The position numbers were made by a program, and so were the translations under genes. Below the pieces are notes generated by a model. That model did not search any database. It was not told the origin of the DNA and worked only from the letters and a program-made list of their open reading frames with translations. A DNA stretch of 64,000 bases from Acidobacteriota bacterium (GTDB lineage: Bacteria > Acidobacteriota > Vicinamibacteria > Vicinamibacterales > UBA2999), in the NCBI GenBank assembly GCA_030697165.1, contig JAUYQQ010000023.1, positions 186,001-250,000 on the forward strand, in the 5' to 3' direction. Below are positions 1-64,000 of the stretch, one piece after another (position 1 is the stretch's first letter; each line of letters opens with the position of its first letter).

Positions 1-2
1 AT

Positions 3-161
3 CGCTACCAGGGCAAGGGCATTCCCGACGGCAAGGTCAGCTTGTCGTTCCGCCTCACCTTCCAGTCGCCGGAGCGCACGCTCACCGACGAGGAAGTGCA
101 GGCGGGCATGCAGCACATCATCGACGCGCTGACGCGCGACTTACAGGCAACTCAGAGGTAA
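3..161 (+). CDS. pheT: Phenylalanyl-tRNA synthetase beta chain, C-terminal end (partial)
   Basis: The last 52 codons of a gene that begins before the window. The peptide RYQGKGIPDGKVSLSFRL followed by ERTLTDEEV and a final helix is typical of the ferredoxin-like anticodon-binding (FDX-ACB) domain that closes the beta chain of phenylalanyl-tRNA synthetase, where it contacts tRNA-Phe. It ends in TAA three bases before the next start codon, so pheT, the ZapB-like gene and zapA probably form one transcript. The pheT-zapA neighbourhood is common in bacteria. The assignment rests on a short fragment, but the motif and context agree. Confidence 0.85.
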   Translation, partial: RYQGKGIPDGKVSLSFRLTFQSPERTLTDEEVQAGMQHIIDALTRDLQATQR

Positions 162-164
162 CGG

Positions 165-437
165 ATGGCGACCAAGACGACCCCCGGACTGGAATCGATC
201 GACCGGCTCGAAGAAAAGATCAAACTGCTCGTCAACACCATCGTCCGCATCAAGGCCGAGCAGGTGAGATCCGGCGAGGACAACGCCAAGCTCAAGAGCG
301 AGATCGAGGCGCTCAAGGCGCGAATCTCCACCGCCGAGAGCGCCGGGGCCGAAGTCACCACGCTGCGCGAGGAACGTGAACTCATCAAGAGCCGCGTCAC
401 CGACATGCTGCAGCAGCTCGACGGCCTGAACCTCTGA
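165..437 (+). CDS. ZapB-like coiled-coil cell division protein
   Basis: A 90-residue, almost wholly helical protein. From about residue 10 to 85 it shows heptad-like spacing of Leu/Ile with Glu/Lys (LEEKIKLLVNTIVRIK, LKSEIEALKARI, ELIKSRVTDMLQQL), the pattern of an antiparallel coiled coil. It lies 3 bases after pheT and directly before zapA. Small coiled-coil proteins beside zapA are usually ZapB-type FtsZ-ring factors that bind ZapA at midcell. The role is inferred from shape, size and position, since ZapB proteins have little sequence identity. No membrane segment or signal peptide is present. Confidence 0.7.
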   Translation: MATKTTPGLESIDRLEEKIKLLVNTIVRIKAEQVRSGEDNAKLKSEIEALKARISTAESAGAEVTTLREERELIKSRVTDMLQQLDGLNL

Positions 438-438
438 C

Positions 439-735
439 ATGGCTGAGCCGAAGGTGGTTCACGTCGAGGTCTACGGGCAGAAGTACCCGATCAAGACCGA
501 GCTCGACCCGCACTATGTCGAGCAGCTGGCGACGTTTGTCGAGTCGCGGATGGAGCTGGCCTCCAAGACCTCGCCCTCGAGCGACGCCGTCGGCCTGGCC
601 GTGCTGGCGGCCCTCAACATCACTGACGAGTTCTTCCGGACCCGGACGTCCCTCTTGAACAGCTCCGGGAACCTCGCGGCCAAGGCCGAGGCCATCGAGA
701 AGATGGTCGACCAGGCTCTCTCCCTGGCCGAATAG
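439..735 (+). CDS. zapA: Cell division protein ZapA
   Basis: A 98-residue cytoplasmic protein. It opens with a short beta strand (VVHVEVYGQKYPIKTELDP) and continues through YVEQLATFVESRM into a long C-terminal helix, the normal ZapA architecture: a small globular head and a coiled-coil tail that tetramerises and bundles FtsZ filaments. Length fits the family (about 100 residues). It starts 1 base after the stop of the ZapB-like gene, so the two are translated together. As in many bacteria the 6S RNA gene lies just downstream. Confidence 0.9.
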   Translation: MAEPKVVHVEVYGQKYPIKTELDPHYVEQLATFVESRMELASKTSPSSDAVGLAVLAALNITDEFFRTRTSLLNSSGNLAAKAEAIEKMVDQALSLAE

Positions 736-817
736 CCCTTCCCTCTTCTTCAAAATCATTCCCGCCGCTGCCCTCTTTTTCGTTTATCTGTCTTTCGCCC
801 TATTTTCGCCTGCTTGC

Positions 818-846
818 TTGACCCGCGGGTCCGGGAAGCCTAAGAT
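818..846 (+). promoter_or_regulatory. Sigma-70-type promoter of the 6S RNA gene
   Basis: TTGACC at 818-823 and TAAGAT at 841-846 are separated by exactly 17 bases. They lie 7 bases before the first base of the terminal stem predicted for the 6S RNA, so promoter and RNA folding independently place the 5' end at about 853. The stretch from zapA to here is pyrimidine-rich and holds no reading frame. Confidence 0.75.
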
Positions 847-852
847 CGAATC

Positions 853-1028
853 TCCTGCTTTGCTCGTGATGGTTTCGGAGGCTTGTCTGAGCCGATGTTT
901 TAAACCAAGCGAGTTGCGAAGCCATGTGGTGTGCATGCCTCCGCGGAGAGGAAGCCTAAAACGTGGTTATTACAGCGACTCCACCTGCTATGCAGGTTCA
1001 GCAATCCTCCCCACACGGCAAAGCGGGA
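853..1028 (+). ncRNA. ssrS: 6S RNA
   Basis: About 176 nt, close to the 184 nt of E. coli 6S RNA, which binds housekeeping RNA polymerase and mimics an open promoter. Two conserved blocks are visible: CTGAGCCGATGTTT at 887-900 and GAGGAAGCCTAAAACG around 950-963, matching the CTGAGCCGATATTT and GAGAAGCCTTAAAAC segments of the E. coli RNA. Ends pair: TCCTGCTTTGC (853-863) with GCAAAGCGGGA (1018-1028), CGTG with CACG, GGAGG (877-881) with CCTCC (1007-1011), and CTGAGCC with GGTTCAG. Position after zapA is the classical ssrS location. The exact 3' end is not certain. Confidence 0.9.
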
Positions 1029-1043
1029 TTCAATGCACCTCCG

Positions 1044-1064
1044 GGGCACGCCGATGGCGTGCCC
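1044..1064. repeat. Perfect palindrome after the 6S RNA
   Basis: GGGCACGCC and GGCGTGCCC form a perfect 9-bp stem with a GAT loop, 15 bases after the 6S RNA. It could end 6S transcription, but no run of T follows, so it may be one of the short palindromic repeats seen elsewhere in the window. Nothing else is recognisable between it and thiL. Confidence 0.5.
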
Positions 1065-1192
1065 GCTGTAGCTCGTAACTGGCAAGTTCGCAGATCCGCA
1101 GGCCTACGGCTCGCCTGGTGCAGTGCTCACGAGCCGAAACCAAGTCCGGCCGGAGCAAGCCGAGTTCGCCTGAGCCAAGACCCGGTTTGGTT

Positions 1193-2257
1193 GTGACCGT
1201 TTCAGACTTGGGCGAGCACGCCCTCTTGGGGCGCCTGCTGGCACGTCTCCCCCGCCCGTCGGCCCAGGTGCTGGTGGGGCCGGGTGATGACGCGGCCGTA
1301 CTGGCGCCCGTCCGGAACGAACGTCTGGTGGTCACCACCGACGCCCTCGTCCAGGGCGTGCATTTTTCGAGCGCCTTCTCGCCGGCCGACATTGGCCACA
1401 AGGCGCTGGCCGTGAACTTGAGCGACCTGGCCGCCATGGCGGCGACGCCGCAGTGGGCCTTGCTGTCGTTGGTGTTACCCGGCGATTGGCTGGTTACTGA
1501 CGTTGAAGGATTAGTGGATGGGCTGACCGCCCTGGCCGTGGAGCACGGTGTTTCGGTGGTCGGCGGGAATATCACCCGGACCACGGGTCCCCTGGTGGTG
1601 GACGTCACGGTGGGCGGCACGGTGGCCTCCCGGAAGTGGCTGACGCGCACCGGAGCGATAGCTGGCGACGAGATTTGGGTAAGCGGCACCCTCGGGGGCG
1701 CCAGGGCGGGGCTGGAAATGCTCGGCAGTGCCACGCCGGGAGTCGGGAGTCGGGAGTCGGGAGTCGATCCGGCGTGCATCGGAAGGCAGCGGAGACCTGA
1801 GCCAAGAGTCCGCCTTGGGGTCGCGGTCGGCCGGGGACGGGCCGCGCGGGCGGCGATGGATTTGAGTGACGGCCTGGCCGATGGCATTCGCCAGATCGGT
1901 GCTGCCAGCGGGTGTGGCGCGCGGATTGACGCCGGCGCCCTCCCGATCGAACCGGGCGCCGGGGCCTGGTGGCAGGCTCGAGGCGTTGACCCGGTGATCG
2001 CCGCGGTCACTGGCGGCGAGGACTACGAGCTGCTGTTCGCCATCCCGAAGAAGGGTGGCAGGCTGCGAAATGTCCGGCGGCACGTGGCGAACCCGGCGAT
2101 GACCCGGATTGGTGTGTGGCTGAAGGACCCGGGCGAGTTGGTGATTGACCGGGGCGGCCGCGACGAGCCGCTGCCCCGTGGATACGAACACTTCGCCGAG
2201 CGGAGCGAGGCAAAGACGACGCTGGCCGAGCGGAGCGGGGCAAAGACAACGCTTTGA
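1193..2257 (+). CDS. thiL: Thiamine-monophosphate kinase
   Basis: ThiL phosphorylates thiamine monophosphate with ATP to the cofactor thiamine diphosphate. Family motifs are present: VGPGDDAAVL near residue 28, TTDALVQGVHF near 48, NLSDLAAMAA near 75, DLSDGLADGI in the second half and GGEDYELLF near 285. I start at GTG 1193, because the in-frame upstream extension has no ThiL-like sequence. Two oddities: a GVGSRESGV loop near residue 183 is encoded by a GGGAGTC simple repeat, and the last 20 residues are two copies of a 10-residue unit (AERSEAKTTL, AERSGAKTTL) from a 30-bp tandem duplication. The stop overlaps the next start. Confidence 0.9.
   Translation: MTVSDLGEHALLGRLLARLPRPSAQVLVGPGDDAAVLAPVRNERLVVTTDALVQGVHFSSAFSPADIGHKALAVNLSDLAAMAATPQWALLSLVLPGDWLVTDVEGLVDGLTALAVEHGVSVVGGNITRTTGPLVVDVTVGGTVASRKWLTRTGAIAGDEIWVSGTLGGARAGLEMLGSATPGVGSRESGVDPACIGRQRRPEPRVRLGVAVGRGRAARAAMDLSDGLADGIRQIGAASGCGARIDAGALPIEPGAGAWWQARGVDPVIAAVTGGEDYELLFAIPKKGGRLRNVRRHVANPAMTRIGVWLKDPGELVIDRGGRDEPLPRGYEHFAERSEAKTTLAERSGAKTTL
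1738..1765 (+). repeat. GGGAGTC heptamer array inside thiL
   Basis: Four head-to-tail copies of GGGAGTC inside the thiL frame, encoding a Gly/Ser/Arg/Glu loop not expected in ThiL. The same heptamer array occurs downstream of the GMC oxidoreductase at 51589-51635. Confidence 0.85.
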
Positions 2258-2838
2258 GAATAGCTGAGTCCAACTGGCGGAAGGCGATCGTGACGTTAGG
2301 TGTCGCGGCGGGATTCGTGTCTCTGTACCAAACCACCGCGCCCGATTCCCGGACCGCCGCCAGCGAGACCTCGATCGTCGAAACCACGGTGCTGCCACAG
2401 GCCGGCTCGCGGATGGAGTTCACGGCCACGGCGTACTGTAAGGGCCAGACGACCGCCTCGGGCGTGGGCGTGAGAACCGGCGTAGCGGCGGCCGACCCGG
2501 CGCTGTTGCCGGTCGGGAGCGTCGTGAGGCTCGAAACGCCGAATCCCCGGTACAGCGGCGTCTGGACGGTGATGGATACCGGTCCGGCGGTCCGCGGACG
2601 TACGGTCGATCTCTATCTGTGGAGTTGCAAGGAGGCGCTGGTCTTCGGCCGGCGTCCGGTCAGGCTGACCGTACTGCGCCTCGGGTGGAACCCGCAGAAT
2701 AGCATTCCAGGTATGGTGGATACGCTGTTCCGGAAACGCGAGGCCGAGTCGAAGCGCCCGGTGGCGCCGGCCGAGGCCCCGGCTCCGGCCGCTCCGGCCC
2801 CCACGATCCCCTCCCCAGAAGGCACTCGGCAAGACTGA
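2254..2838 (+). CDS. Exported 3D-domain (double-psi beta-barrel) protein
   Basis: 194 residues with an N-terminal hydrophobic stretch (about residues 11-25) that should export or anchor it. From about residue 55 it carries a 3D domain, named for three Asp residues: FTATAYC, then VAADPALLPVGSVVRL, then WTVMDTGPAVRGRTVDLYL. The fold is shared with lytic transglycosylase MltA and RlpA-like proteins and usually acts on peptidoglycan. The tail after about residue 165 is Pro/Ala-rich and probably disordered. The TTG start overlaps the thiL stop (TTGA), indicating coupled translation although the functions are unrelated. The exact substrate is unknown. Confidence 0.75.
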   Translation: MRIAESNWRKAIVTLGVAAGFVSLYQTTAPDSRTAASETSIVETTVLPQAGSRMEFTATAYCKGQTTASGVGVRTGVAAADPALLPVGSVVRLETPNPRYSGVWTVMDTGPAVRGRTVDLYLWSCKEALVFGRRPVRLTVLRLGWNPQNSIPGMVDTLFRKREAESKRPVAPAEAPAPAAPAPTIPSPEGTRQD

Positions 2839-2947
2839 AGCGGCGGCCTGGCACCCTGGCACCCTGGCACCCGCGTCGGGCATCTGACCGACCTATTTAC
2901 AATCTCTGACGCTCCACGCGCGCGGGAGGCTGATATTATCTCGCCCC

Positions 2948-4786
<1,839 letters not shown>

Positions 4787-4810
4787 CCCAGCCAAAACCT
4801 GCTATTCTGG

Positions 4811-4837
4811 CGATGCCTGCTCTCCCAGCAGGCATCG
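4811..4837 (+). terminator. Stem-loop after cstA
   Basis: CGATGCCTGCT and AGCAGGCATCG form a perfect 11-bp stem around CTCCC, 24 bases after the cstA stop. No T-run follows, so it may work as a weak or factor-assisted terminator or protect the 3' end. Confidence 0.55.
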
Positions 4838-4921
4838 CGTCCTCCCCCAGGGCGAGCCCGTATCGGCGGGCACCGGTGAACTTGCGCTCCGTTAACGAAC
4901 CAATTCGGGATTGAGACCGCT

Positions 4922-5752
4922 ATGCGAATGTCCGTCGGCCGTGTGACTGTCATGTTCTGCCTGGGAGCCGTGGCCCTGCTGGGGTCGGCGGCCAGTGCTG
5001 CGGCGCAGTACCGTCCGCCCGCCACCGGGTCGGTTGGCGAGGAGTACCGCATCGAGGCCTCGTACGGCTGGTGGGACGCGTCGCCGTCGCTGATCGTCAA
5101 CTCGGAGTCGCTGGACCTGCTGGGCACCGACGTTGACCTGATCCAGGACCTCGGCATCGAACAAAAACGGCTGGGCAAGTTCAACGTGGTGCTGCGCCCG
5201 GGCAAGAAACACCGCCTGCGGTTCGAGCGCCTGCCGATTCACTACGAAGCCGACGCCGTCGTCCAGCGTTCGTTCGTGTTCAACGGCCAGACCTTCAACG
5301 TGGGCTTGCCGGTGCAGACCATCGCCAAATTCGACACCTATCGTTTCGGTTACGAGTACGACTTCATCTACCGGTCGAAGGGATTCATCGGCGCGCTGCT
5401 GGAGCTGAAGTACAACACCGTGGACATCGAATTGAACAGCCCGATCGGCTCAGAGTTCACCAGGGCCACCGCCCCCATTCCCACGGTCGGCATGATCGCG
5501 CGCGGGTATCCGACCCCGAAGCTGGCCATCACTGGCGAATTCTCGCTGTTTCGCACGCCCGAGAGCCTGGCCACCCAGCTGGACGGCCGCGGCACGTACA
5601 CCGATTACGACTTCAACGCCACCTACAACTTCAACCGCTACGTCGGCGTGCAGGCGGGCTACCGGAAAGTGGACATCTTCTACGACGTCGAACTCGATAG
5701 CGGCACGTTGAAGTTCAGCGGGATCTACTTCGGCAGCGTGATCCGGTATTAA
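4922..5752 (+). CDS. Outer-membrane beta-barrel protein, function unknown
   Basis: 276 residues beginning with a Sec signal peptide (charged start, hydrophobic core to about residue 24, cleavage likely after SAAAQ). The rest alternates hydrophobic and polar residues in strands such as RFGYEYDFIYR, FNATYNFNRYVGVQAGYRKVDIFYDVEL, and ends in GSVIRY with a terminal aromatic, the typical signal for outer-membrane barrel assembly. About 10-12 strands fit the length. I do not recognise the substrate. It stands alone between cstA and a convergent methyltransferase gene, separated by a strong bidirectional hairpin. Confidence 0.75.
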   Translation: MRMSVGRVTVMFCLGAVALLGSAASAAAQYRPPATGSVGEEYRIEASYGWWDASPSLIVNSESLDLLGTDVDLIQDLGIEQKRLGKFNVVLRPGKKHRLRFERLPIHYEADAVVQRSFVFNGQTFNVGLPVQTIAKFDTYRFGYEYDFIYRSKGFIGALLELKYNTVDIELNSPIGSEFTRATAPIPTVGMIARGYPTPKLAITGEFSLFRTPESLATQLDGRGTYTDYDFNATYNFNRYVGVQAGYRKVDIFYDVELDSGTLKFSGIYFGSVIRY

Positions 5753-5755
5753 GAA

Positions 5756-5811
5756 AACAGGAGATAAAGAAATCAGGAGCTGTTTTTCTCCTGATCTTCT
5801 TGTCTCCTGTT
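5756..5811. terminator. Bidirectional terminator between convergent genes
   Basis: Two 24-base arms, 5756-5779 and 5788-5811, pair with about four mismatches around a T-rich loop. The arms begin AACAGGAGA and end TCAGGAG. It lies exactly between the ends of two convergent genes. A hairpin of the same design is found at 54382-54441. Confidence 0.75.
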
Positions 5812-5817
5812 GATCTC

Positions 5818-6597
5818 TCAGCCCGGTTTCCGGGCTAAGCACATCAGCGAGCTGCCGATCGGCATGTTGACGACGCGCAGGGCGAGCGCCTCGAGTGACA
5901 CCAGCGCGGTCAGCGCGAGGTTGATCGGCGCCGCCGGCACGGTAATCTCACCTTCGCCGGCTGCCACCGCGCCGCCGGCGGCCGTCAGCCGGTGCCACAT
6001 GCGCACCGGCAGCATGATGGGCAGCAGGCTGGCGTGGTCGAACGTGAGCCGGTCGATGCGGAAGCCGGCGCGCTCGACCACCATTCGCAGCCGCGACGGC
6101 GTGTAGCGGCGCACCTCCTCCGACAGCACCGAGTGGCGGCCGTGAAGGATCTCGAGCGCCGCCACGTGCAGCAGCAGCCAGCCGCCAGGTCTCAGCACCC
6201 TCCACATCTCGGCGATCGCGTCACGCTCCACCGGATCCGGCAGGCACTGGAACACATCGAACGCGGTCACCAGGTCGAACGCGCCGGAGGCGAACGGAAT
6301 CTGCGCGATGCTGGCCTGGGCCACGCGGTGACCGTGCTCACGGGCGAACGCCGGCCCGATGCCGGTCAGATCGAACCCTACCGCGCGCCCGTACGGGCGC
6401 AGCATCTCGAGGTTCGAGCCCGTGCCGCAGCCGCAGTCGAGAATGCGCGGCGATGCCACGCCGGCGGTGGCGCGTGCCAGTGCCGGTTGCATGTATTGCC
6501 GGAAGCCGCGGAACCAGAAGTGCGACTGCTCCGCGCGATAAGTGAGTTCGAGTAAGCGATCCACTGGGGAAAAGGGCGGCAACTGGCATGCTACCAT
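5818..6597 (-). CDS. SAM-dependent methyltransferase (class I)
   Basis: 259 residues with the Rossmann methyltransferase core: ILDCGCGTGSNLEML (SAM-binding motif I) near residue 58, VGFDLTG (motif II acidic residue), FDLVTAFDVFQCLPD (motif IV) and WRVLRPGGWLLLHV (post-motif region). The arrangement matches Methyltransf_11 proteins; the substrate is unknown. A hydrophobic C-terminal stretch (INLALTALVSLEALALRVV) may associate with the membrane, as in some polyprenyl or lipid methyltransferases. The start is MVACQLPPF at 6597; an upstream ATG at 6612 is possible. It is divergent from the membrane protein at 6607 with essentially no intergenic gap. Confidence 0.8.
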   Translation of the reverse strand: MVACQLPPFSPVDRLLELTYRAEQSHFWFRGFRQYMQPALARATAGVASPRILDCGCGTGSNLEMLRPYGRAVGFDLTGIGPAFAREHGHRVAQASIAQIPFASGAFDLVTAFDVFQCLPDPVERDAIAEMWRVLRPGGWLLLHVAALEILHGRHSVLSEEVRRYTPSRLRMVVERAGFRIDRLTFDHASLLPIMLPVRMWHRLTAAGGAVAAGEGEITVPAAPINLALTALVSLEALALRVVNMPIGSSLMCLARKPG

Positions 6598-6606
6598 AGC
6601 AATCTC

Positions 6607-8292
6607 ATGCATCTTCGGGGTGTGTCTGAGGCGGCAGCGGTCGGGCTCGCCGCCATCCTGCTGGCGTGCGTGTTCACCTACCCGTACGCGCTCGATCTCA
6701 GTAGCGGCGGACGCATTGATACCAATGACGGCCGCTGGAGCATCTGGGTCGTCACCTGGGTCGCGCATGCCCTGACCTCGAACCCCCTGGGCGTCTACCA
6801 GGCCAACATCTTTCATCCGCACCAGAACGCGCTGGCGTTTTCCGAGGGCAACCTGGTCGGGGGCGTCATGGGCATTCCGGCGTGGCTGCTGACGCACAAC
6901 CCGTACGTCACGCACAACTTCATGTTCATCCTGTCGTTCGTCGTCTCGACGATCGCCACCTACTACCTGGTGCGCCACCTCACCGGCGACCGGCGGGCGG
7001 CGGCCGTGGCCGGACTCCTGTTCGCCTATTGCCCCTACGTGTTCGCCCGCCAGGCTCACAGCCAGCTGCTGCTGATTGGATTCATCCCGTGGGCGATGCT
7101 GGCGTTCCATCGCTTCATCGACCGCCGGTCGGTTCCGCGAGCCATCGAGTTGGGCGTGGTGCTGTGGCTCACGGGCCTGGCCTGCGCCTACTACGGCCTC
7201 TTCGCCGGCGGCATGGTCGCGGCCGGCAGCATCCTGCTGTCGATCACGAGAGGCCACTGGCGCGAACCACGCTATTGGATGTTGGTCACGCTGGCGGCCG
7301 CCGTGTGCGTCGGCCTGACCACGCCGTTATTCGTGCCGTATTTGGAGGTTCAACAGGAGGCCGGCTTCGCGCGCTCGCTGAACGATGCGCGCGCCTACTC
7401 GGCCAACCTGGGTGCCTGGCTGGCCTCGTCCTCGTGGCTGCACCGCTGGCTGGTGCCGTACCTGCAACCGCCCTACATGCAGAGCTTCAGCGAAGTGCTC
7501 TTTCCGGGCGTGCTCGCCGTGGTGCTTGGCGGCTGGGGCGCGTGGCTCGGCCTGCGCCAGTCGGGCGCACATTCTGATGTGGCGTCCGGCTTTAGCCGGA
7601 CCATCCCTCGCGACATCATCTGGATGTACGTGGGAATCGCCGGCATCGCCTTCTGGACGGCGTTCGGCCCCAAGGCGGGCCTCTACACGCTGCTCTACCA
7701 CACCGTACCGGTGTTCTCGTTTCTGCGGGCACCGTCGCGGACGGGCATCGTCGTCACCCTCTGCCTGGTCGTGCTGGCCGCTCCGGCCTTGATGAAACTG
7801 ATGAGTGGGCGCAGGGCCACCCTCGCCTTCGCCGCCTTGCTCTTGCTGGCGACCGGCGACTTGTATCGGGCGCCGTTGCGCACGCGCGAAGCCCCGCCGT
7901 TGCCCCGCGTCTACAAGACGCTGGCGCTGCTGCCGCGGGGACCGGTGATCGAGTTCCCCTTCTGGGCCGACCGCCCGTCTTATCCACGCCACGCCGAGTA
8001 CATGCTCACCTCGACGGCGCACTGGCAGCCGCTGATCAACGGCTACAGCGATCACATCCCCCAGGACTTCCGCGACACGGCTGTGCCGCTGAACACATTC
8101 CCCAGCCCCGAGGCGTTTGCCATTCTCGAGCCGCTCGGGGCGCGATATGCGGTGTTCCACCTCAACCTGATGCCTCGGCAAGTCCTCGCGCCGCTGATCG
8201 AACGACTGGAGGTGACCTATCGGGGCTACCTGCGCCCGATCGACAAGGACGGCGACGCCTGGCTCTTCGAAATCGTCGACTGGCCGCGCTAG
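6607..8292 (+). CDS. Polytopic membrane protein, GT-C glycosyltransferase-like
   Basis: 561 residues with about 11 membrane helices and a soluble C-terminal region from about residue 430. An early loop DTNDGRWSIWVVTWVAHAL and the overall plan resemble GT-C-fold membrane glycosyltransferase-like proteins, though no certain catalytic motif is visible. At residues about 322-333 the segment HSDVASGFSRT is encoded by a palindromic repeat (7576-7604) that also occurs at 49834-49862, so it is probably an inserted loop. The start ATG overlaps the region of the divergent methyltransferase start. The exact function is unknown. Confidence 0.6.
   Translation: MHLRGVSEAAAVGLAAILLACVFTYPYALDLSSGGRIDTNDGRWSIWVVTWVAHALTSNPLGVYQANIFHPHQNALAFSEGNLVGGVMGIPAWLLTHNPYVTHNFMFILSFVVSTIATYYLVRHLTGDRRAAAVAGLLFAYCPYVFARQAHSQLLLIGFIPWAMLAFHRFIDRRSVPRAIELGVVLWLTGLACAYYGLFAGGMVAAGSILLSITRGHWREPRYWMLVTLAAAVCVGLTTPLFVPYLEVQQEAGFARSLNDARAYSANLGAWLASSSWLHRWLVPYLQPPYMQSFSEVLFPGVLAVVLGGWGAWLGLRQSGAHSDVASGFSRTIPRDIIWMYVGIAGIAFWTAFGPKAGLYTLLYHTVPVFSFLRAPSRTGIVVTLCLVVLAAPALMKLMSGRRATLAFAALLLLATGDLYRAPLRTREAPPLPRVYKTLALLPRGPVIEFPFWADRPSYPRHAEYMLTSTAHWQPLINGYSDHIPQDFRDTAVPLNTFPSPEAFAILEPLGARYAVFHLNLMPRQVLAPLIERLEVTYRGYLRPIDKDGDAWLFEIVDWPR
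7576..7604. repeat. Dispersed palindromic repeat within a coding region
   Basis: GTCCGGC and GCCGGAC pair around TTTA, flanked by GATGTGGC and CAT. It is the inverted equivalent of the repeat at 49834-49862. On the opposite strand it reads MVRLKPDAT, comparable to MVRLKADAT at the other site. It is in frame in the host gene. Confidence 0.8.
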
Positions 8293-8343
8293 GCCACCGA
8301 TTCACACCGATTAGACACCGACACTCGGATGCGCTGCCAGCCG

Positions 8344-9501
8344 CTACAGGTTCGCCAGGCGCCGGTCGGCTTCGAGCAACGTGTCGTTTCGCTTCGAGAA
8401 GCAGAACCGAACCGTCTGCGGCGCCGACGCGGGATCGCTGTAGAAGCTGCTGCCGGGGATGGTCGCCACGCCGATATCTTTGACCAGGTGGAGGGCGAAC
8501 TCAGTGTCACTCGTGAATCCAAACGGGACGACATCGGCAATCGTGTAGTACGCGCCGCCGGGCCGGTAGCTCGTGAAGCCGTGCCGCGCCAGAATCTCCA
8601 GCATCATGTCGCGCTTCGCCTGGTAATCGGCCGCCAACGCCACGTAGGACTCTGGCGGCATCGACAGCGCCACCACTCCAGCGTCCATGAACGGCGTGGG
8701 GGCCGCCACGGTCAGGAAGTCGTGGATCTTGCGGATGCCGCCGGTCAGCGCGGCCGGGGCAATCGCCCAGCCAATGCGCCAACCGGTCACGCTGTAGGTC
8801 TTCGAGAGTCCGCTCGTGACGACCGTGCGGGCGGCCATGCCCGGCAGCGACGCGATCGTGACGTGCGGCCGCGAGTCGAACACGATGCGCTCGTAGATCT
8901 CGTCCGAGATCGCCATCACGTCCCACTGCAGGCACAGGCTGGCAATGACCTCCAGCTCCGCGCGCGTGAACACCTTGCCGGTGGGGTTATTGGGCGAGTT
9001 GATTACGATGGCGCGGGTGCGGTTGGAGAAGGCGCGCTTGAGCTCGTCAGGGTCGAACGTCCAGTCGGGCGCGTGCATCCGGACAAACTTCGGCTGGGCG
9101 CCGGCCATGATCGCGTCTGGGCCGTAATTCTCATAGAACGGCTCGAAGACAATGACCTCGTCACCAGGATCGATGCAGCCCATCATCACGGCCATCATCG
9201 CCTCCGTCGAGCCGCAGCACACCGTCACCTGTTCGTCAGCAATCACCGGCACGCCGTGGCGCGCGGTGAAGTCGCCGGCGATGGCCTCGCGCAGCGCCTT
9301 GGTGCCGTACGGGGGCGCGTACTGGTTCTGCTCGCCGCGAATGGCGGCGCAGGCGGCCTCCTTCACCGCCGCCGGCGCCTCGAAATCGGGAAACCCCTGG
9401 GACAGGTTGACGGCCCCGTGCAGCACGGCGAGGCGGGTCATCTCGCCAAATACCGAATCGGCAAAGGAGGTGACGCGCTTCGCGCTACGAACTCTGGACA
9501 T
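8344..9501 (-). CDS. PLP-dependent aminotransferase, class I/II
   Basis: 385 residues of fold-type-I aminotransferase. Seen in order: NLSQGFPDFEAP near residue 31, YAPPYGTKALREAIA, PNNPTGKVF near 172, SDEIYERIVF near 200, and the cofactor lysine in SGLSKTYSVTGWRIGWA near 234. The combination with the FYENYGPDAIMAGA segment resembles methionine or kynurenine-type aminotransferases (YbdL/KAT group), but substrate choice cannot be decided. Start ATG 9501 gives a normal family N-terminus. It sits immediately downstream of the transglycosylase gene on the same strand, 21 bases apart, so co-transcription is likely. Confidence 0.85.
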   Translation of the reverse strand: MSRVRSAKRVTSFADSVFGEMTRLAVLHGAVNLSQGFPDFEAPAAVKEAACAAIRGEQNQYAPPYGTKALREAIAGDFTARHGVPVIADEQVTVCCGSTEAMMAVMMGCIDPGDEVIVFEPFYENYGPDAIMAGAQPKFVRMHAPDWTFDPDELKRAFSNRTRAIVINSPNNPTGKVFTRAELEVIASLCLQWDVMAISDEIYERIVFDSRPHVTIASLPGMAARTVVTSGLSKTYSVTGWRIGWAIAPAALTGGIRKIHDFLTVAAPTPFMDAGVVALSMPPESYVALAADYQAKRDMMLEILARHGFTSYRPGGAYYTIADVVPFGFTSDTEFALHLVKDIGVATIPGSSFYSDPASAPQTVRFCFSKRNDTLLEADRRLANL

Positions 9502-9522
9502 TAGAGGATCATAGCCGGTGGC

Positions 9523-11673
9523 TTACTTGCCGTAGAGAAAACGGTAGTCTTCGGCAGTACCGAGAATGCGCTTCACGTAGTTCTGCGTCTCGGGGAACGG
9601 AATGTCGTCGATGAATTCGTCCTGGGGCATCCCGGGCCGCTCGCGTTGCCACTTGGCCACGCGGCTGTCGCCGGCGTTGTAGGCCGCCAACGCGAAGTGC
9701 TCGCCGCCAAACCGGCGGATCGAGTCGGCGAAGTACTGCGTGCCCAGCCGGACGTTGACTTCGGGCTCTTGCAGCCGCTTGGTCGAAAACGGGTGCACCC
9801 CGACCTTGCGTGCCAGGCCGCGGCCGGTCGACGGCAGCACCTGCATCAGGCCAAAGGCATTGGCGTGGGACACCACCACCGGATCGAAGTTGGATTCCTG
9901 TGCGACGAGCGCGGCCAGCAAATACGGATCGAGGTTGCGTTGGGCGGCGTACTTCTGCAGCAGCGGCCAATAGTCGAGCGGGAAGATGACCCGCAGGATC
10001 TCGGCCGGCAGCGTTTCACCGCCGGCCGCCAGGTACTGCGGATACGCGCGCTTCATGGCGTTGATGCCGGCACGCACGTTGCCCAGGCGCCGGTGGGTCA
10101 ATGCGATCGTCGCCTGCAACTGCGGCGAGTCGCCCCAGACGCGCTGGGCGTAGAGCAACTCGCTCATCGCCTCGGTGTTCAAGCCGGCCGCCAGCAACAG
10201 CGCAATCCGCTGAGCGGTCGGCACATTCGCCGAGGCCGGCTGCCGCTGCAGGGTCGGCTTGACCGCCGCTCCGCGTTGGCCGGCCAGGCGCTTGACGGCC
10301 AGGCGGCCGTAATACGAGTTGTGATAATCGGTCGCGGCCAGCCGCATCCGCGCCACCCCGGTCTCGGCGTCGCCGGCCTGCGCCAGCGCGCGGCCGCTCC
10401 AGTAGAGCCACGACGGCCGGTAGTCGGAACGTGGGAACTGCGCGGCGCCGCGATCGAATAACGCGGCCGCGTCCGTAAAGCGGCCCAGCCGATAGGCCCA
10501 CCAGCCGGCTTTCCAGAACGCGCGCTCCGCGAAGCGCCCGGTCGGGTACTTCGCGACCACTTCGCGGAACACCACATCCGCCTCGGCGTCCTCGTTGTCC
10601 ACGATGTGAGCCGACGCCAGGTTGTTCAGCACTTCGTCGGCGAACGGGCTGGCCGGGTAGCGGTTCACGAACGCGCGCGCGAGCTTGCGGTGTTCGTCCT
10701 TCAGCTTCAGGCCGCGGACGGCCGCGACCTGGTGAAAGGCCGCCTCTTCGCTGACCGGACCGGTCAGGAGGGGCGCCAGGTGACCCCCGGCCTCGCGGTA
10801 ACGGCCCTCGCCGATGTCGCAGGCCGCCAGGCGCACGTCGATCCGCATGCGTTCAACGCCCGCCATGAACGGCTTGGCTGCCTCATAGGAATCGCGCGCG
10901 GCGCTCCAGCGCCGTGCCTGGAACAGCGCCTCGGCTCGGGCCAGTTCTTTCGGCGCGAGCGCCGCGTCGGCCGCCACATCCTGCTGGTCGAGTGCTTTCG
11001 CGGCCGCGGCGCCCTCGACGCTGGTCGGATAGCCGTAATAGACCTGTCGCAGGGCCTCGACCGACCGCATCGGCTGCCCGGCTTCGGCGGCGGCAAGACC
11101 CAGCCGCAGCCAGGCGACATGCGGCTTCGAAGGCTTCCGGCCAAGCAGCGTCTCGTAGACCACGACGGCGCCCTTGAAGTCCTTGCGGGCTTCGCGCGCC
11201 TCGGCCTGCCGCAGGGCCGCGTCTTCAGGCAGGTGCCCGTCAATCTTGCGGGCTGCCAGTTCGCCCAACACGCCGTCGGCCGCCTCGTAACGCTGCAGCT
11301 TTATCAAGGCGATGCCGGTGTAATACCGCGCGTAGTCGGCCAGCGGCGTCGTGGCCAGCGCCGAGGCGCTGACGAGGGGCAACGCCGCGGCCGCATTCTT
11401 GTCGTTCTCTTCGAGCAGCCGCACGCCCTTGACGAAGTTGGTGAGAGCCGGCCCCATTGACGCACCGGCGGCCGTCGCAAACCACATCGACGACAACTCC
11501 GCCGGCACCGGCGGGTGCGCAGTGGGGGCCAGCCGCTGCTGGGCGACGACCGTGACCCCGGCGATCAGCGTGACGCCGAGCACCACCGCATGAACCTTCG
11601 TGTGAACCTTCGTGAGCACCTGCGTGTGCACCCTCGTCCTAAGCCATGTTCCCGAGTAATGTCGCGTCGCCAC
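9523..11673 (-). CDS. Soluble lytic murein transglycosylase, Slt70-like
   Basis: 716 residues: an N-terminal hydrophobic export segment (about residues 28-45, ending VVAQQ), a long helical superhelix of TPR-like repeats up to about residue 520, and a C-terminal SLT domain. Catalytic-domain motifs are ALVAQESNFDP with the catalytic Glu, NAFGLMQVLPSTG, VRLGTQYF and LAAYNAGDSRV. Slt enzymes cleave peptidoglycan glycans to 1,6-anhydro ends in the periplasm. The first 30 residues contain an imperfect duplication (VHTQVLTKVHTKVHA) from a short DNA repeat. The start lies 35 bases inside the upstream gene, suggesting coupling; a later start would also leave the signal segment intact. Confidence 0.85.
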   Translation of the reverse strand: MATRHYSGTWLRTRVHTQVLTKVHTKVHAVVLGVTLIAGVTVVAQQRLAPTAHPPVPAELSSMWFATAAGASMGPALTNFVKGVRLLEENDKNAAAALPLVSASALATTPLADYARYYTGIALIKLQRYEAADGVLGELAARKIDGHLPEDAALRQAEAREARKDFKGAVVVYETLLGRKPSKPHVAWLRLGLAAAEAGQPMRSVEALRQVYYGYPTSVEGAAAAKALDQQDVAADAALAPKELARAEALFQARRWSAARDSYEAAKPFMAGVERMRIDVRLAACDIGEGRYREAGGHLAPLLTGPVSEEAAFHQVAAVRGLKLKDEHRKLARAFVNRYPASPFADEVLNNLASAHIVDNEDAEADVVFREVVAKYPTGRFAERAFWKAGWWAYRLGRFTDAAALFDRGAAQFPRSDYRPSWLYWSGRALAQAGDAETGVARMRLAATDYHNSYYGRLAVKRLAGQRGAAVKPTLQRQPASANVPTAQRIALLLAAGLNTEAMSELLYAQRVWGDSPQLQATIALTHRRLGNVRAGINAMKRAYPQYLAAGGETLPAEILRVIFPLDYWPLLQKYAAQRNLDPYLLAALVAQESNFDPVVVSHANAFGLMQVLPSTGRGLARKVGVHPFSTKRLQEPEVNVRLGTQYFADSIRRFGGEHFALAAYNAGDSRVAKWQRERPGMPQDEFIDDIPFPETQNYVKRILGTAEDYRFLYGK

Positions 11674-12907
11674 CCGCCAGGGTCCGAATCAACTCCTGAT
11701 GGAAGAAGTCAGTCTGGCTTCGCACGCCGGCCGGCACCTGTTGGTTGTAGGCCGTCCGGGCCATTTCAATCTGCGGCGCCAGGCGCGACATCAGGTTGCC
11801 CTGGCGACGGCCTTCATGGACGGCCGGCTCATGAAACAGACGAATCTCGGCCACCAATAGCCGGGCCGTGCGCCTGGCGGCGTCGACAACCCCATCGGTA
11901 ATCTGGCTCATCGCGCCTGGAGGATTCGCGGCGGCGGCCGGGCCGGCGCCGTACGCCGAGGTCCCGGACCCGCTGGCCGGAGTCTGCACGCGAGGCGGAG
12001 CGGCCGCCGCGCGTTGGGTCAAGGCTTCGAGGCAGCGCCCGGCGTGGCGGGCCAGCACCTCGATCACTTCGGGCCAGCCGCTTGGCACGGCGCGTTCGTG
12101 GCCGTCGAGCGTCACCCCGTCGGCGTAGATCACGGCGACCACCCGGCCGCCGACGATCACCGGCACCGCCAGCCCCATGCGATCGGCCGGCAGGACCTCG
12201 AAACCCGGGCCCGCCGCGGCACTCTGGGTATCGCGGGTCGTCACGGCGCGGGCCGCGCCGATGGCCATGCCGATGACGCCCGATTCCGCCAGCGCCAGGT
12301 CGATGGACTTCGGCTGCATGTCGCGCGGACCAAAGCCCGACATCTTCCAGCCGTGGATGCGTTCGCCGCGCAGCACCACCACGGCGGCGCGGGCGGCCTC
12401 TCGAGCCGAGGCCAGCGCCAGCGCGTCGAGCACTTCGCTCAGCGAAGACGCGCCATCGAGACCGCGAATGCTTTCAAGCAGGCGCGTGACGCCGGCCATT
12501 TCGCTTTCGCGCTCGCGGGCCCGCGCGGCCGCGACCGCCTCTTTGACGGCAGCGGCGGCACGTGCCTCGCAGTCGGCCAGCGCCATCTTCATGCGGTCTT
12601 CGGCCATGGCCAGCCCGTCGGAGAGCTTCAGCTCCACCTCGGCTTCGACCTGTCGGCGGATCTCCCGGGCGGCCACATCGCGGTCGTCGGCGCGCGCGGT
12701 CCTAATGGCCTCGTCCATGGTGGCGCGCACCCGCGCTTCGGCGTCGGCCACCCGCGCTTGCGCGGCCTGCTCGGCTTCAGCGAATGCCGACTCGCGCGCG
12801 GCACGTGTGGCGGCATCGCGCTCTTCGGCGGCGAACTCGGCGACGTCTTTGACGAGCGAACTGAGGGCCTGATCAACGGATGATCGGACACGTTCTTCGA
12901 ACGACAT
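11639..12907 (-). CDS. Coiled-coil protein with GAF-like domain, function unknown
   Basis: 422 residues. Residues about 1-140 are Ala/Glu/Arg-rich heptads forming a long coiled coil. Residues about 150-300 look like a GAF-type sensor: ESIRGLDGASSLSEVLDALA, then AAVVVLRGERIHGWKMSGF and MGLAVPVIVGGRVVAVIYADG. After a low-complexity linker a helical tail closes the protein. I start at MSFEERV (12907), preceded by GGGAAAC as a ribosome site; an upstream in-frame extension has no support. It overlaps the start of the lytic transglycosylase gene by 35 bases, so the two may act together in the envelope. It has no kinase or output domain. Confidence 0.6.
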   Translation of the reverse strand: MSFEERVRSSVDQALSSLVKDVAEFAAEERDAATRAARESAFAEAEQAAQARVADAEARVRATMDEAIRTARADDRDVAAREIRRQVEAEVELKLSDGLAMAEDRMKMALADCEARAAAAVKEAVAAARARERESEMAGVTRLLESIRGLDGASSLSEVLDALALASAREAARAAVVVLRGERIHGWKMSGFGPRDMQPKSIDLALAESGVIGMAIGAARAVTTRDTQSAAAGPGFEVLPADRMGLAVPVIVGGRVVAVIYADGVTLDGHERAVPSGWPEVIEVLARHAGRCLEALTQRAAAAPPRVQTPASGSGTSAYGAGPAAAANPPGAMSQITDGVVDAARRTARLLVAEIRLFHEPAVHEGRRQGNLMSRLAPQIEMARTAYNQQVPAGVRSQTDFFHQELIRTLAGGDATLLGNMA

Positions 12908-13073
12908 TTTGTTTCCCGACCCGGGGTGGGTCTTCTTGGGGACGCAGGCAGCGGCTGGGATTCGCTCGAAACGTCCGTGTGTGGGCATTATGCGGACGCG
13001 GCCGGGGCGAAGTCAAGGTGAGCGATTGCCGGAAACCGTTGAGCCACCTGAAGAAACGGGAGATCATGGTCAC

Positions 13074-13769
13074 GTGAAACCCTGGGAGCTCCTCGCCGAG
13101 GCCCGCACGCCCGACGGGACGCTGCTCACGCTGACGCGCCGTGATACGGAACTGGTGATCATGGCGGGTGGCAAGATCCTGATGTCGAGCCGCATGCACG
13201 GCTCAGAAGAGGCCATGGCCGAGATGGCCTTCAAGCGGCTTGGCCTCCCTGGCGGAGGACAGCGGTCGCTGGACGGCGCGTGTGTGCTGGTGGGCGGCCT
13301 CGGACTGGGCTATACCCTGCGCGCCACGCTCGATCTGCTCCCGGCCGACGCCACGGTGGTCGTCGCCGAGTTGATTCCGGCGATTGTCGACTGGCATCGG
13401 GGTCCCCTGGCGGCGCTGGCCGACCGGCCCACTGACGATCCGCGCGTGCAGATTGACGTCAAGGATGTCATCGCCACCTTGCGCTCGAGCCCGGGCCGGT
13501 TCGATGCGATCCTGCTCGACATCGACAACGGCCCTGAGGCGTTCACCGAGTCCAGCAACGCCGGCTTGTACAACGACCGCGGTATTGCCGCGATCCGCGC
13601 GGCCTTGAAGCCGGGGGGCGTGCTCGCGGTCTGGTCGGCGTGGGAGGATCGGCGTTTCGAGCAGCGGCTGAAGTACGCCGGCTTCAAGGTGACAGTGGAA
13701 CGGGTCCGCGCGCGCTTGAAGCGCGGCGGCCCACGCCACACGATCTTTTTGGGCATGGCCCATCCATGA
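13074..13769 (+). CDS. Spermidine-synthase-like methyltransferase-fold protein
   Basis: 231 residues with a single Rossmann domain of the spermine/spermidine synthase type: VLVGGLGLGYTLRATL (glycine-rich loop), VVVAELIPAIVDWHRG with the acidic residue that binds the nucleoside, and FDAILLDIDNGPEAF. The N-terminal beta domain of true spermidine synthase is short, and the aspartate pair that binds putrescine is not obvious, so spermidine synthesis is unproven. Start GTG 13074 follows GGGAGA by about ten bases; an upstream open stretch is out of character. Its stop overlaps the next start (ATGA). Confidence 0.7.
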   Translation: MKPWELLAEARTPDGTLLTLTRRDTELVIMAGGKILMSSRMHGSEEAMAEMAFKRLGLPGGGQRSLDGACVLVGGLGLGYTLRATLDLLPADATVVVAELIPAIVDWHRGPLAALADRPTDDPRVQIDVKDVIATLRSSPGRFDAILLDIDNGPEAFTESSNAGLYNDRGIAAIRAALKPGGVLAVWSAWEDRRFEQRLKYAGFKVTVERVRARLKRGGPRHTIFLGMAHP

Positions 13770-14857
13770 GCCGCCCATCGCGCTGGGCACTGGTGCTGTT
13801 GTTGAACTTGTTCCTCGCGGCGGCCATTCAGGCCCTCGCACCGGACCAGCCGCGCCTGTCAGACCGCCAGGAGTACGAGTATGTCGGCGAGCACGGCCTT
13901 GCCGCGAACTGCCCGATGTCCGTGTACTGCTACCGGGTGCTGGTACCAGGGATGCTCACGCGGATCCCGGTCGATCCCGACGTGCGGTGGCGCGTGTACC
14001 AGTTGGTGGGCAACACGGTCGCCGGCATCCTCGTGGCCGCGATCGCAAGTCGGGTCAGTTCCGCTTGGGCGGCACCCGCCATCGCCAGCATCCTCACGCA
14101 GACGTCGTTTGGGTTCGCCTTCACCGCCTACGATCCATACACCGCCGATCCGTTGGTTTTCGTGATTAGTGCGACCCTCGCATTATGCTGGCTCGCCAAC
14201 CGGCCGGCCTTCGCGTTCGCGGCCGGACTGGTCGGCGTCTTTGCCAAGGAAACGGTGGCACTCACCAGTGCGGCCACGGCGCTCGCCGCGCTCGGTGCGC
14301 GCGACCGCCCGGGCTGGCCCGCGTGGGTCGTCCAAGGCGGCATCGTCGGCGCCGTGCTGTTCGCCTTTCACTGGACCATGGATACGTACTACGGGTGGGA
14401 CATGTCGGGCAATGCCGCTTCGCAATTCTCGAAGGGATCGTGGCTGGCGCTTTGGTGGTCCAGCAATCCTGGGCTGCTCCGCAAGGGGTTCTTCTTGTTT
14501 GCGCCGTTTGGGTTCGCCTGGTTCTACGCCGCCGCCGGCGTGCGGGATGCCCCGCTCACCTTGCGCCAATTGACGCTCGGCGCGCTCCTGCCATTCCTCG
14601 CCCTGAACTACGTTCAGAATCCCGAGCGGGCCTTAGCGAACACGTTCTTCGTGATAATCCCGCTCGCGACCGTCACGCTGTTGCGCGTGCCGGTGGGGCT
14701 GGCACTGACCGCAGCTCTGACCAATGGCCTGCTGACCGCGAAGGTCGGAAGTTCCTCGATTTGGCTGCCGTCGGCGGCGTACTTGGCGGCGCCGGCGGCC
14801 GCGGCCGCGGTTGGCGTGTTCTGGTTCCTGTGGGCCGAACGTCGAACCGCTCCATAA
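13766..14857 (+). CDS. Polytopic membrane protein of unknown function
   Basis: 363 residues with 8-10 predicted membrane helices. The start at 13766 overlaps the previous stop by four bases and gives a classic N-terminal helix (WALVLLLNLFLAAAI). Loops contain CPMSVYCYRVLVPGML and AYDPYTADPLVF, a pattern seen in membrane proteins of the GT-C/dolichyl-mannosyltransferase-like kind, but no catalytic motif is convincing. Translational coupling with the spermidine-synthase-like gene suggests a shared role that cannot be named. It converges with the GGDEF remnant, only three bases apart. Confidence 0.6.
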   Translation: MSRPSRWALVLLLNLFLAAAIQALAPDQPRLSDRQEYEYVGEHGLAANCPMSVYCYRVLVPGMLTRIPVDPDVRWRVYQLVGNTVAGILVAAIASRVSSAWAAPAIASILTQTSFGFAFTAYDPYTADPLVFVISATLALCWLANRPAFAFAAGLVGVFAKETVALTSAATALAALGARDRPGWPAWVVQGGIVGAVLFAFHWTMDTYYGWDMSGNAASQFSKGSWLALWWSSNPGLLRKGFFLFAPFGFAWFYAAAGVRDAPLTLRQLTLGALLPFLALNYVQNPERALANTFFVIIPLATVTLLRVPVGLALTAALTNGLLTAKVGSSSIWLPSAAYLAAPAAAAAVGVFWFLWAERRTAP

Positions 14858-14860
14858 CTG

Positions 14861-16112
14861 TCACGGAACGATTCGATTGCGGCCGCCGGCCTTCGCCCGG
14901 TACAGCGCGTCATCGGCCGCCTTGATCAATTCGGCCTCCAGCATGCCAAACGTCACCAGCATCGTGGCAATGCCAACGCTGACCGTGAGCTGGGGGCTCG
15001 TCGGCGAGGCGCGATGGGGAATCTTCAGGGCGTTCACCTTCTCCACGGCCTGTTCGGCAATATTCCTGGCGCCCGCCGCGTCGGTGCCGCCGAGAATGAT
15101 CGCAAACTCCTCGCCGCCGAACCGGGTCAACAGGTCGGTCGGCCGGCGCACGGTGCCGCGCAGCGCCGCGGCCACCTGCTTCAAGCACTCGTCGCCGGCA
15201 TGGTGGCCGTAGCTATCGTTGAACAGCTTGAAATGATCGATGTCGAGCAGGACCAGCGACCTGCAACTCCCCGTCCTGATGACGCACGAGGCCCACGCCC
15301 TCGGTGGAACCGCCGCCGCTGGCAAACCAGACGCTGCCGTCGGGATCTTCCCAGAACGAGTGATGAATCGATCGCACCAGGCCATCGCCATCCCCGTAGC
15401 GCCGGACGAGGCCGCCGCCGAGGCGATGCACGGCATACTCGCCGAGCCAGATGTGGCCGGCGCTGTCTTCAAACCAGTTCAGGTTGTAGGTGATCGGTCC
15501 GATGTCGAGCTTGTAAACGATGGTCTCGGTGCCACGCCGCTCGATCGCTTCGGTGGTGGTGATGCTCCACGTCGAGCCGGACTTGGCGGTAATGGTCAGG
15601 ACCGCCGGCGGCGCGTCCTTGTGGCTGAAGACAAAGGCGCGGTTACGCAGGTAGAACCAGCTCTTCGACGTGCGATCTTCATCCTCGGTCTGGAACAGGA
15701 GCTCGCCCTGCGCGTCGGGCTGGATGCGCTGGATGTAGTGCCCCGGCACCTGCTGCGAGGTGTACGACGTGAACCCGCCGTCGCGATACACCGTGAGCAC
15801 GCCGTCTTCCATGGTCGTGGCGTAGAGCGTGCCGTCGGTGTCGCCGTACAACCCCGTAAAGCGGTTGTTGATGATGCCCCTGGTGTTGCCGGTTCCGAAG
15901 GTGGTGAACCGGACACCGTCGAAGCGGACCAGGCCATCGAACGTGGTGAACCAGAGGTAGCCGTCCGGCGTCTGTGCGATCTGGCGCACGCCGTTCTGCG
16001 GCAGGCCGTTGTCGGTCGTCCAAGTATCGTAGCGATACTGGGCGGAGGCCTCGGCGCCGAAGCCGAAACACACCGCCAGCAGCAGGGCACTACGCGAGGG
16101 GAACCGCATCAA
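14861..16112 (-). pseudogene. Collapsed Reg_prop - GGDEF sensor gene
   Basis: Two halves of one gene type lie in different frames. The upstream half (16112 down to about 15258) has a signal peptide (to SAQYRYDTW) and the first blades of a two-component-regulator propeller: TDNGLPQNGVRQIAQTPDGYLWFTTFDGLVRFDG, here given as separate blades, and IHHSFWEDPDGSVWF. At about 15258 the frame shifts and the text becomes a diguanylate cyclase: SLVLLDIDHFKLFND, GHHAGDECL and FGGEEFAI, ending at 14861. The remaining propeller blades, Y_Y_Y domain, membrane helix and cyclase start are missing. A deletion with frameshift fits best; assembly collapse is the alternative. Confidence 0.8.
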
Positions 16113-16154
16113 AGGCGCCCCTATTTTCCGTTGGATGGCAGACGATGTCGAGGA

Positions 16155-16661
16155 CTAGCCTTCGGCGTCGGCGCTCGGGCCGTAAATGTTCGGCACCTTC
16201 GAACCCATCGCGCGCAGGTACGCGGCCAACTGCCCGCGATGGTGGATGCTGTGGTTGTTGGCGAACCCGATGTACTTCACGTTCGGCATTTCCATCATGC
16301 CGAAGAAGCTCACCGATGCGGTCAGCTGCTCGGCCGACAACGCGCGCAGCTGCGCCACTTTCCCCGGGAACGTCTTCTTGTAGAACTCAACCACGTCGCC
16401 GACGGTCTTGAACTGCGCTTCGGCCTGCTTGGCGGCCTCGGCATTGAACTCGAACTTGCCCTTCAACACGCAGTCGATGAACCAGATGTCGGCGGTCGCC
16501 AGGTGGGCGGCAATCTGCCACGCCGTGCGCGACTTGGCGTCGGGCTTGTAATCGCGGGTGTCGTCCTTCACGGCCGCCAGTACCTGGCACGTGGCGGGAA
16601 ACTCGCCTTCCCACAGGCCGGCCAGTGTCTCGGCGGCGGTCTTCGCTTGTTCTGCGGTCAT
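16155..16661 (-). CDS. DinB-family putative metal-dependent protein
   Basis: 168 residues of a four-helix bundle. The metal-binding histidines of the DinB/YfiT group are placed as expected: AWQIAAHLATADIWFID near residue 48 and NNHSIHHRGQLAAYLR near 135. Such proteins include thiol-S-transferases and damage-induced proteins; the substrate is not predictable. The start MTAEQAK at 16661 is chosen because GGGAGGAG lies eight bases upstream, which rules out a longer in-frame start at 16745. It appears to be a single-gene unit between two stem-loops. Confidence 0.8.
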   Translation of the reverse strand: MTAEQAKTAAETLAGLWEGEFPATCQVLAAVKDDTRDYKPDAKSRTAWQIAAHLATADIWFIDCVLKGKFEFNAEAAKQAEAQFKTVGDVVEFYKKTFPGKVAQLRALSAEQLTASVSFFGMMEMPNVKYIGFANNHSIHHRGQLAAYLRAMGSKVPNIYGPSADAEG

Positions 16662-16740
16662 GTTCGCACTCCTCCCGGAAAAGAAACCGGTCAAGGCTAG
16701 CGCGATTCCGGCGCAGCCGCAATGCGAGATCGCGCCGGTG

Positions 16741-16768
16741 CCCACGCCATCCCTACGGATGGCGTGGG
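16741..16768. terminator. Stem-loop between two minus-strand genes
   Basis: CCCACGCCATCC pairs perfectly with GGATGGCGTGGG around CTAC. It sits 20 bases past the stop of the secreted protein at 16788 and upstream of the DinB ribosome site. It probably separates the two transcripts, although there is no T-run. Confidence 0.55.
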
Positions 16769-16787
16769 CCGAAGCGTTGAGGCGGGG

Positions 16788-17285
16788 CTATTTCTGGCGG
16801 CGGACGTAGGTCACGTGGGTGACCCCCGTGATCTTGCCGTCCTTGTCCATGCGGACGTACTCGTTGCTGATCGTGTTGTTGTCTTCCGACAACGTGTTGA
16901 TCACCACCTGGTTCAGCACGCCGTCCCGCTTGTTGTAAATGCGGATGCTCTTGGGGTTGATGATCTCAACGGCGGTCTCAGCGCCCTTCTGGCCAGTGAC
17001 CGGACGGTACACGCCGTCGAACATCGTCACGTAGCTCCAATCGGACGCCGGATTGCTGGGGTTGCTGACGGTGAGCTTGTTGCCGCCATTGTCGTGGGCC
17101 TCGTAGGTCATGACGTTGTTGGGATTGGTCGTGTTATCCCACACGCCGATCCGCGCCGTGCGCGGATCGGTGTTGTCAACTTTCTTGGCCGCGCCGGCGG
17201 CCGGGGCCTGTGCGAGCGCCGGGACCGCCGCGGCGAGGGCGGCGGTAAAGACAGCCGTGCAGACGAGCAAACATCGGTATCGCAT
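16788..17285 (-). CDS. Secreted protein of unknown function
   Basis: 165 residues with a clear Sec signal peptide (MRYRCLLVCTAVFTAALAAA, cleavage after ALAQA). The mature part has alternating beta strands (MTYEAHDNGGNKLTV, SIRIYNKRDGVLNQVVINTL, EYVRMDKDGKITGVTHVTYV), suggesting a small lipocalin-like or beta-sandwich fold in the periplasm or outside the cell. No cysteine remains in the mature chain. I do not recognise a named family. Confidence 0.65.
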   Translation of the reverse strand: MRYRCLLVCTAVFTAALAAAVPALAQAPAAGAAKKVDNTDPRTARIGVWDNTTNPNNVMTYEAHDNGGNKLTVSNPSNPASDWSYVTMFDGVYRPVTGQKGAETAVEIINPKSIRIYNKRDGVLNQVVINTLSEDNNTISNEYVRMDKDGKITGVTHVTYVRRQK

Positions 17286-17380
17286 CGATTCAATCCTTTG
17301 CGGAGGTTCTGAGGTTGTGAAAAAGCACGCTCAGCATACCGAATGCCGTCAGGACCGGCAAATGCCCGCGGGCCGCCAGC

Positions 17381-17602
17381 TCAAGGTGCCTCTTCCTCCG
17401 GCGGAACATTTTTTTCACTGCCGGTCTCGTCAACCGTGGGCGCGTCCGGGTTCTGCGCGTCTTCGATGGCGGCCGGGATGATGGGCGAACGGCCGGGCCC
17501 GGCTGGGATCTCGGGTCCGCGCACCTGCGCTTCCGGGAGGTTGTCCTTGCGGAAGGGCGCGTCGTTCTTGAGCCCGATCTCGAGTTTGTCTTTCCAGGTC
17601 AT
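17381..17602 (-). CDS. Small hypothetical protein
   Basis: 73 residues, MTWKDKLEIGLKNDAPFRKD at the start, then a Pro-rich, acidic and probably disordered half ending VPPEEEAP. No signal peptide or membrane segment. The start at 17602 follows AGGAG by eight bases, good evidence that it is translated; the longer frame to 17680 lacks such a site. I do not recognise a function. About 270 bases follow to 17873 with only a stem-loop at 17816-17835. Confidence 0.6.
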   Translation of the reverse strand: MTWKDKLEIGLKNDAPFRKDNLPEAQVRGPEIPAGPGRSPIIPAAIEDAQNPDAPTVDETGSEKNVPPEEEAP

Positions 17603-17815
17603 GTGTGTGCTCCTGCGACAACTGTTGCAGGATGCACGCCAGCGCTTCCGGCTGGATCTGGGCAGTGGCGCGCCACACATTGGCCGTTCGTTGCGCCATA
17701 GTTTGCAGGGCCGCGCGTCAAACGCCCATATTTAGTTGGCAACAAGCTTGCTATAGCCAGGGACAGCACCGCTCGACGCCCACTCTGGGCAACGACATGA
17801 TCCCATCCCACCGGA

Positions 17816-17835
17816 CGGGAGGCTTCGGCCTCCCG
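17816..17835. terminator. UUCG-loop hairpin after the receiver gene
   Basis: CGGGAGGC and GCCTCCCG form an 8-bp stem closed by a very stable TTCG tetraloop, about 40 bases past the stop of the minus-strand receiver gene. The rest of 17603-17873 shows no supported gene. Confidence 0.55.
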
Positions 17836-17873
17836 GCACGTCTTCTCCGCCCGGCGACAGTGACACTCGCCCG

Positions 17874-18395
17874 TTATGGCACGTCCAGGGTCTCTCGCAA
17901 CTTCCGGGCGATGGCACTGGCGGTGAACGGCTTGGGCAAGAACGCGATGCCCGGCAACACCCCATGCTGGACGATGGCTTCGTCGGTGTAACCCGACATG
18001 TAAATCACCTTCAGGCCGGGCCGGCGTTCCAACAGCAGCTGGGCCAAGGCGGGGCCGCTCATGCCCGGCATGACCACGTCGGTCAGGATCAACTGGATCG
18101 ACGGGTGCTCGTCAAACTGGTGAATGGCTTCGACCGCGCTGGCCGCGACCAGCACCGTGTAGCCGCGTCTCTCGAGCAGCCGCCGCGTCAGGTCGCGCAG
18201 GATGTCGCCATCCTCGACTACCAGGACGACCTCCGTGCCGTCGACCGACGCCGCGGTTGGCGGCGGCAACTCGACCGCCTTCTCGTCGGTGGCGACGGCG
18301 AGGGTCTTCAGCTCGACGATCTCTTGCCGGGCGTCGCCGGCCTGGTGCGATGAGGTGGCTTCCGAGTTGTGCGGAGCTGGCTGCGGATCGCTCAT
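17874..18395 (-). CDS. Response-regulator receiver protein, possibly a truncated hybrid-kinase tail
   Basis: 173 residues. From about residue 55 there is a complete receiver domain: VVLVVEDGDILRDLTRRLL, the phospho-acceptor in LILTDVVMPGMSGP, then VIYMSGYTDEAIV and the lysine in FLPKPFTASA. This exact style is normally the last domain of hybrid PAS/HATPase histidine kinases rather than a free regulator. No ribosome site precedes MSDPQPAP at 18395, and less than 100 bases upstream lies an IS3 transposase remnant. It may therefore be the surviving 3' end of a kinase gene cut by an insertion. A stand-alone regulator is the alternative. Confidence 0.65.
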   Translation of the reverse strand: MSDPQPAPHNSEATSSHQAGDARQEIVELKTLAVATDEKAVELPPPTAASVDGTEVVLVVEDGDILRDLTRRLLERRGYTVLVAASAVEAIHQFDEHPSIQLILTDVVMPGMSGPALAQLLLERRPGLKVIYMSGYTDEAIVQHGVLPGIAFLPKPFTASAIARKLRETLDVP

Positions 18396-18476
18396 AGGGA
18401 AGGCTGCAGGAACGGCGGCGCGACGCGCCCCAGCTGCCAGTCTGAGCCGCCTTGGAGAACGGCGCTGTTCCGGATT

Positions 18477-18623
18477 GCACACTTCGAGAGCTGCGGCGAC
18501 GCGAAGATGGCCTTGTTCGATTTCGTCGAGGTGTTCTATAACCAGCAGCGGCGACACTCGACGCTCGGCCAGATCAGTCCGGCGGCGTTCGAACGATCTA
18601 CCCTGGAGGCTCAGGCGGCGTAG
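18477..18623 (+). pseudogene. IS3-family transposase OrfB, C-terminal remnant
   Basis: The last 48 codons of an IS3-type integrase-core transposase: AKMALFDFVEVFYNQQRRHS followed by TLGQISPAAFE. The last Glu/Asn region and YNxxRxHSxLGxxSPxxFE are diagnostic for the C-terminus. Everything upstream, including the DDE catalytic residues, is gone. No terminal inverted repeat could be matched. It abuts the receiver gene start on one side and an integrase remnant on the other. Confidence 0.8.
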
Positions 18624-18646
18624 TTAACCCGTCCACGAGATCGGAT

Positions 18647-18829
18647 CAACTCCACCTGGCGATGCGCGGGGCGGCGGCAAGGGCCATTTAGGAACTCGCG
18701 GGACATTCCGACTTGGCCACGACGCAGCGCTACATGCACTTGAGTCCGGCCGCGCTCGATGCGGCGATTCGGCTCTTGGAGACGGGCGGCGAATTCCGTG
18801 GAGGAATCGTGGAGACGGCGGGAAAATAG
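18647..18829 (+). pseudogene. Tyrosine recombinase (integrase), C-terminal remnant with nonsense codon
   Basis: Reading from 18647: HLAMRGAAARAI, a TAG stop at 18689-18691, then ELAGHSDLATTQRYMHLSPA and a tail ending at 18829. In intact integrases the text is ARAIQELAGH, so a CAG glutamine codon has become TAG. The motif GHxxxxTTQRYMHL contains the catalytic His and the nucleophilic Tyr of XerC/D-like recombinases. The Arg-containing N-terminal two thirds are missing. It lies about 240 bases from the tmRNA 3' end, the favourite target of such enzymes. Confidence 0.8.
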
Positions 18830-18974
18830 GGCCGTTTTGAAGGGTACCCTTCGATGCGCAATCGTCCAGCCTTCGGCTGGCCGACCGCTTACTCAGGGCA
18901 TTCTCCCAGCAAAATGGCTTGCCATGAGCGAACCTTGCGGTTCGCGTGAAGCGAAGCGCAAGGTGAGTCGAATG

Positions 18975-18993
18975 GTGGAGGCGGCGGGAGTTG
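18975..18993 (+). repeat. Attachment-site-like copy of the tmRNA 3' end
   Basis: GTGGAGGCGGCGGGAGTTG, identical over 19 bases to 19067-19085, the acceptor and T-arm end of tmRNA. Just before it TG completes TGGTGG, i.e. this copy still has the CCA end that the live tmRNA gene lacks. This is the pattern left by an element that integrated at the tmRNA 3' end. Between 18830 and 19067 I see otherwise only small palindromes and no gene. Confidence 0.75.
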
Positions 18994-19042
18994 CACTGTC
19001 TAGCGCCGAAGGCGCTGACTGAACTAAACGACCGGCGCCGAA

Positions 19043-19060
19043 CACTTCGCGAACGAAGTG
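19043..19060 (-). terminator. Hairpin after tmRNA
   Basis: CACTTCG and CGAAGTG form a 7-bp stem with a four-base loop, seven bases beyond the tmRNA 3' end on the minus strand. Only two T residues follow. It is a plausible transcript end for tmRNA. Confidence 0.5.
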
Positions 19061-19067
19061 AGAGAAG

Positions 19068-19415
19068 TGGAGGCGGCGGGAGTTGAACCCGCGTCCGAGA
19101 ACACGTCGTCGCAGACCCCTACGTGCGTGTCTCCGTTCTCGTGTCGCGACCGGTTAGAAACGGAGCCAAAAGCCCCGGCCGCCATCCCCGATGTGTCTCG
19201 CTACCACGCCTCAAGGCGGAACGTGGCAGCCAGCCTACTAAATGACGATCAATCCCGAGCCGTAGGCGCTCTCAAGTTGATCGCTCACCGGTATTAAGCG
19301 GCGAGAGCGTAGTCTGCGTTCGCAGTTACGTTGTTTTTCCACGGGATTTACGAGGTGCATGGGCCTCGGCACGCGTTCCGCGATCTCGCACCCCCGTCGA
19401 AGCCAGATCGCCCCC
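19068..19415 (-). ncRNA. ssrA: Transfer-messenger RNA (tmRNA)
   Basis: About 348 nt. The 5' end GGGGGCGATCTGGCTTCGAC and the 3' end with GGTTCAACTCCCGCC followed by CGCCTCC form the tRNA-like acceptor; GGGGGCG pairs with CGCCTCC (one G-U). The tag frame on the minus strand ends GCG AAC GCA GAC TAC GCT CTC GCC GCT TAA, giving ANADYALAA, a normal degradation tag ending. CCA is not fully encoded (CCTCCACTT), so it must be added. tmRNA with SmpB rescues stalled ribosomes. The 3' end is duplicated at 18975-18993. Confidence 0.95.
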
Positions 19416-19505
19416 AGGGAGAAGTAAAACCGCTAACTACCCTTCCATTCTACGCCTTTCGCCGCAGGAGCGAAAGCTCGACGGGAATCAGGTGGGAGCC
19501 CGGGC

Positions 19506-21335
19506 TTATTTCAGCACGAACTCCGTCCGGCAGTTCTCGTTCAGCAGCAAGCCGTCTTCCATCACGCGGATCTCGGCGTGGCCGCCGGGCAGCGGGGGTT
19601 TCAGGCTGAGCGCGACCCGCCACAGGCCCCTGGCCAGCGGCTTGCCCACGACTACGGGCCAACTGCGCTCGATCGTGCCGCCGGCCGAGCCCAATCCGAA
19701 GGTGATCGCGCGGTCGTTGATCTTCTCGGCCGAGATGAGGGTCGAGATGACGATCGGCTCGCCGCGCGTGAACTGCCGAAGCGCCGAACGCTCGCCGGCC
19801 TGCTCGAACACGAAGCCTGAACAGGTGGGCGTCTTGGCCCTCCCTTCGGGCACCACCACCGTCGCGAATGCCAGCCCTTCAGCCGCGTCCTCCCCGGCGA
19901 CCTGGCCGGCTACGCGGACCTGATAGATCTTCGCGTCCACCGCGAGGCGCGCTTCGCCGATGGCACGGCCGCCTTGCGCCTTGACGGTGCCGCTCGCCCG
20001 CGCCGCCAACTTGCCCGCGGGATCGAGCGCCACCACCGTGTAGGTGACGTCGGTGCCATCCTTCAATCCCGCGCCCATTTCAAACGGCACGATGATGCCG
20101 CGGCGATTGCCTTCGCCGGCGACGGCTGACGGCGCCAGGGCAATCGGCAGGCCCGGCACCGGCATGGCCGACTCGATCAGGCTGAGCGGGGCCGCCCCCG
20201 ACCCGGCCGACGGCAGGTAGACCCGCCGGTGCAGCAACGACACGCCGGGGACGCGCGTCCGCACCGACAACTTGCGGGCCCGGTCGCGGCCCGTCGACGG
20301 CGACGGCGCATAGCCGATCAGATAATAGGCGCGGTTCTCGGCGGCCACGCGTGCAAGCGCGGCGTTGGTGTCGTTCGAGAGCAAGGACCGCCCGCCCGTG
20401 GCCGTCGCCAGGTCGCGAACCACTCCCTGGTCAAACGGCTCCGGGTCGCGCTCGACGTCGCCGGCGGACGTTTGCAGTCCTCGCGGATCCACCGTGTAGA
20501 TCGCCACATTCGCCGCACGCGCGCTGTTGATCAGGCGCGAAAACACCTCGTCGTCTCGTCCCGTGATGCGGCCCATCTCCACGGCGTCAAAGTAGCCCGG
20601 TGGCAGGTTGCCGCCGCGGCTGAACCACAGCACCGCCTTGCGGCGGGCCGGAATGCGGCGCAGGTGCTCGACGACGTTCAGCAGCACCCGGAAGCTTTCT
20701 CGCCCGTTCTCGCCGACGCCAAAAGTCTCAATAGCCGACTCGAGCTCGGCGAGGCTCTCGGCGGCCGAGGCCGTGCCGGCCGCAGCCGCGCCAGGCTGCT
20801 CGAGGCCGAGGGTGCGTTCGCGGCGGCCGGTCGTTCGCGCGATCGCATCAAACGCCGCCGTGCGATCGCTCGTCAGGAAGAAACCGGAATCGGTCCCGGA
20901 GCGGATGATCGCGACGTAGTCGTTGGGGAGCAGCGTTTCCTTGAAGAATCGGTCGGCCACGCGCCGCGCTTGATGCACGTCATTGACCTGCAGGCCGAGT
21001 TCGTCGAGCACCACCACGAACAACCCGCCGGGCTCGATCTCGTTCGACGCCATCCCTGGCGGCAGCGGGTTCACCGCCGAGGTGCTGGCGAGGTTGATGA
21101 ACTGGAACGTCTGCACCGGCTGGGGCACGCCGTCTTCGAGCAGCTCGAAGTCATCGACCGTCAGGTTGTGGACGGGCGCGCCGTTGCTCGTGGTGGCGAC
21201 GACGTCGATGGTGACGAGGTCGATGCTGGAGCGGAAGGTGGCCTGCGGCGGGGCCTGTTGTGCGGCGACGCGGCTCAGTAGAGGGGCCACGCCGGCTCCG
21301 ATCAGCAGGACAGCAACCAGCACGGTTCGGCTCAT
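19506..21335 (-). CDS. Secreted VWFA-domain protein
   Basis: 609 residues. An N-terminal signal peptide ends near VAAQQAP. Residues about 35-80 are the strand-rich region VTIDVVATTSNGAPVHNLTV with DDFELLEDG, typical of the acidobacterial VWA-like family. Residues about 100-340 form a von Willebrand factor A fold: FVVVLDELGLQ in place of the usual DxSxS MIDAS, VAIIRSGTDSGF and AVLWFSRGGNLPPGYF. The C-terminal 250 residues are beta-sandwich-like. The altered MIDAS suggests protein binding that may not need metal. It has its own transcript downstream of the TonB receptor gene on the same strand. Partners are unknown. Confidence 0.75.
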   Translation of the reverse strand: MSRTVLVAVLLIGAGVAPLLSRVAAQQAPPQATFRSSIDLVTIDVVATTSNGAPVHNLTVDDFELLEDGVPQPVQTFQFINLASTSAVNPLPPGMASNEIEPGGLFVVVLDELGLQVNDVHQARRVADRFFKETLLPNDYVAIIRSGTDSGFFLTSDRTAAFDAIARTTGRRERTLGLEQPGAAAAGTASAAESLAELESAIETFGVGENGRESFRVLLNVVEHLRRIPARRKAVLWFSRGGNLPPGYFDAVEMGRITGRDDEVFSRLINSARAANVAIYTVDPRGLQTSAGDVERDPEPFDQGVVRDLATATGGRSLLSNDTNAALARVAAENRAYYLIGYAPSPSTGRDRARKLSVRTRVPGVSLLHRRVYLPSAGSGAAPLSLIESAMPVPGLPIALAPSAVAGEGNRRGIIVPFEMGAGLKDGTDVTYTVVALDPAGKLAARASGTVKAQGGRAIGEARLAVDAKIYQVRVAGQVAGEDAAEGLAFATVVVPEGRAKTPTCSGFVFEQAGERSALRQFTRGEPIVISTLISAEKINDRAITFGLGSAGGTIERSWPVVVGKPLARGLWRVALSLKPPLPGGHAEIRVMEDGLLLNENCRTEFVLK

Positions 21336-21380
21336 AAGCCTAACTTTACTCCCAGGCGGGCTGACTCCGATCCTGGGGAC

Positions 21381-23774
21381 TTAGAATCGCCACGCCGTCC
21401 CGATTTGTATCAGGCGCGGATGACTCGGCAGGATTCCGCGCGAGCGGTCGACCATGAACAAGCGACCGTCGAGGTTCTTGACAGCCACGAACACCGACGC
21501 GCCGCGCCGAGGCGCGCGCCAGGACACGGCCAAATTCCAGTAGGTGTGTGCGGGTATCAGCCCACGCTGCCCGTCGGGGCTGCCGGCGACCGTGTTCAGG
21601 TCGTCGGCGAACTGAGCCCCCACATATTGCGACTCGAGTTGCACGTCGACACCGAGGGCATGCCGATAGCCGGTCGTGATCGACGCGGTCGTCGTCGGCG
21701 CATAAGGCAACCGGTTGCCCCCGACATTGATGCCCGAGAATCCCGGTACGTTGCTCGTGCGAATACCGACGAACCGCGCGGTGGGAAGCCAGGTGTACGA
21801 CACACGCCCGTAGAGATCGTGACGCGTGCCATGCAGCTGACGCCAGTCGGCGTCGAGGCCGCCCTCGACACCCTGATGAAGGGTCTGCCCGCCGTTGGTC
21901 AGCGCGCTGCCGATGCCGCCGGCGAGGCTGGCCGGAACGACCTGGTTTGAGTAGTCGAGGCGAAATGCCGTGCCGTGTACGCCCACAACGCCCGCCCGTA
22001 ACCGGCCGCCGGCTTCGTAGTTCCAGCTCCGCTCGGGCTCCAGATCCACAGTCCCTCCGGTGTTGTTGATGATGTCTTCGGCGCGGGCCGGCGCAAACCC
22101 GCGGTGAATGCCGGCGAAGACGGTCCGGTCGACCGTCGGTCCCCAGGAGACGCCGAGGCCGGGCACGACCTCGCTCGCCGAGGTCCGGCCCGACCGGTCC
22201 AGCAGCCGGTTGGTTCGTGAGTAGCTGATCCGCTCAACGCGAGCCCCAGGGGTGATGGTCCAGTAGCCCGCCATCCATCGATGCTGCACGAATCCCGACA
22301 GCGCCTCGGTCCCGCGCACATTGTTCTCAACCAGGACACCGCGACGGGCCGCCGGGGTGTCGCCGTTCTCCTGCCGCCGATCCTGGTGCTCGCCGTGGAT
22401 GCGGACGCCGAAGTCGATCTCGTGACGGACGCCGGCAACGAAATCGTGGCGCGCCCGCAGTTCGACTCCGCCCTGTCGATAACGCCGCAAGCGGCCCTCG
22501 TTGCCGCAGGTGGTGCCAAGGTTGGCCATGCCTCCGCACTGCGGATCACCGGCGTCATTCGGTCGCTGTCCGGAATTGCTCGATTGGCGCCACCAGTCCC
22601 GTGCGAAAGACGACGCATAGGCTGTGCCGCTCAACGCCACGCGCGACCACAACAGCCCACGATAGACGACGCTTGCGCCGGCGCGGTCGCCGTCGAACCG
22701 ATCGTTGGTAAACGGGTTGGCACGCGGATCTCGCCGGTACTCCTCCTCGCGCAGGCCGCTGTAGGTCACCTGCGACCGCTCGCGATAGTAGTTCGCCTTG
22801 ACAGCCAGCTGCGAGACGGTCCCGATGGCCCGGCTCGCCTTCGCCATCACGTCGGTCAGTTCGCTCTGGATGTTGTCGCGGGCGCCGTCGCTCTGTTTCC
22901 GCAGCGCGTGGCCGAAGACGCCCGTGTGGCCCCACGTCCCGCCGAGCGATCCGCTCGCATTCAGGTAGTCGCGATTGCCGGCAGCGACCTGAACCGCGCC
23001 CTGCGGGTGCGTCGGCGGTTCGGCCGTGATGTAGTTCACCACTCCACCGAGCGTCACAGGCCCGTGGGCGATCTGACTCGATCCCTTGAGCACCTCGACG
23101 CGTTCGAAGCGTTCAATGGGGGGATGGTAGTAGCTGGAGTTGTCCCCGTAGGGCGCGTACGACACCGGCACCCCATCCTCGAGCAGCAGCACTTTGGACG
23201 ATCGCGTGGGGTTGAGCCCGCGAATACCGATGTTGGGGCGAAGACCCAGGCCTTCCTCGTCGCGTACGACCACTCCGGGCACCTTCCGCAGCGCCTCGCT
23301 GGTCGAGAACACATGCGCCGCGTCGAGGACTTCTCGCGTCAGCAGGTCGAAGCCACCGGGAAGCCGCCGCCGCATTTCCTCTGACCCGGCCAACCTGGCA
23401 CCGATGACGGTGAGCTCTTCGGCCAGCCCGCCTGGTCGCAATCGCAGTTCGAGGGCGGCCAGGGGCCGCGCGTTCACCGTAATGGTGGTCTCGGTCACTG
23501 CAAAGCCGTCGTGTTGCGCCGAGATGGTGTAGTCGCCAGGCTCGGCCAGCCGCAGCACAAATTGGCCTGCCGCATCACAGACCACCGCGTCCACGACCAG
23601 GCCAGAAGACCGGCGCGCGGTGACGGCGGCTTTTGGAAGGACGGCCCCAGTAATGTCAACGACCTGGCCGGAGATGGTCGGCGGGGATTGCGCCGGCGGC
23701 GTAGCGGCACCGACGACAGCGAAGCCGCCAATGGCAAGAACCAACACCAAGACAGTCAGGGACGAACAACGCAT
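21381..23774 (-). CDS. TonB-dependent receptor, FecA-like (probable ferric-chelate uptake)
   Basis: 797 residues. Signal peptide to about residue 25, a carboxypeptidase-regulatory-like domain (ISGQVVDITGAVLPKAAVTA to about residue 105), a plug domain (VPGVVVRDEEGLGLRPNIGIRG, then LLEDGVPVSYAPYG and RVEVLKGSSQIAHG) and a 22-strand barrel ending in TAWRF. The plug resembles FecA and other ferric receptors. Start MRCSSLTV at 23774 follows GGAGG by eight bases. A promoter with a palindromic operator lies at 23832-23860, so it can be switched independently of the heme operon that ends just upstream. Iron or heme transport is inferred from family and location. Confidence 0.85.
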   Translation of the reverse strand: MRCSSLTVLVLVLAIGGFAVVGAATPPAQSPPTISGQVVDITGAVLPKAAVTARRSSGLVVDAVVCDAAGQFVLRLAEPGDYTISAQHDGFAVTETTITVNARPLAALELRLRPGGLAEELTVIGARLAGSEEMRRRLPGGFDLLTREVLDAAHVFSTSEALRKVPGVVVRDEEGLGLRPNIGIRGLNPTRSSKVLLLEDGVPVSYAPYGDNSSYYHPPIERFERVEVLKGSSQIAHGPVTLGGVVNYITAEPPTHPQGAVQVAAGNRDYLNASGSLGGTWGHTGVFGHALRKQSDGARDNIQSELTDVMAKASRAIGTVSQLAVKANYYRERSQVTYSGLREEEYRRDPRANPFTNDRFDGDRAGASVVYRGLLWSRVALSGTAYASSFARDWWRQSSNSGQRPNDAGDPQCGGMANLGTTCGNEGRLRRYRQGGVELRARHDFVAGVRHEIDFGVRIHGEHQDRRQENGDTPAARRGVLVENNVRGTEALSGFVQHRWMAGYWTITPGARVERISYSRTNRLLDRSGRTSASEVVPGLGVSWGPTVDRTVFAGIHRGFAPARAEDIINNTGGTVDLEPERSWNYEAGGRLRAGVVGVHGTAFRLDYSNQVVPASLAGGIGSALTNGGQTLHQGVEGGLDADWRQLHGTRHDLYGRVSYTWLPTARFVGIRTSNVPGFSGINVGGNRLPYAPTTTASITTGYRHALGVDVQLESQYVGAQFADDLNTVAGSPDGQRGLIPAHTYWNLAVSWRAPRRGASVFVAVKNLDGRLFMVDRSRGILPSHPRLIQIGTAWRF

Positions 23775-23831
23775 GAGATACCTCCGGCAATTGAGGACGC
23801 TCTCAACGACCAATAATGAGATCAAGTCTCA

Positions 23832-23860
23832 AGTTTATATACGACTAAATAGGTCGTCAA
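23832..23860 (-). promoter_or_regulatory. Promoter with palindromic operator upstream of the TonB receptor
   Basis: On the minus strand TTGACG (23860-23855) and TAAACT (23837-23832) are spaced by 17 bases. Inside the -35/spacer lies the palindrome ACGAC-TAAATAG-GTCGT (plus-strand 23841-23857). Its core GACTAAATAGGTC is close to the GACTAAA..AGTC pattern of IscR/Rrf2-type iron-sulfur regulators, which is a family-level resemblance only. A protein bound here would block RNA polymerase, so repression is the expected mode. Confidence 0.65.
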
Positions 23861-23887
23861 GGCTGAATCTCGGTTGGGAAGACTCTT

Positions 23888-24826
23888 TTATTGAGCGACG
23901 ACTTGCTTCGCGAGCGCGGCCGCCAGGGCTTCGCTATCGTTCAGACAGGGGAGGAAACGGATCTGCAGTTCCGGCCGGGCGCCTGCCGCCAGCTGGCCTT
24001 CGAGCTGGCTCTCCGCGTTATCGGCCAGAAAGCCAAACGGGTAGTACACCACGTTTGTGAAGCCAGCTTGGCTAACACGCTCGAGTGTCATGTCAATCGG
24101 AGGTTCGGTCCATCGGCCGCCGCGGGTGTGGTTCAGCCAGCCGTTCAAGATCAGCCCGAAGTGTGCCGACAGGCGGGTGCGGATGGCGCCGTATAACCGC
24201 TCGGTGGCGCAGCGACCGGTGTCGATCGGGCGCGCGGGTTCGAGCAGGGTCCCATGCGCCGCCAGCACGAGCGCGGTCGCTGGCCCGGTATCCCCTTCTC
24301 CCAGTTGCGACAGGACATGCGCTGCCGAGATATCGGCGAGATGATCCAGGTCGAGTGCCGGCAGCACTTCCGTGCGCCCGCGGCGCGCCGATCGACCCGT
24401 TGGCGCGGCGGCCGCCTGTCGCGACAGCTCGTGGGTGAACGCGGAATCGGCGGCATACATCGGCGCGATCCAGACCGGATCGTCATCAGCAATGGTGCGG
24501 AGCACGTCCTGCAAGAGTGGCCGCCGGAACTCGTACGCAATATGAACCCGCCAGTCGCCTGGTGCCGACTGAGCCAGTGCGTCACGGACCGCTGCGGCCT
24601 GCGCCTCGGTGATCGGCTCGAGAGGCGACATGTAATCGTTCTCTTTCCACATGCGCTGGCGGCCGTGGGCGCGCGCCAGGGCGATGAACGGAATCGCGAC
24701 CTGGGGAATGTCGGCCACCGTTCGCGTCAGCCCCTGCAGAATCCGCCACGAGTAGACCAGTTGGTCGGTGAAACCAGGCAGTGGCGGTTCGCCGTAGGTA
24801 GTGAGGACGAGGTGTTGAAGGGTCAT
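23888..24826 (-). CDS. hemH: Ferrochelatase
   Basis: 312 residues. The last gene of the heme operon; it inserts ferrous iron into the porphyrin ring. Start MTLQHLVLTTYGEP is the usual family opening. Catalytic positions are recognisable: the histidine in ALVLAAHGT near residue 193 and the acidic residue in GFLADNAESQLE near 270. Length suits bacterial ferrochelatases (310-340). The sequence is divergent and lacks the C-terminal cysteines of Fe-S ferrochelatases. The start overlaps the hemY stop by four bases. Whether proto- or coproporphyrin is the substrate is not certain, but HemN upstream favours protoporphyrin. Confidence 0.85.
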   Translation of the reverse strand: MTLQHLVLTTYGEPPLPGFTDQLVYSWRILQGLTRTVADIPQVAIPFIALARAHGRQRMWKENDYMSPLEPITEAQAAAVRDALAQSAPGDWRVHIAYEFRRPLLQDVLRTIADDDPVWIAPMYAADSAFTHELSRQAAAAPTGRSARRGRTEVLPALDLDHLADISAAHVLSQLGEGDTGPATALVLAAHGTLLEPARPIDTGRCATERLYGAIRTRLSAHFGLILNGWLNHTRGGRWTEPPIDMTLERVSQAGFTNVVYYPFGFLADNAESQLEGQLAAGARPELQIRFLPCLNDSEALAAALAKQVVAQ

Positions 24827-26196
24827 GCCTCACCCAGCAGGCGCGTCGCGACCGATCTGGCGGTACGCCGGGCCGCCGCAATCGCGTGGTTGAAAGACAC
24901 CCCGTCACAAGCGGTGCCGCACACGTCGAGGCCGGGATGGCTCTCCAGGCGCTCACGGATCGCGGCGACCCGATCGTCGTGACCGACGGTGTACTGCGCG
25001 ATGGCCGCCGGCCACCGGAACACCTGGTGCCGAATCGGCCGATCGGCGATGCCCAGGCCCATGACCAGCTCAGTACGGGCGAGCGTGGTCAACGTCGCGT
25101 CATCGAGGGCGGCCACATCGGGCCGGCGCGCACCGCCGAGGAACACCCGCAACAACACCGCGCCGTCGGGCGCACGTCCCGGAAAGATCGAGGATTCCCA
25201 GAGCACGCCGATGGTCGCCAACTGCTCGCTCCGGGCGACGAGGTAGCCATACCCGTCCAGGCCGCGACCAAGCGACGCCGCCGCATAGCCAAGAGCGACG
25301 ACCGCCAGGCCCGCGTACGGAATCGCCGCGAGCTCGCTGGCCAGCTCGCCATCCAGCTCGCGGAGGATCGCGGACGTCTGCGATGCGGGCGTCGCGAACA
25401 CGACCTGGTCGGCCGGCAATGACAAGCCGCAGGCCAACTGCACCTGCCACGCCTGGGCGTGCCGGGAGATATTCGTGATGGCGCGGCCGGTCATGACCCG
25501 CGGTGCCAGCCGGTCGGCAAGGGTGCGGGGCAGCGTACCAAGTCCGCGGGCAAAACTCAGCAGTCGCGGCCGCCTCGGTGCCGTCTTCCGTCGGGCCAGC
25601 AACGCCCGGAACAGGCCGCCATGATTACGTTCCCACTCGACCAGGATTGGAAAATGCGATCGCACCGACAGCTGCCGGCTGTCACCGGCGGAAATCCCGG
25701 CCACTGCCGTGTCGACCAGCACCTCGGCCACCTCCCGCCCCAGGCGGCGTTCGGCAAACTCGAACACCGTCTCATCGGCGTGCGGTGGCGCCGCCTTTGC
25801 CCATGGCTCCCGCAGCAAGCGCAGCTTGGCGGGCCAACTGATGATCGGCGAGCTCAGCAGAGCCGGCGGCGCGGTGGGGACCTGCACGAGGGCGCCACCG
25901 CGAAGGACGAACCGGCGGCGCGACCGAGCGTTGGCCTCCACCAGGTCCGGGGACAACCCCAGCTCTTCGATCAAGGCCATGGTCTCTGGCTCGCTGTCGA
26001 GGAATCCGTTGGGGCCCCGCTCCACCAACCAGCCCGCGTCCTCCACGGTCCGGGCGTGGCCACCGGCCTCGTGGCCGGCGTCAATTACGAGGACGTCGAC
26101 CTTACGACCCAGCCGTGCCGCTTCGGCCTCCACCGTGTAGGCGCACGTCAGGCCGGCAATGCCGCCGCCGGCCACGATCACGCGTGGGGTGGTCAT
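24823..26196 (-). CDS. hemY: Oxygen-dependent protoporphyrinogen oxidase
   Basis: 457 residues of FAD-dependent amine-oxidase fold. RVIVAGGGIAGLTCAY near residue 5 is the dinucleotide-binding loop; VDVLVIDAGHEAGGHARTV and WLVERGPNGFLDSEP are typical of HemY-type enzymes, which oxidise protoporphyrinogen (or coproporphyrinogen) using O2. The C-terminal HPGLDVCGTACDGVSFNHAI closes the FAD site. The start at 26196 overlaps the hemN stop (ATGA); the longer frame to 26265 is unsupported. The tiny overlaps on both sides indicate coupled translation within the operon. Confidence 0.88.
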   Translation of the reverse strand: MTTPRVIVAGGGIAGLTCAYTVEAEAARLGRKVDVLVIDAGHEAGGHARTVEDAGWLVERGPNGFLDSEPETMALIEELGLSPDLVEANARSRRRFVLRGGALVQVPTAPPALLSSPIISWPAKLRLLREPWAKAAPPHADETVFEFAERRLGREVAEVLVDTAVAGISAGDSRQLSVRSHFPILVEWERNHGGLFRALLARRKTAPRRPRLLSFARGLGTLPRTLADRLAPRVMTGRAITNISRHAQAWQVQLACGLSLPADQVVFATPASQTSAILRELDGELASELAAIPYAGLAVVALGYAAASLGRGLDGYGYLVARSEQLATIGVLWESSIFPGRAPDGAVLLRVFLGGARRPDVAALDDATLTTLARTELVMGLGIADRPIRHQVFRWPAAIAQYTVGHDDRVAAIRERLESHPGLDVCGTACDGVSFNHAIAAARRTARSVATRLLGEA

Positions 26197-27596
26197 ACGG
26201 TCCTGCTGAAGACGGGCTTGGGGCCAGCGGTACGGGCGCGCAGGTACCGGTCGAACACCATGCACACGTTCCGTACGAACAGCCGGCCGAGTGGTGTCAC
26301 GTCAATCGCCCTCGCGTCGACGGTGACCAGGCCGTCGGTGGCTGGCGAGTGCGCGGCCGTCAGCTCTGCCAGCTCCTCCACGAAATAGGCCTTGAAGTCG
26401 ATGGCAAAGTCGGCTTCGACCTGCTTGATGTCGACGCGGAAGTTGCACATCAAGCCGGAGATGACGTGGCGCCGCACGAGGTCATCGAGCGACATCTCGT
26501 AGCCGCGATCCACGGCGAAACGGCCGTCACCAATCGCCGCGTAGTACTCCGTCAGCTTCTTGCTGTTCTGGACGAAGGCGCCATGCACCTCACCGATGCC
26601 TGAGACGCCAAGGGCGACCATGTCGGGGGTCTTCTGGACCGTGTAGCCCATGAAATTGCGATGCAGTTCGCCGCGCTCGGCAGCCTGCCCCAGGTCATCG
26701 GCCGGCAGGGCGAAGTGATCCATGCCGATTTGCCGGTACCCCGCACGCACGAAGGCGTCGATGGTGAGAGCCAGCAGTTCCAGCTTCAAACTCGCGGACG
26801 GCAGCGCCTCGGTCGCCAGGGCCTTCATGTGGGCCCGCATCCACGGCACGAACGCAAACGAGTACGCGGCCACGCGATCGGGCCTGAGCGTCAGCGTCTG
26901 CTCGAGGGTCTGGGCAAAGGACTCGACGGTTTGAAACGGAAGGCCGTAGATCAGATCGACATTGACCGAGGTGAAGCCAGCCGCCCGCGCCTCGGCGATT
27001 AGCGCCGCGGTCAGCTCGTAGCTCTGCTCGCGATTGATCGCCTGCTGCACCTGCGGCGAAAAATCCTGGATCCCCATCGACAACCGGTTGAAGCCCAGGC
27101 CGCGCAGGCGGCGCAACTGCGCGCTGCTGGTGACGCGGGGATCAATCTCGATGCCCAGTTCCGCCTCGGGAGTGAACGTGAAATGCTGGTGGATCCGATC
27201 AAACAGGCGCGCCAGTTGATCGCTCTCGTAGTAGGTCGGTGTGCCACCGCCCCAGTGCATCTGCGCGATCTGCCGACGCTGCGGCAGCGCCGTGGCCAGC
27301 AGCGCGATCTCCTGGTCGAGGACGTTTAGATACTGCGCCGCGACCTCGCGATGCGGGGTGATGATGACGTTGCAGCCGCAGAAGGCACAGCGCGCTTCGC
27401 AGAACGGCAGGTGCACATACGCCGAGAGCGGCTGCTGGGCATCCGCGTCGACCAGGGCCAGGCGCTGTCGATATTGCCGGTCACCGACGCCGTCGTGAAA
27501 CTCGACCGCCGTCGGGTACGAGGTATAGCGCGGACCTGGTCGATCGTACTTCTCGAGCAGTGCAAGCGTGGACGCGGTATCGGTCAGGTTGGCCAT
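26193..27596 (-). CDS. hemN: Oxygen-independent coproporphyrinogen III dehydrogenase
   Basis: 467 residues, a radical-SAM enzyme that decarboxylates coproporphyrinogen III to protoporphyrinogen IX without oxygen. The signature YVHLPFCEARCAFCGCN near residue 59 has the three cluster cysteines plus the fourth that separates real HemN from HemW-like proteins. GPRYTSYPTAVEF at the start and GMDHFALPADDL near 300 are further HemN marks. It is followed by the O2-using HemY, so the operon can work across oxygen levels. It overlaps hemE by 13 bases. Confidence 0.93.
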   Translation of the reverse strand: MANLTDTASTLALLEKYDRPGPRYTSYPTAVEFHDGVGDRQYRQRLALVDADAQQPLSAYVHLPFCEARCAFCGCNVIITPHREVAAQYLNVLDQEIALLATALPQRRQIAQMHWGGGTPTYYESDQLARLFDRIHQHFTFTPEAELGIEIDPRVTSSAQLRRLRGLGFNRLSMGIQDFSPQVQQAINREQSYELTAALIAEARAAGFTSVNVDLIYGLPFQTVESFAQTLEQTLTLRPDRVAAYSFAFVPWMRAHMKALATEALPSASLKLELLALTIDAFVRAGYRQIGMDHFALPADDLGQAAERGELHRNFMGYTVQKTPDMVALGVSGIGEVHGAFVQNSKKLTEYYAAIGDGRFAVDRGYEMSLDDLVRRHVISGLMCNFRVDIKQVEADFAIDFKAYFVEELAELTAAHSPATDGLVTVDARAIDVTPLGRLFVRNVCMVFDRYLRARTAGPKPVFSRTV

Positions 27597-28621
27597 GACA
27601 TCGCCCCCTTGTGGGCGTGAACGGCATCAATCAGGGCGTCGACCGAGGGAATGGGCGTCTCGGGCAGGATCCCGTGCCCCAGGTTCATGATGTGTCCAGG
27701 CCGGCCGGCCATGCGGTCCAGCAACTCGACCGCCCGCTCGCGCACCACCGCCGGCGTCGCAAATAGCACGTGCGGATCGAGATTGCCCTGAAGCGCCAGG
27801 TCGGGGCCGACCCGCCGTGCCACTTCGTCCAAGGGTGTGCGCCAGCACACGCCGAGTACGTCCGAGCCCGCCGCAGCCGCCGCTTCCAGCAAGTGAGGCG
27901 CGCCGTTGACGAAATAGATGACTGGCACGCCCAGGTCGCGCACGCCTCTGACCATGAACTGGATGTGCGGGAGCGCGAAGCGCCGGTACTCCGCGGCCCC
28001 GAGAATACCGGCCCACGAATCGAAGATCTGTACCGCCTGGGCGCCGGCGTGGACCTGCAACCGCAAGTAGTCGACCATCGCCACGGCAAGCTTCTCGAGC
28101 AGCGCCTCGAGGGTAGCGGGCTCGTTGAACATCAGCCGCTTGACGGCGCCAAAGCCCTCTTTGCCTTCGCCCTGTACCAGGTAGGCAGCGAGGGTGAACG
28201 GGGCGCCGCAAAAGCCGATCAGCGGCGTGCGGCCGTCCAGTTCCCGGCGCAGCAATTTCACGGCACTGGCCACGAACGGGAGCGCCTCGGCGGCCGGCCT
28301 CGCCTGCAACGCGTCGACCTGGGCCCGCGACCGAATGGGATCGGCAATCTTCGGCCCGGGATTGAAGGTCATCGCGATACCGAAGGCATCAAGCGGCAGC
28401 ATGATGTCCGAGAACAGGATCGCCGCATCGAGCGGGAACCGCCGGAGCGGTTGCAAGGTCACTTCCGCCGCCAGTTCCGGGGTGCGACATAGCTCGAGAA
28501 AACCCACCCGGCTGCGCAGTTCCCGATACTCCGGCAGGTAGCGGCCGGCCTGCCGCATGATCCAGATCGGGGTTCGATCCACGGGCTGCCGGCGGCAGGC
28601 GCGAAGGAAGCGGTCGTTCAT
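27584..28621 (-). CDS. hemE: Uroporphyrinogen decarboxylase
   Basis: 345 residues, the normal length. It removes four carboxyl groups from uroporphyrinogen III in the cytoplasm. Signatures are PIWIMRQAGRYLPEYRELR near residue 20, AILFSDIMLPLDAFG near 68 with the catalytic aspartate, IGFCGAPFTLAAYL near 134 and LQGNLDPHVLF near 285. It follows hemL with a four-base overlap and overlaps hemN by 13 bases. Confidence 0.95.
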   Translation of the reverse strand: MNDRFLRACRRQPVDRTPIWIMRQAGRYLPEYRELRSRVGFLELCRTPELAAEVTLQPLRRFPLDAAILFSDIMLPLDAFGIAMTFNPGPKIADPIRSRAQVDALQARPAAEALPFVASAVKLLRRELDGRTPLIGFCGAPFTLAAYLVQGEGKEGFGAVKRLMFNEPATLEALLEKLAVAMVDYLRLQVHAGAQAVQIFDSWAGILGAAEYRRFALPHIQFMVRGVRDLGVPVIYFVNGAPHLLEAAAAAGSDVLGVCWRTPLDEVARRVGPDLALQGNLDPHVLFATPAVVRERAVELLDRMAGRPGHIMNLGHGILPETPIPSVDALIDAVHAHKGAMSWPT

Positions 28622-29916
28622 CGCGTCATATCCTGCAAGGTCGCGCGGGCGGCCTCGACGGTCTGGGCGATGACCACTTGATCATGCGCGGTTGACAGAA
28701 ATGCGGATTCAAAGGGCGAAGGCGGCAGCAGGATGCCCCGGGCCAACATGCCGGTGAAGAACGCGACGTAGGCCTCGCGATCGACGGCGGCCGCGTCGGC
28801 CCAGCATCGCACCGGTCCGGCGGAAAAGAACATCGTCCACATCGCGCCGACCCGCTGCACCCGTGCGGCCACACCAGTGCGGGCAATCGTCTGCTGCAGG
28901 GACACTTCGAGCGATTCCCCGGTTCGCTCCAACCCTTCGTAGAGGTCTGGTGTGGCATCGATGACATCGAAGGCGGCCAATCCGGCAGCGACGGCCAGCG
29001 GGTGGGCGGCGTAGGTGCCGGCCTGATACACCGGTCCCGATGGCGCCACCAGTTCCATCAGCTCGCGGCGGCCACCGAAGGCGGCCAGCGGCAGGCCGCC
29101 ACCCGCGATCTTGCCGAGCGTCACCAGATCCGGCGGCACCCCATATCGCCCAGCGGCGCCACCGCGGCCGACGCGAAACCCGGTCATCACCTCGTCGAAG
29201 ATCAGGACGGCACCATGGCGCGTGCAGCGCTCGCGCAGCGCCTGCAGGAACCCGGCGGCCGGTGGCACGCAGCCCATGTTCCCCATCACCGGTTCGACGA
29301 TGAGCGCGGCGATGGCATTGGGCGATCCGTCAAAGCAGCGATCGACGCTCGCCAGATCGTTGAACTCGGCCACCAGGGTGTCGGCGGCGGTGGCCGCGGT
29401 CACCCCGGGTGAGTCGGGCACGCCCAAGGTGGCCGCGCCCGAGCCGGCACTGACCAGGAACATGTCGGCGTGACCGTGATAGCCGCCCGCGAATTTGATA
29501 ATGCGCGACCGTCCGGTGGCCGCCCGCGCCACCCTGACCGCGCTCATCGTCGCCTCGGTGCCGGTGACGACCAGCCGCACCATCTCGCACCCGGGCACGC
29601 GGTCGGTGATCCGCTCGGCCAATTCAACTTCCTGCGTGGAGGACAGGCCAAACACCACCCCACGGGACACGGCGTCGACGATCGCCCTCGCGATCGCCGG
29701 GTGATCGTGCCCGAGCAGGGCCGGCCCCCAGGCCCCAATCCAGTCAAGGAGACGGCGTCCGTCAACGGTCGTGAGGTGTGCGCCGTGGGCGCTCGAAATG
29801 GCCAGGGGGGGCATGCCCATGGCCTTGAAGGCGCGCACCGGCGAATGGACGCCGCCAGGGGACACACGGCGCGCCCGCTCTGCCCACATCGCCGGCGTCT
29901 GCAAGCCACTGCTCAC
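28618..29916 (-). CDS. hemL: Glutamate-1-semialdehyde 2,1-aminomutase
   Basis: 432 residues of PLP-dependent class III aminotransferase. It converts glutamate-1-semialdehyde to 5-aminolevulinate, the product that HemB condenses. Motifs: [13 protein letters not shown] near residue 25, [18 protein letters not shown] near 117, [26 protein letters not shown]-like [13 protein letters not shown] near 237, and the cofactor lysine in [17 protein letters not shown] near 262. With hemA this shows the C5 (glutamyl-tRNA) route. The start overlaps the hemB stop by four bases. Confidence 0.94.
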
Positions 29917-30896
29917 GACGTGGCCTCTCGCGATAGCGCCCGCGCGAGCGGCTTCGCAAAGTAAGTGATCAAGATGTCGGCGCCCGCGCGACGCAGGCTG
30001 ATGGCGGTTTCGAGCATGGCGCGGTCAAGGTCGATCCACCCACGCTCGGCGGCAGCGTGCAGCATCGAGTACTCGCCCGACACCTGGTAGGCCACCACCG
30101 GGACCTCGACCACTTCGCGCACCGCGCGGATCACGTCGAGATATGGCAGACCGGGCTTGACCATGACCATGTCGGCGCCTTCATCGACATCGGCGATCGC
30201 CTCACGCAGGGCCTCGCGGAGATTGGGCGGGTCCATCTGGTAGCCCCGCCGGTCACCATGCTGGGGCGTCGAACCGGCGGCCTCGCGAAACGGGCCGTAG
30301 AACGCCGAGGCATACTTGACGGCGTAGGACACGATGGCGCGATCGGTGAAGCCGGCCGTGTCCAAGGCCAGGCGAATTGCCGCGACCCGGCCGTCCATCA
30401 TGTCGGAAGGCGCGATCACATCCGCTCCGGCGCGGGCATAGGCGAGGGCGGCCTGCGCCAGCAGCGGCAACGACGCATCGTTGTCCACCTCGCCCGCATG
30501 GACGACGCCACAGTGGCCATGATCGGTGTATTCGCAGAGACAGACGTCGGCCCACACGCTGACGTCGGGTGCCTCGCGCTTGATGTTGCGGATCGCCGCC
30601 GGGACGGGTCCGTTGTCATCCCATGCGCCGCTGCCTTGCGCATCCTTCCTGGATGGCACGCCGAACAACAGCACCGCGCGAACGCCGGCGGCTGCCAACG
30701 CAGAAGCCTCGTCAGCCGCGCGGTCGGGTGACAGCCGCGACTGGCCCGGCATGGCCGGAATGGGTTCGCTGACACCCGTTCCCTCGCAAACAAACAGCGG
30801 CGCCACGAGCTGTCCGGCGCACAGGCGCGTTTCGGTGACCAACGTGCGCATGGCCGCGGAACGGCGCAAACGCCGGCCACGATGGAACGGCCGCAT
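29913..30896 (-). CDS. hemB: Delta-aminolevulinic acid dehydratase (porphobilinogen synthase)
   Basis: 327 residues. Two 5-aminolevulinates are joined to porphobilinogen. The metal site motif [14 protein letters not shown] is present near residue 118 with its three cysteines, so the enzyme is of the zinc-binding type. [20 protein letters not shown] carries the first Schiff-base lysine and [14 protein letters not shown] the second. [12 protein letters not shown] is conserved. The start [11 protein letters not shown] at 30896 shares one base with the hemC stop (TGATG), which decides it against longer frames. Confidence 0.95.
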
Positions 30897-31825
30897 CACG
30901 CCGGCGCTCCTGCAGACGAGGACGCGAACGCGGCGAGAATCTCCCCCGCCCCTTGCGCCATGAGGCGGGCCGCGGCCAGTTGGCCAAGCGCCACCGGATC
31001 GGCACCGGTGACGCACACCCGCAACGCCGCTCCGGTTGCCGCATTGAAGACGGCGGCAGACAGGCTCAACCCGCCGGCCACCGGCGTGGCAATGGCGCCG
31101 ACCGGGACGGAGCAGCCCCCGCCGAGCACGTGCAGCATGGTGCGCTCCGCCTCGACCGCACGTCTCGTCGGCGCATCATCGAGCACCGCAATCCGGCGAT
31201 GCACGGCCGTATCGCCAATACGGCATTGAATCGCCAGGGCGCCCTGCGCGGGCGCGGGCACCATGCGATCGATCGCGAAGACCTCGGTGATCGCGTGGTC
31301 GAGGCCCAGCCGTACCAGGCCGGCGCGCGCGAGAACAATCGCGTCAAGGTCCCGCCCGACCCGGGCCACGCGGGTGGGGACGTTGCCGCGCAGCGTGACC
31401 ATCTCGAGGTCCTGGCGCATCAGCCGCACTTGCGCGGTCCGCCGCGTGCTGCAGGTTCCGACCCGGGCGCCTGCCGGCAAGGTCGCGAGGGTGAGCCCAT
31501 CGCGGCCGCACAGCACATCCTCGACCGGGCCGCGCTCCGGCACGGCGGCCACGATCAGGCCGGCGGTGGAATCCACCGGCAAGTCCTTGAAGCTATGGAC
31601 CGCCACGTCAATTTCGCCGGCGGCCAGCGCCTGCTCGATCGCGGCAGTGAAGAACCCGGTGCCTTCCACGTGCGACAGTGGGACATCGGTCAGGCGATCA
31701 CCGGCGGAGGTGATCTCAACCAGTACCACCTGGAGATCACGATCGCCCGCCGACAGCCGGGCGGCCACGTGGCGGCTCTGCCACAACGCCAGGGCGCTCC
31801 CCCGCGTGCCGATCCGCAACCTCAC
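30896..31825 (-). CDS. hemC: Hydroxymethylbilane synthase (porphobilinogen deaminase)
   Basis: 309 residues. Polymerises four porphobilinogens into hydroxymethylbilane. The opening [30 protein letters not shown] and [11 protein letters not shown] are family signatures, and the dipyrromethane cofactor cysteine is in [11 protein letters not shown] near residue 236. The GTG start at 31825 overlaps the hemA stop (GTGA); the longer upstream frame lies over hemA and is a shadow. Confidence 0.94.
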
Positions 31826-32952
31826 GCGTCCGCCTCGCACGCCCTCACGGGCCGGCGGCCGGCCTGCGGCCGCAGGGCCTCGCGTGCCGCCCACTTCCGC
31901 AACCACTCGACCTCGCGGGCAATCACGGCCTCGACCCGCGGGGCCTCGGCCGCTCGCTGTTCGCGGCCTACGCGGGTCACCTGCTCGATGACCCCCAGGT
32001 CGATGCGCATGATGCCGGCGAACTCGGTCGGTTCCACGCTGGGCGGCATCGCCAGGTCGACGACGAACAAGGGCCGGTCGGCGTTGGCACACCGGCGGCG
32101 CATGTGGTCGCGGGTGATCACCCATTGGTTCACGGTGACGGCCGACACGATGGCATCAGCCAGAAGGATTTGGTCCTGAAGCGCGTCAAGACCCACGGCG
32201 TCGGCGCCCACTGAGACCGCCAGCGCCTCCGCGCGCGCCAGGGTCCGATTGACCACCACCATCTCGCGGACGCCGACGGCCTTCAGGTGCCGGGCGGCTT
32301 TGCGCGCCGTGTCACCGGCGCCGACCACCAGAACGCGGCAGGTGTCGAGCGAGACGTGCGCAGCCAGCCAGTGGATGGCGGTCGATGCGACCGACATCGA
32401 GCCGCGCGCGATGCCGGTCTCGGCCCGGGCCGCGCGTCCGGCCCGAATCGCCGCACGGAACACGCCGCCGACCAATCGACCGGCGCCGCCGGCGGTGTCA
32501 AGGGCGGCGCGCGCCTGCCCCAGCACCTCGGCCTCACCGATGACCACCGACTCGAGACCCGCGCAGACGCGGAAAAGATGGTGCGCCGCACGCTCGCCCG
32601 TCAGCCACGATGCCCGTCCACTGAGGTCTCCGGCATTGGCACCAAGGGCCGCGGCCAGGCTCCCGGACACGATCACATCATCCTGTGGCGTTCGCGAGCG
32701 CCAGTACAGTTCGAGGCGGTTGCAGGTGACCAGGAGGACGGCCTCGATGCCGCGGCTGGCGAGTGCGGCTCGGACATCGGCCATCGCGGCGGGTCCGCCC
32801 GCGAGCGTGGTCAGGCCGTCGATGCCATGCGTCCGGTGGCTGATCGACACCGCGCGCAGAGGCGCGAGGCCATCGATCGGCAGGACCGGCGCGGACGATG
32901 TCTCTGGAAACACGGGCAAGCCCAGATTAGCGAGCCCATCAGTGATCGACAA
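31822..32952 (-). CDS. hemA: Glutamyl-tRNA reductase
   Basis: 376 residues, a little shorter than the usual 420. It reduces glutamyl-tRNA-Glu to glutamate-1-semialdehyde, the committed step and usual control point of heme synthesis. The catalytic cysteine is in VTCNRLELYW near residue 76; GLESVVIGEAEVLGQ follows, and VLVVGAGDTARKAARHL is the NADPH fold. The first 30 residues before AVSISHRTHG look atypical. The gene lies 32 bases after the response-regulator gene, so it is probably in the same transcript as that regulator. Confidence 0.92.
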   Translation of the reverse strand: MSITDGLANLGLPVFPETSSAPVLPIDGLAPLRAVSISHRTHGIDGLTTLAGGPAAMADVRAALASRGIEAVLLVTCNRLELYWRSRTPQDDVIVSGSLAAALGANAGDLSGRASWLTGERAAHHLFRVCAGLESVVIGEAEVLGQARAALDTAGGAGRLVGGVFRAAIRAGRAARAETGIARGSMSVASTAIHWLAAHVSLDTCRVLVVGAGDTARKAARHLKAVGVREMVVVNRTLARAEALAVSVGADAVGLDALQDQILLADAIVSAVTVNQWVITRDHMRRRCANADRPLFVVDLAMPPSVEPTEFAGIMRIDLGVIEQVTRVGREQRAAEAPRVEAVIAREVEWLRKWAAREALRPQAGRRPVRACEADA

Positions 32953-32984
32953 TTCGCAAGAATGCGGAGACCAGCTCCGTACAA

Positions 32985-33644
32985 CTACGGAGCCGGCAGA
33001 TCCACGATGCCCTCGCGGATGGCGACCTGTGTCAGCAGGGCCACTGACTTCACGCCGAGCTTGCGCATCAGGTTGGCGCGGTGGGTCTCGACGGTGCGGC
33101 CGCCGATGTCGAGTGCGGCGGCAATCTCCTTGGTGGCCAGGCCGCGCGCCACCAGGATCAGCACTTCCCGCTCACGGTCGGTCAGGGAGCGGAGGTCCGG
33201 CGAGGCCGGTCCGCGACCCTTGAGGATCTCGGCCATCTGTTGCTGGATCGCCGGGCTGAAGTAGGTGCGGCCGGCCATCACCGCATCAATTGCCGCCGCC
33301 AGGTCCTGGACGGCCGAGTCCTTCAGCAAATAGCCGTTGGCGCCTTCTTCGAGCGCGCGCGCCACATATTCGCGGCCCGCGTGCATGGTGAGGACGATGA
33401 CTTGGAGCTGGGGCCGCTCGGCTTTGGCCACTCGTAGCACTTCGATGCCGTCGCGGCCGTCCATCTTGAGGTCGAGGACCAGCACGTCGGCCACCACCCG
33501 CCGCAACGCGTCGATCGCCTCGTGGCCGTCGGCCGCCTCGCCCACCACCACGCAGCCGGGTTGCGATTCGATGATGCGGCGAATGCCGGCGCGCACCAGG
33601 GTGTGATCGTCGGCGAGAATCACCCGCACGGGAGGCGCGTTCAT
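32985..33644 (-). CDS. NarL/FixJ-family response regulator within the heme operon
   Basis: 219 residues: receiver domain (VILADDHTLVRAGIRRI, phospho-acceptor in LVLDLKMDGRDG, lysine in GYLLKDSA) followed by a LuxR-type helix-turn-helix (LTDREREVLILVARGLATKE and GRTVETHRANLMRKLG). It shares ATGA-type overlap with the upstream kinase gene, so the two form a two-component pair. Both sit between hemD and hemA in one orientation. In Corynebacterium the heme-sensing HrrSA and ChrSA pairs have this same kinase and regulator architecture. Control of heme genes is therefore a reasonable inference from context, not shown by sequence. Confidence 0.88.
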   Translation of the reverse strand: MNAPPVRVILADDHTLVRAGIRRIIESQPGCVVVGEAADGHEAIDALRRVVADVLVLDLKMDGRDGIEVLRVAKAERPQLQVIVLTMHAGREYVARALEEGANGYLLKDSAVQDLAAAIDAVMAGRTYFSPAIQQQMAEILKGRGPASPDLRSLTDREREVLILVARGLATKEIAAALDIGGRTVETHRANLMRKLGVKSVALLTQVAIREGIVDLPAP

Positions 33645-34891
33645 GGCGCGGCCTCGACCGGAATTGACGCCGTCAGCCGCACACCCGGCACACCATGACC
33701 CGAGATGGCCAGGGTGCCGCCCGCCGCCGTGACCCGCTCCTGCATGCCGAGCCAGCCCAGGTTGGGGCGCACGTCCGGCGACAGCCCACGGCCATCGTCT
33801 TCAACCGTGAGTACGACGAGGTGTGGGCCAAGTCCGAGATACGCACGGACCCTCGTGGCGCACGCATGGCGCACGGTGTTCGTGAGGGCTTCCTGCATGA
33901 CGCGATAGATGACGACTTCGACGTTCGGTGGCAGCAGCGCGTGGCCGTCAATTTCGAGATCCACCTGCAGCCGCGAGCGCTCCGAGACGTCGGCCGCCAG
34001 GGCCCGCAGCGCGACGGCGAGTCCCAGGTCATCGAGCGCCGACGGCCGCAGCAGGTTACTGAGATCCCGGACCTGGGCCAGCGCGCGGCCAACGCGCGCC
34101 CCGGCATCGGTGTGGCCGTCGAGATCGAGCTCGATCTTCACGGCCGTGAGCGCCTGTCCGGCCTCGTCGTGCAGCTCGCGCGCGATACGGCGCCGCTCGT
34201 CTTCCTGCGCCCGCAGCAGCAGCCGGGTCAACTGTTCGAGGTCAGCGGTTCTGGAGCTCAGCCGCGCGCGCTCTTCGCCAAGAACCAGGAACAGCATCCC
34301 GAACCCGATCGCGAACAGGAACAGCATGTCGACGAACGCGCCGTACAGCACGGCCGCGCCGAAGCCGCGCAGCAGCGGGTAATCGAGGTGGTGGATGCCC
34401 CAGAGCACGAACGCCCAGGTCAGCACCTTGATGGCGCCGCTCGACGGCCGGCGTTGGTCGCGCCAGAACACCACCCCCGTCCAGATGGTGACAGAGGACA
34501 ACAGGATCGTGGAGGTGACGCCCGCCACCATCATGCTCTGCATGCCGAAGATCGTCAGCCAGGCCCACCCCACCATCAGGGGCACGGCCAGCAGGTGCCA
34601 CGGGCGCCAGGTAAACCCGCGCGACAGTTGCCACGCCGCCGCCAGCAGCAGCAGCGCGCTCAACCCGGTCATGACCTGGTGGAGAAACAGCCAGACCATG
34701 TCGCGGCGAACCAGGAAGGTGGACATCGCCGCCAGCCGCAGCACGTACAGAAACCAGGCCGCCGACCAGGTGAGGAAGTAGTCGCGCCGCTGGCGCCGCC
34801 ACAGCACGTAGCAGGTGATGGCCAGCGTCGTCGTCAGCACGGACTGAAAGCCCAGTGCGCTGCACTCGACGAAAAGGCGATCGAGAGTCAC
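33641..34891 (-). CDS. Membrane histidine kinase (HisKA_3 type) within the heme operon
   Basis: 416 residues. The first 220 contain about seven membrane helices, without a large periplasmic domain, so the signal is probably sensed in or at the membrane. One helix boundary contains WGIHHLDYPLLRG with paired histidines. The kinase core follows: DERRRIARELHDEAGQALTA with the phospho-acceptor His near residue 227, and the ATP domain with EALTNTVRHA, VEDDGRGL and GWLGMQERV. GTG 34891 is chosen as start, ten bases after the hemD stop; the upstream extension overlaps hemD. The cognate regulator gene overlaps its end. Confidence 0.85.
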   Translation of the reverse strand: MTLDRLFVECSALGFQSVLTTTLAITCYVLWRRQRRDYFLTWSAAWFLYVLRLAAMSTFLVRRDMVWLFLHQVMTGLSALLLLAAAWQLSRGFTWRPWHLLAVPLMVGWAWLTIFGMQSMMVAGVTSTILLSSVTIWTGVVFWRDQRRPSSGAIKVLTWAFVLWGIHHLDYPLLRGFGAAVLYGAFVDMLFLFAIGFGMLFLVLGEERARLSSRTADLEQLTRLLLRAQEDERRRIARELHDEAGQALTAVKIELDLDGHTDAGARVGRALAQVRDLSNLLRPSALDDLGLAVALRALAADVSERSRLQVDLEIDGHALLPPNVEVVIYRVMQEALTNTVRHACATRVRAYLGLGPHLVVLTVEDDGRGLSPDVRPNLGWLGMQERVTAAGGTLAISGHGVPGVRLTASIPVEAAP

Positions 34892-34901
34892 GCTTCGAAA
34901 C

Positions 34902-35663
34902 TTACCACGCGCGCGGCGGCGCCGTGTCGCGCAGCCGCGCCAGCGTGCGAGCGGCCTCACGAAAATCGGCACGCGCGGCCTGCTGGCAGGGGACGCCGGC
35001 GGCCGCCAGTGCGGCGGCGGTCGTCGGGCCGATCGCCACGATCGCGCTAAGCGTGGCCAAGGCATCAATGCCCACGCCGGCGATCAGAGCGGACGCGGTC
35101 GAGGGACTGCTGATGACGGCGGCGTCGGGAGCAGCGGCCACCCAGTCCAGGCGAATCTGCGCGGCCGGCCGCGGGATCATCCGGTACGCCTCGACCTCGG
35201 TGACGACGGCTCCAGCCTGACGTAACCCATCGATCAACATGCGACGCCCGCCCGGCACCGTGGGCACCAGCACACGACGGTGAGTCCACTCGATCGTCGA
35301 CAATGCGGTCCAGAGCGCCTCGGCGCCTTCCGACGCGCCGACCAAAGGCGCCGGATCCGCGCCGGCGGACACCAGGGCCTCGGCGGTGCGGGCGCCAACG
35401 GCGGCCGTCCTCACGGCGCGCGGCCATGCCGTCGTGCGTGCACCGGTCAGGGCTGACACGGTGCGGGCGCTCGAACAAATGAGCCAATCAAACGTGTCGA
35501 GGTTCGCGGCCGCAGCCTCAAGGGCGGCCGGTTCGCTGGACGGCGCCTCCTCCATGACCACGCATCGCAGGGGGTAAAACCCCTCGTCGCGGAGGGCTGA
35601 ACTGAGCGGTCCCTGATCATCCTCGTCGCGCGTGACCGCGACCCGCCAAGACAGGGACGCCAT
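34902..35663 (-). CDS. hemD: Uroporphyrinogen-III synthase
   Basis: 253 residues. Closes and inverts ring D of hydroxymethylbilane. HemD is poorly conserved, but two lobes are visible: WRVAVTRDEDDQGPLSSAL at the start, SSARTVSALTGA, AVGARTAEALVSAGADPAPL and, in the second half, VISSPSTASAL and VAIGPTTAAALAAAGV, all characteristic. It is the first gene of the heme operon; the start MASLSWRV at 35663 is taken because the longer frame runs into the divergent yfiR gene. A 133-bp gap to yfiR must hold both promoters. Confidence 0.85.
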   Translation of the reverse strand: MASLSWRVAVTRDEDDQGPLSSALRDEGFYPLRCVVMEEAPSSEPAALEAAAANLDTFDWLICSSARTVSALTGARTTAWPRAVRTAAVGARTAEALVSAGADPAPLVGASEGAEALWTALSTIEWTHRRVLVPTVPGGRRMLIDGLRQAGAVVTEVEAYRMIPRPAAQIRLDWVAAAPDAAVISSPSTASALIAGVGIDALATLSAIVAIGPTTAAALAAAGVPCQQAARADFREAARTLARLRDTAPPRAW

Positions 35664-35796
35664 CACGGCACATCGACCTCGGGCACCGACAACATCCGGA
35701 TCAGCATATAACTTCGCGCACGCGAGCCTTTGCCCGACGCTTGGGGGTGTGCTGAAGTGAACTGACGGGCGCCGCAGCCCTGCCATAGTCAAGGGG
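35664..35796. promoter_or_regulatory. Divergent promoter region of hemD and yfiR
   Basis: 133 bases between the divergent hemD and yfiR starts, the only gap of useful size before the heme operon. No convincing -35/-10 pair stands out on either strand, and I see no copy of the operator found near the TonB receptor. AGCATATAACTT around 35702-35713 is the most AT-rich part. Confidence 0.4.
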
Positions 35797-36327
35797 ATGC
35801 AGGGCCCCGGACGTCGAGCTGCCATCTGTGCGTGGCTCTGCGTGTGCGCCGCAACAGTGATTGCACAGGATGTCACCGAGTCGTCTCTCAAGGCGGCGTT
35901 CGTCCACAATTTCATCAAATTCACTTCGTGGCCGCCGGCCATCCTGCCGAGGTCGGCGCCCCTGGTGGCATGCGTGGTCGGAGACGAGGCGTTCGCCGGC
36001 GTCCTCGGCAAGTACGTCCGCGGCCAACCAGTGGACGGCCACGACATCGTGGTCCAAACCATCGCGTTCGGCGCGCCGCTGCGGTCGTGCCACCTGGTGT
36101 ACGTGTCAGGCCTGACCGGCAGCCGGGCCGCCGAGGTCGCGGCCTCGCTCAACGGCAGTCCCGTGCTGACCCTGAGCGACATCGACCAGTTCGCACACGG
36201 CGGCGGCATGGTGCAGTTCTACAGCGACCAGGGCGGGCTGCGCTTCCGCGTCAACCTCGTCAACACGAAGCGCTCAGGCCTGCAGCTCGGCTCTCAGCTC
36301 CTGTCCCTGGCGACGATTATCAAATGA
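35797..36327 (+). CDS. YfiR-family (DUF4154) periplasmic protein
   Basis: 176 residues with a signal peptide (cleavage near ATVIAQD). The mature protein matches YfiR: ESSLKAAFVHNFIKFTSWPP, LVACVVGDEAF, GQPVDGHDIVVQTI, SCHLVYVSG, VLTLSDIDQFAHGGGMVQF and NLVNTKRSGLQLGSQLLSLA. In Pseudomonas YfiR restrains the diguanylate cyclase YfiN in a redox-sensitive way. No yfiN adjoins here; instead the stop overlaps (ATGA) the start of a TonB receptor, so a different partner is likely. Confidence 0.85.
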   Translation: MQGPGRRAAICAWLCVCAATVIAQDVTESSLKAAFVHNFIKFTSWPPAILPRSAPLVACVVGDEAFAGVLGKYVRGQPVDGHDIVVQTIAFGAPLRSCHLVYVSGLTGSRAAEVAASLNGSPVLTLSDIDQFAHGGGMVQFYSDQGGLRFRVNLVNTKRSGLQLGSQLLSLATIIK

Positions 36328-38345
36328 CCCAACACCCATTCCTCGCGGCGATCTGCTCTGGCGCCGGCCGGGTCCTGCTCGTCGGCGGCCTGCTCGCCGT
36401 CCCGGCGGTCGCCCCGGCGCAGCAGCTTCATGAACTCAGTCTCGAGGAGCTCATGCGCATTGACGCCGGGCGGGTGTTTGGCGCATCGGAGCGGACCCAG
36501 CCGGTCACCGAAGCTCCCGCCTCGGTCACGTTCGTCACCAGGGAGGAGATCGCGCGCATGGGCTACCGGACGCTCGCCGAGGTGTTGCGGGGCGTGCGCG
36601 GGATGTTTGTGACCGACGACCGCAACTACAGCTACCTGGGCGCGCGGGGTTTTGCCACACCCGGCGACTACAACAGCCGCATCCTGCTCCTGGTGAACGG
36701 ACACCGGGTCAACGACAACGTGTTCGGGCAGGCGGAGATCGGCGCGGAGTTCGGCATGGACCCGGCAATGTTCGAGCGGGTCGAGATCATCCGCGGGCCG
36801 GCCTCGTCGCTCTATGGCGACAGTGCGTTCTTCGCGGTGGTGAACGTCATTACCAGGTCAGGCGCGTCTCTCGACGCGGCCGAGATCGCCGTCGAGGGGG
36901 GCAGCCTTGGCACGGCGCGGGCCCGCACCAGCGTGGGACGCCGCTTCGCCAACGGCGTGGACTTCGCCCTGTCGGCCACGGCCGAACGCAGTGCCGGCGT
37001 CGAGCAGCTGTACTTCCCCGCCTTCGATGCGCCCGACACCAACAACGGGGTGGCCGACGGCCTCGACGGCGAAGAGCTCGAGCAGTTCTACGGCCAACTC
37101 AGCTTCCGGGACGTGACGCTCACCAGTGTGTACGGCCGGCGCCAGCGGCAGATCCCCACGGCCTCGCTCGGCACCGTCTTCAACGAGCAGACTGTGCCGG
37201 AGCAGACGACGGATGCTCATACGCTGCTCGACGCGCAATACGCGCGGTCGTTCGGAGCCACACGCCTTAGCGCGCGAGCCTCCTACGATCGGCTCGCCGC
37301 CGGCGGCCGCTATCCTTTCGCCAGTGCCGAGAACCCGGCGGTCCCGATCGTCGGCACCACTGACATTCTCGGATCGCGCTGGAGCGCCGGTACCGGACTG
37401 ACGCGATCCATGCCAGGGCGGCAGGTCCTCACCGTTGGCGCGGAGTTCATCAACAACCTCCATCAGGATCAGCGGTTCCAATACAGCAATGAGGCGGAGC
37501 CGTTGTTCGTGGACCGCCAATCCTCGAGGCAGTATGCCGTCTACGCACAGGACGAAATCAGGCCGGCCAATTGGCTGATCCTCAACGCGGGCGTTCGCTA
37601 CGACGGCTACGAGCAGTTTCGCCGGTTGTCGCCACGCACGGCGGTGATCGTGATGCCGTCACCGAACGAATCCTTCAAGTACCTGTTCGGGTCGGCCTTT
37701 CGCGCACCCAATGCGTATGAGCAGAACCCCTTCTACTTCGGCGTGTCGAACCTGCTGCCCGAGTCGATCAACACCCATGAAGTGGTCTGGGAGCGCTACA
37801 CCAACGACACGCTGCGAACGGCGGTCTCGACATACTGGTACACCGCCGAGCGCCTGATCACGCTGAGGACGGATCCCTCCACCCCCCTGGGCGTGGCCTA
37901 CGTCAACGAAGGGCAGGTGCGCGCCAGGGGGCTCGAGCTCGAAGCGCAGATGCGGATCAGGGGCGGGGTGCGGGCGGTGACCAGTTATGCGCTGCAACGC
38001 GTCACCGATCAGCAGACCGGGACGGCTCTCACCAACTCGCCGCGGCACATGCTCAAGGCGCGGGTCATCATGGATGGTCCGACCAACCGGCCCATCATCG
38101 CGGCCGAAGTGGTGCACCTGAGCAGCCGGACGACGCTCGCAGGTCAGACCCTCGGGTCCGCGACGGTCGCCAACGTGACGGTCACCCAGCCGATCGGCCG
38201 CGACTTCGAGCTGGTCGGCATGTTCCGCAACCTGTTCAACGAGCAATTTGAGGATCCGGTATCCGGCGCGCACCGCCAGGACTCCATCCTGCAGAACGGC
38301 CGGACGTTCCGCATCGGCCTCGGCTGGAAGTTCTGGTCGCAATAG
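36324..38345 (+). CDS. TonB-dependent receptor paired with YfiR
   Basis: 673 residues: signal peptide (to APAQQLHEL), a plug domain (PASVTFVTREEIARMGYRTL, VNGHRVNDNVFGQAEI, RVEIIRGPASSLYGDSAFF, VVNVITRSG) and a barrel ending in FRIGLGWKFWSQ. The text SLEELMRIDAGRVFGASERT before the plug is typical of the BtuB/CirA-like receptors found with DUF4154 proteins. ATG 36324 overlaps the yfiR stop. The substrate is not clear; vitamin B12, catecholate or another ligand are all possible. The operon appears to stop at 38345, 34 bases before the next start. Confidence 0.85.
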   Translation: MTQHPFLAAICSGAGRVLLVGGLLAVPAVAPAQQLHELSLEELMRIDAGRVFGASERTQPVTEAPASVTFVTREEIARMGYRTLAEVLRGVRGMFVTDDRNYSYLGARGFATPGDYNSRILLLVNGHRVNDNVFGQAEIGAEFGMDPAMFERVEIIRGPASSLYGDSAFFAVVNVITRSGASLDAAEIAVEGGSLGTARARTSVGRRFANGVDFALSATAERSAGVEQLYFPAFDAPDTNNGVADGLDGEELEQFYGQLSFRDVTLTSVYGRRQRQIPTASLGTVFNEQTVPEQTTDAHTLLDAQYARSFGATRLSARASYDRLAAGGRYPFASAENPAVPIVGTTDILGSRWSAGTGLTRSMPGRQVLTVGAEFINNLHQDQRFQYSNEAEPLFVDRQSSRQYAVYAQDEIRPANWLILNAGVRYDGYEQFRRLSPRTAVIVMPSPNESFKYLFGSAFRAPNAYEQNPFYFGVSNLLPESINTHEVVWERYTNDTLRTAVSTYWYTAERLITLRTDPSTPLGVAYVNEGQVRARGLELEAQMRIRGGVRAVTSYALQRVTDQQTGTALTNSPRHMLKARVIMDGPTNRPIIAAEVVHLSSRTTLAGQTLGSATVANVTVTQPIGRDFELVGMFRNLFNEQFEDPVSGAHRQDSILQNGRTFRIGLGWKFWSQ

Positions 38346-38379
38346 CGAACTCCCTTATACTCGCCTGCGGGAGAAGAAC

Positions 38380-39384
38380 ATGCGTGCACGGATCGTGATT
38401 GCTTTGGTCGCTACGGTAGCTGCGGGAGCCCTGGTCGTTGGCCAGTCCCCCAAGCGGCTGAACCCCATGATTGAACTGATGGCCGCGAAGAAGCCGGTCT
38501 TCGGCCTCTATGCCCCGGCCAATCGCCGCATGGGCGGCGGCCCCCCGGGCGCCGCGCCGGGCAGCGTCGTGACGCCGCCGGTAGTGATGCCCCAGAAGAC
38601 GGCGGCCGAGCTGGCCGCCGAGGCCCTGGCGAACACGAACACCGACTACATCTTCGACGGGACGATGGAAGGCAACATGGCGCGGGCGCTGCCGGTGTTC
38701 ACCGACTTCGTCAAGGGCATGGCCGGCACCGGCGCGTTCCTGAAGTCGCCCGCCGGCGCGTTCACGCACCCGCTCGTGGTCAAGATGCACGAGATCGCGC
38801 CCGACCCGAAGGCCGCCGCGGTCAGCATCGGCCAGCAGCTCAATCTCGGCGTCAGCGGCATCATGTTCGTGTCGGTCGAAAGCGCCGCCGAAGCCAAGGC
38901 CGGCATCGACGCCATGCGCTTCAAGGCCAACGGCGGCACGCGCTCCGAGGATGTCGGCCAGGCGCCGGCGCTGTGGGGTCTGAGCGAGAAGGAGTACAAG
39001 GCCAAGGCCGACCTGTGGCCGCTCAACCCGAACGGCGAGCTCGTCAACTGGACCATCATCGAGAGCCATGAGGGCCTCAAGAACGTGCGCGAGATCGCGG
39101 CCGTCAAAGGCATCGGCGTGCTCTGGCCCGGCGCCGGCACGCTGCGCGGCATGTTCAGCACGGTGCAGCCAGACAAGACCCGCAAGCTCGACGAAGCGGC
39201 GTGGGAAGCGTCGATTCAGAAGGTGCTGGCGGCGTGCAAGGAGTTTGGCGTCGCGTGCGGCTACCCCGCCAACGCCGGCGACATCGAGATGCGCATGAAG
39301 CAGGGCTTCAGCGTGTTCGTCATGGGCTGGGGCGACGCCGGCTTCAAGGCGATTGAGGTCGGCAAGAAGGCGGCCGGCCGGTAG
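38380..39384 (+). CDS. Exported HpcH/HpaI-aldolase-like protein (paralogue 1)
   Basis: 334 residues. Clear signal peptide (MRARIVIALVATVAAGALVVG, cleavage near Gln22) on a fold that is normally cytoplasmic. The TIM-barrel pieces are there: LNPMIELMAAKKPVFGLY, IIFD-like YIFDGTMEGN, QQLNLGVSGIMFVSVESAAEA, TIIESHEGLKNVREIAAVKG. The Glu of the metal site (IIES) is kept, but GPNDLS of true aldolases reads GAGTLR, so the metal-binding Asp is Thr. A Gly/Pro-rich insert lies near residue 50. Start follows GGGAGAAG. A second exported relative is at 48007. Function in the periplasm is unknown. Confidence 0.75.
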   Translation: MRARIVIALVATVAAGALVVGQSPKRLNPMIELMAAKKPVFGLYAPANRRMGGGPPGAAPGSVVTPPVVMPQKTAAELAAEALANTNTDYIFDGTMEGNMARALPVFTDFVKGMAGTGAFLKSPAGAFTHPLVVKMHEIAPDPKAAAVSIGQQLNLGVSGIMFVSVESAAEAKAGIDAMRFKANGGTRSEDVGQAPALWGLSEKEYKAKADLWPLNPNGELVNWTIIESHEGLKNVREIAAVKGIGVLWPGAGTLRGMFSTVQPDKTRKLDEAAWEASIQKVLAACKEFGVACGYPANAGDIEMRMKQGFSVFVMGWGDAGFKAIEVGKKAAGR

Positions 39385-39903
39385 TTATTTCGCGGCGAGC
39401 AGCGGCTTGACGGTGCGGTCGACGTCCTTGAAGTCGACGATGCCGTCATGCCGCAGCACGATTTTACCCTTGCGGTCGATGATGAACGTCGCCGGCAGGG
39501 CCTCGACTTCGCCGAAGGCCGTTGACACCTCGGGCGTGCCAATCAGGATCGGGAAGTTCATCGCCGTCTGTTTCCCGTCAACCACGAACTTGTTCTTCTG
39601 CAGCCAGGGCGTAATCACGCTGGCACCTTCTTCGTCCATCGACACGCCAAGCACCACCAGCCCGGCCTGCCCGTGCACCTGCTGCAGCTTCATCAGGATC
39701 GGCATCTCGGCCTTGCAGGGGCCGCACCAGGTCGCCCAGAAGTTGACGATCACCACCTTGCCGGCCTGTTGGGCCATGGTGACGGTCGCGCCCTTGAGGT
39801 CCTTCAGCGAAAACGCCGGCGCGGTGCTGCCCACGGCCTGCTCGCCACGGACCGACACCACCGCCAACAACAGCACCGCCAACACGGTCGCCTTCATCCT
39901 CAT
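39385..39903 (-). CDS. TlpA-like periplasmic thioredoxin
   Basis: 172 residues with a signal peptide (cleavage near VRGEQ) and an AhpC/TSA-type thioredoxin fold: APAFSLKDLKGATVTM, then NFWATWCGPCKAEMPIL with the redox pair CGPC, and PATFIIDRKGKIVLRHDG with the cis-proline. Such proteins reduce disulfides or apo-cytochrome c in the periplasm, taking electrons from DsbD. Its start overlaps the dsbD stop by four bases, so donor and acceptor are made together. It converges with the exported aldolase-like gene with no gap. Confidence 0.88.
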   Translation of the reverse strand: MRMKATVLAVLLLAVVSVRGEQAVGSTAPAFSLKDLKGATVTMAQQAGKVVIVNFWATWCGPCKAEMPILMKLQQVHGQAGLVVLGVSMDEEGASVITPWLQKNKFVVDGKQTAMNFPILIGTPEVSTAFGEVEALPATFIIDRKGKIVLRHDGIVDFKDVDRTVKPLLAAK

Positions 39904-41657
39904 CGAGACTCCTGGCTCTTCGGGGTCAACACCACGTAGGTCGGCAAGCCGACCGCGCCAAATCGCTGCATCACTTCTCTGGCCGGCGACTCGTCCGGCA
40001 CTTCGGCCTGGAACTTGATCTTCACGAAGCCGTCGAGCGCCGCCTTGACCGACGGATCGACCAGCGTCGTCTTGTCCATGGTCAGGCAGTTCTTGCACCA
40101 CGTCGCCCACATGTCGATCAGCACGGGCTTGCCTTCGCGCTGGGCCACGGCCAGGCCCTCGGCGAGATCGGCGTGCCAGCCGTCCTTGAGCATGGCGTCC
40201 ACGCTCGACGAGACCTGCGCCGGATCGACCGCGCGATCGCGGAAGATGCCATACGCGGTGTAGCCGTAGTACGCCGCGGTCAACAGGATGATGACGCCAA
40301 ACCCCTGCTTCACGCGCACCATCCACGCGCCCGGCTTGGGCAACGCGCTGATGCCGGCGCCGGCAAACGGCCACGGCGCGGCCATGCCAAGTCCCAGCAC
40401 GAACGGCAGCGCCAGGGCGGCGACAGTTCCGGTCGCGTAGAGATTGGTCGAGAACAGCACCACCTGGATGACCACCGGCGCGACGCACGCGCCCGCCAGC
40501 AGCGCGGCCACGCCGCCCATGGTGAAGGCCAGCGTCACCGAGCCGCGGCTCGAGCCGGTACCCACGTTGGCCGAGTACTTGGAGAAGTCGATCTCGAACA
40601 CGTCGAACATCGCCAGCGCCAGCCCCACGAACAGCACGGCAATGCCCAGGTTGAACCACGGCGAGGCGTTGATCGTGCCGAAGGTCTGCGCCGACAGGAT
40701 CACAATCAGCCCCAAGACGCCGTAGACGAGGGCCATGGCAGTGCCGTAGACGCTGCCGAGCAGCAGGCCGCGCGAGCGCGAACCGCCCTGCGAGCCGGCG
40801 CCGATAATGGCCAGGTTGACCGGGATCATCGGCAGCACGCACGGCGTGAGGTTCAGGGCAAGACCGCCGATAAACACGATCAACAGGATCGCGAGCGGTC
40901 CGCGCCCTTCGAACAACCCCTTCTGCGCGATGCCGGCCTCCGCGTCCTGCACGAACTTGGTAAAGGCGGCGGCCGCGAGATACCCGCCGTCGGTGCCGCC
41001 AACGTTGAAGTTGTCGAGCATCGCCATGGCATCGGTGGGTGTCGCCGGCACCGTGGCCGCGGGCGTCAAGGGCCTCGGCGCGACAATCGGGACCGCGGCG
41101 GCATTCGTGAAGTCGAGCGACGCGATTGCGGCGGGCGGCGCGACGGCCGCGGCCGTGCCCGACACCGACAGGTTCAGATCAAGCGACGCGGTGATCGGCA
41201 GGAAGCACTGCTTCTCGTCGCACGCCTGGTAGCGCACGCGCAGTGGCACGCGGTGCGTCCCCGGGGCGGCGTCGGCCGCGATCGCGAATTGCACGCCGAT
41301 GGCGAACTCGCGTTCGAACACGAGCAGCGGAATGGGCTCGCCTTCCTGGATAAAGTCCTTGGCTGCTGGGAACGCGGCCGTGGCGGACGCCACGGCGGGC
41401 ACGGCTTCCATCGAGACCGTGATCGGGATCAGGTTGGGATCGCGCGGCTTGTCGGAGTTCATGTGGAACCCCTCGGGCAGCCGAACCGTGATCGCGACCC
41501 GCGCGGAACTGCCGGGCTGGACGTCGAGGGCGGCGGGCAACACCACCACCTCGGCCACACCGGGACGCTGGCCGGGCGCCTGCGCCGACAGGCCCCCGCC
41601 CCAGAGGGCGGCGACAAGCGCAGCTGTCCCGAGTCCAATCGCAGTTCGCATCCACAT
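39900..41657 (-). CDS. dsbD: Thiol:disulfide interchange protein DsbD
   Basis: 585 residues in three parts. N-terminal periplasmic domain after a signal peptide, with YQACDEKQCFLPI (paired cysteines) near residue 137. Central eight-helix membrane domain with LNLTPCVLPMIPVNL and LAGACVAPVVIQVVL, the cysteines that pass electrons across the membrane. C-terminal thioredoxin domain with DMWATWCKNCLTMD. DsbD carries reducing power from cytoplasmic thioredoxin to periplasmic partners such as the TlpA protein next door. Here this would serve the many cytochromes and exported enzymes of the region. Start at 41657 or six bases later. Confidence 0.93.
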   Translation of the reverse strand: MWMRTAIGLGTAALVAALWGGGLSAQAPGQRPGVAEVVVLPAALDVQPGSSARVAITVRLPEGFHMNSDKPRDPNLIPITVSMEAVPAVASATAAFPAAKDFIQEGEPIPLLVFEREFAIGVQFAIAADAAPGTHRVPLRVRYQACDEKQCFLPITASLDLNLSVSGTAAAVAPPAAIASLDFTNAAAVPIVAPRPLTPAATVPATPTDAMAMLDNFNVGGTDGGYLAAAAFTKFVQDAEAGIAQKGLFEGRGPLAILLIVFIGGLALNLTPCVLPMIPVNLAIIGAGSQGGSRSRGLLLGSVYGTAMALVYGVLGLIVILSAQTFGTINASPWFNLGIAVLFVGLALAMFDVFEIDFSKYSANVGTGSSRGSVTLAFTMGGVAALLAGACVAPVVIQVVLFSTNLYATGTVAALALPFVLGLGMAAPWPFAGAGISALPKPGAWMVRVKQGFGVIILLTAAYYGYTAYGIFRDRAVDPAQVSSSVDAMLKDGWHADLAEGLAVAQREGKPVLIDMWATWCKNCLTMDKTTLVDPSVKAALDGFVKIKFQAEVPDESPAREVMQRFGAVGLPTYVVLTPKSQESR

Positions 41658-41698
41658 ATTGTGTCAGATGCCGGAAGCCGGCCTCCGGTTCCCGCCCG

Positions 41699-43366
41699 CT
41701 AGCAGGAAACGCAGCGGTTGTTGTTCTTGGCGCCCAAACCCTCGAGCAACTTGATGGTCTCGGGATAGGGCTGGGTGCGCTGGACGGGCCCGTTCGCCAA
41801 ATCCACCGTCGTCTGGCCGCGGCGGTTGACCACCTTCACATCCGCGCCCTTCGACACCAGGTACAGGATCATCTCGTTGTCGCCCCGAGAAGCGGCGTTG
41901 TGGACGGCGGTGCTGCCGTCTTCATCTTCGGCATTCACGTCCACGCCGACTTCTTCCACCAGGTACTTCACGGCCGCCAGCATGCCGGTCGGCGCGAAGC
42001 GGTGGGCGTTGCCAGCAAAGCCCTCGCTGTAGCCGGCGCCGGCCGCGGCCACCAGGGGCGGCGTGCCGGGGCCACCCACCGGCAGGTTGGGACGCGGGGG
42101 CGCGGCATTGGCATCGCCGCTGCGGGTGCCGCCCTGGAAGTCGCGGCCGCCGGCGGGCTTCATGGTCGGGATGTTCGGATCGGCGCCGCGCGCAATCAAC
42201 AGCTTCATGGCCGCGATGTCGCTGGCGTAGGCCGCACGCCAGAACGGGCTCGCGCCGGAATCGTCCGTCCGCAGGAGATCGAAGTTGTACTGCGTAAACC
42301 AGGTGTTGCGATTGGTGCGCGCGTTGGGATCGGCGCCCTTGTCGAGCAGCTTGGTCATCAGCTCGAGATAGCCCATCTTCTGCTGCAGGTAGGCGCGCGG
42401 CTGCGGGTAGAACGATCGCGGCTGCCACTGGACGTTGACCACGGCGTAGAGCGGCGTCACGCCGCCTTCGCTGGCCAGGTTCGGGTCGGCGCCGTGGTCG
42501 AGCAGGTAGCTCACCGTGTCGAAGTGGCCGTTGATCGCCGCCACCAGGATGGGCGTGGTCTTGTCGCCGGCGCCGCGCTGGTTGATGTTCGCGCCGCCCT
42601 CGACGAGCGCCCCAACCGTGCTCAGCGCGCCCTGCCGCGCGGCGAAGTGCAGCGCCGCCAGCCCGCCGTGCTTGCCGATCAGCTCGTTGTAGTTGAAGCC
42701 GCGGGTGACGCCGGGAATGACCGGACCGGGCCCCTGCACCGGCGCCGGCCGCGGCACGCCGTTCTGGTCGACGTCGGCGACCGTCGTCAGCGCCGCAAAA
42801 TCTTCAACCCGCGAGGTGATGGCCACATCGGCGCCGCGCGACAGCAGCAGCTTGACCACGTCCACACGGTCGGCGGCCGCGGCGAACATCAGCGCGGTCT
42901 GGCCGTTGGCGGTTTCCGTGACGTCCAGCCCGGCGCCGTTCTCGATCAGCATCCGCACCGACTCGGTGCTGCCGGCATGTGACGCCTGCATCAGCGCGGT
43001 GGCGCCGGTCGCTGTCGTGGCGCCGACTGCGGAGCCAGCAGCAATCAGCGGGGCGATCACCGAGGCATGGCCGATCTGCGCGGCCAGGTGGAGCGGGGTG
43101 AACCCGCCCAACCGGGTCTTGGCGCCGACGTTGGCACCGGCATAGAGCAGCATCGACGCCAGCTCCGCATCGCCGTTGAGCGCGGCCCAGTGCAGCGCGG
43201 TCATGCCATCGCCCTGCGCGGCGTTGACGTCCACGCCTTCCTTAAGGAGCTTCTTAACCGTGGCGGCGTCCTTCGCCATGGCCGCATCAGCGATCGGCGC
43301 ATTGGAGGCGGCCTGCAGGGTGGCGACGAGGCCGAGGATGGTGACGAAGGTGGCGAGTTTCTTCAT
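41699..43366 (-). CDS. Exported ankyrin-repeat protein
   Basis: 555 residues. Signal peptide ending near LQAASNAP, then about twelve ankyrin repeats of ~33 residues (for instance GDGMTALHWAALNGDAELAS, GGFTPLHLAAQIGHASVIAP, DEDGSTAVHNAASRGDNEMI). Repeats are interrupted by Pro-rich loops. The chain ends CVSC, a possible redox or metal pair. Ankyrin stacks bind other proteins; being exported and upstream of DsbD/TlpA it may hold a periplasmic or surface complex. Secreted ankyrin proteins next to DUF1552/DUF1592 genes recur in this type of genome as far as I recall, but the role is unknown. Confidence 0.8.
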   Translation of the reverse strand: MKKLATFVTILGLVATLQAASNAPIADAAMAKDAATVKKLLKEGVDVNAAQGDGMTALHWAALNGDAELASMLLYAGANVGAKTRLGGFTPLHLAAQIGHASVIAPLIAAGSAVGATTATGATALMQASHAGSTESVRMLIENGAGLDVTETANGQTALMFAAAADRVDVVKLLLSRGADVAITSRVEDFAALTTVADVDQNGVPRPAPVQGPGPVIPGVTRGFNYNELIGKHGGLAALHFAARQGALSTVGALVEGGANINQRGAGDKTTPILVAAINGHFDTVSYLLDHGADPNLASEGGVTPLYAVVNVQWQPRSFYPQPRAYLQQKMGYLELMTKLLDKGADPNARTNRNTWFTQYNFDLLRTDDSGASPFWRAAYASDIAAMKLLIARGADPNIPTMKPAGGRDFQGGTRSGDANAAPPRPNLPVGGPGTPPLVAAAGAGYSEGFAGNAHRFAPTGMLAAVKYLVEEVGVDVNAEDEDGSTAVHNAASRGDNEMILYLVSKGADVKVVNRRGQTTVDLANGPVQRTQPYPETIKLLEGLGAKNNNRCVSC

Positions 43367-43390
43367 ATGCGATCCATTGCGGTAACGCGC

Positions 43391-43424
43391 GGCCGGGACT
43401 GAAGTCCCGGCCCTCCGAACGTCG
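43391..43424. repeat. Dispersed hairpin repeat with CTCCGAACGTCG tail
   Basis: GGCCGGGACT and AGTCCCGGCC pair around GA, followed by CTCCGAACGTCG. The same layout, with another stem but the same tail, occurs in the ActB1 gene at 60431-60464. It lies between the ankyrin gene and the DUF1552 gene and ends two bases before that gene's stop. Confidence 0.8.
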
Positions 43425-43425
43425 T

Positions 43426-44817
43426 CTAAAGGGCCGTCGGCGCGGGGGCGGCGTTCAAATCCATCACGCCCGAGCTGTCGCCGAACGAATCCATCTCCAG
43501 GCCGATGCCGCGCATGGCCGCCAGCATGGCGTTGGCCATGGGCGTGCCGTCGGCGGCCTTGATGTGCAGGTTGCCCTTCAGCGCGCCGCCGGCGTGGCCG
43601 GCGAAGAACAGCGGGCAGCGCTTGTGGTTGTGCACGTTCGAGTTGCCCATCGGCGAGCCATAGATGATGAGCGAGTTCTCCAGCAGGTTGCTGTCGCCGT
43701 CGGGCGTCTCCTTCAGTTTCTTCAGGAAATACGGCACCAGGCTGACGTGGTACTTGTTGATCTTGGCCAGTTCCAGGATGCGATCGTCGCGATCCTGGTG
43801 GTGCGAGGCGATGTGGAAGCCGGTGTTGACGCCGGTTTCCGGGTAGACGCGGTTCGAGACGTCGCGGCTCAACTTGAACGCGGTGATGCGGGTCACGTCC
43901 GAGGCGAACGCCACGACCTGCATGTCGAACATCAGCTTGACGTGCTCGTCATAGGAGTCCGGCACGCCGATCGGCGCGCCCGGCATGGTGCGCTCGTCAC
44001 CGCTCGCGTTCTGGGCCTCGACCTTCTGGATGCGCCGTTCGATCTCGCGCACATCGTCCAGGTAGTCGCTGAGCCGCGCCTGGTCGGCGGGACCAAGGGT
44101 GCTCTTCAGCTGGTTGGTCGACTGGGTGACCCAGTCGAGGATGCTGCGGTCGCGGCGCCGGCGCGCGGTGCGCGCCTCGGGCGTGGCGCCAATGCCGAAC
44201 AGCTGATCGAACACCGCCCGCGGATCGCGAACCATCGGCAGCGGCTCGCTCGGCGACGCCCAGCTGATCGAGTCGGTGTAGGCGCACGAGTAGCCGTAGA
44301 AGCAGCCCCCGGCCTGGTCGACGTTCTCGACGCACAACTGCATCGACGGCAACGGCGTTTCCTGGCCGAACTTCTGCGCAAACATCTGATCGAGCGAAGT
44401 GCCGGCCCGCAGGTCCGAGCCCTGGGTCTGTCGCGGGTGCGCCTGCGTCAGGAACACGGCCGCCGAGCGGAAGTGATCGCCGCCGATCTCGGGCGGATTG
44501 AACGCCTCGGCGTTGCGCACGTCGGTGTTGCTGACAATGGTGAGGTAATCACGCCACGGTTCGAGCGGCGCCATGCTGGTCGGGCTCAGGTCGAACGCCG
44601 ACCCGGTGGCCGCCGGCGCCCACAAGTTCTTCTGGATGCCGAAGGCCGTGCTCCCCGCCGAGCCATGCACCATTTCCATGGCAACCAGGCGGACCTTGCG
44701 CGTTTGCGCGGCGGCACGGGCCGGCATCATGGCGTCGAGCATGGGCAGGGCGATTGCGGCACCCAGGCCCTTCAGGACGGTACGGCGAGCAAGACGCTTA
44801 TTCGTGATGACATTCAT
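43426..44817 (-). CDS. DUF1552 family exported protein
   Basis: 463 residues. A twin-arginine signal (RLARRTVLKGLGAAIALPML) suggests export of a folded protein. The body matches DUF1552: AAVFLTQAHPRQT, SLDQMFAQKFG, the HxxSHH-like motif in GFHIASHHQDRDDR near residue 330, and SLIIYGSPMGNSNVHNHKRC. These proteins are usually encoded together with DUF1592/PSCyt cytochrome proteins in Planctomycetes, Verrucomicrobia and Acidobacteria; their chemistry is not established. Here it follows such a gene in the same orientation with about 80 bases between them. Confidence 0.85.
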   Translation of the reverse strand: MNVITNKRLARRTVLKGLGAAIALPMLDAMMPARAAAQTRKVRLVAMEMVHGSAGSTAFGIQKNLWAPAATGSAFDLSPTSMAPLEPWRDYLTIVSNTDVRNAEAFNPPEIGGDHFRSAAVFLTQAHPRQTQGSDLRAGTSLDQMFAQKFGQETPLPSMQLCVENVDQAGGCFYGYSCAYTDSISWASPSEPLPMVRDPRAVFDQLFGIGATPEARTARRRRDRSILDWVTQSTNQLKSTLGPADQARLSDYLDDVREIERRIQKVEAQNASGDERTMPGAPIGVPDSYDEHVKLMFDMQVVAFASDVTRITAFKLSRDVSNRVYPETGVNTGFHIASHHQDRDDRILELAKINKYHVSLVPYFLKKLKETPDGDSNLLENSLIIYGSPMGNSNVHNHKRCPLFFAGHAGGALKGNLHIKAADGTPMANAMLAAMRGIGLEMDSFGDSSGVMDLNAAPAPTAL

Positions 44818-44834
44818 ACATTCGCCTCGTAATC

Positions 44835-44878
44835 GGCAGCACTAAAGTGCTGCCCTACTGGCACCTCTTGCGGGTGCC
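44835..44878. repeat. Two adjacent hairpins between DUF1592 and DUF1552 genes
   Basis: GGCAGCACT/AGTGCTGCC with an AA loop (44835-44854), then GGCACC/GGTGCC (44860-44878). The first has the same CTAAAG-type centre as the dispersed repeats in this window. They may weaken transcription between the two genes. Confidence 0.65.
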
Positions 44879-44897
44879 GCCCTTCTGGCACTTCTTG

Positions 44898-47396
44898 TCA
44901 CGGTACTGCGGCCACGGCGGTCGTGGCGGGTTCGGCGGCGCTGCCCCTCGTGAACAACGGACTGGTCGCCACGGCCTTTACGAAGGCCGACATCTTGTAG
45001 TCACGCTTGGCGGCCTCGCGCACCAACTGGCGCACCGCCCACATGTCGGGTGCCTCGATCCGGCGACCGAGCGCATAGGTCATCAGGTTCTCGGTGAAGC
45101 TCAGGAGGAACACTTCCTGGTGCTTCAGCAACGCCGCGCGCAGGCCGGCGGCGCCGTTCATGGGCGTGCCGTCGTAGAGCGTGCCGCTCGGGTCCACCGG
45201 CATGCCGCTGTCCTTGATCCGCCACTTGCCGGTCGCGTCGAAGTTCTCGAGCGCCAGCCCCAGCGGGTCGATCACGCGGTGGCACGAGGTGCACTGCGGG
45301 TTCTTGCGGTGCTCTTCCATGCGCTCGCGCACGGTCAGCACCTTGCCAGAGACATCGCCCTTGGTCTCCTCGAGCGCCGGCACGTTGGGCGGCGGCGGGG
45401 GCGGCGGCGAGCCCATCATCACTTCCATCACCCACTTGCCGCGCATCACCGGCGACGTGCGATCCGCCACCGACGTCAGCACCAGCACGCTGCCGTGCGT
45501 CAGGATGCCGCGGCGCTCGGCCGGCAGGGTCACCCGGCGAAACGCGTTGCCGGCGACGTTGGGAATGCCGTAGTGCCGGGCAATCCGTTCGTTGACGAAC
45601 GAGTAGTCCGCCGTCAGCAGATCCAGCACGCTGCGGTCCTCGCGCACGATGCTGTCGAAGAAGAGTTCGGATTCCGTGACGAAGGCATCGCCCAGCGTGC
45701 GATCGAAATAGGGATAGGCCACCGCGTCGGGCAGCACGCCTTCCACGTCCCCCAGGCGCAGCCACTGGCGGGCAAACCGCGTCGACAACGCTTCGGACCG
45801 CGGATCCGCCACCAGCCGGGCGATCTGCTTCTCGTAAACCCCGGGCACGCTCAGGCGGCCCTGCGCCGCCAGCTTCGCCAGCTCGGCATCGGGCGCGGCG
45901 CCCCAGATGAAGTACGACAGCCGCGACGCCAGTTCGCCGTCATTCAGGCGGAACGACTGCCCCGCCTTCAACGTCGCCGGCGTGCTTTCGAGCTTGAACA
46001 GGAACTGCGGGCTGGCGAGGATCGCTTCAATGGCGCCGCCGATGGCGTATTCGAAATCGCCTTCCTTGCGGCCATCCTGGTAAAACTTCATCAACGAGGA
46101 GAGGTCGCGCTCGGCCACGTTGCCGCGAAAGGCCTGCGTCGCCAGCGTCCGCACAATCCGGGTGGCGCACGTGGCCTCGTCCGCGGCCGAGGTCGGCCGG
46201 CACGAGAACACCTTGCGCCGGCTGGCCGTGTCGGAAATGCCCGTGACGTTGTAGGGACCGACGATGCTGAAGTCCTTGACGTGCGGGAGAGTGGTGATGC
46301 CGATGGCGACGCCGATCTGCGTGTCGGCGAGCGTGTGATCGATCGGCGCGACCAGGTCGTTGACGGGCCCCTCGAAGCGCTGAACGAAGGCCGCGGTCAC
46401 GCGCTGCACGCCGGCCTTGACGGCAATCGGCGGCGTCTTCAGCGACAGGCCGGTCGTGGTCTCGGCCATGCGCGGATCGATCTTCATGATCGCCTTGCGC
46501 TCGCCGTTCACCGACACTTCCACGGTTTCGCCTTCGTTGGGGCCGCCGAACAGGACGCCACACGCGTTGCTGTGCAGCTCCACCTTGAACACGTAGTCGC
46601 CGTCGGCCGGGAACGTGTGCGGCACCGACACGCCGCCGCGCGTGCCGAACGGCGCGCCCTCGACGCGCGCCAGCTGCGACGCGGTCTTCGGGACACGGTA
46701 ATTGGTTTCCGTCGCGGCCGCCTCGGGATCGCCGATGGCCAGGGCCGTAACGCGGGCCGCGGCGCGCAGGTAGCTTTCCATCAGCGTCGGCGAGAACGAC
46801 TGCGCGTCGGCGACGTTGTCGAAGCCGTTGCTGATGGTGTCGGCGGGCAGCAGGCTGGCCACATCGATGTCGACGTCGAGGAGGTCCTTCACCGCGCGCG
46901 CGTACTCGGCACGGTTCAACCGCTGGAACGGACGCGAGCCGGGATTGGGGTTGAGTGCGGCGGCGCGGTCAACGCGCGTCTCGAGCGCGGCGGCCAGCGC
47001 GAGAATCTGGCCGGCCGCGGGCCGCCGGGCGCCGGCCGGCGGCATCATCTGCGCGCGCAGCTTGCGAATGATCTTCTCCGTGAGCACCACATCGTCAGCC
47101 GCCTGGCCCGCATCGAACGCCGCCAGCGTCAGCCCGCCGGCCTTGCCGCGATCGCTGTGGCAGGCCACGCAGTACTGCTTGACCATGGCGTTCTGCTCGG
47201 CAGCGCCGAAGACAGGCACCACCGGCGCATGCGACGCCACCGGCTTCGGTGCCGCGGCAGGTGCCGGAGCGGCTGGCTTGGCGGGCGCTGTCGCGGCGGG
47301 CGCAGCGGGAGCCTGCCCGCTATCTCGCTCGGCGGTGACAGCAATATGGAGACTGGGAAGCGCGGCGACAAGCACCGCGATGATCAATCGCTTCAT
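44898..47396 (-). CDS. DUF1592/DUF1588 protein with N-terminal cytochrome c domain
   Basis: 832 residues. Signal peptide, an Ala/Pro-rich linker, then one heme c site KQYCVACHSDRGKAGG near residue 94. The following regions match the DUF1587 (FQRLNRAEYARAVKDLL), DUF1595, DUF1592 (RLSYFIWGAAPDAEL), DUF1588 (RRGILTHGSVLVLT, CTSCHRVIDPLGLALENFD, a second CxxCH) and DUF1585 (ALGRRIEAPD) modules in the usual order. It is an exported, probably electron-transferring protein; the substrate is unknown. Co-located with DUF1552, ankyrin and dsbD genes. A long open frame on the opposite strand is only a codon-bias shadow. Confidence 0.87.
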   Translation of the reverse strand: MKRLIIAVLVAALPSLHIAVTAERDSGQAPAAPAATAPAKPAAPAPAAAPKPVASHAPVVPVFGAAEQNAMVKQYCVACHSDRGKAGGLTLAAFDAGQAADDVVLTEKIIRKLRAQMMPPAGARRPAAGQILALAAALETRVDRAAALNPNPGSRPFQRLNRAEYARAVKDLLDVDIDVASLLPADTISNGFDNVADAQSFSPTLMESYLRAAARVTALAIGDPEAAATETNYRVPKTASQLARVEGAPFGTRGGVSVPHTFPADGDYVFKVELHSNACGVLFGGPNEGETVEVSVNGERKAIMKIDPRMAETTTGLSLKTPPIAVKAGVQRVTAAFVQRFEGPVNDLVAPIDHTLADTQIGVAIGITTLPHVKDFSIVGPYNVTGISDTASRRKVFSCRPTSAADEATCATRIVRTLATQAFRGNVAERDLSSLMKFYQDGRKEGDFEYAIGGAIEAILASPQFLFKLESTPATLKAGQSFRLNDGELASRLSYFIWGAAPDAELAKLAAQGRLSVPGVYEKQIARLVADPRSEALSTRFARQWLRLGDVEGVLPDAVAYPYFDRTLGDAFVTESELFFDSIVREDRSVLDLLTADYSFVNERIARHYGIPNVAGNAFRRVTLPAERRGILTHGSVLVLTSVADRTSPVMRGKWVMEVMMGSPPPPPPPNVPALEETKGDVSGKVLTVRERMEEHRKNPQCTSCHRVIDPLGLALENFDATGKWRIKDSGMPVDPSGTLYDGTPMNGAAGLRAALLKHQEVFLLSFTENLMTYALGRRIEAPDMWAVRQLVREAAKRDYKMSAFVKAVATSPLFTRGSAAEPATTAVAAVP

Positions 47397-47489
47397 GGCC
47401 CTCGATTTCTGGCGCCAGTATAGCCGACTAAGTGCTGTCTCCGCAGAGACATCGGGAGACAGGACGGGGTGAGGTCCGATGCGCCGGGC

Positions 47490-48002
47490 CTACCTCTTGA
47501 GGAGGACGTATAAGCCGGGAAGATAGGCCATTGACCACGCCACGAAATGGCGAAATACCGAGAATTCCGGCGGCGGCCATCCCCGGTACAGCTGGAACAG
47601 CACGACGGCGAAGCCGAGGCCGGCGGCGAGGGCGGTCGCCAGACCGCGGCCGAGGGCCCTGGCAATGTCGAGACGACCGTCGAGGTGGGTCTGCAGCGCC
47701 GCCAGCATGATCCACAGCAGGACCCACGACACGATCATCATCGCGTAGCCACCAATCGGCGCCAGCGCGTAGAACGACAGCGCGGCCAGCATGCCGCTCA
47801 ACAGGCCGCCGATCGCGCCGGCCGCCAGCTTGCCCTTGCGCCAACCCAGGTAGCCGCCGAGCGCGGCAAACAACACCGAGCCGTGGATCATGCCCGACGA
47901 CACCTGGTGCTGCGGGATGTCGAGAAACCAGACGTAGTCGGCCACCGTGCTGAGCACGGCCAGCAGCATGGAACCGATCAACGCGGGGCCGAGCAACGTC
48001 AT
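47490..48002 (-). CDS. Small polytopic membrane protein
   Basis: 170 residues with about five membrane helices (LLGPALIGSMLLAVLSTVA, SVLFAALGGYLGW, GAIGGLLSGMLAALSFYAL, MIVSWVLLWIMLAAL, VAWSMAYLPGLYVLL). Charged residues are few. No family recognised. The gene begins four bases after the stop of the aldolase-like gene, so the two are co-transcribed, and it could be a membrane partner of that exported protein. Confidence 0.65.
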   Translation of the reverse strand: MTLLGPALIGSMLLAVLSTVADYVWFLDIPQHQVSSGMIHGSVLFAALGGYLGWRKGKLAAGAIGGLLSGMLAALSFYALAPIGGYAMMIVSWVLLWIMLAALQTHLDGRLDIARALGRGLATALAAGLGFAVVLFQLYRGWPPPEFSVFRHFVAWSMAYLPGLYVLLKR

Positions 48003-48006
48003 GGTC

Positions 48007-48816
48007 CTATCGTCCCGCGGCCGCGCGCCCGATCTTGATCGCCTCGTCGGCCTGAGGGCCGTTCATCAACAACGCCAGGAAGCCTTCCTTCACGCGGGTT
48101 TCAACATCCTTCGCGTTGGCCGTGAGCATGTTGGCGATCTTCACGCGCTTGGTCTCCACCAGCACCTGTTGCGTGCCGGCTTCGGCGCCGGCCCGCGCGG
48201 ACTCGCGATCGCCGCCGATGGCTTGCGCCAGGCTGCCGATACCGCAGGCGAGGACGCTCAGGTTGGGCAAGTTGGCGATCTCGGCACGCTGACCAATAGC
48301 CTTCGGATCCTCGAGCATCAGCATGGCGAGCTTGGTGCCCTGGGGATTAGCGGGCGACCAAACGTCGGCCTTGGCCGCGGCGAAGAAGCTGAGCGCGAGC
48401 TTCGCCTCCTCGATGTCGCGGATGTGCGGAATAGTCACGCCGTCAGCGCCGGCATCAAGAATCTCCTTCACGCGGGCGCGCGTCACGTCCGCGCCGTCCC
48501 TGGAAATGGGCGGGATCCGGACGATCAGGGTCTTCTGGCTGGCCTTCCTGAGACCGGTGCCGTAGGCCTTCACGGCGGCAGCATCGTACGCGCCTTCGAG
48601 ATTCAGGAACACATAGTCATACAACGGGTTCGCGGCCACCTTCGCCGCGCCATCGGGCGTGTAGACCGGCGGCTTGCCGCGCTCCGCTTCGCTCGGCGCG
48701 TAGACGCCGAAGGCGACCTTGCCTTGCGACCAGAGCGGGATGACCTGCGCGTGCGCCGCGGATGCGGTTACAACGGCGGCCACGGTGATGATGCCAGTGC
48801 GAATGAAAGCGTTCAT
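48007..48816 (-). CDS. Exported HpcH/HpaI-aldolase-like protein (paralogue 2)
   Basis: 269 residues with signal peptide (MNAFIRTGIITVAAVVTASA, cleavage after AHAQ). Fold pieces: YDYVFLNLEGAYD in the place of DLEHG, TLIVRIPPI with the substrate Arg, ILDAGADGVTIPHIRDIEEA, LMLEDPKAIGQRAEIANLPN. The aldolase GPNDLS is GIGSLA, so the metal Asp is Ser. It ends in a motif like paralogue 1 (KEGFLALLMNG ... GRAAAGR against KQGFSVFVMGW ... GKKAAGR). Shorter than paralogue 1 and without the Gly/Pro insert. Periplasmic location and altered site make ordinary aldolase activity doubtful. Confidence 0.75.
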   Translation of the reverse strand: MNAFIRTGIITVAAVVTASAAHAQVIPLWSQGKVAFGVYAPSEAERGKPPVYTPDGAAKVAANPLYDYVFLNLEGAYDAAAVKAYGTGLRKASQKTLIVRIPPISRDGADVTRARVKEILDAGADGVTIPHIRDIEEAKLALSFFAAAKADVWSPANPQGTKLAMLMLEDPKAIGQRAEIANLPNLSVLACGIGSLAQAIGGDRESARAGAEAGTQQVLVETKRVKIANMLTANAKDVETRVKEGFLALLMNGPQADEAIKIGRAAAGR

Positions 48817-48858
48817 GGTTGGTAGATGCTACCCGACCGCGGCGTCTTTTCAAATGCA

Positions 48859-49104
48859 GCCGCAGATTGCGCAGATTACGCAGATACGAACGAGCCGCGC
48901 CGCCGGTCGAAGACCGGCGGCCAGGGAACGCACGAGACCCGGCTGGCAAGACCACAATGCGCTGGACCAGGTCTTGCCAGCCGGGTCTCGCGCGTTCCAC
49001 GCGGCGGCCTTGGGCCGCCGCGGCTCGTTGCAGTCTGGTTTCGCGGTCGAGTGAGGATCATGAGTCTCCGTTTCGGAATCGGTGAAATCTGCGAAATCTG
49101 TGGC
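48859..49104. repeat. Structured intergenic element with terminal inverted repeats
   Basis: The 327-base gap from 48817 to 49143 has no gene but is dominated by nested palindromes. Ends 48859-48879 and 49084-49104 are imperfect inverted repeats (GCCGCAGATT against AATCTGTGGC). Inside, an 11-bp stem (48889-48899 with 49019-49029) encloses three perfect hairpins: 8 bp at 48901-48919, 21 bp at 48933-48990 (extended by GGAACG/CGTTCC) and 9 bp at 49001-49021. It folds as a four-way, cloverleaf-like shape. Either a small non-autonomous element or an RNA. Confidence 0.75.
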
Positions 49105-49143
49105 CGTATTTGATTTACCCTGCGGCTGCAACCGGAGGCCCTG

Positions 49144-49890
49144 ATGGCTGATGAGAAGAAGTCGGGAGTATCTCGGCGCGATCTGTTGAAGCGGGCGGGC
49201 ATGGCGGGCGCGGCGATGACTATGCCGATCGCGCCGGTCACCGGCGACTCGGCGCCTGCGGCCCCCCATAAAGGGGGGCCCTACGAGGAAGCCCTGCAAT
49301 CGGCGTTGCGGCGAGAGCCCATCGAGAATCTCACGGCATCTGAGGCCGATCTGCTCGAGGTGATCTGTTCGCGGATCATCCCCTCTGACGAGAACGGTCC
49401 TGGCGCGCGCGAAGCGCGGGCGGCGCATTACATCGATCGTGCGCTCGGCGGCGCGCTCGCGGCATCCAAGCCGGCCTACTCCGCGGGCTTCGCGGCCCTC
49501 GACCGCTACGCCCGCTCGTCGCGCGGCAAACCGTTCCTCGAGTTGTCCGAGCGCGACATGGACTCGGTGCTGATCGACGTCGAAACCGGCGCGGCCACCG
49601 GCTTCACCGGCAGCCCGGCGGCGTTCTTCGCCATGGTCCGCACTCACACGCTGCAAGGCACATTCGGTGATCCGTATTACGGCGGCAATGCCAACTTCGT
49701 CGGCTGGGACCTGCTGGGCTACCCCGGCGTGCGCACAAACGTGTCGGCTGACGATCAGCGGCTCGGCGTGAAGCTCACGCCCAATCACCAGTCGGCATAC
49801 GACAACGCCATGTTCACCAAGGCGGTGGCGCGGAATGGTCCGCCTGAAGGCGGACGCCACATTGCCGAGGGCAAGAAGCATGGCCACTAA
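49144..49890 (+). CDS. Gluconate 2-dehydrogenase subunit 3 family protein
   Basis: 248 residues with a Tat signal (SRRDLLKRAGMAGAAMT). The central part matches the subunit-3 family: LTASEADLLEVICSRIIPSD near residue 60, REARAAHYIDRALGG, FFAMVRTHTLQGTFGDPYYGGN and FVGWDLLGYPG. This subunit accompanies FAD-containing GMC dehydrogenases that oxidise sugars or alcohols in the periplasm. The last 20 residues (RNGPPEGGRHIAEG) come from a palindromic repeat that appears to have replaced the original C-terminus. The following GMC gene starts 11 bases before this stop, so the two are coupled. Confidence 0.85.
   Translation: MADEKKSGVSRRDLLKRAGMAGAAMTMPIAPVTGDSAPAAPHKGGPYEEALQSALRREPIENLTASEADLLEVICSRIIPSDENGPGAREARAAHYIDRALGGALAASKPAYSAGFAALDRYARSSRGKPFLELSERDMDSVLIDVETGAATGFTGSPAAFFAMVRTHTLQGTFGDPYYGGNANFVGWDLLGYPGVRTNVSADDQRLGVKLTPNHQSAYDNAMFTKAVARNGPPEGGRHIAEGKKHGH
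49834..49862. repeat. Dispersed palindromic repeat at the 3' end of the subunit-3 gene
   Basis: GTCCGCC and GGCGGAC pair around TGAA, flanked by AATG and GCCACAT. It is the same element as 7576-7604 in the opposite orientation. It is translated as part of the host protein and lies just upstream of the GMC start. Confidence 0.8.
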
Positions 49891-51583
49891 GCTCAAGCCC
49901 ACTGACGTCGTGGTCGTCGGCCTCGGGGCCGCGGGCGGCGTGGCCGTGTGGCCGCTGACCCAGGCCGGCATCGACGTGGTCGGCCTCGAGGCCGGCACGT
50001 GGCTGACCCGCCGCGACTTCGCGCCCGACGAGATCCGGAACAACGTGCGCGACTGGCCGCAGTCGGTGCAGAAGGCGCAGCAGGAGGTCCCCACGCATCG
50101 CGCCAACCCCAAGGCCAACACGACGCGGGCCGGCAGCCATCCGATGATGAATGCCGTCGGCGGCACGACGCTGCACTACTGGGCGCAGTCGTGGCGGCTG
50201 AACCCGTGGGACTTCAGGGTGGTCAGTGACACCACGACGCGCTACGGCGCGTCGCGCGTCCCGGCAGGTTCAACCGTCGAAGACTGGCCGTTCGGCCTGG
50301 ACGAGCTCGAGGCGTACTACGACAAGGTCGAGTACGAACTCGGCGTCTCGGGGCAGGCCGGCAACCTCGGGGGCACGATCGATCCACGCGGCAACATTTT
50401 CGAGGGCCCGCGCGCGCGGCCGTACCCGATGCCGCCGCTGCGCAGCACCGGCTTCATCGACCTGATGGCGGCCGCCGCCCGGGGTCTCGGCTGGCATCCC
50501 TTCGCGGGACCGGCGGCGATCAACTCGCGCATTTACCAGGGCCGCTCGGCGTGCCTGTATCACGGCTTCTGCAACAAGGGCGGATGCCACGTCGATGCCA
50601 AGAACGGCCCGCACCTCACTACCATTCCGCGCGCCCAGGACACCGGCCGCCTGAAGGTGGTCACCCGCGCGCACGTCACGTCGATCGACACCGACAACCA
50701 GGGCCGCGTGACCGGCGTGACCTACGTTACCGACGGCCAGGAGTTCACCCAGCCGGCCAAGGTGGTGCTGCTCGCCAGCTACACCTACGAGAACACGCGC
50801 CTGTTGCTGCTGTCGAAGTCGAAGGCGTTCCCGAACGGCCTGTCGAACAACCACGGCCAGGTCGGCCGCCACTACTTCAGCCACGCGCAGGGCGCGGGCG
50901 TCACGGCGCTGTTCCCGTTCAACATCAACGCCTGGTACGGGCTGCCGGCGCAGGGCGTCGCCGTCGACAACTTCGCCGACGACAACTACGACCACGGCGG
51001 GCTCGACTACGTCGGCGGCGGCAACCTCTGGGTGATGTCCGACCGCCGGCCGATTGCCGCGGCGAGCATGGGCACATTCGGGCGGACCCACACGTGGGGT
51101 AAGGATTGGAAGCGGTTCGTGATGGACAATGCGGACCGGACCAACACCGCGTACATCCAGAAGACCACGTTGCCATACGAGGACAACTACCTCGATCTCG
51201 ATCCGACGGTGAAGGATCCGCTCGGCTTCCCGGTGTGCCGCATCACCGCCGACTTCAAGGACAACGAACGCAAGGTCACCGCCCACACGCAGGACAAGAT
51301 GATCCAGTGGTACAAGGCCGCGGGCGCCATCGCCACGCAGGCCAACCCGCTCGGCTCCATGGGCCCGACCACCCATGCCTACGGCGGCACCCGAATGGGC
51401 CGCAACGCCGAGACCAATGTCGTGAACGAGTGGGGCTTCTCGCACGAGGCGCCGAACCTGGGCGTGCTCGGCGCGTCGGTGATGGGGACCAGCGGTGCCC
51501 GCAACCCGACGCTCACCGTGCAAGCGCTCGCGTGGCGCACCGCGGAGTATCTTGCGAAAAACTGGAAGAGCGTGACGGTGTAG
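49880..51583 (+). CDS. GMC-family FAD oxidoreductase (gluconate dehydrogenase-like large subunit)
   Basis: 567 residues. VVVVGLGAAGGVAVWPL near residue 10 binds FAD; HPMMNAVGGTTLHYWAQSW is the second FAD contact; CLYHGFCNKGGCHVDAKNG carries a cysteine-rich loop typical of the gluconate/fructose dehydrogenase large-subunit group; THAYGGTRMGRNAETNVV and NPTLTVQALAWRTAEYL form the catalytic His/Asn C-terminal block. It has no own signal and probably leaves the cell with the Tat-carrying subunit 3 encoded upstream. A cytochrome c subunit is not adjacent, so electrons may go to other cytochromes. Start ATG 49880 overlaps the previous stop. Confidence 0.87.
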   Translation: MATKLKPTDVVVVGLGAAGGVAVWPLTQAGIDVVGLEAGTWLTRRDFAPDEIRNNVRDWPQSVQKAQQEVPTHRANPKANTTRAGSHPMMNAVGGTTLHYWAQSWRLNPWDFRVVSDTTTRYGASRVPAGSTVEDWPFGLDELEAYYDKVEYELGVSGQAGNLGGTIDPRGNIFEGPRARPYPMPPLRSTGFIDLMAAAARGLGWHPFAGPAAINSRIYQGRSACLYHGFCNKGGCHVDAKNGPHLTTIPRAQDTGRLKVVTRAHVTSIDTDNQGRVTGVTYVTDGQEFTQPAKVVLLASYTYENTRLLLLSKSKAFPNGLSNNHGQVGRHYFSHAQGAGVTALFPFNINAWYGLPAQGVAVDNFADDNYDHGGLDYVGGGNLWVMSDRRPIAAASMGTFGRTHTWGKDWKRFVMDNADRTNTAYIQKTTLPYEDNYLDLDPTVKDPLGFPVCRITADFKDNERKVTAHTQDKMIQWYKAAGAIATQANPLGSMGPTTHAYGGTRMGRNAETNVVNEWGFSHEAPNLGVLGASVMGTSGARNPTLTVQALAWRTAEYLAKNWKSVTV

Positions 51584-51588
51584 ACGTC

Positions 51589-51635
51589 GGGAGTCGGGAG
51601 TCGGGAGTCGGGAGTTGGGAGTCGGTCGGGAGTCG
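51589..51635 (+). repeat. GGGAGTC simple repeat downstream of the GMC gene
   Basis: About six copies of GGGAGTC or close variants in a row, with an inverted GACTCCCGG at 51666-51674 in the same gap. Identical in unit to the array inside thiL at 1738-1765. Lies between convergent genes, so a terminator role for the inverted pair is possible. Confidence 0.8.
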
Positions 51636-51680
51636 AGTGAACGGGTCTCCCGGTTCCCGGTTCGCGACTCCCGGCAGGTT

Positions 51681-52247
51681 CTATTTCGGAAAGCGCTCGT
51701 AGATCGCGACGAGCGAGCCCTGGCCGATGATGTGCCCCTTGATCGCTTCCATCAGCGCGTTGCGAGTGAGCCCTTCGGCGAGCGGCAACTCTGCATCGAG
51801 CGCGTAGACGGTGAAGGTGTAGTGATGCGGCTTGCCGGGCGGCGGCGCGGGCCCGCGGTAGCCCATCTGCCGGAAGCCCGACGGTCCCTGGATCGCGCCG
51901 GCCGGCTCGGTCAGCGTCGCGCCCATCGGCAATTCGGCCGGCAGCCCCTTGGCGGTGCCTGGGACCTTGTAGATCACCCAGTGCACGAACGTCTGGCCGC
52001 CAAACACGACATCGGGATCGTCAAACACCAGCGCGAACTGCTTGGTCGCCGCCGGCGCACCGATCCAGGCCAAGGCCGGCGAGACGTTGCGGCCGTCGGC
52101 GGTGTGATCTTTCGGAATCGTCTCGTTGGCCGTGATCGTCGGGCTCGTGACGGTGATGACGGCCGGTGTCTGTGCCCAGGCGTTGCCTGACGTGGCGAGC
52201 ATCAGCGTGGTCACTGCCAGCGCTCGACAGCCGTCTCCAAGTCGCAT
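51681..52247 (-). CDS. YbhB/YbcL-family Raf-kinase-inhibitor-like protein, exported
   Basis: 188 residues. Signal peptide (MRLGDGCRALAVTTLMLA, cleavage after AWAQ) followed by the PEBP-like fold: ITVTSPTITANETIPKDHTA, NVSPALAWIGAP, FALVFDDPDV, FVHWVIYKVPG, GYRGPAPPPGKPHHYTFTVYAL. The DPD..FVHW and GPAPPPGKPHHY motifs form the phosphate or phospholipid-binding pocket. The physiological ligand of bacterial members is not known. Start at 52247 follows GGAGA; an ATG at 52268 is the alternative. It is the only minus-strand gene between the GMC and PQQ genes. Confidence 0.85.
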   Translation of the reverse strand: MRLGDGCRALAVTTLMLATSGNAWAQTPAVITVTSPTITANETIPKDHTADGRNVSPALAWIGAPAATKQFALVFDDPDVVFGGQTFVHWVIYKVPGTAKGLPAELPMGATLTEPAGAIQGPSGFRQMGYRGPAPPPGKPHHYTFTVYALDAELPLAEGLTRNALMEAIKGHIIGQGSLVAIYERFPK

Positions 52248-52316
52248 TGTTTTTTCTCCGAGTCTCATGTGGTCCGCCGTCGCCAAGGCTTCGGCGGGAC
52301 GGGCGGGTCAATTGGC

Positions 52317-52344
52317 TTGAGTTGTGACCCGCCCGAATTATACA
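52317..52344 (+). promoter_or_regulatory. Possible promoter of the PQQ dehydrogenase gene
   Basis: TTGAGT (52317-52322) and TATACA (52339-52344) are 16 bases apart. Transcription would begin about 7 bases later, at 52350-52353, right at the ATG at 52354. No ribosome site is visible before that ATG, so a leaderless or nearly leaderless message is possible. Confidence 0.45.
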
Positions 52345-52353
52345 GTTGGCGCC

Positions 52354-54375
52354 ATGATTCGAACCTCGAGCCGGTGGTGGGTGCGGGCAGGCGTAATGGT
52401 GTTGGGAATCGGCGCGGCCACGGGGGCCATGCGCGGACAGACGGCGCCCAAGGTTGGCGAATGGCCGACCTATAGCGGTGATCTTGCCGCCACCCGCTAT
52501 TCGCCGCTCGACCAGATCAACGCCGCCAACTTCAGCAAGCTGCAGCTGGCGTTCCGCTTCAGGACCGAAAACTTCGGGCCACGACCGGAGTTCCAGTTCC
52601 AGTCCACGCCGCTGATGGTCAACGGCCGGCTGTTCACCACCGCCGGCACCCGCCGCGCCGTCGTCGCGCTCGACGCGACCACCGGCGAGACGCTGTGGAT
52701 GCACAGCATCAACGAAGGCCCGCGCGCCGCGGCGGCGCCGCGCCAACTGTCGGGCCGCGGCCTGTCGTACTGGAGCGACGGCAAGGACGAGCGGATCATC
52801 TACGTCACGCCTGGCTACCAGATGATTGCGCTCAACGCCCAAACCGGTGCGCGCATCGCCGGGTTCGGCACCGACGGCATCGTCGACCTGAAGCAGGGCC
52901 TCGACCAGGACGGCATTGACCTGGTCACCGCCGACATCGGCCTGCACGCCGCGCCGATCATCGCGAAGGACATCGTCGTGATCGGCGCCGCGCACCGTGA
53001 AGGCGGCGCGCCGCGCAGCAAGACCAACGTCAAGGGCTACATTCGCGGCTACGACGTCCGCACCGGCAAGCGCGTGTGGGTCTTCCACACCATCCCGCTC
53101 AAGGGCGAGGCCGGCTACGAGACGTGGGATCCGGACGCTCACGTCTACACCGGCAACGTCGGCGTGTGGGCGCAGATGAGCGCCGACGAAGAACTGGGCA
53201 TCGTCTACATGCCGGTGGAACTGCCGACCGGCGACTACTACGGCGGCCACCGCCGCGGTTCGGGCAAGGGCCCGGAAACGTCGCTCTACTCGGAAAGCCT
53301 GCTGGCGCTCGACATCAAGACCGGCCAGCGCAAGTGGCACTACCAGCTCGTGCACCACGGCATCTGGGACCACGACATTCCATGTGCGCCAATCCTGATG
53401 GACCTGGTCGTCGACGGTAAGCCCGTGAAGGCGGTCGCGCAGCCGACCAAGCAGAACTGGCTCTACGTGTTCGACCGCGTCACCGGCAAGCCGATCTGGC
53501 CGATTGAAGAGCGCCCGGTCGAGAAGGGCGACGTCCCCGGCGAGTGGTATTCGCCAACGCAGCCGTTCGTCACCAAGCCGCCGGCGTACGAACGCCAGGG
53601 CGTCACGCTCGACGACCTGATCGACTTCACGCCCGAACTCAAGGCCGAGGGCGCCAAGATCGCGTCGATGTACAAGCTCGGCCCGATCTTCACGCCGCCG
53701 GTCGTCAGCAAGTGGGAGGGCCCGCGCGGCACGCTGATGATTCCAGACGTCACCGGCGGCGCCAACTGGCAGGGCGGCTCGTTCGATCCCGAGACGAAGA
53801 TGTTCTACATCTTCACCAACGTCGCCGTCACCACGCTCGGCCTGCTGCCGCCCGAAGAGGGCCGATCAGACATGCTGTATGTCCGCGGCGCGGCGCGCAA
53901 TCCGAATCCACCCGCGCCCGGCGCCGGCGGCCCCGGGGGTGGTGGCGGACTGAACGTGCAGGGCCTGCCGCTGATCAAGCCGCCCTACGCCACCATCAGC
54001 GCCCTCGACATGAAGAACGCCAGCCTCGCGTGGAAGATTCCCCACGGCGACACGGCCGACAACGTCAAGAACCACCCGGCGCTCAAGGGCCTCACGCTGC
54101 CCCGCCTGGGACGGCCGGGCCGCATCGGCGTGCTCACCACCAAGACGCTGCTGATTGCGGGTGAAGGCGGCTTCGCCACCACGCCGGACGGCCGCGGCGC
54201 CTACCTGCGCGCATATGACAAGGCGACGGGCGCGGATGTCGGCCAGGTGTTCATGCCGGCGCCGCAGACCGGCTCGCCGATGACCTATGCGATCAACGGC
54301 ACGCAGTACATCGCGGTCGCAGTGAGCGGACCGGGATACGCGGGCGAACTGCTCGTCTACAAACTCGGCACCTAG
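52354..54375 (+). CDS. PQQ-dependent (quinoprotein) alcohol/sugar dehydrogenase
   Basis: 673 residues with a signal peptide ending near GAMRGQT. Eight propeller blades with tryptophan-docking text: EWPTYSGDLAATRYSPLDQI at the start, ALDATTGETLWMH, YDVRTGKRVWVFHTIP, LDIKTGQRKWHYQLVHHGIW with DHD, and GGANWQGGSFDPETKMFYI. This matches membrane-bound-glucose-dehydrogenase-like quinoproteins rather than methanol dehydrogenase; no heme c domain is fused. It should oxidise an alcohol or sugar in the periplasm and pass electrons to quinone or a cytochrome. A glycine-rich loop lies near residue 535. Confidence 0.85.
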   Translation: MIRTSSRWWVRAGVMVLGIGAATGAMRGQTAPKVGEWPTYSGDLAATRYSPLDQINAANFSKLQLAFRFRTENFGPRPEFQFQSTPLMVNGRLFTTAGTRRAVVALDATTGETLWMHSINEGPRAAAAPRQLSGRGLSYWSDGKDERIIYVTPGYQMIALNAQTGARIAGFGTDGIVDLKQGLDQDGIDLVTADIGLHAAPIIAKDIVVIGAAHREGGAPRSKTNVKGYIRGYDVRTGKRVWVFHTIPLKGEAGYETWDPDAHVYTGNVGVWAQMSADEELGIVYMPVELPTGDYYGGHRRGSGKGPETSLYSESLLALDIKTGQRKWHYQLVHHGIWDHDIPCAPILMDLVVDGKPVKAVAQPTKQNWLYVFDRVTGKPIWPIEERPVEKGDVPGEWYSPTQPFVTKPPAYERQGVTLDDLIDFTPELKAEGAKIASMYKLGPIFTPPVVSKWEGPRGTLMIPDVTGGANWQGGSFDPETKMFYIFTNVAVTTLGLLPPEEGRSDMLYVRGAARNPNPPAPGAGGPGGGGGLNVQGLPLIKPPYATISALDMKNASLAWKIPHGDTADNVKNHPALKGLTLPRLGRPGRIGVLTTKTLLIAGEGGFATTPDGRGAYLRAYDKATGADVGQVFMPAPQTGSPMTYAINGTQYIAVAVSGPGYAGELLVYKLGT

Positions 54376-54381
54376 ACATAG

Positions 54382-54441
54382 ACAGGAGAGCAGGAGCTCA
54401 GGAGTCTTATTTTCAATGCTCCTGACCTCCTGAGCTCCTGT
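54382..54441. terminator. Bidirectional terminator between convergent genes
   Basis: Arms 54382-54404 and 54419-54441 pair over 23 bases with about four mismatches around a 14-base AT-rich loop, followed by TTTT on the plus strand. Each arm is built from ACAGGAG/CAGGAG units like the terminator at 5756-5811. It serves the PQQ gene and the minus-strand DUF5916 gene. Confidence 0.78.
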
Positions 54442-54442
54442 T

Positions 54443-57109
54443 TTATCCGATCGGAATCCAGAAGCTGGTCTTAATCAGGAAGATGTTCGACCCCGGCGCG
54501 GTGATCGACCGGAAGGCGTCGTTGGCGCTGACCGGTGAACCGATCCTCTCGGTTCCCGATCGATCCTGCTGCCACACCAGGTAGAGCGTGCTGCCAGCGC
54601 GATATTCCCAGCGCAGCACGACGTTGCTTCGATACGACAGCGTGTTGAAGTCGCGATTGCGCAGTGTGAAGCTGGCGCCGTCGATGTTGACCGCCTGGCT
54701 GCCATCGGGATTGGTCGTCACCGTCGAGCCGCTGGTGCCGTACTTCAACCGCTCGCGGCTCTGCGGGGCCAGCAGCTCGCCGTAGTCGTAATAGTGTCCT
54801 GAGGCCGCGAACGGCTCCGCATAGATATCAAGATTCATGTCCGGGCGGATGGTCAGGCCGAGGCGCAACTCCATCGACACCGTGTTGCGGTCGATGAACG
54901 CGAAGACATAGCGACGATCGTAGGTGTCAGGCCGGCCGTCGGGAAGCGTGGTCACATACTGCTGCGGCTCGGTCACCTTGTCCCAGAACGGCGACACCGA
55001 GAACTGGACGCTCGGGCCCGGCCGCATGGAGACAAAGGTGCTCACGCTCTTCACCGAGGCGCCGTCGTCGTTGTTGCGCAGCTGCGCCGAGCCGCCGACG
55101 CGAGTACGCGAGGTGGCGGGGTTGCCGAAGCTGACGTTGGTGGTCCAGCCCGGCCCGCGCGCCATCAGCGGACCGCCCCGGGTCAGCGAGACGCTCATCT
55201 GCTGGAAGTCGCGGGCCACGTTGATGCTCGACGTCCAGAAGTTCAGCCAGGTGGCGTTGGCGCTGCTACGCAGCCGCCCGCTCTGCATCAGGCCGCGCAG
55301 GGTGGTGTCGGTCTGGGCGTCGAACTGCAGCGAGTAGCTGCGGAAGAGGCGGCCCGGCTGTGTTTCGCGCCAGCGGATGTTGGCGTTGGTCATCCAGCCG
55401 TCGGCGCCGTTCAACTGCGCGAAGTCGTTGGTCTCGAAATTCTCGGAGTCAATCTTCGTGTTGACGCCCCATAACCAGTGCCGGCCGCCGGTCTTGTCGA
55501 AGGCGGCCTGCACGGTCCAGCCACCGAGCAAGGTCAAGGTCGGGTCAAGCCTCGAGTAATCGCGGTCGGGCCGCTGCGCGTAGTGGGCGCTCGCGGTCTG
55601 CACCCGCGTGATCGCGGCCTCGGTGCCCTTGACGATGGAGCCGCCGCCGGAGGCTCGCAGCTCGTACTGTCCGCCCTTGAACCGCAGCGTCGTGTTGCCG
55701 GCCACGCCGAGGGCGTCGCGGGTATACAGATTCGCGAGCGGGCTGCCCTCGTCGAAGTCGCGATGGACGTAGTTCACCAGGAAGCCGGCGGTCGATGCCA
55801 ACGGCCCGAACTCCTGCAGCACGCGGCCCACCATGTGGTACGCATTGGGCGCCACGGGAATGCTGCGCACGCCCGGCACCCCGATGGTCGCAACTTCGGC
55901 ATCCTCGTTGTTGGTGACCGCCGTCAAGAACCCGATTGAGGTCTTCGACGGCAGGCGGCCCGAGAGCTTCGCGGCCGCAATGATGGTGGTCGAGTCCGGG
56001 TAATCAACGTAGTCCCCTGACGCCGGCCCGATCGGCCGGTTGCCGATGCGGCGTGAGTAGTAGAAGTTGGGATGGCCAATGTTGAAGAGCTGCGCGCCCT
56101 CGAGAAAAAAGGGCCGCTTCTCGGGGAAGCGGGTCTCGAAGGCCGTCAGGTTCACTTCCGCGGGATCCGCCTCGACCTGGCCGAAATCCGGGTTGATGGC
56201 GGCCTCGAGCGTCAGGTTCGGACCGAGTCCCATCCTCACGTCGGCGCCTACCCGGCCCTGCAAATTCTTGCCATCGTCAAAGGGATTGGCCAGGTCTCGA
56301 TTCTCGCCGTTAAAGGTCGCACCACCGGCGACGTACGGCAGGGCCTCGAGGCGCCGTGGCGGCACGAGGTCGGCGATGCCGGTGAGGTCGCCGAACCGGG
56401 ACGACCAGGCCCGCTCGGTCCTCGGAATCACGATCCAGTAATCCTCTTCGTTCAGCGTGGGTCGGAAGCGAAACAGGTTCAAGCCCCAGGTCTGCATTGA
56501 CTGCGGATTGAAGCGCAGTTGCGAGAACGGGATCCACAGCTCCGCCGTCCACTGATCGCCTGACACCTGCGTCTCGGCGCGCCAGACCGGGTCGAAGCCG
56601 GAATCGTAGCTGTCTTCGTTGTCGGTCGAGTGATAGCGGTCAAGGCGGACCCCTGACGCGGTGACGCCAAAGACGACGGCCGTACGGCGGTCGAGAAAGG
56701 TATCGAACGCAACCAGGATGTGCTCGGCCTGGCCGGTGCTGTCGCGACGGCCGAGCGGCGCCTGGATGCGCCCGTCGCTGCTGAACATCCGCGCGCCGAT
56801 GTACAGCACGTCATCGTCATAGAGAATCCTCACGTCCATCCGGTCGGTGGGCGCGGCGTTTTCGACAGGCTCTTTCTGGACGAAATCGGTGATCGGCGTG
56901 GCCTTCTGCCACGCGTCCTCGTCCAGGCGGCCGTCAACGCGCACGCTGCCATTGGGAATACGTGTCGCTGTCGCCTGCTTTCGCCCGCTGGCGTCGCCGA
57001 CCGACACTTGCGCCGACGCCGACAGGGCGAACAGAGAGAAACAGAAGGCAATAGTTGAAACTTGAAAGTTGGTAGTTGGTAGTTGAAGTGACCAGTTTCT
57101 AGTTTTCAA
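54443..57109 (-). CDS. DUF5916 protein with N-terminal CBM9-like domain, outer-membrane barrel
   Basis: 888 residues. Export signal up to LFALSASAQ, then a carbohydrate-binding-module-9-like sandwich to about residue 240 (VRVDGRLDEDAWQKATPITD, DVRILYDDDVLYIGARMF, GDQWTAELWIPFSQLRF) and a long beta-rich DUF5916 region with EKRPFFLEGAQLFNIGH and many barrel strands, ending KTSFWIPIG. The substrate is unknown. The apparent start is TTG 57109, inside simple AACT repeats, so the first 15 residues are repeat-derived and the start is uncertain. It follows actD on the same strand after 74 bases. Confidence 0.8.
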   Translation of the reverse strand: MKTRNWSLQLPTTNFQVSTIAFCFSLFALSASAQVSVGDASGRKQATATRIPNGSVRVDGRLDEDAWQKATPITDFVQKEPVENAAPTDRMDVRILYDDDVLYIGARMFSSDGRIQAPLGRRDSTGQAEHILVAFDTFLDRRTAVVFGVTASGVRLDRYHSTDNEDSYDSGFDPVWRAETQVSGDQWTAELWIPFSQLRFNPQSMQTWGLNLFRFRPTLNEEDYWIVIPRTERAWSSRFGDLTGIADLVPPRRLEALPYVAGGATFNGENRDLANPFDDGKNLQGRVGADVRMGLGPNLTLEAAINPDFGQVEADPAEVNLTAFETRFPEKRPFFLEGAQLFNIGHPNFYYSRRIGNRPIGPASGDYVDYPDSTTIIAAAKLSGRLPSKTSIGFLTAVTNNEDAEVATIGVPGVRSIPVAPNAYHMVGRVLQEFGPLASTAGFLVNYVHRDFDEGSPLANLYTRDALGVAGNTTLRFKGGQYELRASGGGSIVKGTEAAITRVQTASAHYAQRPDRDYSRLDPTLTLLGGWTVQAAFDKTGGRHWLWGVNTKIDSENFETNDFAQLNGADGWMTNANIRWRETQPGRLFRSYSLQFDAQTDTTLRGLMQSGRLRSSANATWLNFWTSSINVARDFQQMSVSLTRGGPLMARGPGWTTNVSFGNPATSRTRVGGSAQLRNNDDGASVKSVSTFVSMRPGPSVQFSVSPFWDKVTEPQQYVTTLPDGRPDTYDRRYVFAFIDRNTVSMELRLGLTIRPDMNLDIYAEPFAASGHYYDYGELLAPQSRERLKYGTSGSTVTTNPDGSQAVNIDGASFTLRNRDFNTLSYRSNVVLRWEYRAGSTLYLVWQQDRSGTERIGSPVSANDAFRSITAPGSNIFLIKTSFWIPIG

Positions 57110-57198
57110 TGCGCACGACCATCCGAACTTTCAACTGAAACTGCAACTGAAACTATCAACTAAAACTACCAACTTTCAACTCGTCAACTTTCAACTCG
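57064..57198. repeat. AACTTTCAACT simple repeats and long hairpin
   Basis: Between actD and the DUF5916 gene. Several copies of AACTTTCAACT/AACTGAAACT lie at 57125-57198. Arms 57064-57078 and 57163-57177 (GAAAGTTGGTAGTTG against AAACTACCAACTTTC) pair over 14 of 15 bases. The sequence composition is unlike the rest of the window. Confidence 0.75.
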
Positions 57199-57684
57199 CT
57201 TCACGCGCCCGCCGCGGATGGTGAGCGCGGGCTCAAGGCGGGCGCCGTCCTGCGGGTTCTCGACCCCGACCAGGATGTAGCCGTCCGACACTTCGGGGTC
57301 GTACATCTTGCCGCCCTTGCTTGGCAGCCCGGCCGAGACGAACAGGTAGACGACCGTCGCGAGAATGGCGCTCAGCATCGTCATCTCGAAGATGATGATC
57401 AGGTTCGACCACAACGGTACGATCGGCATGCCGGAGGTGACGATCGGCCACGACCGCTGCGCCGCGCCGAGCAGGTAGTAGCTCAGCCCCAGCCCGACGA
57501 CACCGGCAGCCACGGCCACCCAGGGCATGGCGGTCTTCGCATCCCGGTGCCCGAACTCGAAATGGTCGAACGGCTCCGACGAGATGACGGTGATGTCAGC
57601 ATCGGCCACGCCCGCCGCGCGCAGGTTGTCGACCGCCTGCTGCGCGACGTGCGGGTCGTCGTACAGACCGTAGACGGCCCTCAT
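57184..57684 (-). CDS. actD: Alternative complex III subunit ActD (DUF3341)
   Basis: 166 residues. N-terminal half is a soluble ferredoxin-like fold (AVYGLYDDPHVAQQAVDNLR, DITVISSEPF), followed by two membrane helices (MPWVAVAAGVVGLGLSYYLL and NLIIIFEMTMLSAILATVVYL). This is the DUF3341 layout of ActD, a structural subunit of the quinol:electron-acceptor oxidoreductase called alternative complex III. It overlaps the actC stop by four bases. It is the last complex-III-like gene of this operon; actE and actF are not found downstream. Confidence 0.88.
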   Translation of the reverse strand: MRAVYGLYDDPHVAQQAVDNLRAAGVADADITVISSEPFDHFEFGHRDAKTAMPWVAVAAGVVGLGLSYYLLGAAQRSWPIVTSGMPIVPLWSNLIIIFEMTMLSAILATVVYLFVSAGLPSKGGKMYDPEVSDGYILVGVENPQDGARLEPALTIRGGRVKRVES

Positions 57685-59078
57685 CGATGCTCTCCGTGGG
57701 TCGAGGACGCGTCTGAGAACTCTTCGGTGTCGAGCCGTGTCGCCAGCAACGACGCCTCGGCCAGGGCCGCCGGGTCAAGACGCGATGGCAAGCCGGCTTT
57801 GAGCTCCCAGATCGCGATGATCGGGACGAACTTCGAGAACAGCGCATAGAGCAGGATCATGCCCGCGAAGGTGGCGGCCATGATCGTCAGTTCCACCGGC
57901 TGCGGCGCGTATTCGCCCCACGAATAGGGCAACTGCTTGTGTGCCAGCGACGGAATGATGATCAGGAAGCGCTCGAGCCACATCCCAATCAGGACGCCGA
58001 TCGAGGCGATCACGCAGCCGGCGATCGTTCGCGTCTTGTAGTTGGCCAGGATCACGAACGGGATCACGAAGTTGCAGATCACCATGGTCCAGTAGAACGG
58101 CGCGAAGGCACCGCGCTGGGTGGCCCAGAACACCACCATCTCGTGATGCTCGTTGCCGTACCACACGGTCAGGCGCTCGGCGAACACGAAGTACGCCCAC
58201 AGAATGCTCATCAACAACAGCAGCTTGCCCAGATTCTCGAAGTGCAGCGGCTGCAGGTATTTCTCGAGCCCGAGCATCTTGCGCAGCACCGCCATGGCGA
58301 TGATCAAGGCCGCGATGCCGCTGAAAATGGCGCCGGCCACGAAGTACGGCCCGAAGATCGTGGAGTGCCACATGGGCACGGCCGCCATCGAGAAGTCGAA
58401 CGAGACGATGGTATGCACCGAGACGGCCACCGGGAGAATGGCGACGGCCATGATCTGCATGGCCGATTCGAGCCGGTTCCACTGCTTGGTGGTGCCGCGC
58501 CAGCCAAACGACAGCAAGCCGTACACCGTCTTGCGCCAGCCGGTCGAGCGATCGCGAATCAACGCGAAGTCGGGAATCATCGGCAGGAACAAAAACAGCA
58601 CGCTGCCGGTGAGATACGTGTTGATCGCGAAGAAGTCCCACGCCAGCGGCGACCGGAAGTTCGGCCAGATCTCACGGTCGCTCGGATAGGGAAACAGCCA
58701 GAAGGCCAGCCACGGACGGCCCAGGTGGATGATCGGAAACATCGCGCCGATCATCAACGCGAATACGGTGATCGCCTCGGCGCAGCGCGTGACCGGCCGG
58801 CGCCAGCCGGCGTTCACCAGCCGCAGGATCGCCGAGATCAGGGTGCCGGCGTGGCTGATGCCAATCCAGAACACGAAGTTGACGAGATAGAAACCCCAGA
58901 ACACCGGCCAGCGGATGCCCGCCGAACCAATGCCGAACCAGATCTGGTAGCCCCACGCCGCGGCGCCGCAGGCGACGACGGTGCCGGCCGCAAAGACGAT
59001 GGCGTAGAACCAGATCGAGGTCTGGAACAACGGCCGGACCAAGTCGTCCGCTATCGGTTTAGTGGCTGTGCGATTCAA
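57681..59078 (-). CDS. actC: Alternative complex III subunit ActC (NrfD-type quinol-binding protein)
   Basis: 465 residues with ten membrane helices of the NrfD/PsrC family. Early GFYLVNFVFWIGISHAGTLIS carries the conserved His of the quinol site in ActC, and RPVTRCAEAITVFALMIGAMFPIIHLGRPW follows as two adjacent segments. It takes electrons from menaquinol or ubiquinol and may pump protons. A TTG start at 59078 follows GGAGG by about eight bases. A perfect hairpin at 59121-59143 separates it from the Fe-S gene upstream, but they are probably in one transcript. Confidence 0.9.
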   Translation of the reverse strand: MNRTATKPIADDLVRPLFQTSIWFYAIVFAAGTVVACGAAAWGYQIWFGIGSAGIRWPVFWGFYLVNFVFWIGISHAGTLISAILRLVNAGWRRPVTRCAEAITVFALMIGAMFPIIHLGRPWLAFWLFPYPSDREIWPNFRSPLAWDFFAINTYLTGSVLFLFLPMIPDFALIRDRSTGWRKTVYGLLSFGWRGTTKQWNRLESAMQIMAVAILPVAVSVHTIVSFDFSMAAVPMWHSTIFGPYFVAGAIFSGIAALIIAMAVLRKMLGLEKYLQPLHFENLGKLLLLMSILWAYFVFAERLTVWYGNEHHEMVVFWATQRGAFAPFYWTMVICNFVIPFVILANYKTRTIAGCVIASIGVLIGMWLERFLIIIPSLAHKQLPYSWGEYAPQPVELTIMAATFAGMILLYALFSKFVPIIAIWELKAGLPSRLDPAALAEASLLATRLDTEEFSDASSTHGEHR

Positions 59079-59120
59079 CGGAGTTGCCTCCTCGCGAATA
59101 ATCGCTCAGACCAAGCCCGG

Positions 59121-59143
59121 CGACCGTTCCGCAGGAACGGTCG
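59121..59143. repeat. Perfect hairpin between actB2 and actC
   Basis: CGACCGTTCC and GGAACGGTCG pair perfectly around GCA. There is no T-run, and the gene on each side is on the minus strand, so it may set the ratio of upstream and downstream message rather than end transcription. Confidence 0.55.
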
Positions 59144-59167
59144 AGTAAGGCAACCAACGTGATCACC

Positions 59168-59878
59168 CTAGAAAGTGTCCGGTTCATGCCAGCTTTGCTT
59201 GTCCAGGTAGGTGATCTTCGGCTCGGCGCCGAGGTCTTCGAGCAACTTGCTGCCACGCGGCGACTGCGACAGCCGCGCGACGCGGCTGTTCGGATCGTTC
59301 AGGTCGCCGAACACGAGCGCGGTGGTCGGGCACGCCTGCGCGCACGCCGGCTGCAGCGCGCCGTCCACCAGGCCGCGGTTCTCGGCCTTGGCGGTCGTCT
59401 TCGCGGCCTTGATCCGCTGCACGCAGAAGGTGCACTTCTCCATCACGCCCACTTCGCGGATCGAGACGTCGGGATTGAGCTGCAGGTTGAGCGGCTTGGG
59501 CCACTCCGGGTTGAAGAAGTTGAAGAACCGGACGTTGTAGGTGCAGGCGTTGGCGCAGTAGCGGGTGCCAATGCAGCGGTTGTAGACCTGCGCGTTCAGG
59601 CCGTCTTCGTTCCGGTGAGCGGCATAGGTCGGGCACACCGATTCGCACGGCGCGTTGTCGCACTGCTGGCACAGCACCGGCCGGAACTTGACCTTCACGT
59701 CGGGGTAGTTGCCCTCGTAGTAACGCTCGACGCGGATCCAGTGCATGGCGCGGCCGCGCGCGGCCTGTTGCGCGCCCACGGTCGGAATGTTGTTCTCGGC
59801 ATGGCAGGCCGTGACACAGGCCTCGCAGCCCGTGCACTTGTCGAGATCGACCGCCATCCCCCAGCGATAAGCCGCCAT
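59168..59878 (-). CDS. Alternative complex III iron-sulfur protein (ActB C-terminal half)
   Basis: 236 residues. Four cysteine groups of a PsrB/NrfC-type ferredoxin: CTGCEACVTACHAEN near residue 15, CQQCDNAPCESVCP near 80, CIGTRYCANACTYN near 113 and CTFCVQRI with CAQACPTTAL near 155-190. Together they bind four cubane clusters. In well-known alternative complex III this half is fused to a molybdopterin-like half in one ActB chain; here it is its own gene whose ATG overlaps the stop of that half (TAATG). It links ActC to the cytochromes. Confidence 0.88.
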   Translation of the reverse strand: MAAYRWGMAVDLDKCTGCEACVTACHAENNIPTVGAQQAARGRAMHWIRVERYYEGNYPDVKVKFRPVLCQQCDNAPCESVCPTYAAHRNEDGLNAQVYNRCIGTRYCANACTYNVRFFNFFNPEWPKPLNLQLNPDVSIREVGVMEKCTFCVQRIKAAKTTAKAENRGLVDGALQPACAQACPTTALVFGDLNDPNSRVARLSQSPRGSKLLEDLGAEPKITYLDKQSWHEPDTF

Positions 59879-61992
59879 TAGTGCTCGTCTCCCCGGCCGT
59901 GGGTCCAGTCGGGCCGTTCGCGCGTGGCGCCGCCAAACAGGATCAGGCCATCGGTGTCGGGGCCGCCGACGCGGGCAATCTTCACCCGCGTCGCCGACCA
60001 TGCCAGCGTCCCGGTTTCGGGAATGGTCGTCGGCGCCAGGATGGCAATGGGGTTCACGCCACGATTGGTCGCGTACCGCGTGAAGTTGGTATGGCCTTGC
60101 CCGACCGGCATGGCCACGGCGTCGGGCGCCAGGCCGGGATTGAGAAACGCATGCGCGCGCACGCTGCCCTGCGTGGAGGTCACTTCCACCAGGTCGCCCT
60201 CGGCGATGCCGAGCTCGCGGGCCTTGAGCTCGTTGATCTCCACCCAGCTGCACCACATGGCCGAACTCATGGGATCCGGCAGTTCCTGCAGCCACGGCAG
60301 GTGCGCGGTTGAGCCGTCGCCGAACGCCTGCGAGGCGTACGGCAGGAAGTGATACGGGTATTGCGCCGCATCACCGTCGAAGACGGGCTCGGTGTACTGG
60401 AGGGCGGGGGCTTTAGCCCCCGCCGAGGCAGCGGGCGCTGAAGCGCCCGCTCTCCGAACGTCGGCGGCAGGTTCTTGACTCAAATACTCTTCAAACGTGT
60501 TCGGCAGTGCCGGCGCGAACGGCGTGGCCAGCTTGCGCGATACGTCCAGCAACACGTCTGGGGTGGAACGCGTGTCGTACAGCGGCCGCATCACCGGACC
60601 AAACTTGCTCGGCGCGGCCTTCGCCGATCCGCTCTCCGGCGCGGCGTCCACCCACGATTCCAGGAACGAGTGATCCGGCAGGATCAAATCGGCCAGCGCG
60701 CTCGTCTCGTCCACGAACGAACCGAAGCTGACGATGAACGGCACGCGCTTGAGCGCCTCGGCCACCTGCCACGACGCCGGCGATGCAAACACCGGATTCA
60801 CATCATCGATCAACAGGACCTTCGGGGCGGCGTCGAGAATCTCCTTCAGCGGGCGGGTCGCCGCCGGGCTCCCCTGCGGCACGAACGACAGGCCGCCCGG
60901 TTGATTCAGGGCGTTGGCCGCGCGGTTCAGCGTGTTGACCGCGAAGGCGTGGAACGCCGCGTTGGTGTGGGCGAGTGGCGGGCCGCCGACCAGCGCCACC
61001 GACGGCCCGTTGGCGGCGAACTCGCGTGCGAGGCGCTCGATCTTCTCCACCGGCACGCCGGTCTTCCCGGCAACGTTCGCGGGCGCATAGTCGCCCGCGT
61101 CGGCCGTCTTATTCACGACCGCGGCGATCGCCATGGCCAACAAGCCTTCGGTGCCCGGCTTGCAGGCGACGAACTCGTCAGCGTTGGCGGCGGTCTGCGT
61201 CAGGCGCGCGTCCACGTGCACGAACTTCGGTCGCAGGCCACGGCCCGACTGTCGCATGCGGCCGTAGGCCACGCTCTGGGCGACGGCCGAGTTCCACGTG
61301 CCGAGGAAGTCGGCACCGAACGAGATCACGTAGCGGGCGTTCTCGAGGTCGACCGTCGCCAACTGGTGCGAGCCAAAGGCCTGGGCATTCGCGCGACGCA
61401 GCACCTCGTCTCCGAATAACTCGTAGGTCACGGGCGCCTTGGCGCCAAAGCGCTGCAGCCACTCGGCCTGCAAATCCATTCGGCGGCCGCGCCGGGGCTT
61501 GGTCAGCAGCGCCAGCGATTGCTGGTCGTTGGCGGCGACGAGCGTATCGAGCTGGCCCACCAACTCCGTGATCGCCTCGTCCCACGAGATGTCGGCAAAC
61601 TGCCCGCTGCCCCGCTCGCCGGTGCGCTTGCGCGGGTTGGCCAGGCGGTCGGGGTGATAGGTCACCTGAATGGCCGCTTGCCCGCGCGAGCACAGCTTGC
61701 CCTGGCTGATCGCATCCTCGGGATTGCCTTCGAGCTTCTTGGCGAGCCCCATGCTGATGACGCCGGGTTGGCCGTTGCGGAACACCTCGGCATCGCCGTC
61801 CATGACCCGCGCGATCACGCCACAGCCGGCGGCGCACAGCGGACAGATGCTGGGCTTCCAGGTCGCCACGCCAGGGACCAGGTCATCTTCCGGAATGAAG
61901 CGGATGATCTGATTTTCCGGGTTCCCGCACGCGGTCAGCGCAGCGGCGGTGCCGGTGATGGCGGTGAGCTTGATGAAATTTCGGCGGTCCAT
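59878..61992 (-). CDS. Alternative complex III molybdopterin-oxidoreductase-like protein (ActB N-terminal half)
   Basis: 704 residues. A Tat-like start (DRRNFIKLTAITGTAAAL) with a lipobox-like LTAC. SICPLCAAGCGV near residue 50 and GKLCSRGQ near 98 supply the four cysteines of an N-terminal cluster as in true molybdoenzymes. Molybdopterin-domain text includes ISFGADFLGTWNSAV and VDARLTQTAANADEFV. No obvious Cys or Sec ligand to molybdenum is seen. Residues about 510-530 (ADVRRAGASAPAASAGAK) are encoded by two hairpin repeats (60403-60464) that entered in frame. The next gene is the Fe-S half. Start at 61992 removes an unrelated upstream frame. Confidence 0.87.
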   Translation of the reverse strand: MDRRNFIKLTAITGTAAALTACGNPENQIIRFIPEDDLVPGVATWKPSICPLCAAGCGVIARVMDGDAEVFRNGQPGVISMGLAKKLEGNPEDAISQGKLCSRGQAAIQVTYHPDRLANPRKRTGERGSGQFADISWDEAITELVGQLDTLVAANDQQSLALLTKPRRGRRMDLQAEWLQRFGAKAPVTYELFGDEVLRRANAQAFGSHQLATVDLENARYVISFGADFLGTWNSAVAQSVAYGRMRQSGRGLRPKFVHVDARLTQTAANADEFVACKPGTEGLLAMAIAAVVNKTADAGDYAPANVAGKTGVPVEKIERLAREFAANGPSVALVGGPPLAHTNAAFHAFAVNTLNRAANALNQPGGLSFVPQGSPAATRPLKEILDAAPKVLLIDDVNPVFASPASWQVAEALKRVPFIVSFGSFVDETSALADLILPDHSFLESWVDAAPESGSAKAAPSKFGPVMRPLYDTRSTPDVLLDVSRKLATPFAPALPNTFEEYLSQEPAADVRRAGASAPAASAGAKAPALQYTEPVFDGDAAQYPYHFLPYASQAFGDGSTAHLPWLQELPDPMSSAMWCSWVEINELKARELGIAEGDLVEVTSTQGSVRAHAFLNPGLAPDAVAMPVGQGHTNFTRYATNRGVNPIAILAPTTIPETGTLAWSATRVKIARVGGPDTDGLILFGGATRERPDWTHGRGDEH
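60403..60464. repeat. Double hairpin repeat inside the ActB1 gene
   Basis: First hairpin GGCGGGGGCT/AGCCCCCGCC (60403-60424), second GCGGGCGCT/AGCGCCCGC (60431-60450) with the centre CTGAAG, followed by CTCCGAACGTCG, the same tail as the repeat at 43391-43424. It adds about 21 codons in frame. Confidence 0.82.
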
Positions 61993-62006
61993 GTGGCTCA
62001 CGGGGA

Positions 62007-62666
62007 TCAGTAATGACAGGTCAGGCAGTCGTTCGACGCCTGCTTTTCCTTGTGGCAGTTCACGCAGAACGACATCGTCATGTTGACGGCGCGGCGGGCC
62101 ACGGTCTGCTCCGCCTGGTTGCCGTGACACGTCGAACACTCCACCTTGGCCCTGATGTGGGGCGCGTGGTCGAACCGCACGTGCGCCTGCGGCTGGTAGT
62201 CGTAGACGCGCCGCCAGTTCAAGTCGAGTCCCTGCTCCTGCAGCCTGGTGAGCTGCTGGATCAACGGCCGCTCGGTGGCGATCTGCGAGTGGCAGATCAT
62301 GCAGGTGTTGACGCTCGGCAAGCCGGCGCGCGGACCCTGCTCGACGCCAGTGTGGCAGTCGGTGCAGACCGCGCCCTTGGAGAGGTGGATCTGGTGTGAG
62401 AAGTCGAACGGCTGTTCGACGTTGGCAGGCCGCCGATCGAAAAACGCGGCGATCGCCTCGCCCGGCGTGGCGTGCGCAGGCGTGAACACGGCCGACGTGC
62501 CCCATCGCGAACGATCGGACATGCCGGACGGCCGGCCAGGACTGGCAAATTCGCACGCCGCCGTCACCAGGGTGACCAGGAACAGGCACGCGAGCGCCAC
62601 ATAGGGCCACGCGCCGCCTGCCCGATGCCCCGGCAAAGGGGCGGTCTTACGACTTGGGAACACCAC
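62007..62666 (-). CDS. actA: Alternative complex III pentaheme cytochrome ActA
   Basis: 219 residues with one N-terminal membrane anchor (PYVALACLFLVTLVTAACEF) and five heme c sites: CTDCH, CMICH, CSTCH, CVNCH and CLTCH. HxxH-like spacing with extra histidines fits bis-His multiheme ligation. ActA passes electrons out of the complex to monoheme cytochromes or an oxidase. A GTG at 62666 is used as start; it overlaps the end of the cytochrome c gene by 20 bases. ActB1 follows after 14 bases. Confidence 0.9.
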   Translation of the reverse strand: MVFPSRKTAPLPGHRAGGAWPYVALACLFLVTLVTAACEFASPGRPSGMSDRSRWGTSAVFTPAHATPGEAIAAFFDRRPANVEQPFDFSHQIHLSKGAVCTDCHTGVEQGPRAGLPSVNTCMICHSQIATERPLIQQLTRLQEQGLDLNWRRVYDYQPQAHVRFDHAPHIRAKVECSTCHGNQAEQTVARRAVNMTMSFCVNCHKEKQASNDCLTCHY

Positions 62667-63087
62667 CGAGGCTGCGGACGTAGTGGACGAGGTTCCAGGT
62701 GTCGGCGTCGGTAATCTTGCCCTTGAGGCCCTTCATGTCGTACTCGGGCGGGGCGCCGTTCTGGATGACCCAGAACATCTCGCCTTCGCTCGAGCCGCGG
62801 GTCCAGGTGGTGTCGGTCAGGTTCGACGGCTTCATGTTCTTGGGCGCCATGGTGCTGTCGCCCGCGCCGGTGTTGCCGTGGCAGAAGCGACAGTACTTCG
62901 TGTAGAGCACCTTGCCTGCCGCAATGGCCGCCGGTGACGAAGCGAACGCCGCCTTCATTTTCCTGGCCTCGGCCGGTACGGCGGCCGGGCCCGCCGGGGC
63001 CGGGGCCTGGGCCCACACACTGACGCCAGTCGCGACGATCCACACGAGGGCGACAGTGGGGAATATTCCTCTGGAGGTCCAGTTCAT
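62647..63087 (-). CDS. Monoheme cytochrome c
   Basis: 146 residues. Signal peptide (VALVWIVATGVSVWAQ), Ala/Pro linker, then a class I cytochrome c with YTKYCRFCHGNTGAGDS and the axial Met likely in PPEYDMKGLKGKITD. It is the first gene of the complex-III-like operon and stands where ActE-type cytochromes often occur, so it is probably the exit heme or mobile partner. Only one CxxCH is present. Confidence 0.85.
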   Translation of the reverse strand: MNWTSRGIFPTVALVWIVATGVSVWAQAPAPAGPAAVPAEARKMKAAFASSPAAIAAGKVLYTKYCRFCHGNTGAGDSTMAPKNMKPSNLTDTTWTRGSSEGEMFWVIQNGAPPEYDMKGLKGKITDADTWNLVHYVRSLGGVPKS

Positions 63088-63187
63088 GTGCGAAGTTTCA
63101 CACAGGGTCGGATTTCACGCAACCAAATGTGTTCTTATCGCCTCAATAGGAAAAACAGAGGCATCCTGCCAAAGAACCTACGCACCT

Positions 63188-63294
63188 GTCGGGAAGGCGA
63201 GACTTGCCGGAAGGGACTTCTCGTCGGGAGGATAACTCTTGTCGGGAAGATTACCCTTGTCGGGAGGACAACCCTTATCGGATTTGCTAACCCG
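63188..63294 (+). repeat. Six tandem ~18-bp repeats, cluster A
   Basis: Units start GTCGGGA and end AACTCTT or ACCCTT. The best three, at 63223-63240, 63241-63258 and 63259-63276, are exactly 18 bp each (for example GTCGGGAGGATAACTCTT). Spacing of all six is 18, 17, 18, 18, 18. The 474-base gap from 63088 to 63561 holds this cluster, its inverted partner and about 190 bases in between for which I see no supported gene. Confidence 0.85.
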
Positions 63295-63486
63295 GATCCG
63301 ACAGATGCCGATTGACACCGGCCGTGAGCCACCAGGGCGCATCGATGATCGAGAGCGTGTCGCGCTGCGATTACGGTTCGCGGTACCGCAGCGGCCTGAC
63401 ACCGCCGGCCAGGTGGAAACTCCCGAGGCACGCTTCGTCAGCTGCGACTACCTACGCGCGATGCGACGCGGTCATCATGGAGCGCC

Positions 63487-63565
63487 CTCCCGACAAGGAG
63501 TGCCCCCCGACAAAGTTGTCCTCCCGTCAAGAGTTGCCCTCCCGTCAGGCCGGGCAACCCGTCAG
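63487..63565 (-). repeat. Tandem ~18-bp repeats, inverted cluster B
   Basis: Four to five units in the opposite orientation to cluster A, for example CTCCCGTCAAGAGTTGCC (63521-63538) and CTCCCGACAAGGAGTGCC (63487-63504). The reverse complement GGCAACTCTTGACGGGAG matches the cluster A unit. It runs into the stop codon of the receiver gene. Confidence 0.82.
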
Positions 63566-64000
63566 GGCCTTTCGTGCGCGGGTCCGTCCGGCGGGGCGGA
63601 CGGTTCGTGCACCCAGCGCTGCACGGTCGCGAGCACCTGGTCTGGCGTCGAGGGCTTGGGCAGAATGGCCGCGAACAACTCGGAATTGAACGAGGGGCGA
63701 TCGACGGGCTCCGGGCTCAAGGCGATCACCCGGGCGGCGCGGAGTTCATCAATCGCCTTGATCAAGCGCGTGGCCTCGATCCCGTCAAGCACCGGCAGGC
63801 CGATGTCCATCAGGATGACCGCCGGCCGCAGCTGGTGGGCCGCGATCACCGCCTCGAGCCCGTTCGTCACCGTTCGCACCAGGAAGCCGGCTTCGTTCAA
63901 CAGGTTCAACAACCACTCGCGATGTTCGGGATAGCCGTCGGCCACCAGCACCACCGGCGAACGCGGGCGATCCGCGGGCAGGTCCGCACCCAGGTCAACG
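63562..64000 (-). CDS. Receiver-domain protein (5' end outside window)
   Basis: The frame is open to the window edge, so at least 145 residues are seen and the start is unknown. A receiver domain is complete: VVLVADGYPEHREWLLNLL with the acidic pair reduced to one Asp, phospho-acceptor in VILMDIGLPVLDG, and the lysine in AILPKPSTPDQ. A short Pro-rich tail ends EPSAPPDGPAHERP. Upstream residues (LPADRPRSP) look like a linker, which suggests another domain before it, as in a hybrid kinase or multi-domain regulator. Confidence 0.75.
   Translation of the reverse strand, partial: VDLGADLPADRPRSPVVLVADGYPEHREWLLNLLNEAGFLVRTVTNGLEAVIAAHQLRPAVILMDIGLPVLDGIEATRLIKAIDELRAARVIALSPEPVDRPSFNSELFAAILPKPSTPDQVLATVQRWVHEPSAPPDGPAHERP

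Follow-up and report, generated by a model that had tools for sequence, protein, structure and literature searches.

A NarL-type two-component system with a predicted seven-helix sensor, linked to heme-supply genes in Acidobacteriota and Candidatus Eisenbacteria

Two groups of heme-related two-component systems offer the closest comparisons for the genes described here: HrrSA and ChrSA, whose regulators are of the NarL/LuxR type, and Leptospira HemKR, whose regulator HemR is OmpR/PhoB-like. HrrS and ChrS of Corynebacterium each join a membrane-embedded sensor of six helices to a HisKA_3 kinase and bind heme 1:1, the heme contacts of HrrS being Tyr112, Phe115 and Phe118 (PMC5812335); HrrA has more than 200 targets, including heme biosynthesis and respiratory-chain genes (PMC7337898). 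In L. interrogans the HemKR genes (Hklep/Rrlep) lie among hem genes, between hemE and hemL, and single HemKR mutants of L. biflexa require hemin or ALA; two membrane segments are predicted in HemK, whose 32-aa loop is dispensable (PMC2266917). The HemKR regulator binds a hem-box, TGACA-N6-TGACA, TonB-linked transport genes respond, and the system is shut down by ALA (PMC11426443). Among the papers listed by our literature search, none described such a two-component system in Acidobacteriota or Eisenbacteria, a result that falls short of proof of absence.

The locus considered here lies in the window – the whole 64,000-nucleotide stretch of an acidobacterial genome that was analysed. A sensor histidine kinase (HK) and a response regulator (RR) sit on the minus strand between hemD and hemA, inside a complete heme operon, as Pfam matches and gene order confirm for the original prediction. 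The genes, in the order of the operon, are:

34902-35663, minus strand: hemD, uroporphyrinogen-III synthase (PF02602 HEM4, E 2e-34)
33641-34891, minus strand: HK, sensor histidine kinase, 416 aa, GTG start (HisKA_3 1.6e-9, HATPase_c 3.9e-7)
32985-33644, minus strand: RR, NarL/LuxR-type response regulator, 219 aa (Response_reg 1.2e-27, GerE/LuxR 5.5e-19)
31822-32952, minus strand: hemA open reading frame, glutamyl-tRNA reductase, TTG start at 32952 (GlutR_N 3.1e-26)
30896-31825, minus strand: hemC, named from sequence by similarity and position in relatives
29913-30854, minus strand: hemB (ALAD), start approximate (similarity and relatives)
28618-29916, minus strand: hemL, named from sequence
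27584-28621, minus strand: hemE (URO-D), by similarity
26193-27596, minus strand: hemN, oxygen-independent coproporphyrinogen oxidase (TIGR00538 above cut-off)
24823-26265, minus strand: protoporphyrinogen oxidase (TIGR00562 above cut-off)
23888-24826, minus strand: ferrochelatase (PF00762 E 1.9e-26; TIGR00109 8e-10, below cut-off)

A gap of 10 bp separates hemD from HK, HK and RR overlap by 4 bp, and ferrochelatase ends the operon here as in five relatives (L071-L075). The pair is NarL-type in composition – HisKA_3 and HATPase_c in the kinase, REC and GerE in the regulator, all four domains over their Pfam cut-offs. Because the TTG at 32952 coincides with a predicted -35 element (below), the downstream in-frame GTG at 32913 is the more likely start of hemA.

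By location HemKR is the nearest precedent: both it and the present pair are two-component systems among hem genes. With HrrSA and ChrSA the pair shares a membrane-embedded sensor and a HisKA_3 kinase, but unlike them it stands inside a heme operon. There are also differences. Compared by description, the six-helix sensor of HrrSA/ChrSA with its Tyr-Phe-Phe interface contrasts with seven predicted helices and three invariant histidines here, as does the two-segment HemK; HemR is OmpR/PhoB-like whereas the regulator here carries GerE; in place of the hem-box we find TCCGTA-N4-TACGGA; and against the long target list of HrrA stands one perfect site in the window genome. The present system probably works like HrrSA and HemKR, with a sensor anatomy that, as modelled, matches neither.

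Comparison with relatives placed the full-length kinase in 22 genomes of Acidobacteriota, Ca. Eisenbacteria, Gemmatimonadota and one Planctomycetota. In 21 of 80 relative loci (L071-L090 and L105) almost the full kinase is matched; similarity in the remaining 59, which did not enter the counts, is largely confined to the kinase part, extending in L091 into part of the sensor. Contigs L071, L072 and L073 recur as G001, G036 and G032 and entered the counts a single time, L079 and L161 belong to the same genome as separate contigs, and L230 and L271 (G143 locus) are further kinases with the same sensor outside the 22. Scoring took at most 8 candidates per genome, so that some may be missed, and genes in relatives were called by a home-made codon-usage caller that gives approximate starts. 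The order HK-RR-hemA recurs in 10 of the 22 loci – six from Acidobacteriota, window included, and four from Ca. Eisenbacteria; the other 12 loci lie away from hemA. The gene upstream of the pair is hemD in the Acidobacteriota loci; those Eisenbacteria loci that are long enough to show it have hemD after hemC. The pair-linked hemA genes form one clade spanning the two phyla (SH-aLRT 100), so the cassette may be inherited or moved as a unit. As far as genome comparison can establish it, the link of the pair to heme is real, and the proposal of a heme-linked system built from the HrrSA/ChrSA kinase and regulator classes gains support from its place beside hemA in two phyla.

Most of the loci away from hemA place the same pair before a different gene. 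Both hemA and hemB were detectable in 10/10 hemA-linked genomes and in 1/12 of the others, absence being judged on metagenome-assembled genomes; HemE-like matches of E 7e-54 or better split in the same way, and COX1 is present in 22/22. Among these 12 loci, seven have a TonB receptor downstream, two reach a contig edge and three (L076, L078, L082) have neither neighbour. Unrelated neighbours in relatives had been named as grounds for refuting the original prediction: most loci do not refute it. Of the 11 genomes lacking hemA, seven have a TonB receptor downstream of RR, immediately so in six. L082 has hemA elsewhere in its genome and no good palindrome site, and the only perfect palindrome of the L076 genome is at a cytochrome operon.

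What these receptors carry is less uniform. For TonB-dependent heme receptors, a conserved His together with FRAP and NPNL boxes is given as a motif (PMC3792355). The signature FRAP-His-NPxL is found in 4/4 Eisenbacteria receptors of the 22 loci (L080, L083, L084, L086), the only carriers among 29 open reading frames of more than 400 aa; these came from 30 loci, fetched out of 83 receptor matches that seven Eisenbacteria genomes gave. It fails in 6 of the 10 linked receptors checked: the signature His is absent from the three Gemmatimonadota receptors (L089, L090, L105) and from that of L230, the FRAP box is absent from the L218 receptor (in the genome of L087), and the L229 receptor (in the genome of L085) has FRAP and His without NPxL. 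TIGR01785 is the best family for 5/5 linked receptors scanned, at 153 to 221 bits against an NCBIfam cut-off of 316.85; we rejected it as proof of heme receptors, since the unrelated TonB receptor of the window, too, has it as its top-ranking family. Other neighbours include members of an Fe-dependent repressor family (assigned by Pfam in L077, L083 and L084 and by NCBIfam in L087), in L087 also an ABM protein that comes nearest to HmuQ, and in L077 and L083 ApbE.

Common to both kinds of target is a palindrome, which in the window forms part of a candidate tandem operator:

32976-32991, minus strand: operator site 1, perfect TCCGTA-N4-TACGGA, a 16-bp palindrome from the pattern search, overlapping the RR stop codon
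32953-32968, minus strand: operator site 2, TCCGCA-N4-TGCGAA, from the pattern search, starting 23 bp after site 1 and abutting the predicted -35
32924-32952, minus strand: predicted hemA promoter, -35 TTGTCG (32947-32952), 17-bp spacer, -10 TAATCT (32924-32929)

Site 1 is the sole perfect palindrome in the window's own 5.39-Mb genome. Across the 22 genomes (about 93 Mb) there are 19 perfect copies, and none of the reversed-pattern control: 14 are at or after RR (eight at hemA loci, five at TonB loci, one at a contig end), one precedes a TonB gene and four precede multiheme cytochromes. The palindrome was read off loci within this same set, which partly accounts, by construction, for the 14 copies at RR genes; the five remaining copies amount to an independent test. 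Allowing one mismatch gave 52 matches, of which 33 are imperfect, against 31 for the reversed control, and we rejected these background matches as a regulon list. Contexts of 15 were inspected; four were sensible (L228, L229, L230, L231), and the rest, including both extra matches in the window genome, looked like chance. Relatives that have no close copy of the pair supplied 26 hemA loci, none of which carries the palindrome at up to one mismatch.

The sequence TAnnCT follows site 2 by 23-24 bp in 9/10 hemA loci; at that spacing even TAnnnT is absent from the TonB-linked loci and from L079, and the -35 assignment applies to the Acidobacteriota loci. The stretch 35664-35796 had been suggested for tests of regulator binding. 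We rejected that region, which has no operator-like site at up to two mismatches and one at three, whereas the RR-hemA gap has two sites. A role for the pair in controlling the divergent YfiR and TonB genes (35797-38345) was likewise rejected, neither being near the pair in L071-L074, the four Acidobacteriota relatives whose contig reaches past hemD.

Where a perfect palindrome stands apart from a heme-supply locus, as four do, a multiheme-cytochrome gene or operon always follows it, in two cases together with MtrB/PioB porins. A one-mismatch copy is found within an operon of cytochrome bc/c7 type, whose bc genes were identified by eye. Four paired-CXXCH cytochrome loci examined in the window genome have no palindrome at up to two mismatches. 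Candidate sites would thus comprise hemA and, in relatives, multiheme cytochromes; in the window genome, hemA only.

The sensor domain has these features:

34280-34891, minus strand: sensor domain, seven predicted membrane helices, HK residues 1-204 (AlphaFold; 22 full-length sequences)
34679-34681, minus strand: codon of His71 in WLFxHQ, near the start of helix 3, invariant in 22/22, putatively periplasmic (alignment and model)
34388-34393, minus strand: codons of His167-His168 of HHLDYP, end of helix 6, invariant in 22/22, putatively periplasmic (alignment and model)

AlphaFold, given the 22-row alignment, predicts seven long helices (pLDDT 90.4, pTM 0.87) and a longest inter-helix stretch of about 12 residues. 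This agrees with the expectation of about seven helices and no sensor loop; HHLDYP, which had been placed at a helix edge, is invariant throughout as a whole segment. The polar or aromatic residues conserved throughout comprise His, Trp, Asp, Arg, Tyr, Gln and Thr; the three histidines, together with Trp67, Gln72, Asp170, Tyr171, Arg175 and Asp188, appear to point to the periplasmic side. Heme is a plausible ligand. Seven predicted helices joined to a kinase recall the 7TMR-type sensor kinases, but among the 22 members Pfam gave no convincing family, 7TMR-DISM_7TM (PF07695) matching 1/22 at E 0.028, and PDB sequences gave no match at E 1. Fold searches with the model returned GPCR-like bundles only: the best Foldseek E was 6e-3, above 0.001, and VIA-align reached a best Z of 15.2 (rmsd 3.5), a Z near 15 being little above chance for helical bundles.

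In most loci the pair precedes either heme genes or an uptake receptor, with the same palindrome in several of each kind, and it therefore very probably controls heme acquisition. We put at a little under six in ten the probability that it is a dedicated heme-supply controller, the kinase reading heme or porphyrin status and the regulator acting through the tandem operator. The kinase would read heme or porphyrin in or at the membrane via its seven-helix bundle and the invariant His71 and His167/168, low heme leaving it active as a kinase and bound heme switching it off. RR would bind the tandem operator just past its own gene – centred near -44 (site 2) and -66 (site 1), positions suggestive of activation – and would activate hemA and the downstream operon in heme makers, or the TonB receptor where heme synthesis is lacking. 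It may also act, in some genomes, at multiheme-cytochrome operons; the extra sites there would tie heme supply to large heme users. A bolder version, which we put tentatively at rather less than even odds, is a portable controller: a GPCR-like seven-helix receptor kinase with a periplasm-facing His pocket for heme, a NarL-type activator and a tandem palindrome, moving between phyla with the heme operon, retained by genomes that lack heme synthesis, where a heme receptor would become its target, and setting multiheme-cytochrome output as well in some genomes.

The main rival to heme as the signal is redox or quinone status. Quinones, too, can be bound by membrane histidines, and the seven-helix domain could read quinone redox, oxygen or an extracellular electron acceptor and turn on multiheme cytochromes along with the heme supply that these require, heme then being an output. 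The perfect palindromes before multiheme cytochromes and their porins, the imperfect one in the bc/c7-type operon, and the operon's use of an oxygen-independent hemN all fit such a respiratory sensor; moreover, if RR activates both supply and cytochromes, the shared sign fits it better than simple heme shortage. Nevertheless the commonest target is heme supply, be it hemA or TonB receptor, the cytochrome sites are sporadic and missing from the four cytochrome loci examined in the window genome, and the iron-repressor, HmuQ-like and ApbE neighbours indicate heme and iron. We consider respiratory sensing unlikely, at about one chance in four.

Less likely again is a kinase whose signal is iron or a precursor of heme (ALA, porphyrinogen) instead of heme. 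The reported shutdown of HemKR by ALA (PMC11426443) and the position of the pair before hemA, first gene of the route to ALA, speak for it. Retention of the pair in 11 genomes without detectable hemA and hemB speaks against precursors, and so does the perfect palindrome in 8 of those 11, since porphyrin and, by this route, ALA are not expected to be made there; iron is untouched by this argument. That the pair is an operon passenger, carried along by inheritance or co-transfer while regulating something unrelated, would suit the single hemA clade across two phyla, but sits badly with the fact that genomes lacking hemA keep it too, most of them next to a TonB receptor, and with a palindrome common to both kinds of target whose only perfect copy in the window genome is at hemA; we regard it as very improbable.

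The control of heme supply in bacteria outside the well-studied groups is poorly known, and the present analysis delimits a sensor, a regulator and a candidate operator to single-base resolution. One and the same switch stands before heme synthesis or an uptake receptor, depending on the heme-making ability of the genome, and in some genomes before multiheme cytochromes, so that heme sensing versus sensing of respiratory demand becomes directly testable in these phyla. If the portable-controller reading is true, one switch would match heme supply to extracellular electron transfer.

On the minus strand of the window hemD is followed by the gene of a membrane histidine kinase, then by that of a LuxR-type response regulator and then by hemA, and the heme operon further comprises hemC, hemB, hemL, hemE, hemN, protoporphyrinogen oxidase and ferrochelatase; the original observation of a kinase–regulator pair between hemD and hemA in a complete heme operon is borne out by this gene order. 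The window (C23:186001-250000) belongs to a genome of 5.39 Mb with a completeness score of 100%.

33641-34891 (-), sensor histidine kinase
32985-33644 (-), response regulator
32991-32976 (-), candidate regulator site 1, TCCGTAGTTGTACGGA
32968-32953 (-), candidate regulator site 2, TCCGCATTCTTGCGAA
35797-36327 (+), YfiR/HmsC-like protein (PF13689), divergent from the operon
36324-38345 (+), TonB-dependent receptor (by NCBIfam), divergent from the operon
19067-19415 (-), tmRNA gene, tag ANADYALAA

The YfiR/HmsC-like and TonB receptor genes were not found adjoining the pair in L071 to L074. Window hemA has no match at E 0.001 in five of eight genomes of its genus (G002, G003, G005, G006 and G008), so that gain and loss of heme synthesis may be frequent there.

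Among the matches listed from 59 relatives searched, a close full-length kinase copy occurs in three (87, 70 and 70% identity), in each case a short way upstream of hemA; genome G051 holds a further match (30%, residues 28-415). A search of one genome per GTDB species gave 21 loci matching nearly the whole kinase – six Acidobacteriota (the three close copies included), 11 Ca. Eisenbacteria, three Gemmatimonadota and one record named Planctomycetota – hence 22 with the window. The order kinase, regulator, hemA is retained in 10 of the 22: the window, L071 to L075, and Eisenbacteria L077, L079 (whose contig stops within hemA), L081 and L088. In L077, L081 and L088 hemD follows hemC; its position thus shifts and the pair remains with hemA. 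Across 396 evenly sampled Acidobacteriota genomes, scored at up to eight candidates each, the sensor domain (kinase residues 1-204) scored strongly in two (the window's and G143) and weakly in five, and the system therefore looks rare and patchy. In four Eisenbacteria a conserved gene upstream of the kinase, in divergent orientation, encodes an SPFH/Band 7 protein.

L077 8978-9847, SPFH/Band 7 protein (Pfam)
L081 8982-9851, L085 8093-8962 and L088 1514-2383, SPFH/Band 7 protein (by eye)

The 22 genomes differ in their apparent capacity for heme synthesis. Both GlutR_N (hemA) and ALAD (hemB) were detected in L082's genome and in all 10 with hemA beside the pair, and neither was found in the remaining 11. 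HemE divides the genomes identically: all 11 with hemA have a match at E 7e-54 or better, and in the group without hemA the matches are confined to distant URO-D-fold proteins in seven genomes (E 1e-27 to 1e-43), with no HemE/URO-D match in the other four. COX1 is present in all 22, all of which should therefore need heme. In seven of the 11 genomes without hemA a TonB-dependent receptor lies downstream of the regulator on the same strand, directly after it in L080, L084, L086, L089, L090 and L105, and with one opposite-strand gene between in L083. The pair loci L085 and L087 stop at a contig edge, and no receptor lies downstream of the regulator at L076 and L078. Elsewhere in L087's genome the candidate operator lies 163 bp from a contig end and is followed by a TonB gene and by the two secreted proteins also seen in other Eisenbacteria; L230 (L105's genome) is a second kinase–regulator–TonB unit, and L229 (L085's genome) consists of a regulator end followed by a TonB gene.

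The best NCBIfam model for the pair-linked receptors is TIGR01785, every score being below cut-off; alone this is weak evidence, because the window's unrelated receptor also ranks TIGR01785 first. The heme-receptor signature (PMC3792355) combines FRAP and NPNL boxes and a conserved histidine, with known exceptions. FRxP, a histidine 12 residues later and NPxL occur in the receptors of L080, L083, L084 and L086, and in exactly these four of 29 ORFs longer than 400 aa in a control of seven Eisenbacteria genomes (83 matches, 30 fetched as loci); the fetched loci of three heme-making Eisenbacteria held no FRAP-His-NPxL receptor. The Gemmatimonadota receptors (L089, L090, L105 and L230) have the boxes without the histidine, that of L229 has FRAP and histidine without NPxL, and that of L218 (L087's genome) lacks FRAP. 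Fe-dependent repressors neighbour L077, L083 and L084 (Pfam) and L087 (NCBIfam), an ABM protein nearest to HmuQ, yet below its cut-off, neighbours L087, and ApbE neighbours L077 and L083; all fit a heme and iron role. In Eisenbacteria without hemA a secreted-looking protein of ~600-650 aa follows the receptor, joined in L080, L084, L086 and L218 by one of 250 aa. These are candidates for heme or hemoprotein capture; those checked contain no CxxCH, and Pfam gave the L080 protein a weak FlgD_ig match and nothing else.

L080 12663-15415, L083 9282-11129, L084 5028-7715, L086 5144-7932 and L218 156-2923, secreted-looking proteins after the receptor

In hemA and receptor loci alike, one motif, TCCGTA-N4-TACGGA, stands in the gap after the regulator. 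A first site with at most two mismatches was present in 17 of 21 loci scanned, with a second beginning 21 to 24 bp later in 12 of the 17; none was found directly after the regulator in L076, L078 or L083 (in L083 it sits further on, before the receptor), and L082 has a poor site only. Perfect copies of the palindrome number 19, spread over 16 of the 22 genomes (~93 Mb), against none of the reversed pattern; one-mismatch hits are at background (33 versus 31 reversed). The 19 copies comprise eight between regulator and hemA, five between regulator and TonB gene, one at a regulator on a contig end, one in L087's genome before its TonB gene, and four elsewhere. The window's genome has a single perfect copy, at hemA, and up to one mismatch the palindrome is absent from all 26 hemA loci of relatives lacking a close copy of the pair.

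The four remaining copies played no part in motif discovery, and all stand at multiheme cytochromes: with cytochrome and MtrB/PioB porin genes in two Acidobacteriota genomes (G431 and G428), before the gene of a 962-aa cytochrome in G440, and upstream of an NHL-repeat gene with two cytochrome genes behind it in G435.

L217 5821-9114 and L216 2969-6339, multiheme cytochrome and MtrB/PioB porin, palindrome in front

The NHL-repeat operon site recurs with one mismatch in G440 and two in G432. Among the matches listed, paired-CXXCH genes lie on 1 to 6 contigs of G428, G431, G435 and G440, so that chance would not be expected to place all four copies at such genes. In the window's own genome the four cytochrome loci examined had no site.

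Promoter sequence suggests how the operator might act. Six Acidobacteriota hemA promoters have TTG directly after site 2 and TAnnCT 23 bp after it; Eisenbacteria L077, L081 and L088 (the last with a barely recognisable second site) have TAnnCT at 24 bp without TTG, and TAnnCT at that spacing is absent from L079 and the tested receptor loci L080, L085 and L086. For the window we predict a -35 of TTGTCG, 17 bp and a -10 of TAATCT, which would put site 2 near -44 and site 1 near -66, an activator position. This promoter would make hemD–kinase–regulator and hemA onward separate units, and would place the TTG start of the hemA ORF inside the -35.

The sensor had no convincing Pfam match and no PDB sequence match; Foldseek and VIA-align match its model to GPCR-like bundles. 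AlphaFold gives long helices at 5-34, 37-62, 65-91, 97-116, 120-144, 151-168 and 181-203. Loops 1-2, 3-4 and 5-6 average 2.77, 2.86 and 2.95 Lys+Arg, loops 2-3, 4-5 and 6-7 average 1.36, 0.55 and 1.27, and by the positive-inside rule the N-terminus is predicted to lie outside. Across 22 sequences 26 of the 204 columns are invariant, H71, H167 and H168 included, and in this orientation the outer half holds 12 of 14 invariant polar or aromatic residues. In two Gemmatimonadota-type kinases the seven-helix sensor and the kinase core are separated by an additional segment (GAF-like by eye), which the L089 and L090 kinases lack.

L105 3620-5386 and L271 6763-8519, kinases with the extra stretch

The nature of the signal is the main doubt. 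In published work the regulator of HrrSA, the Corynebacterium heme-responsive system, controls genes of heme synthesis and of respiration (PMC7337898), and HemKR of Leptospira is a pair located among hem genes (PMC2266917; PMC11426443). The window pair resembles both, the former in its proposed targets and the latter in its location, but its sensor belongs to neither by anatomy. A heme precursor such as ALA could be the signal of a pair beside hemA, but genomes without hemA and hemB retain the system, which is evidence against it. Activation of both heme supply and cytochromes by the regulator would have a sign that fits a respiratory or quinone signal better; heme status is favoured if heme supply, the commonest target, is the primary one.

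A quick hemA tree (36 rows) groups the pair-linked genes and L161 (a contig of L079's genome) in one clade spanning Acidobacteriota and Eisenbacteria (SH-aLRT 100), apart from 27 others, of which 26 belong to the family and order of the window's genome; in the kinase tree, well supported branches imply at least two gains or losses of hemA linkage. At least hemA thus seems to have moved between phyla, and probably the heme operon moved together with its switch.
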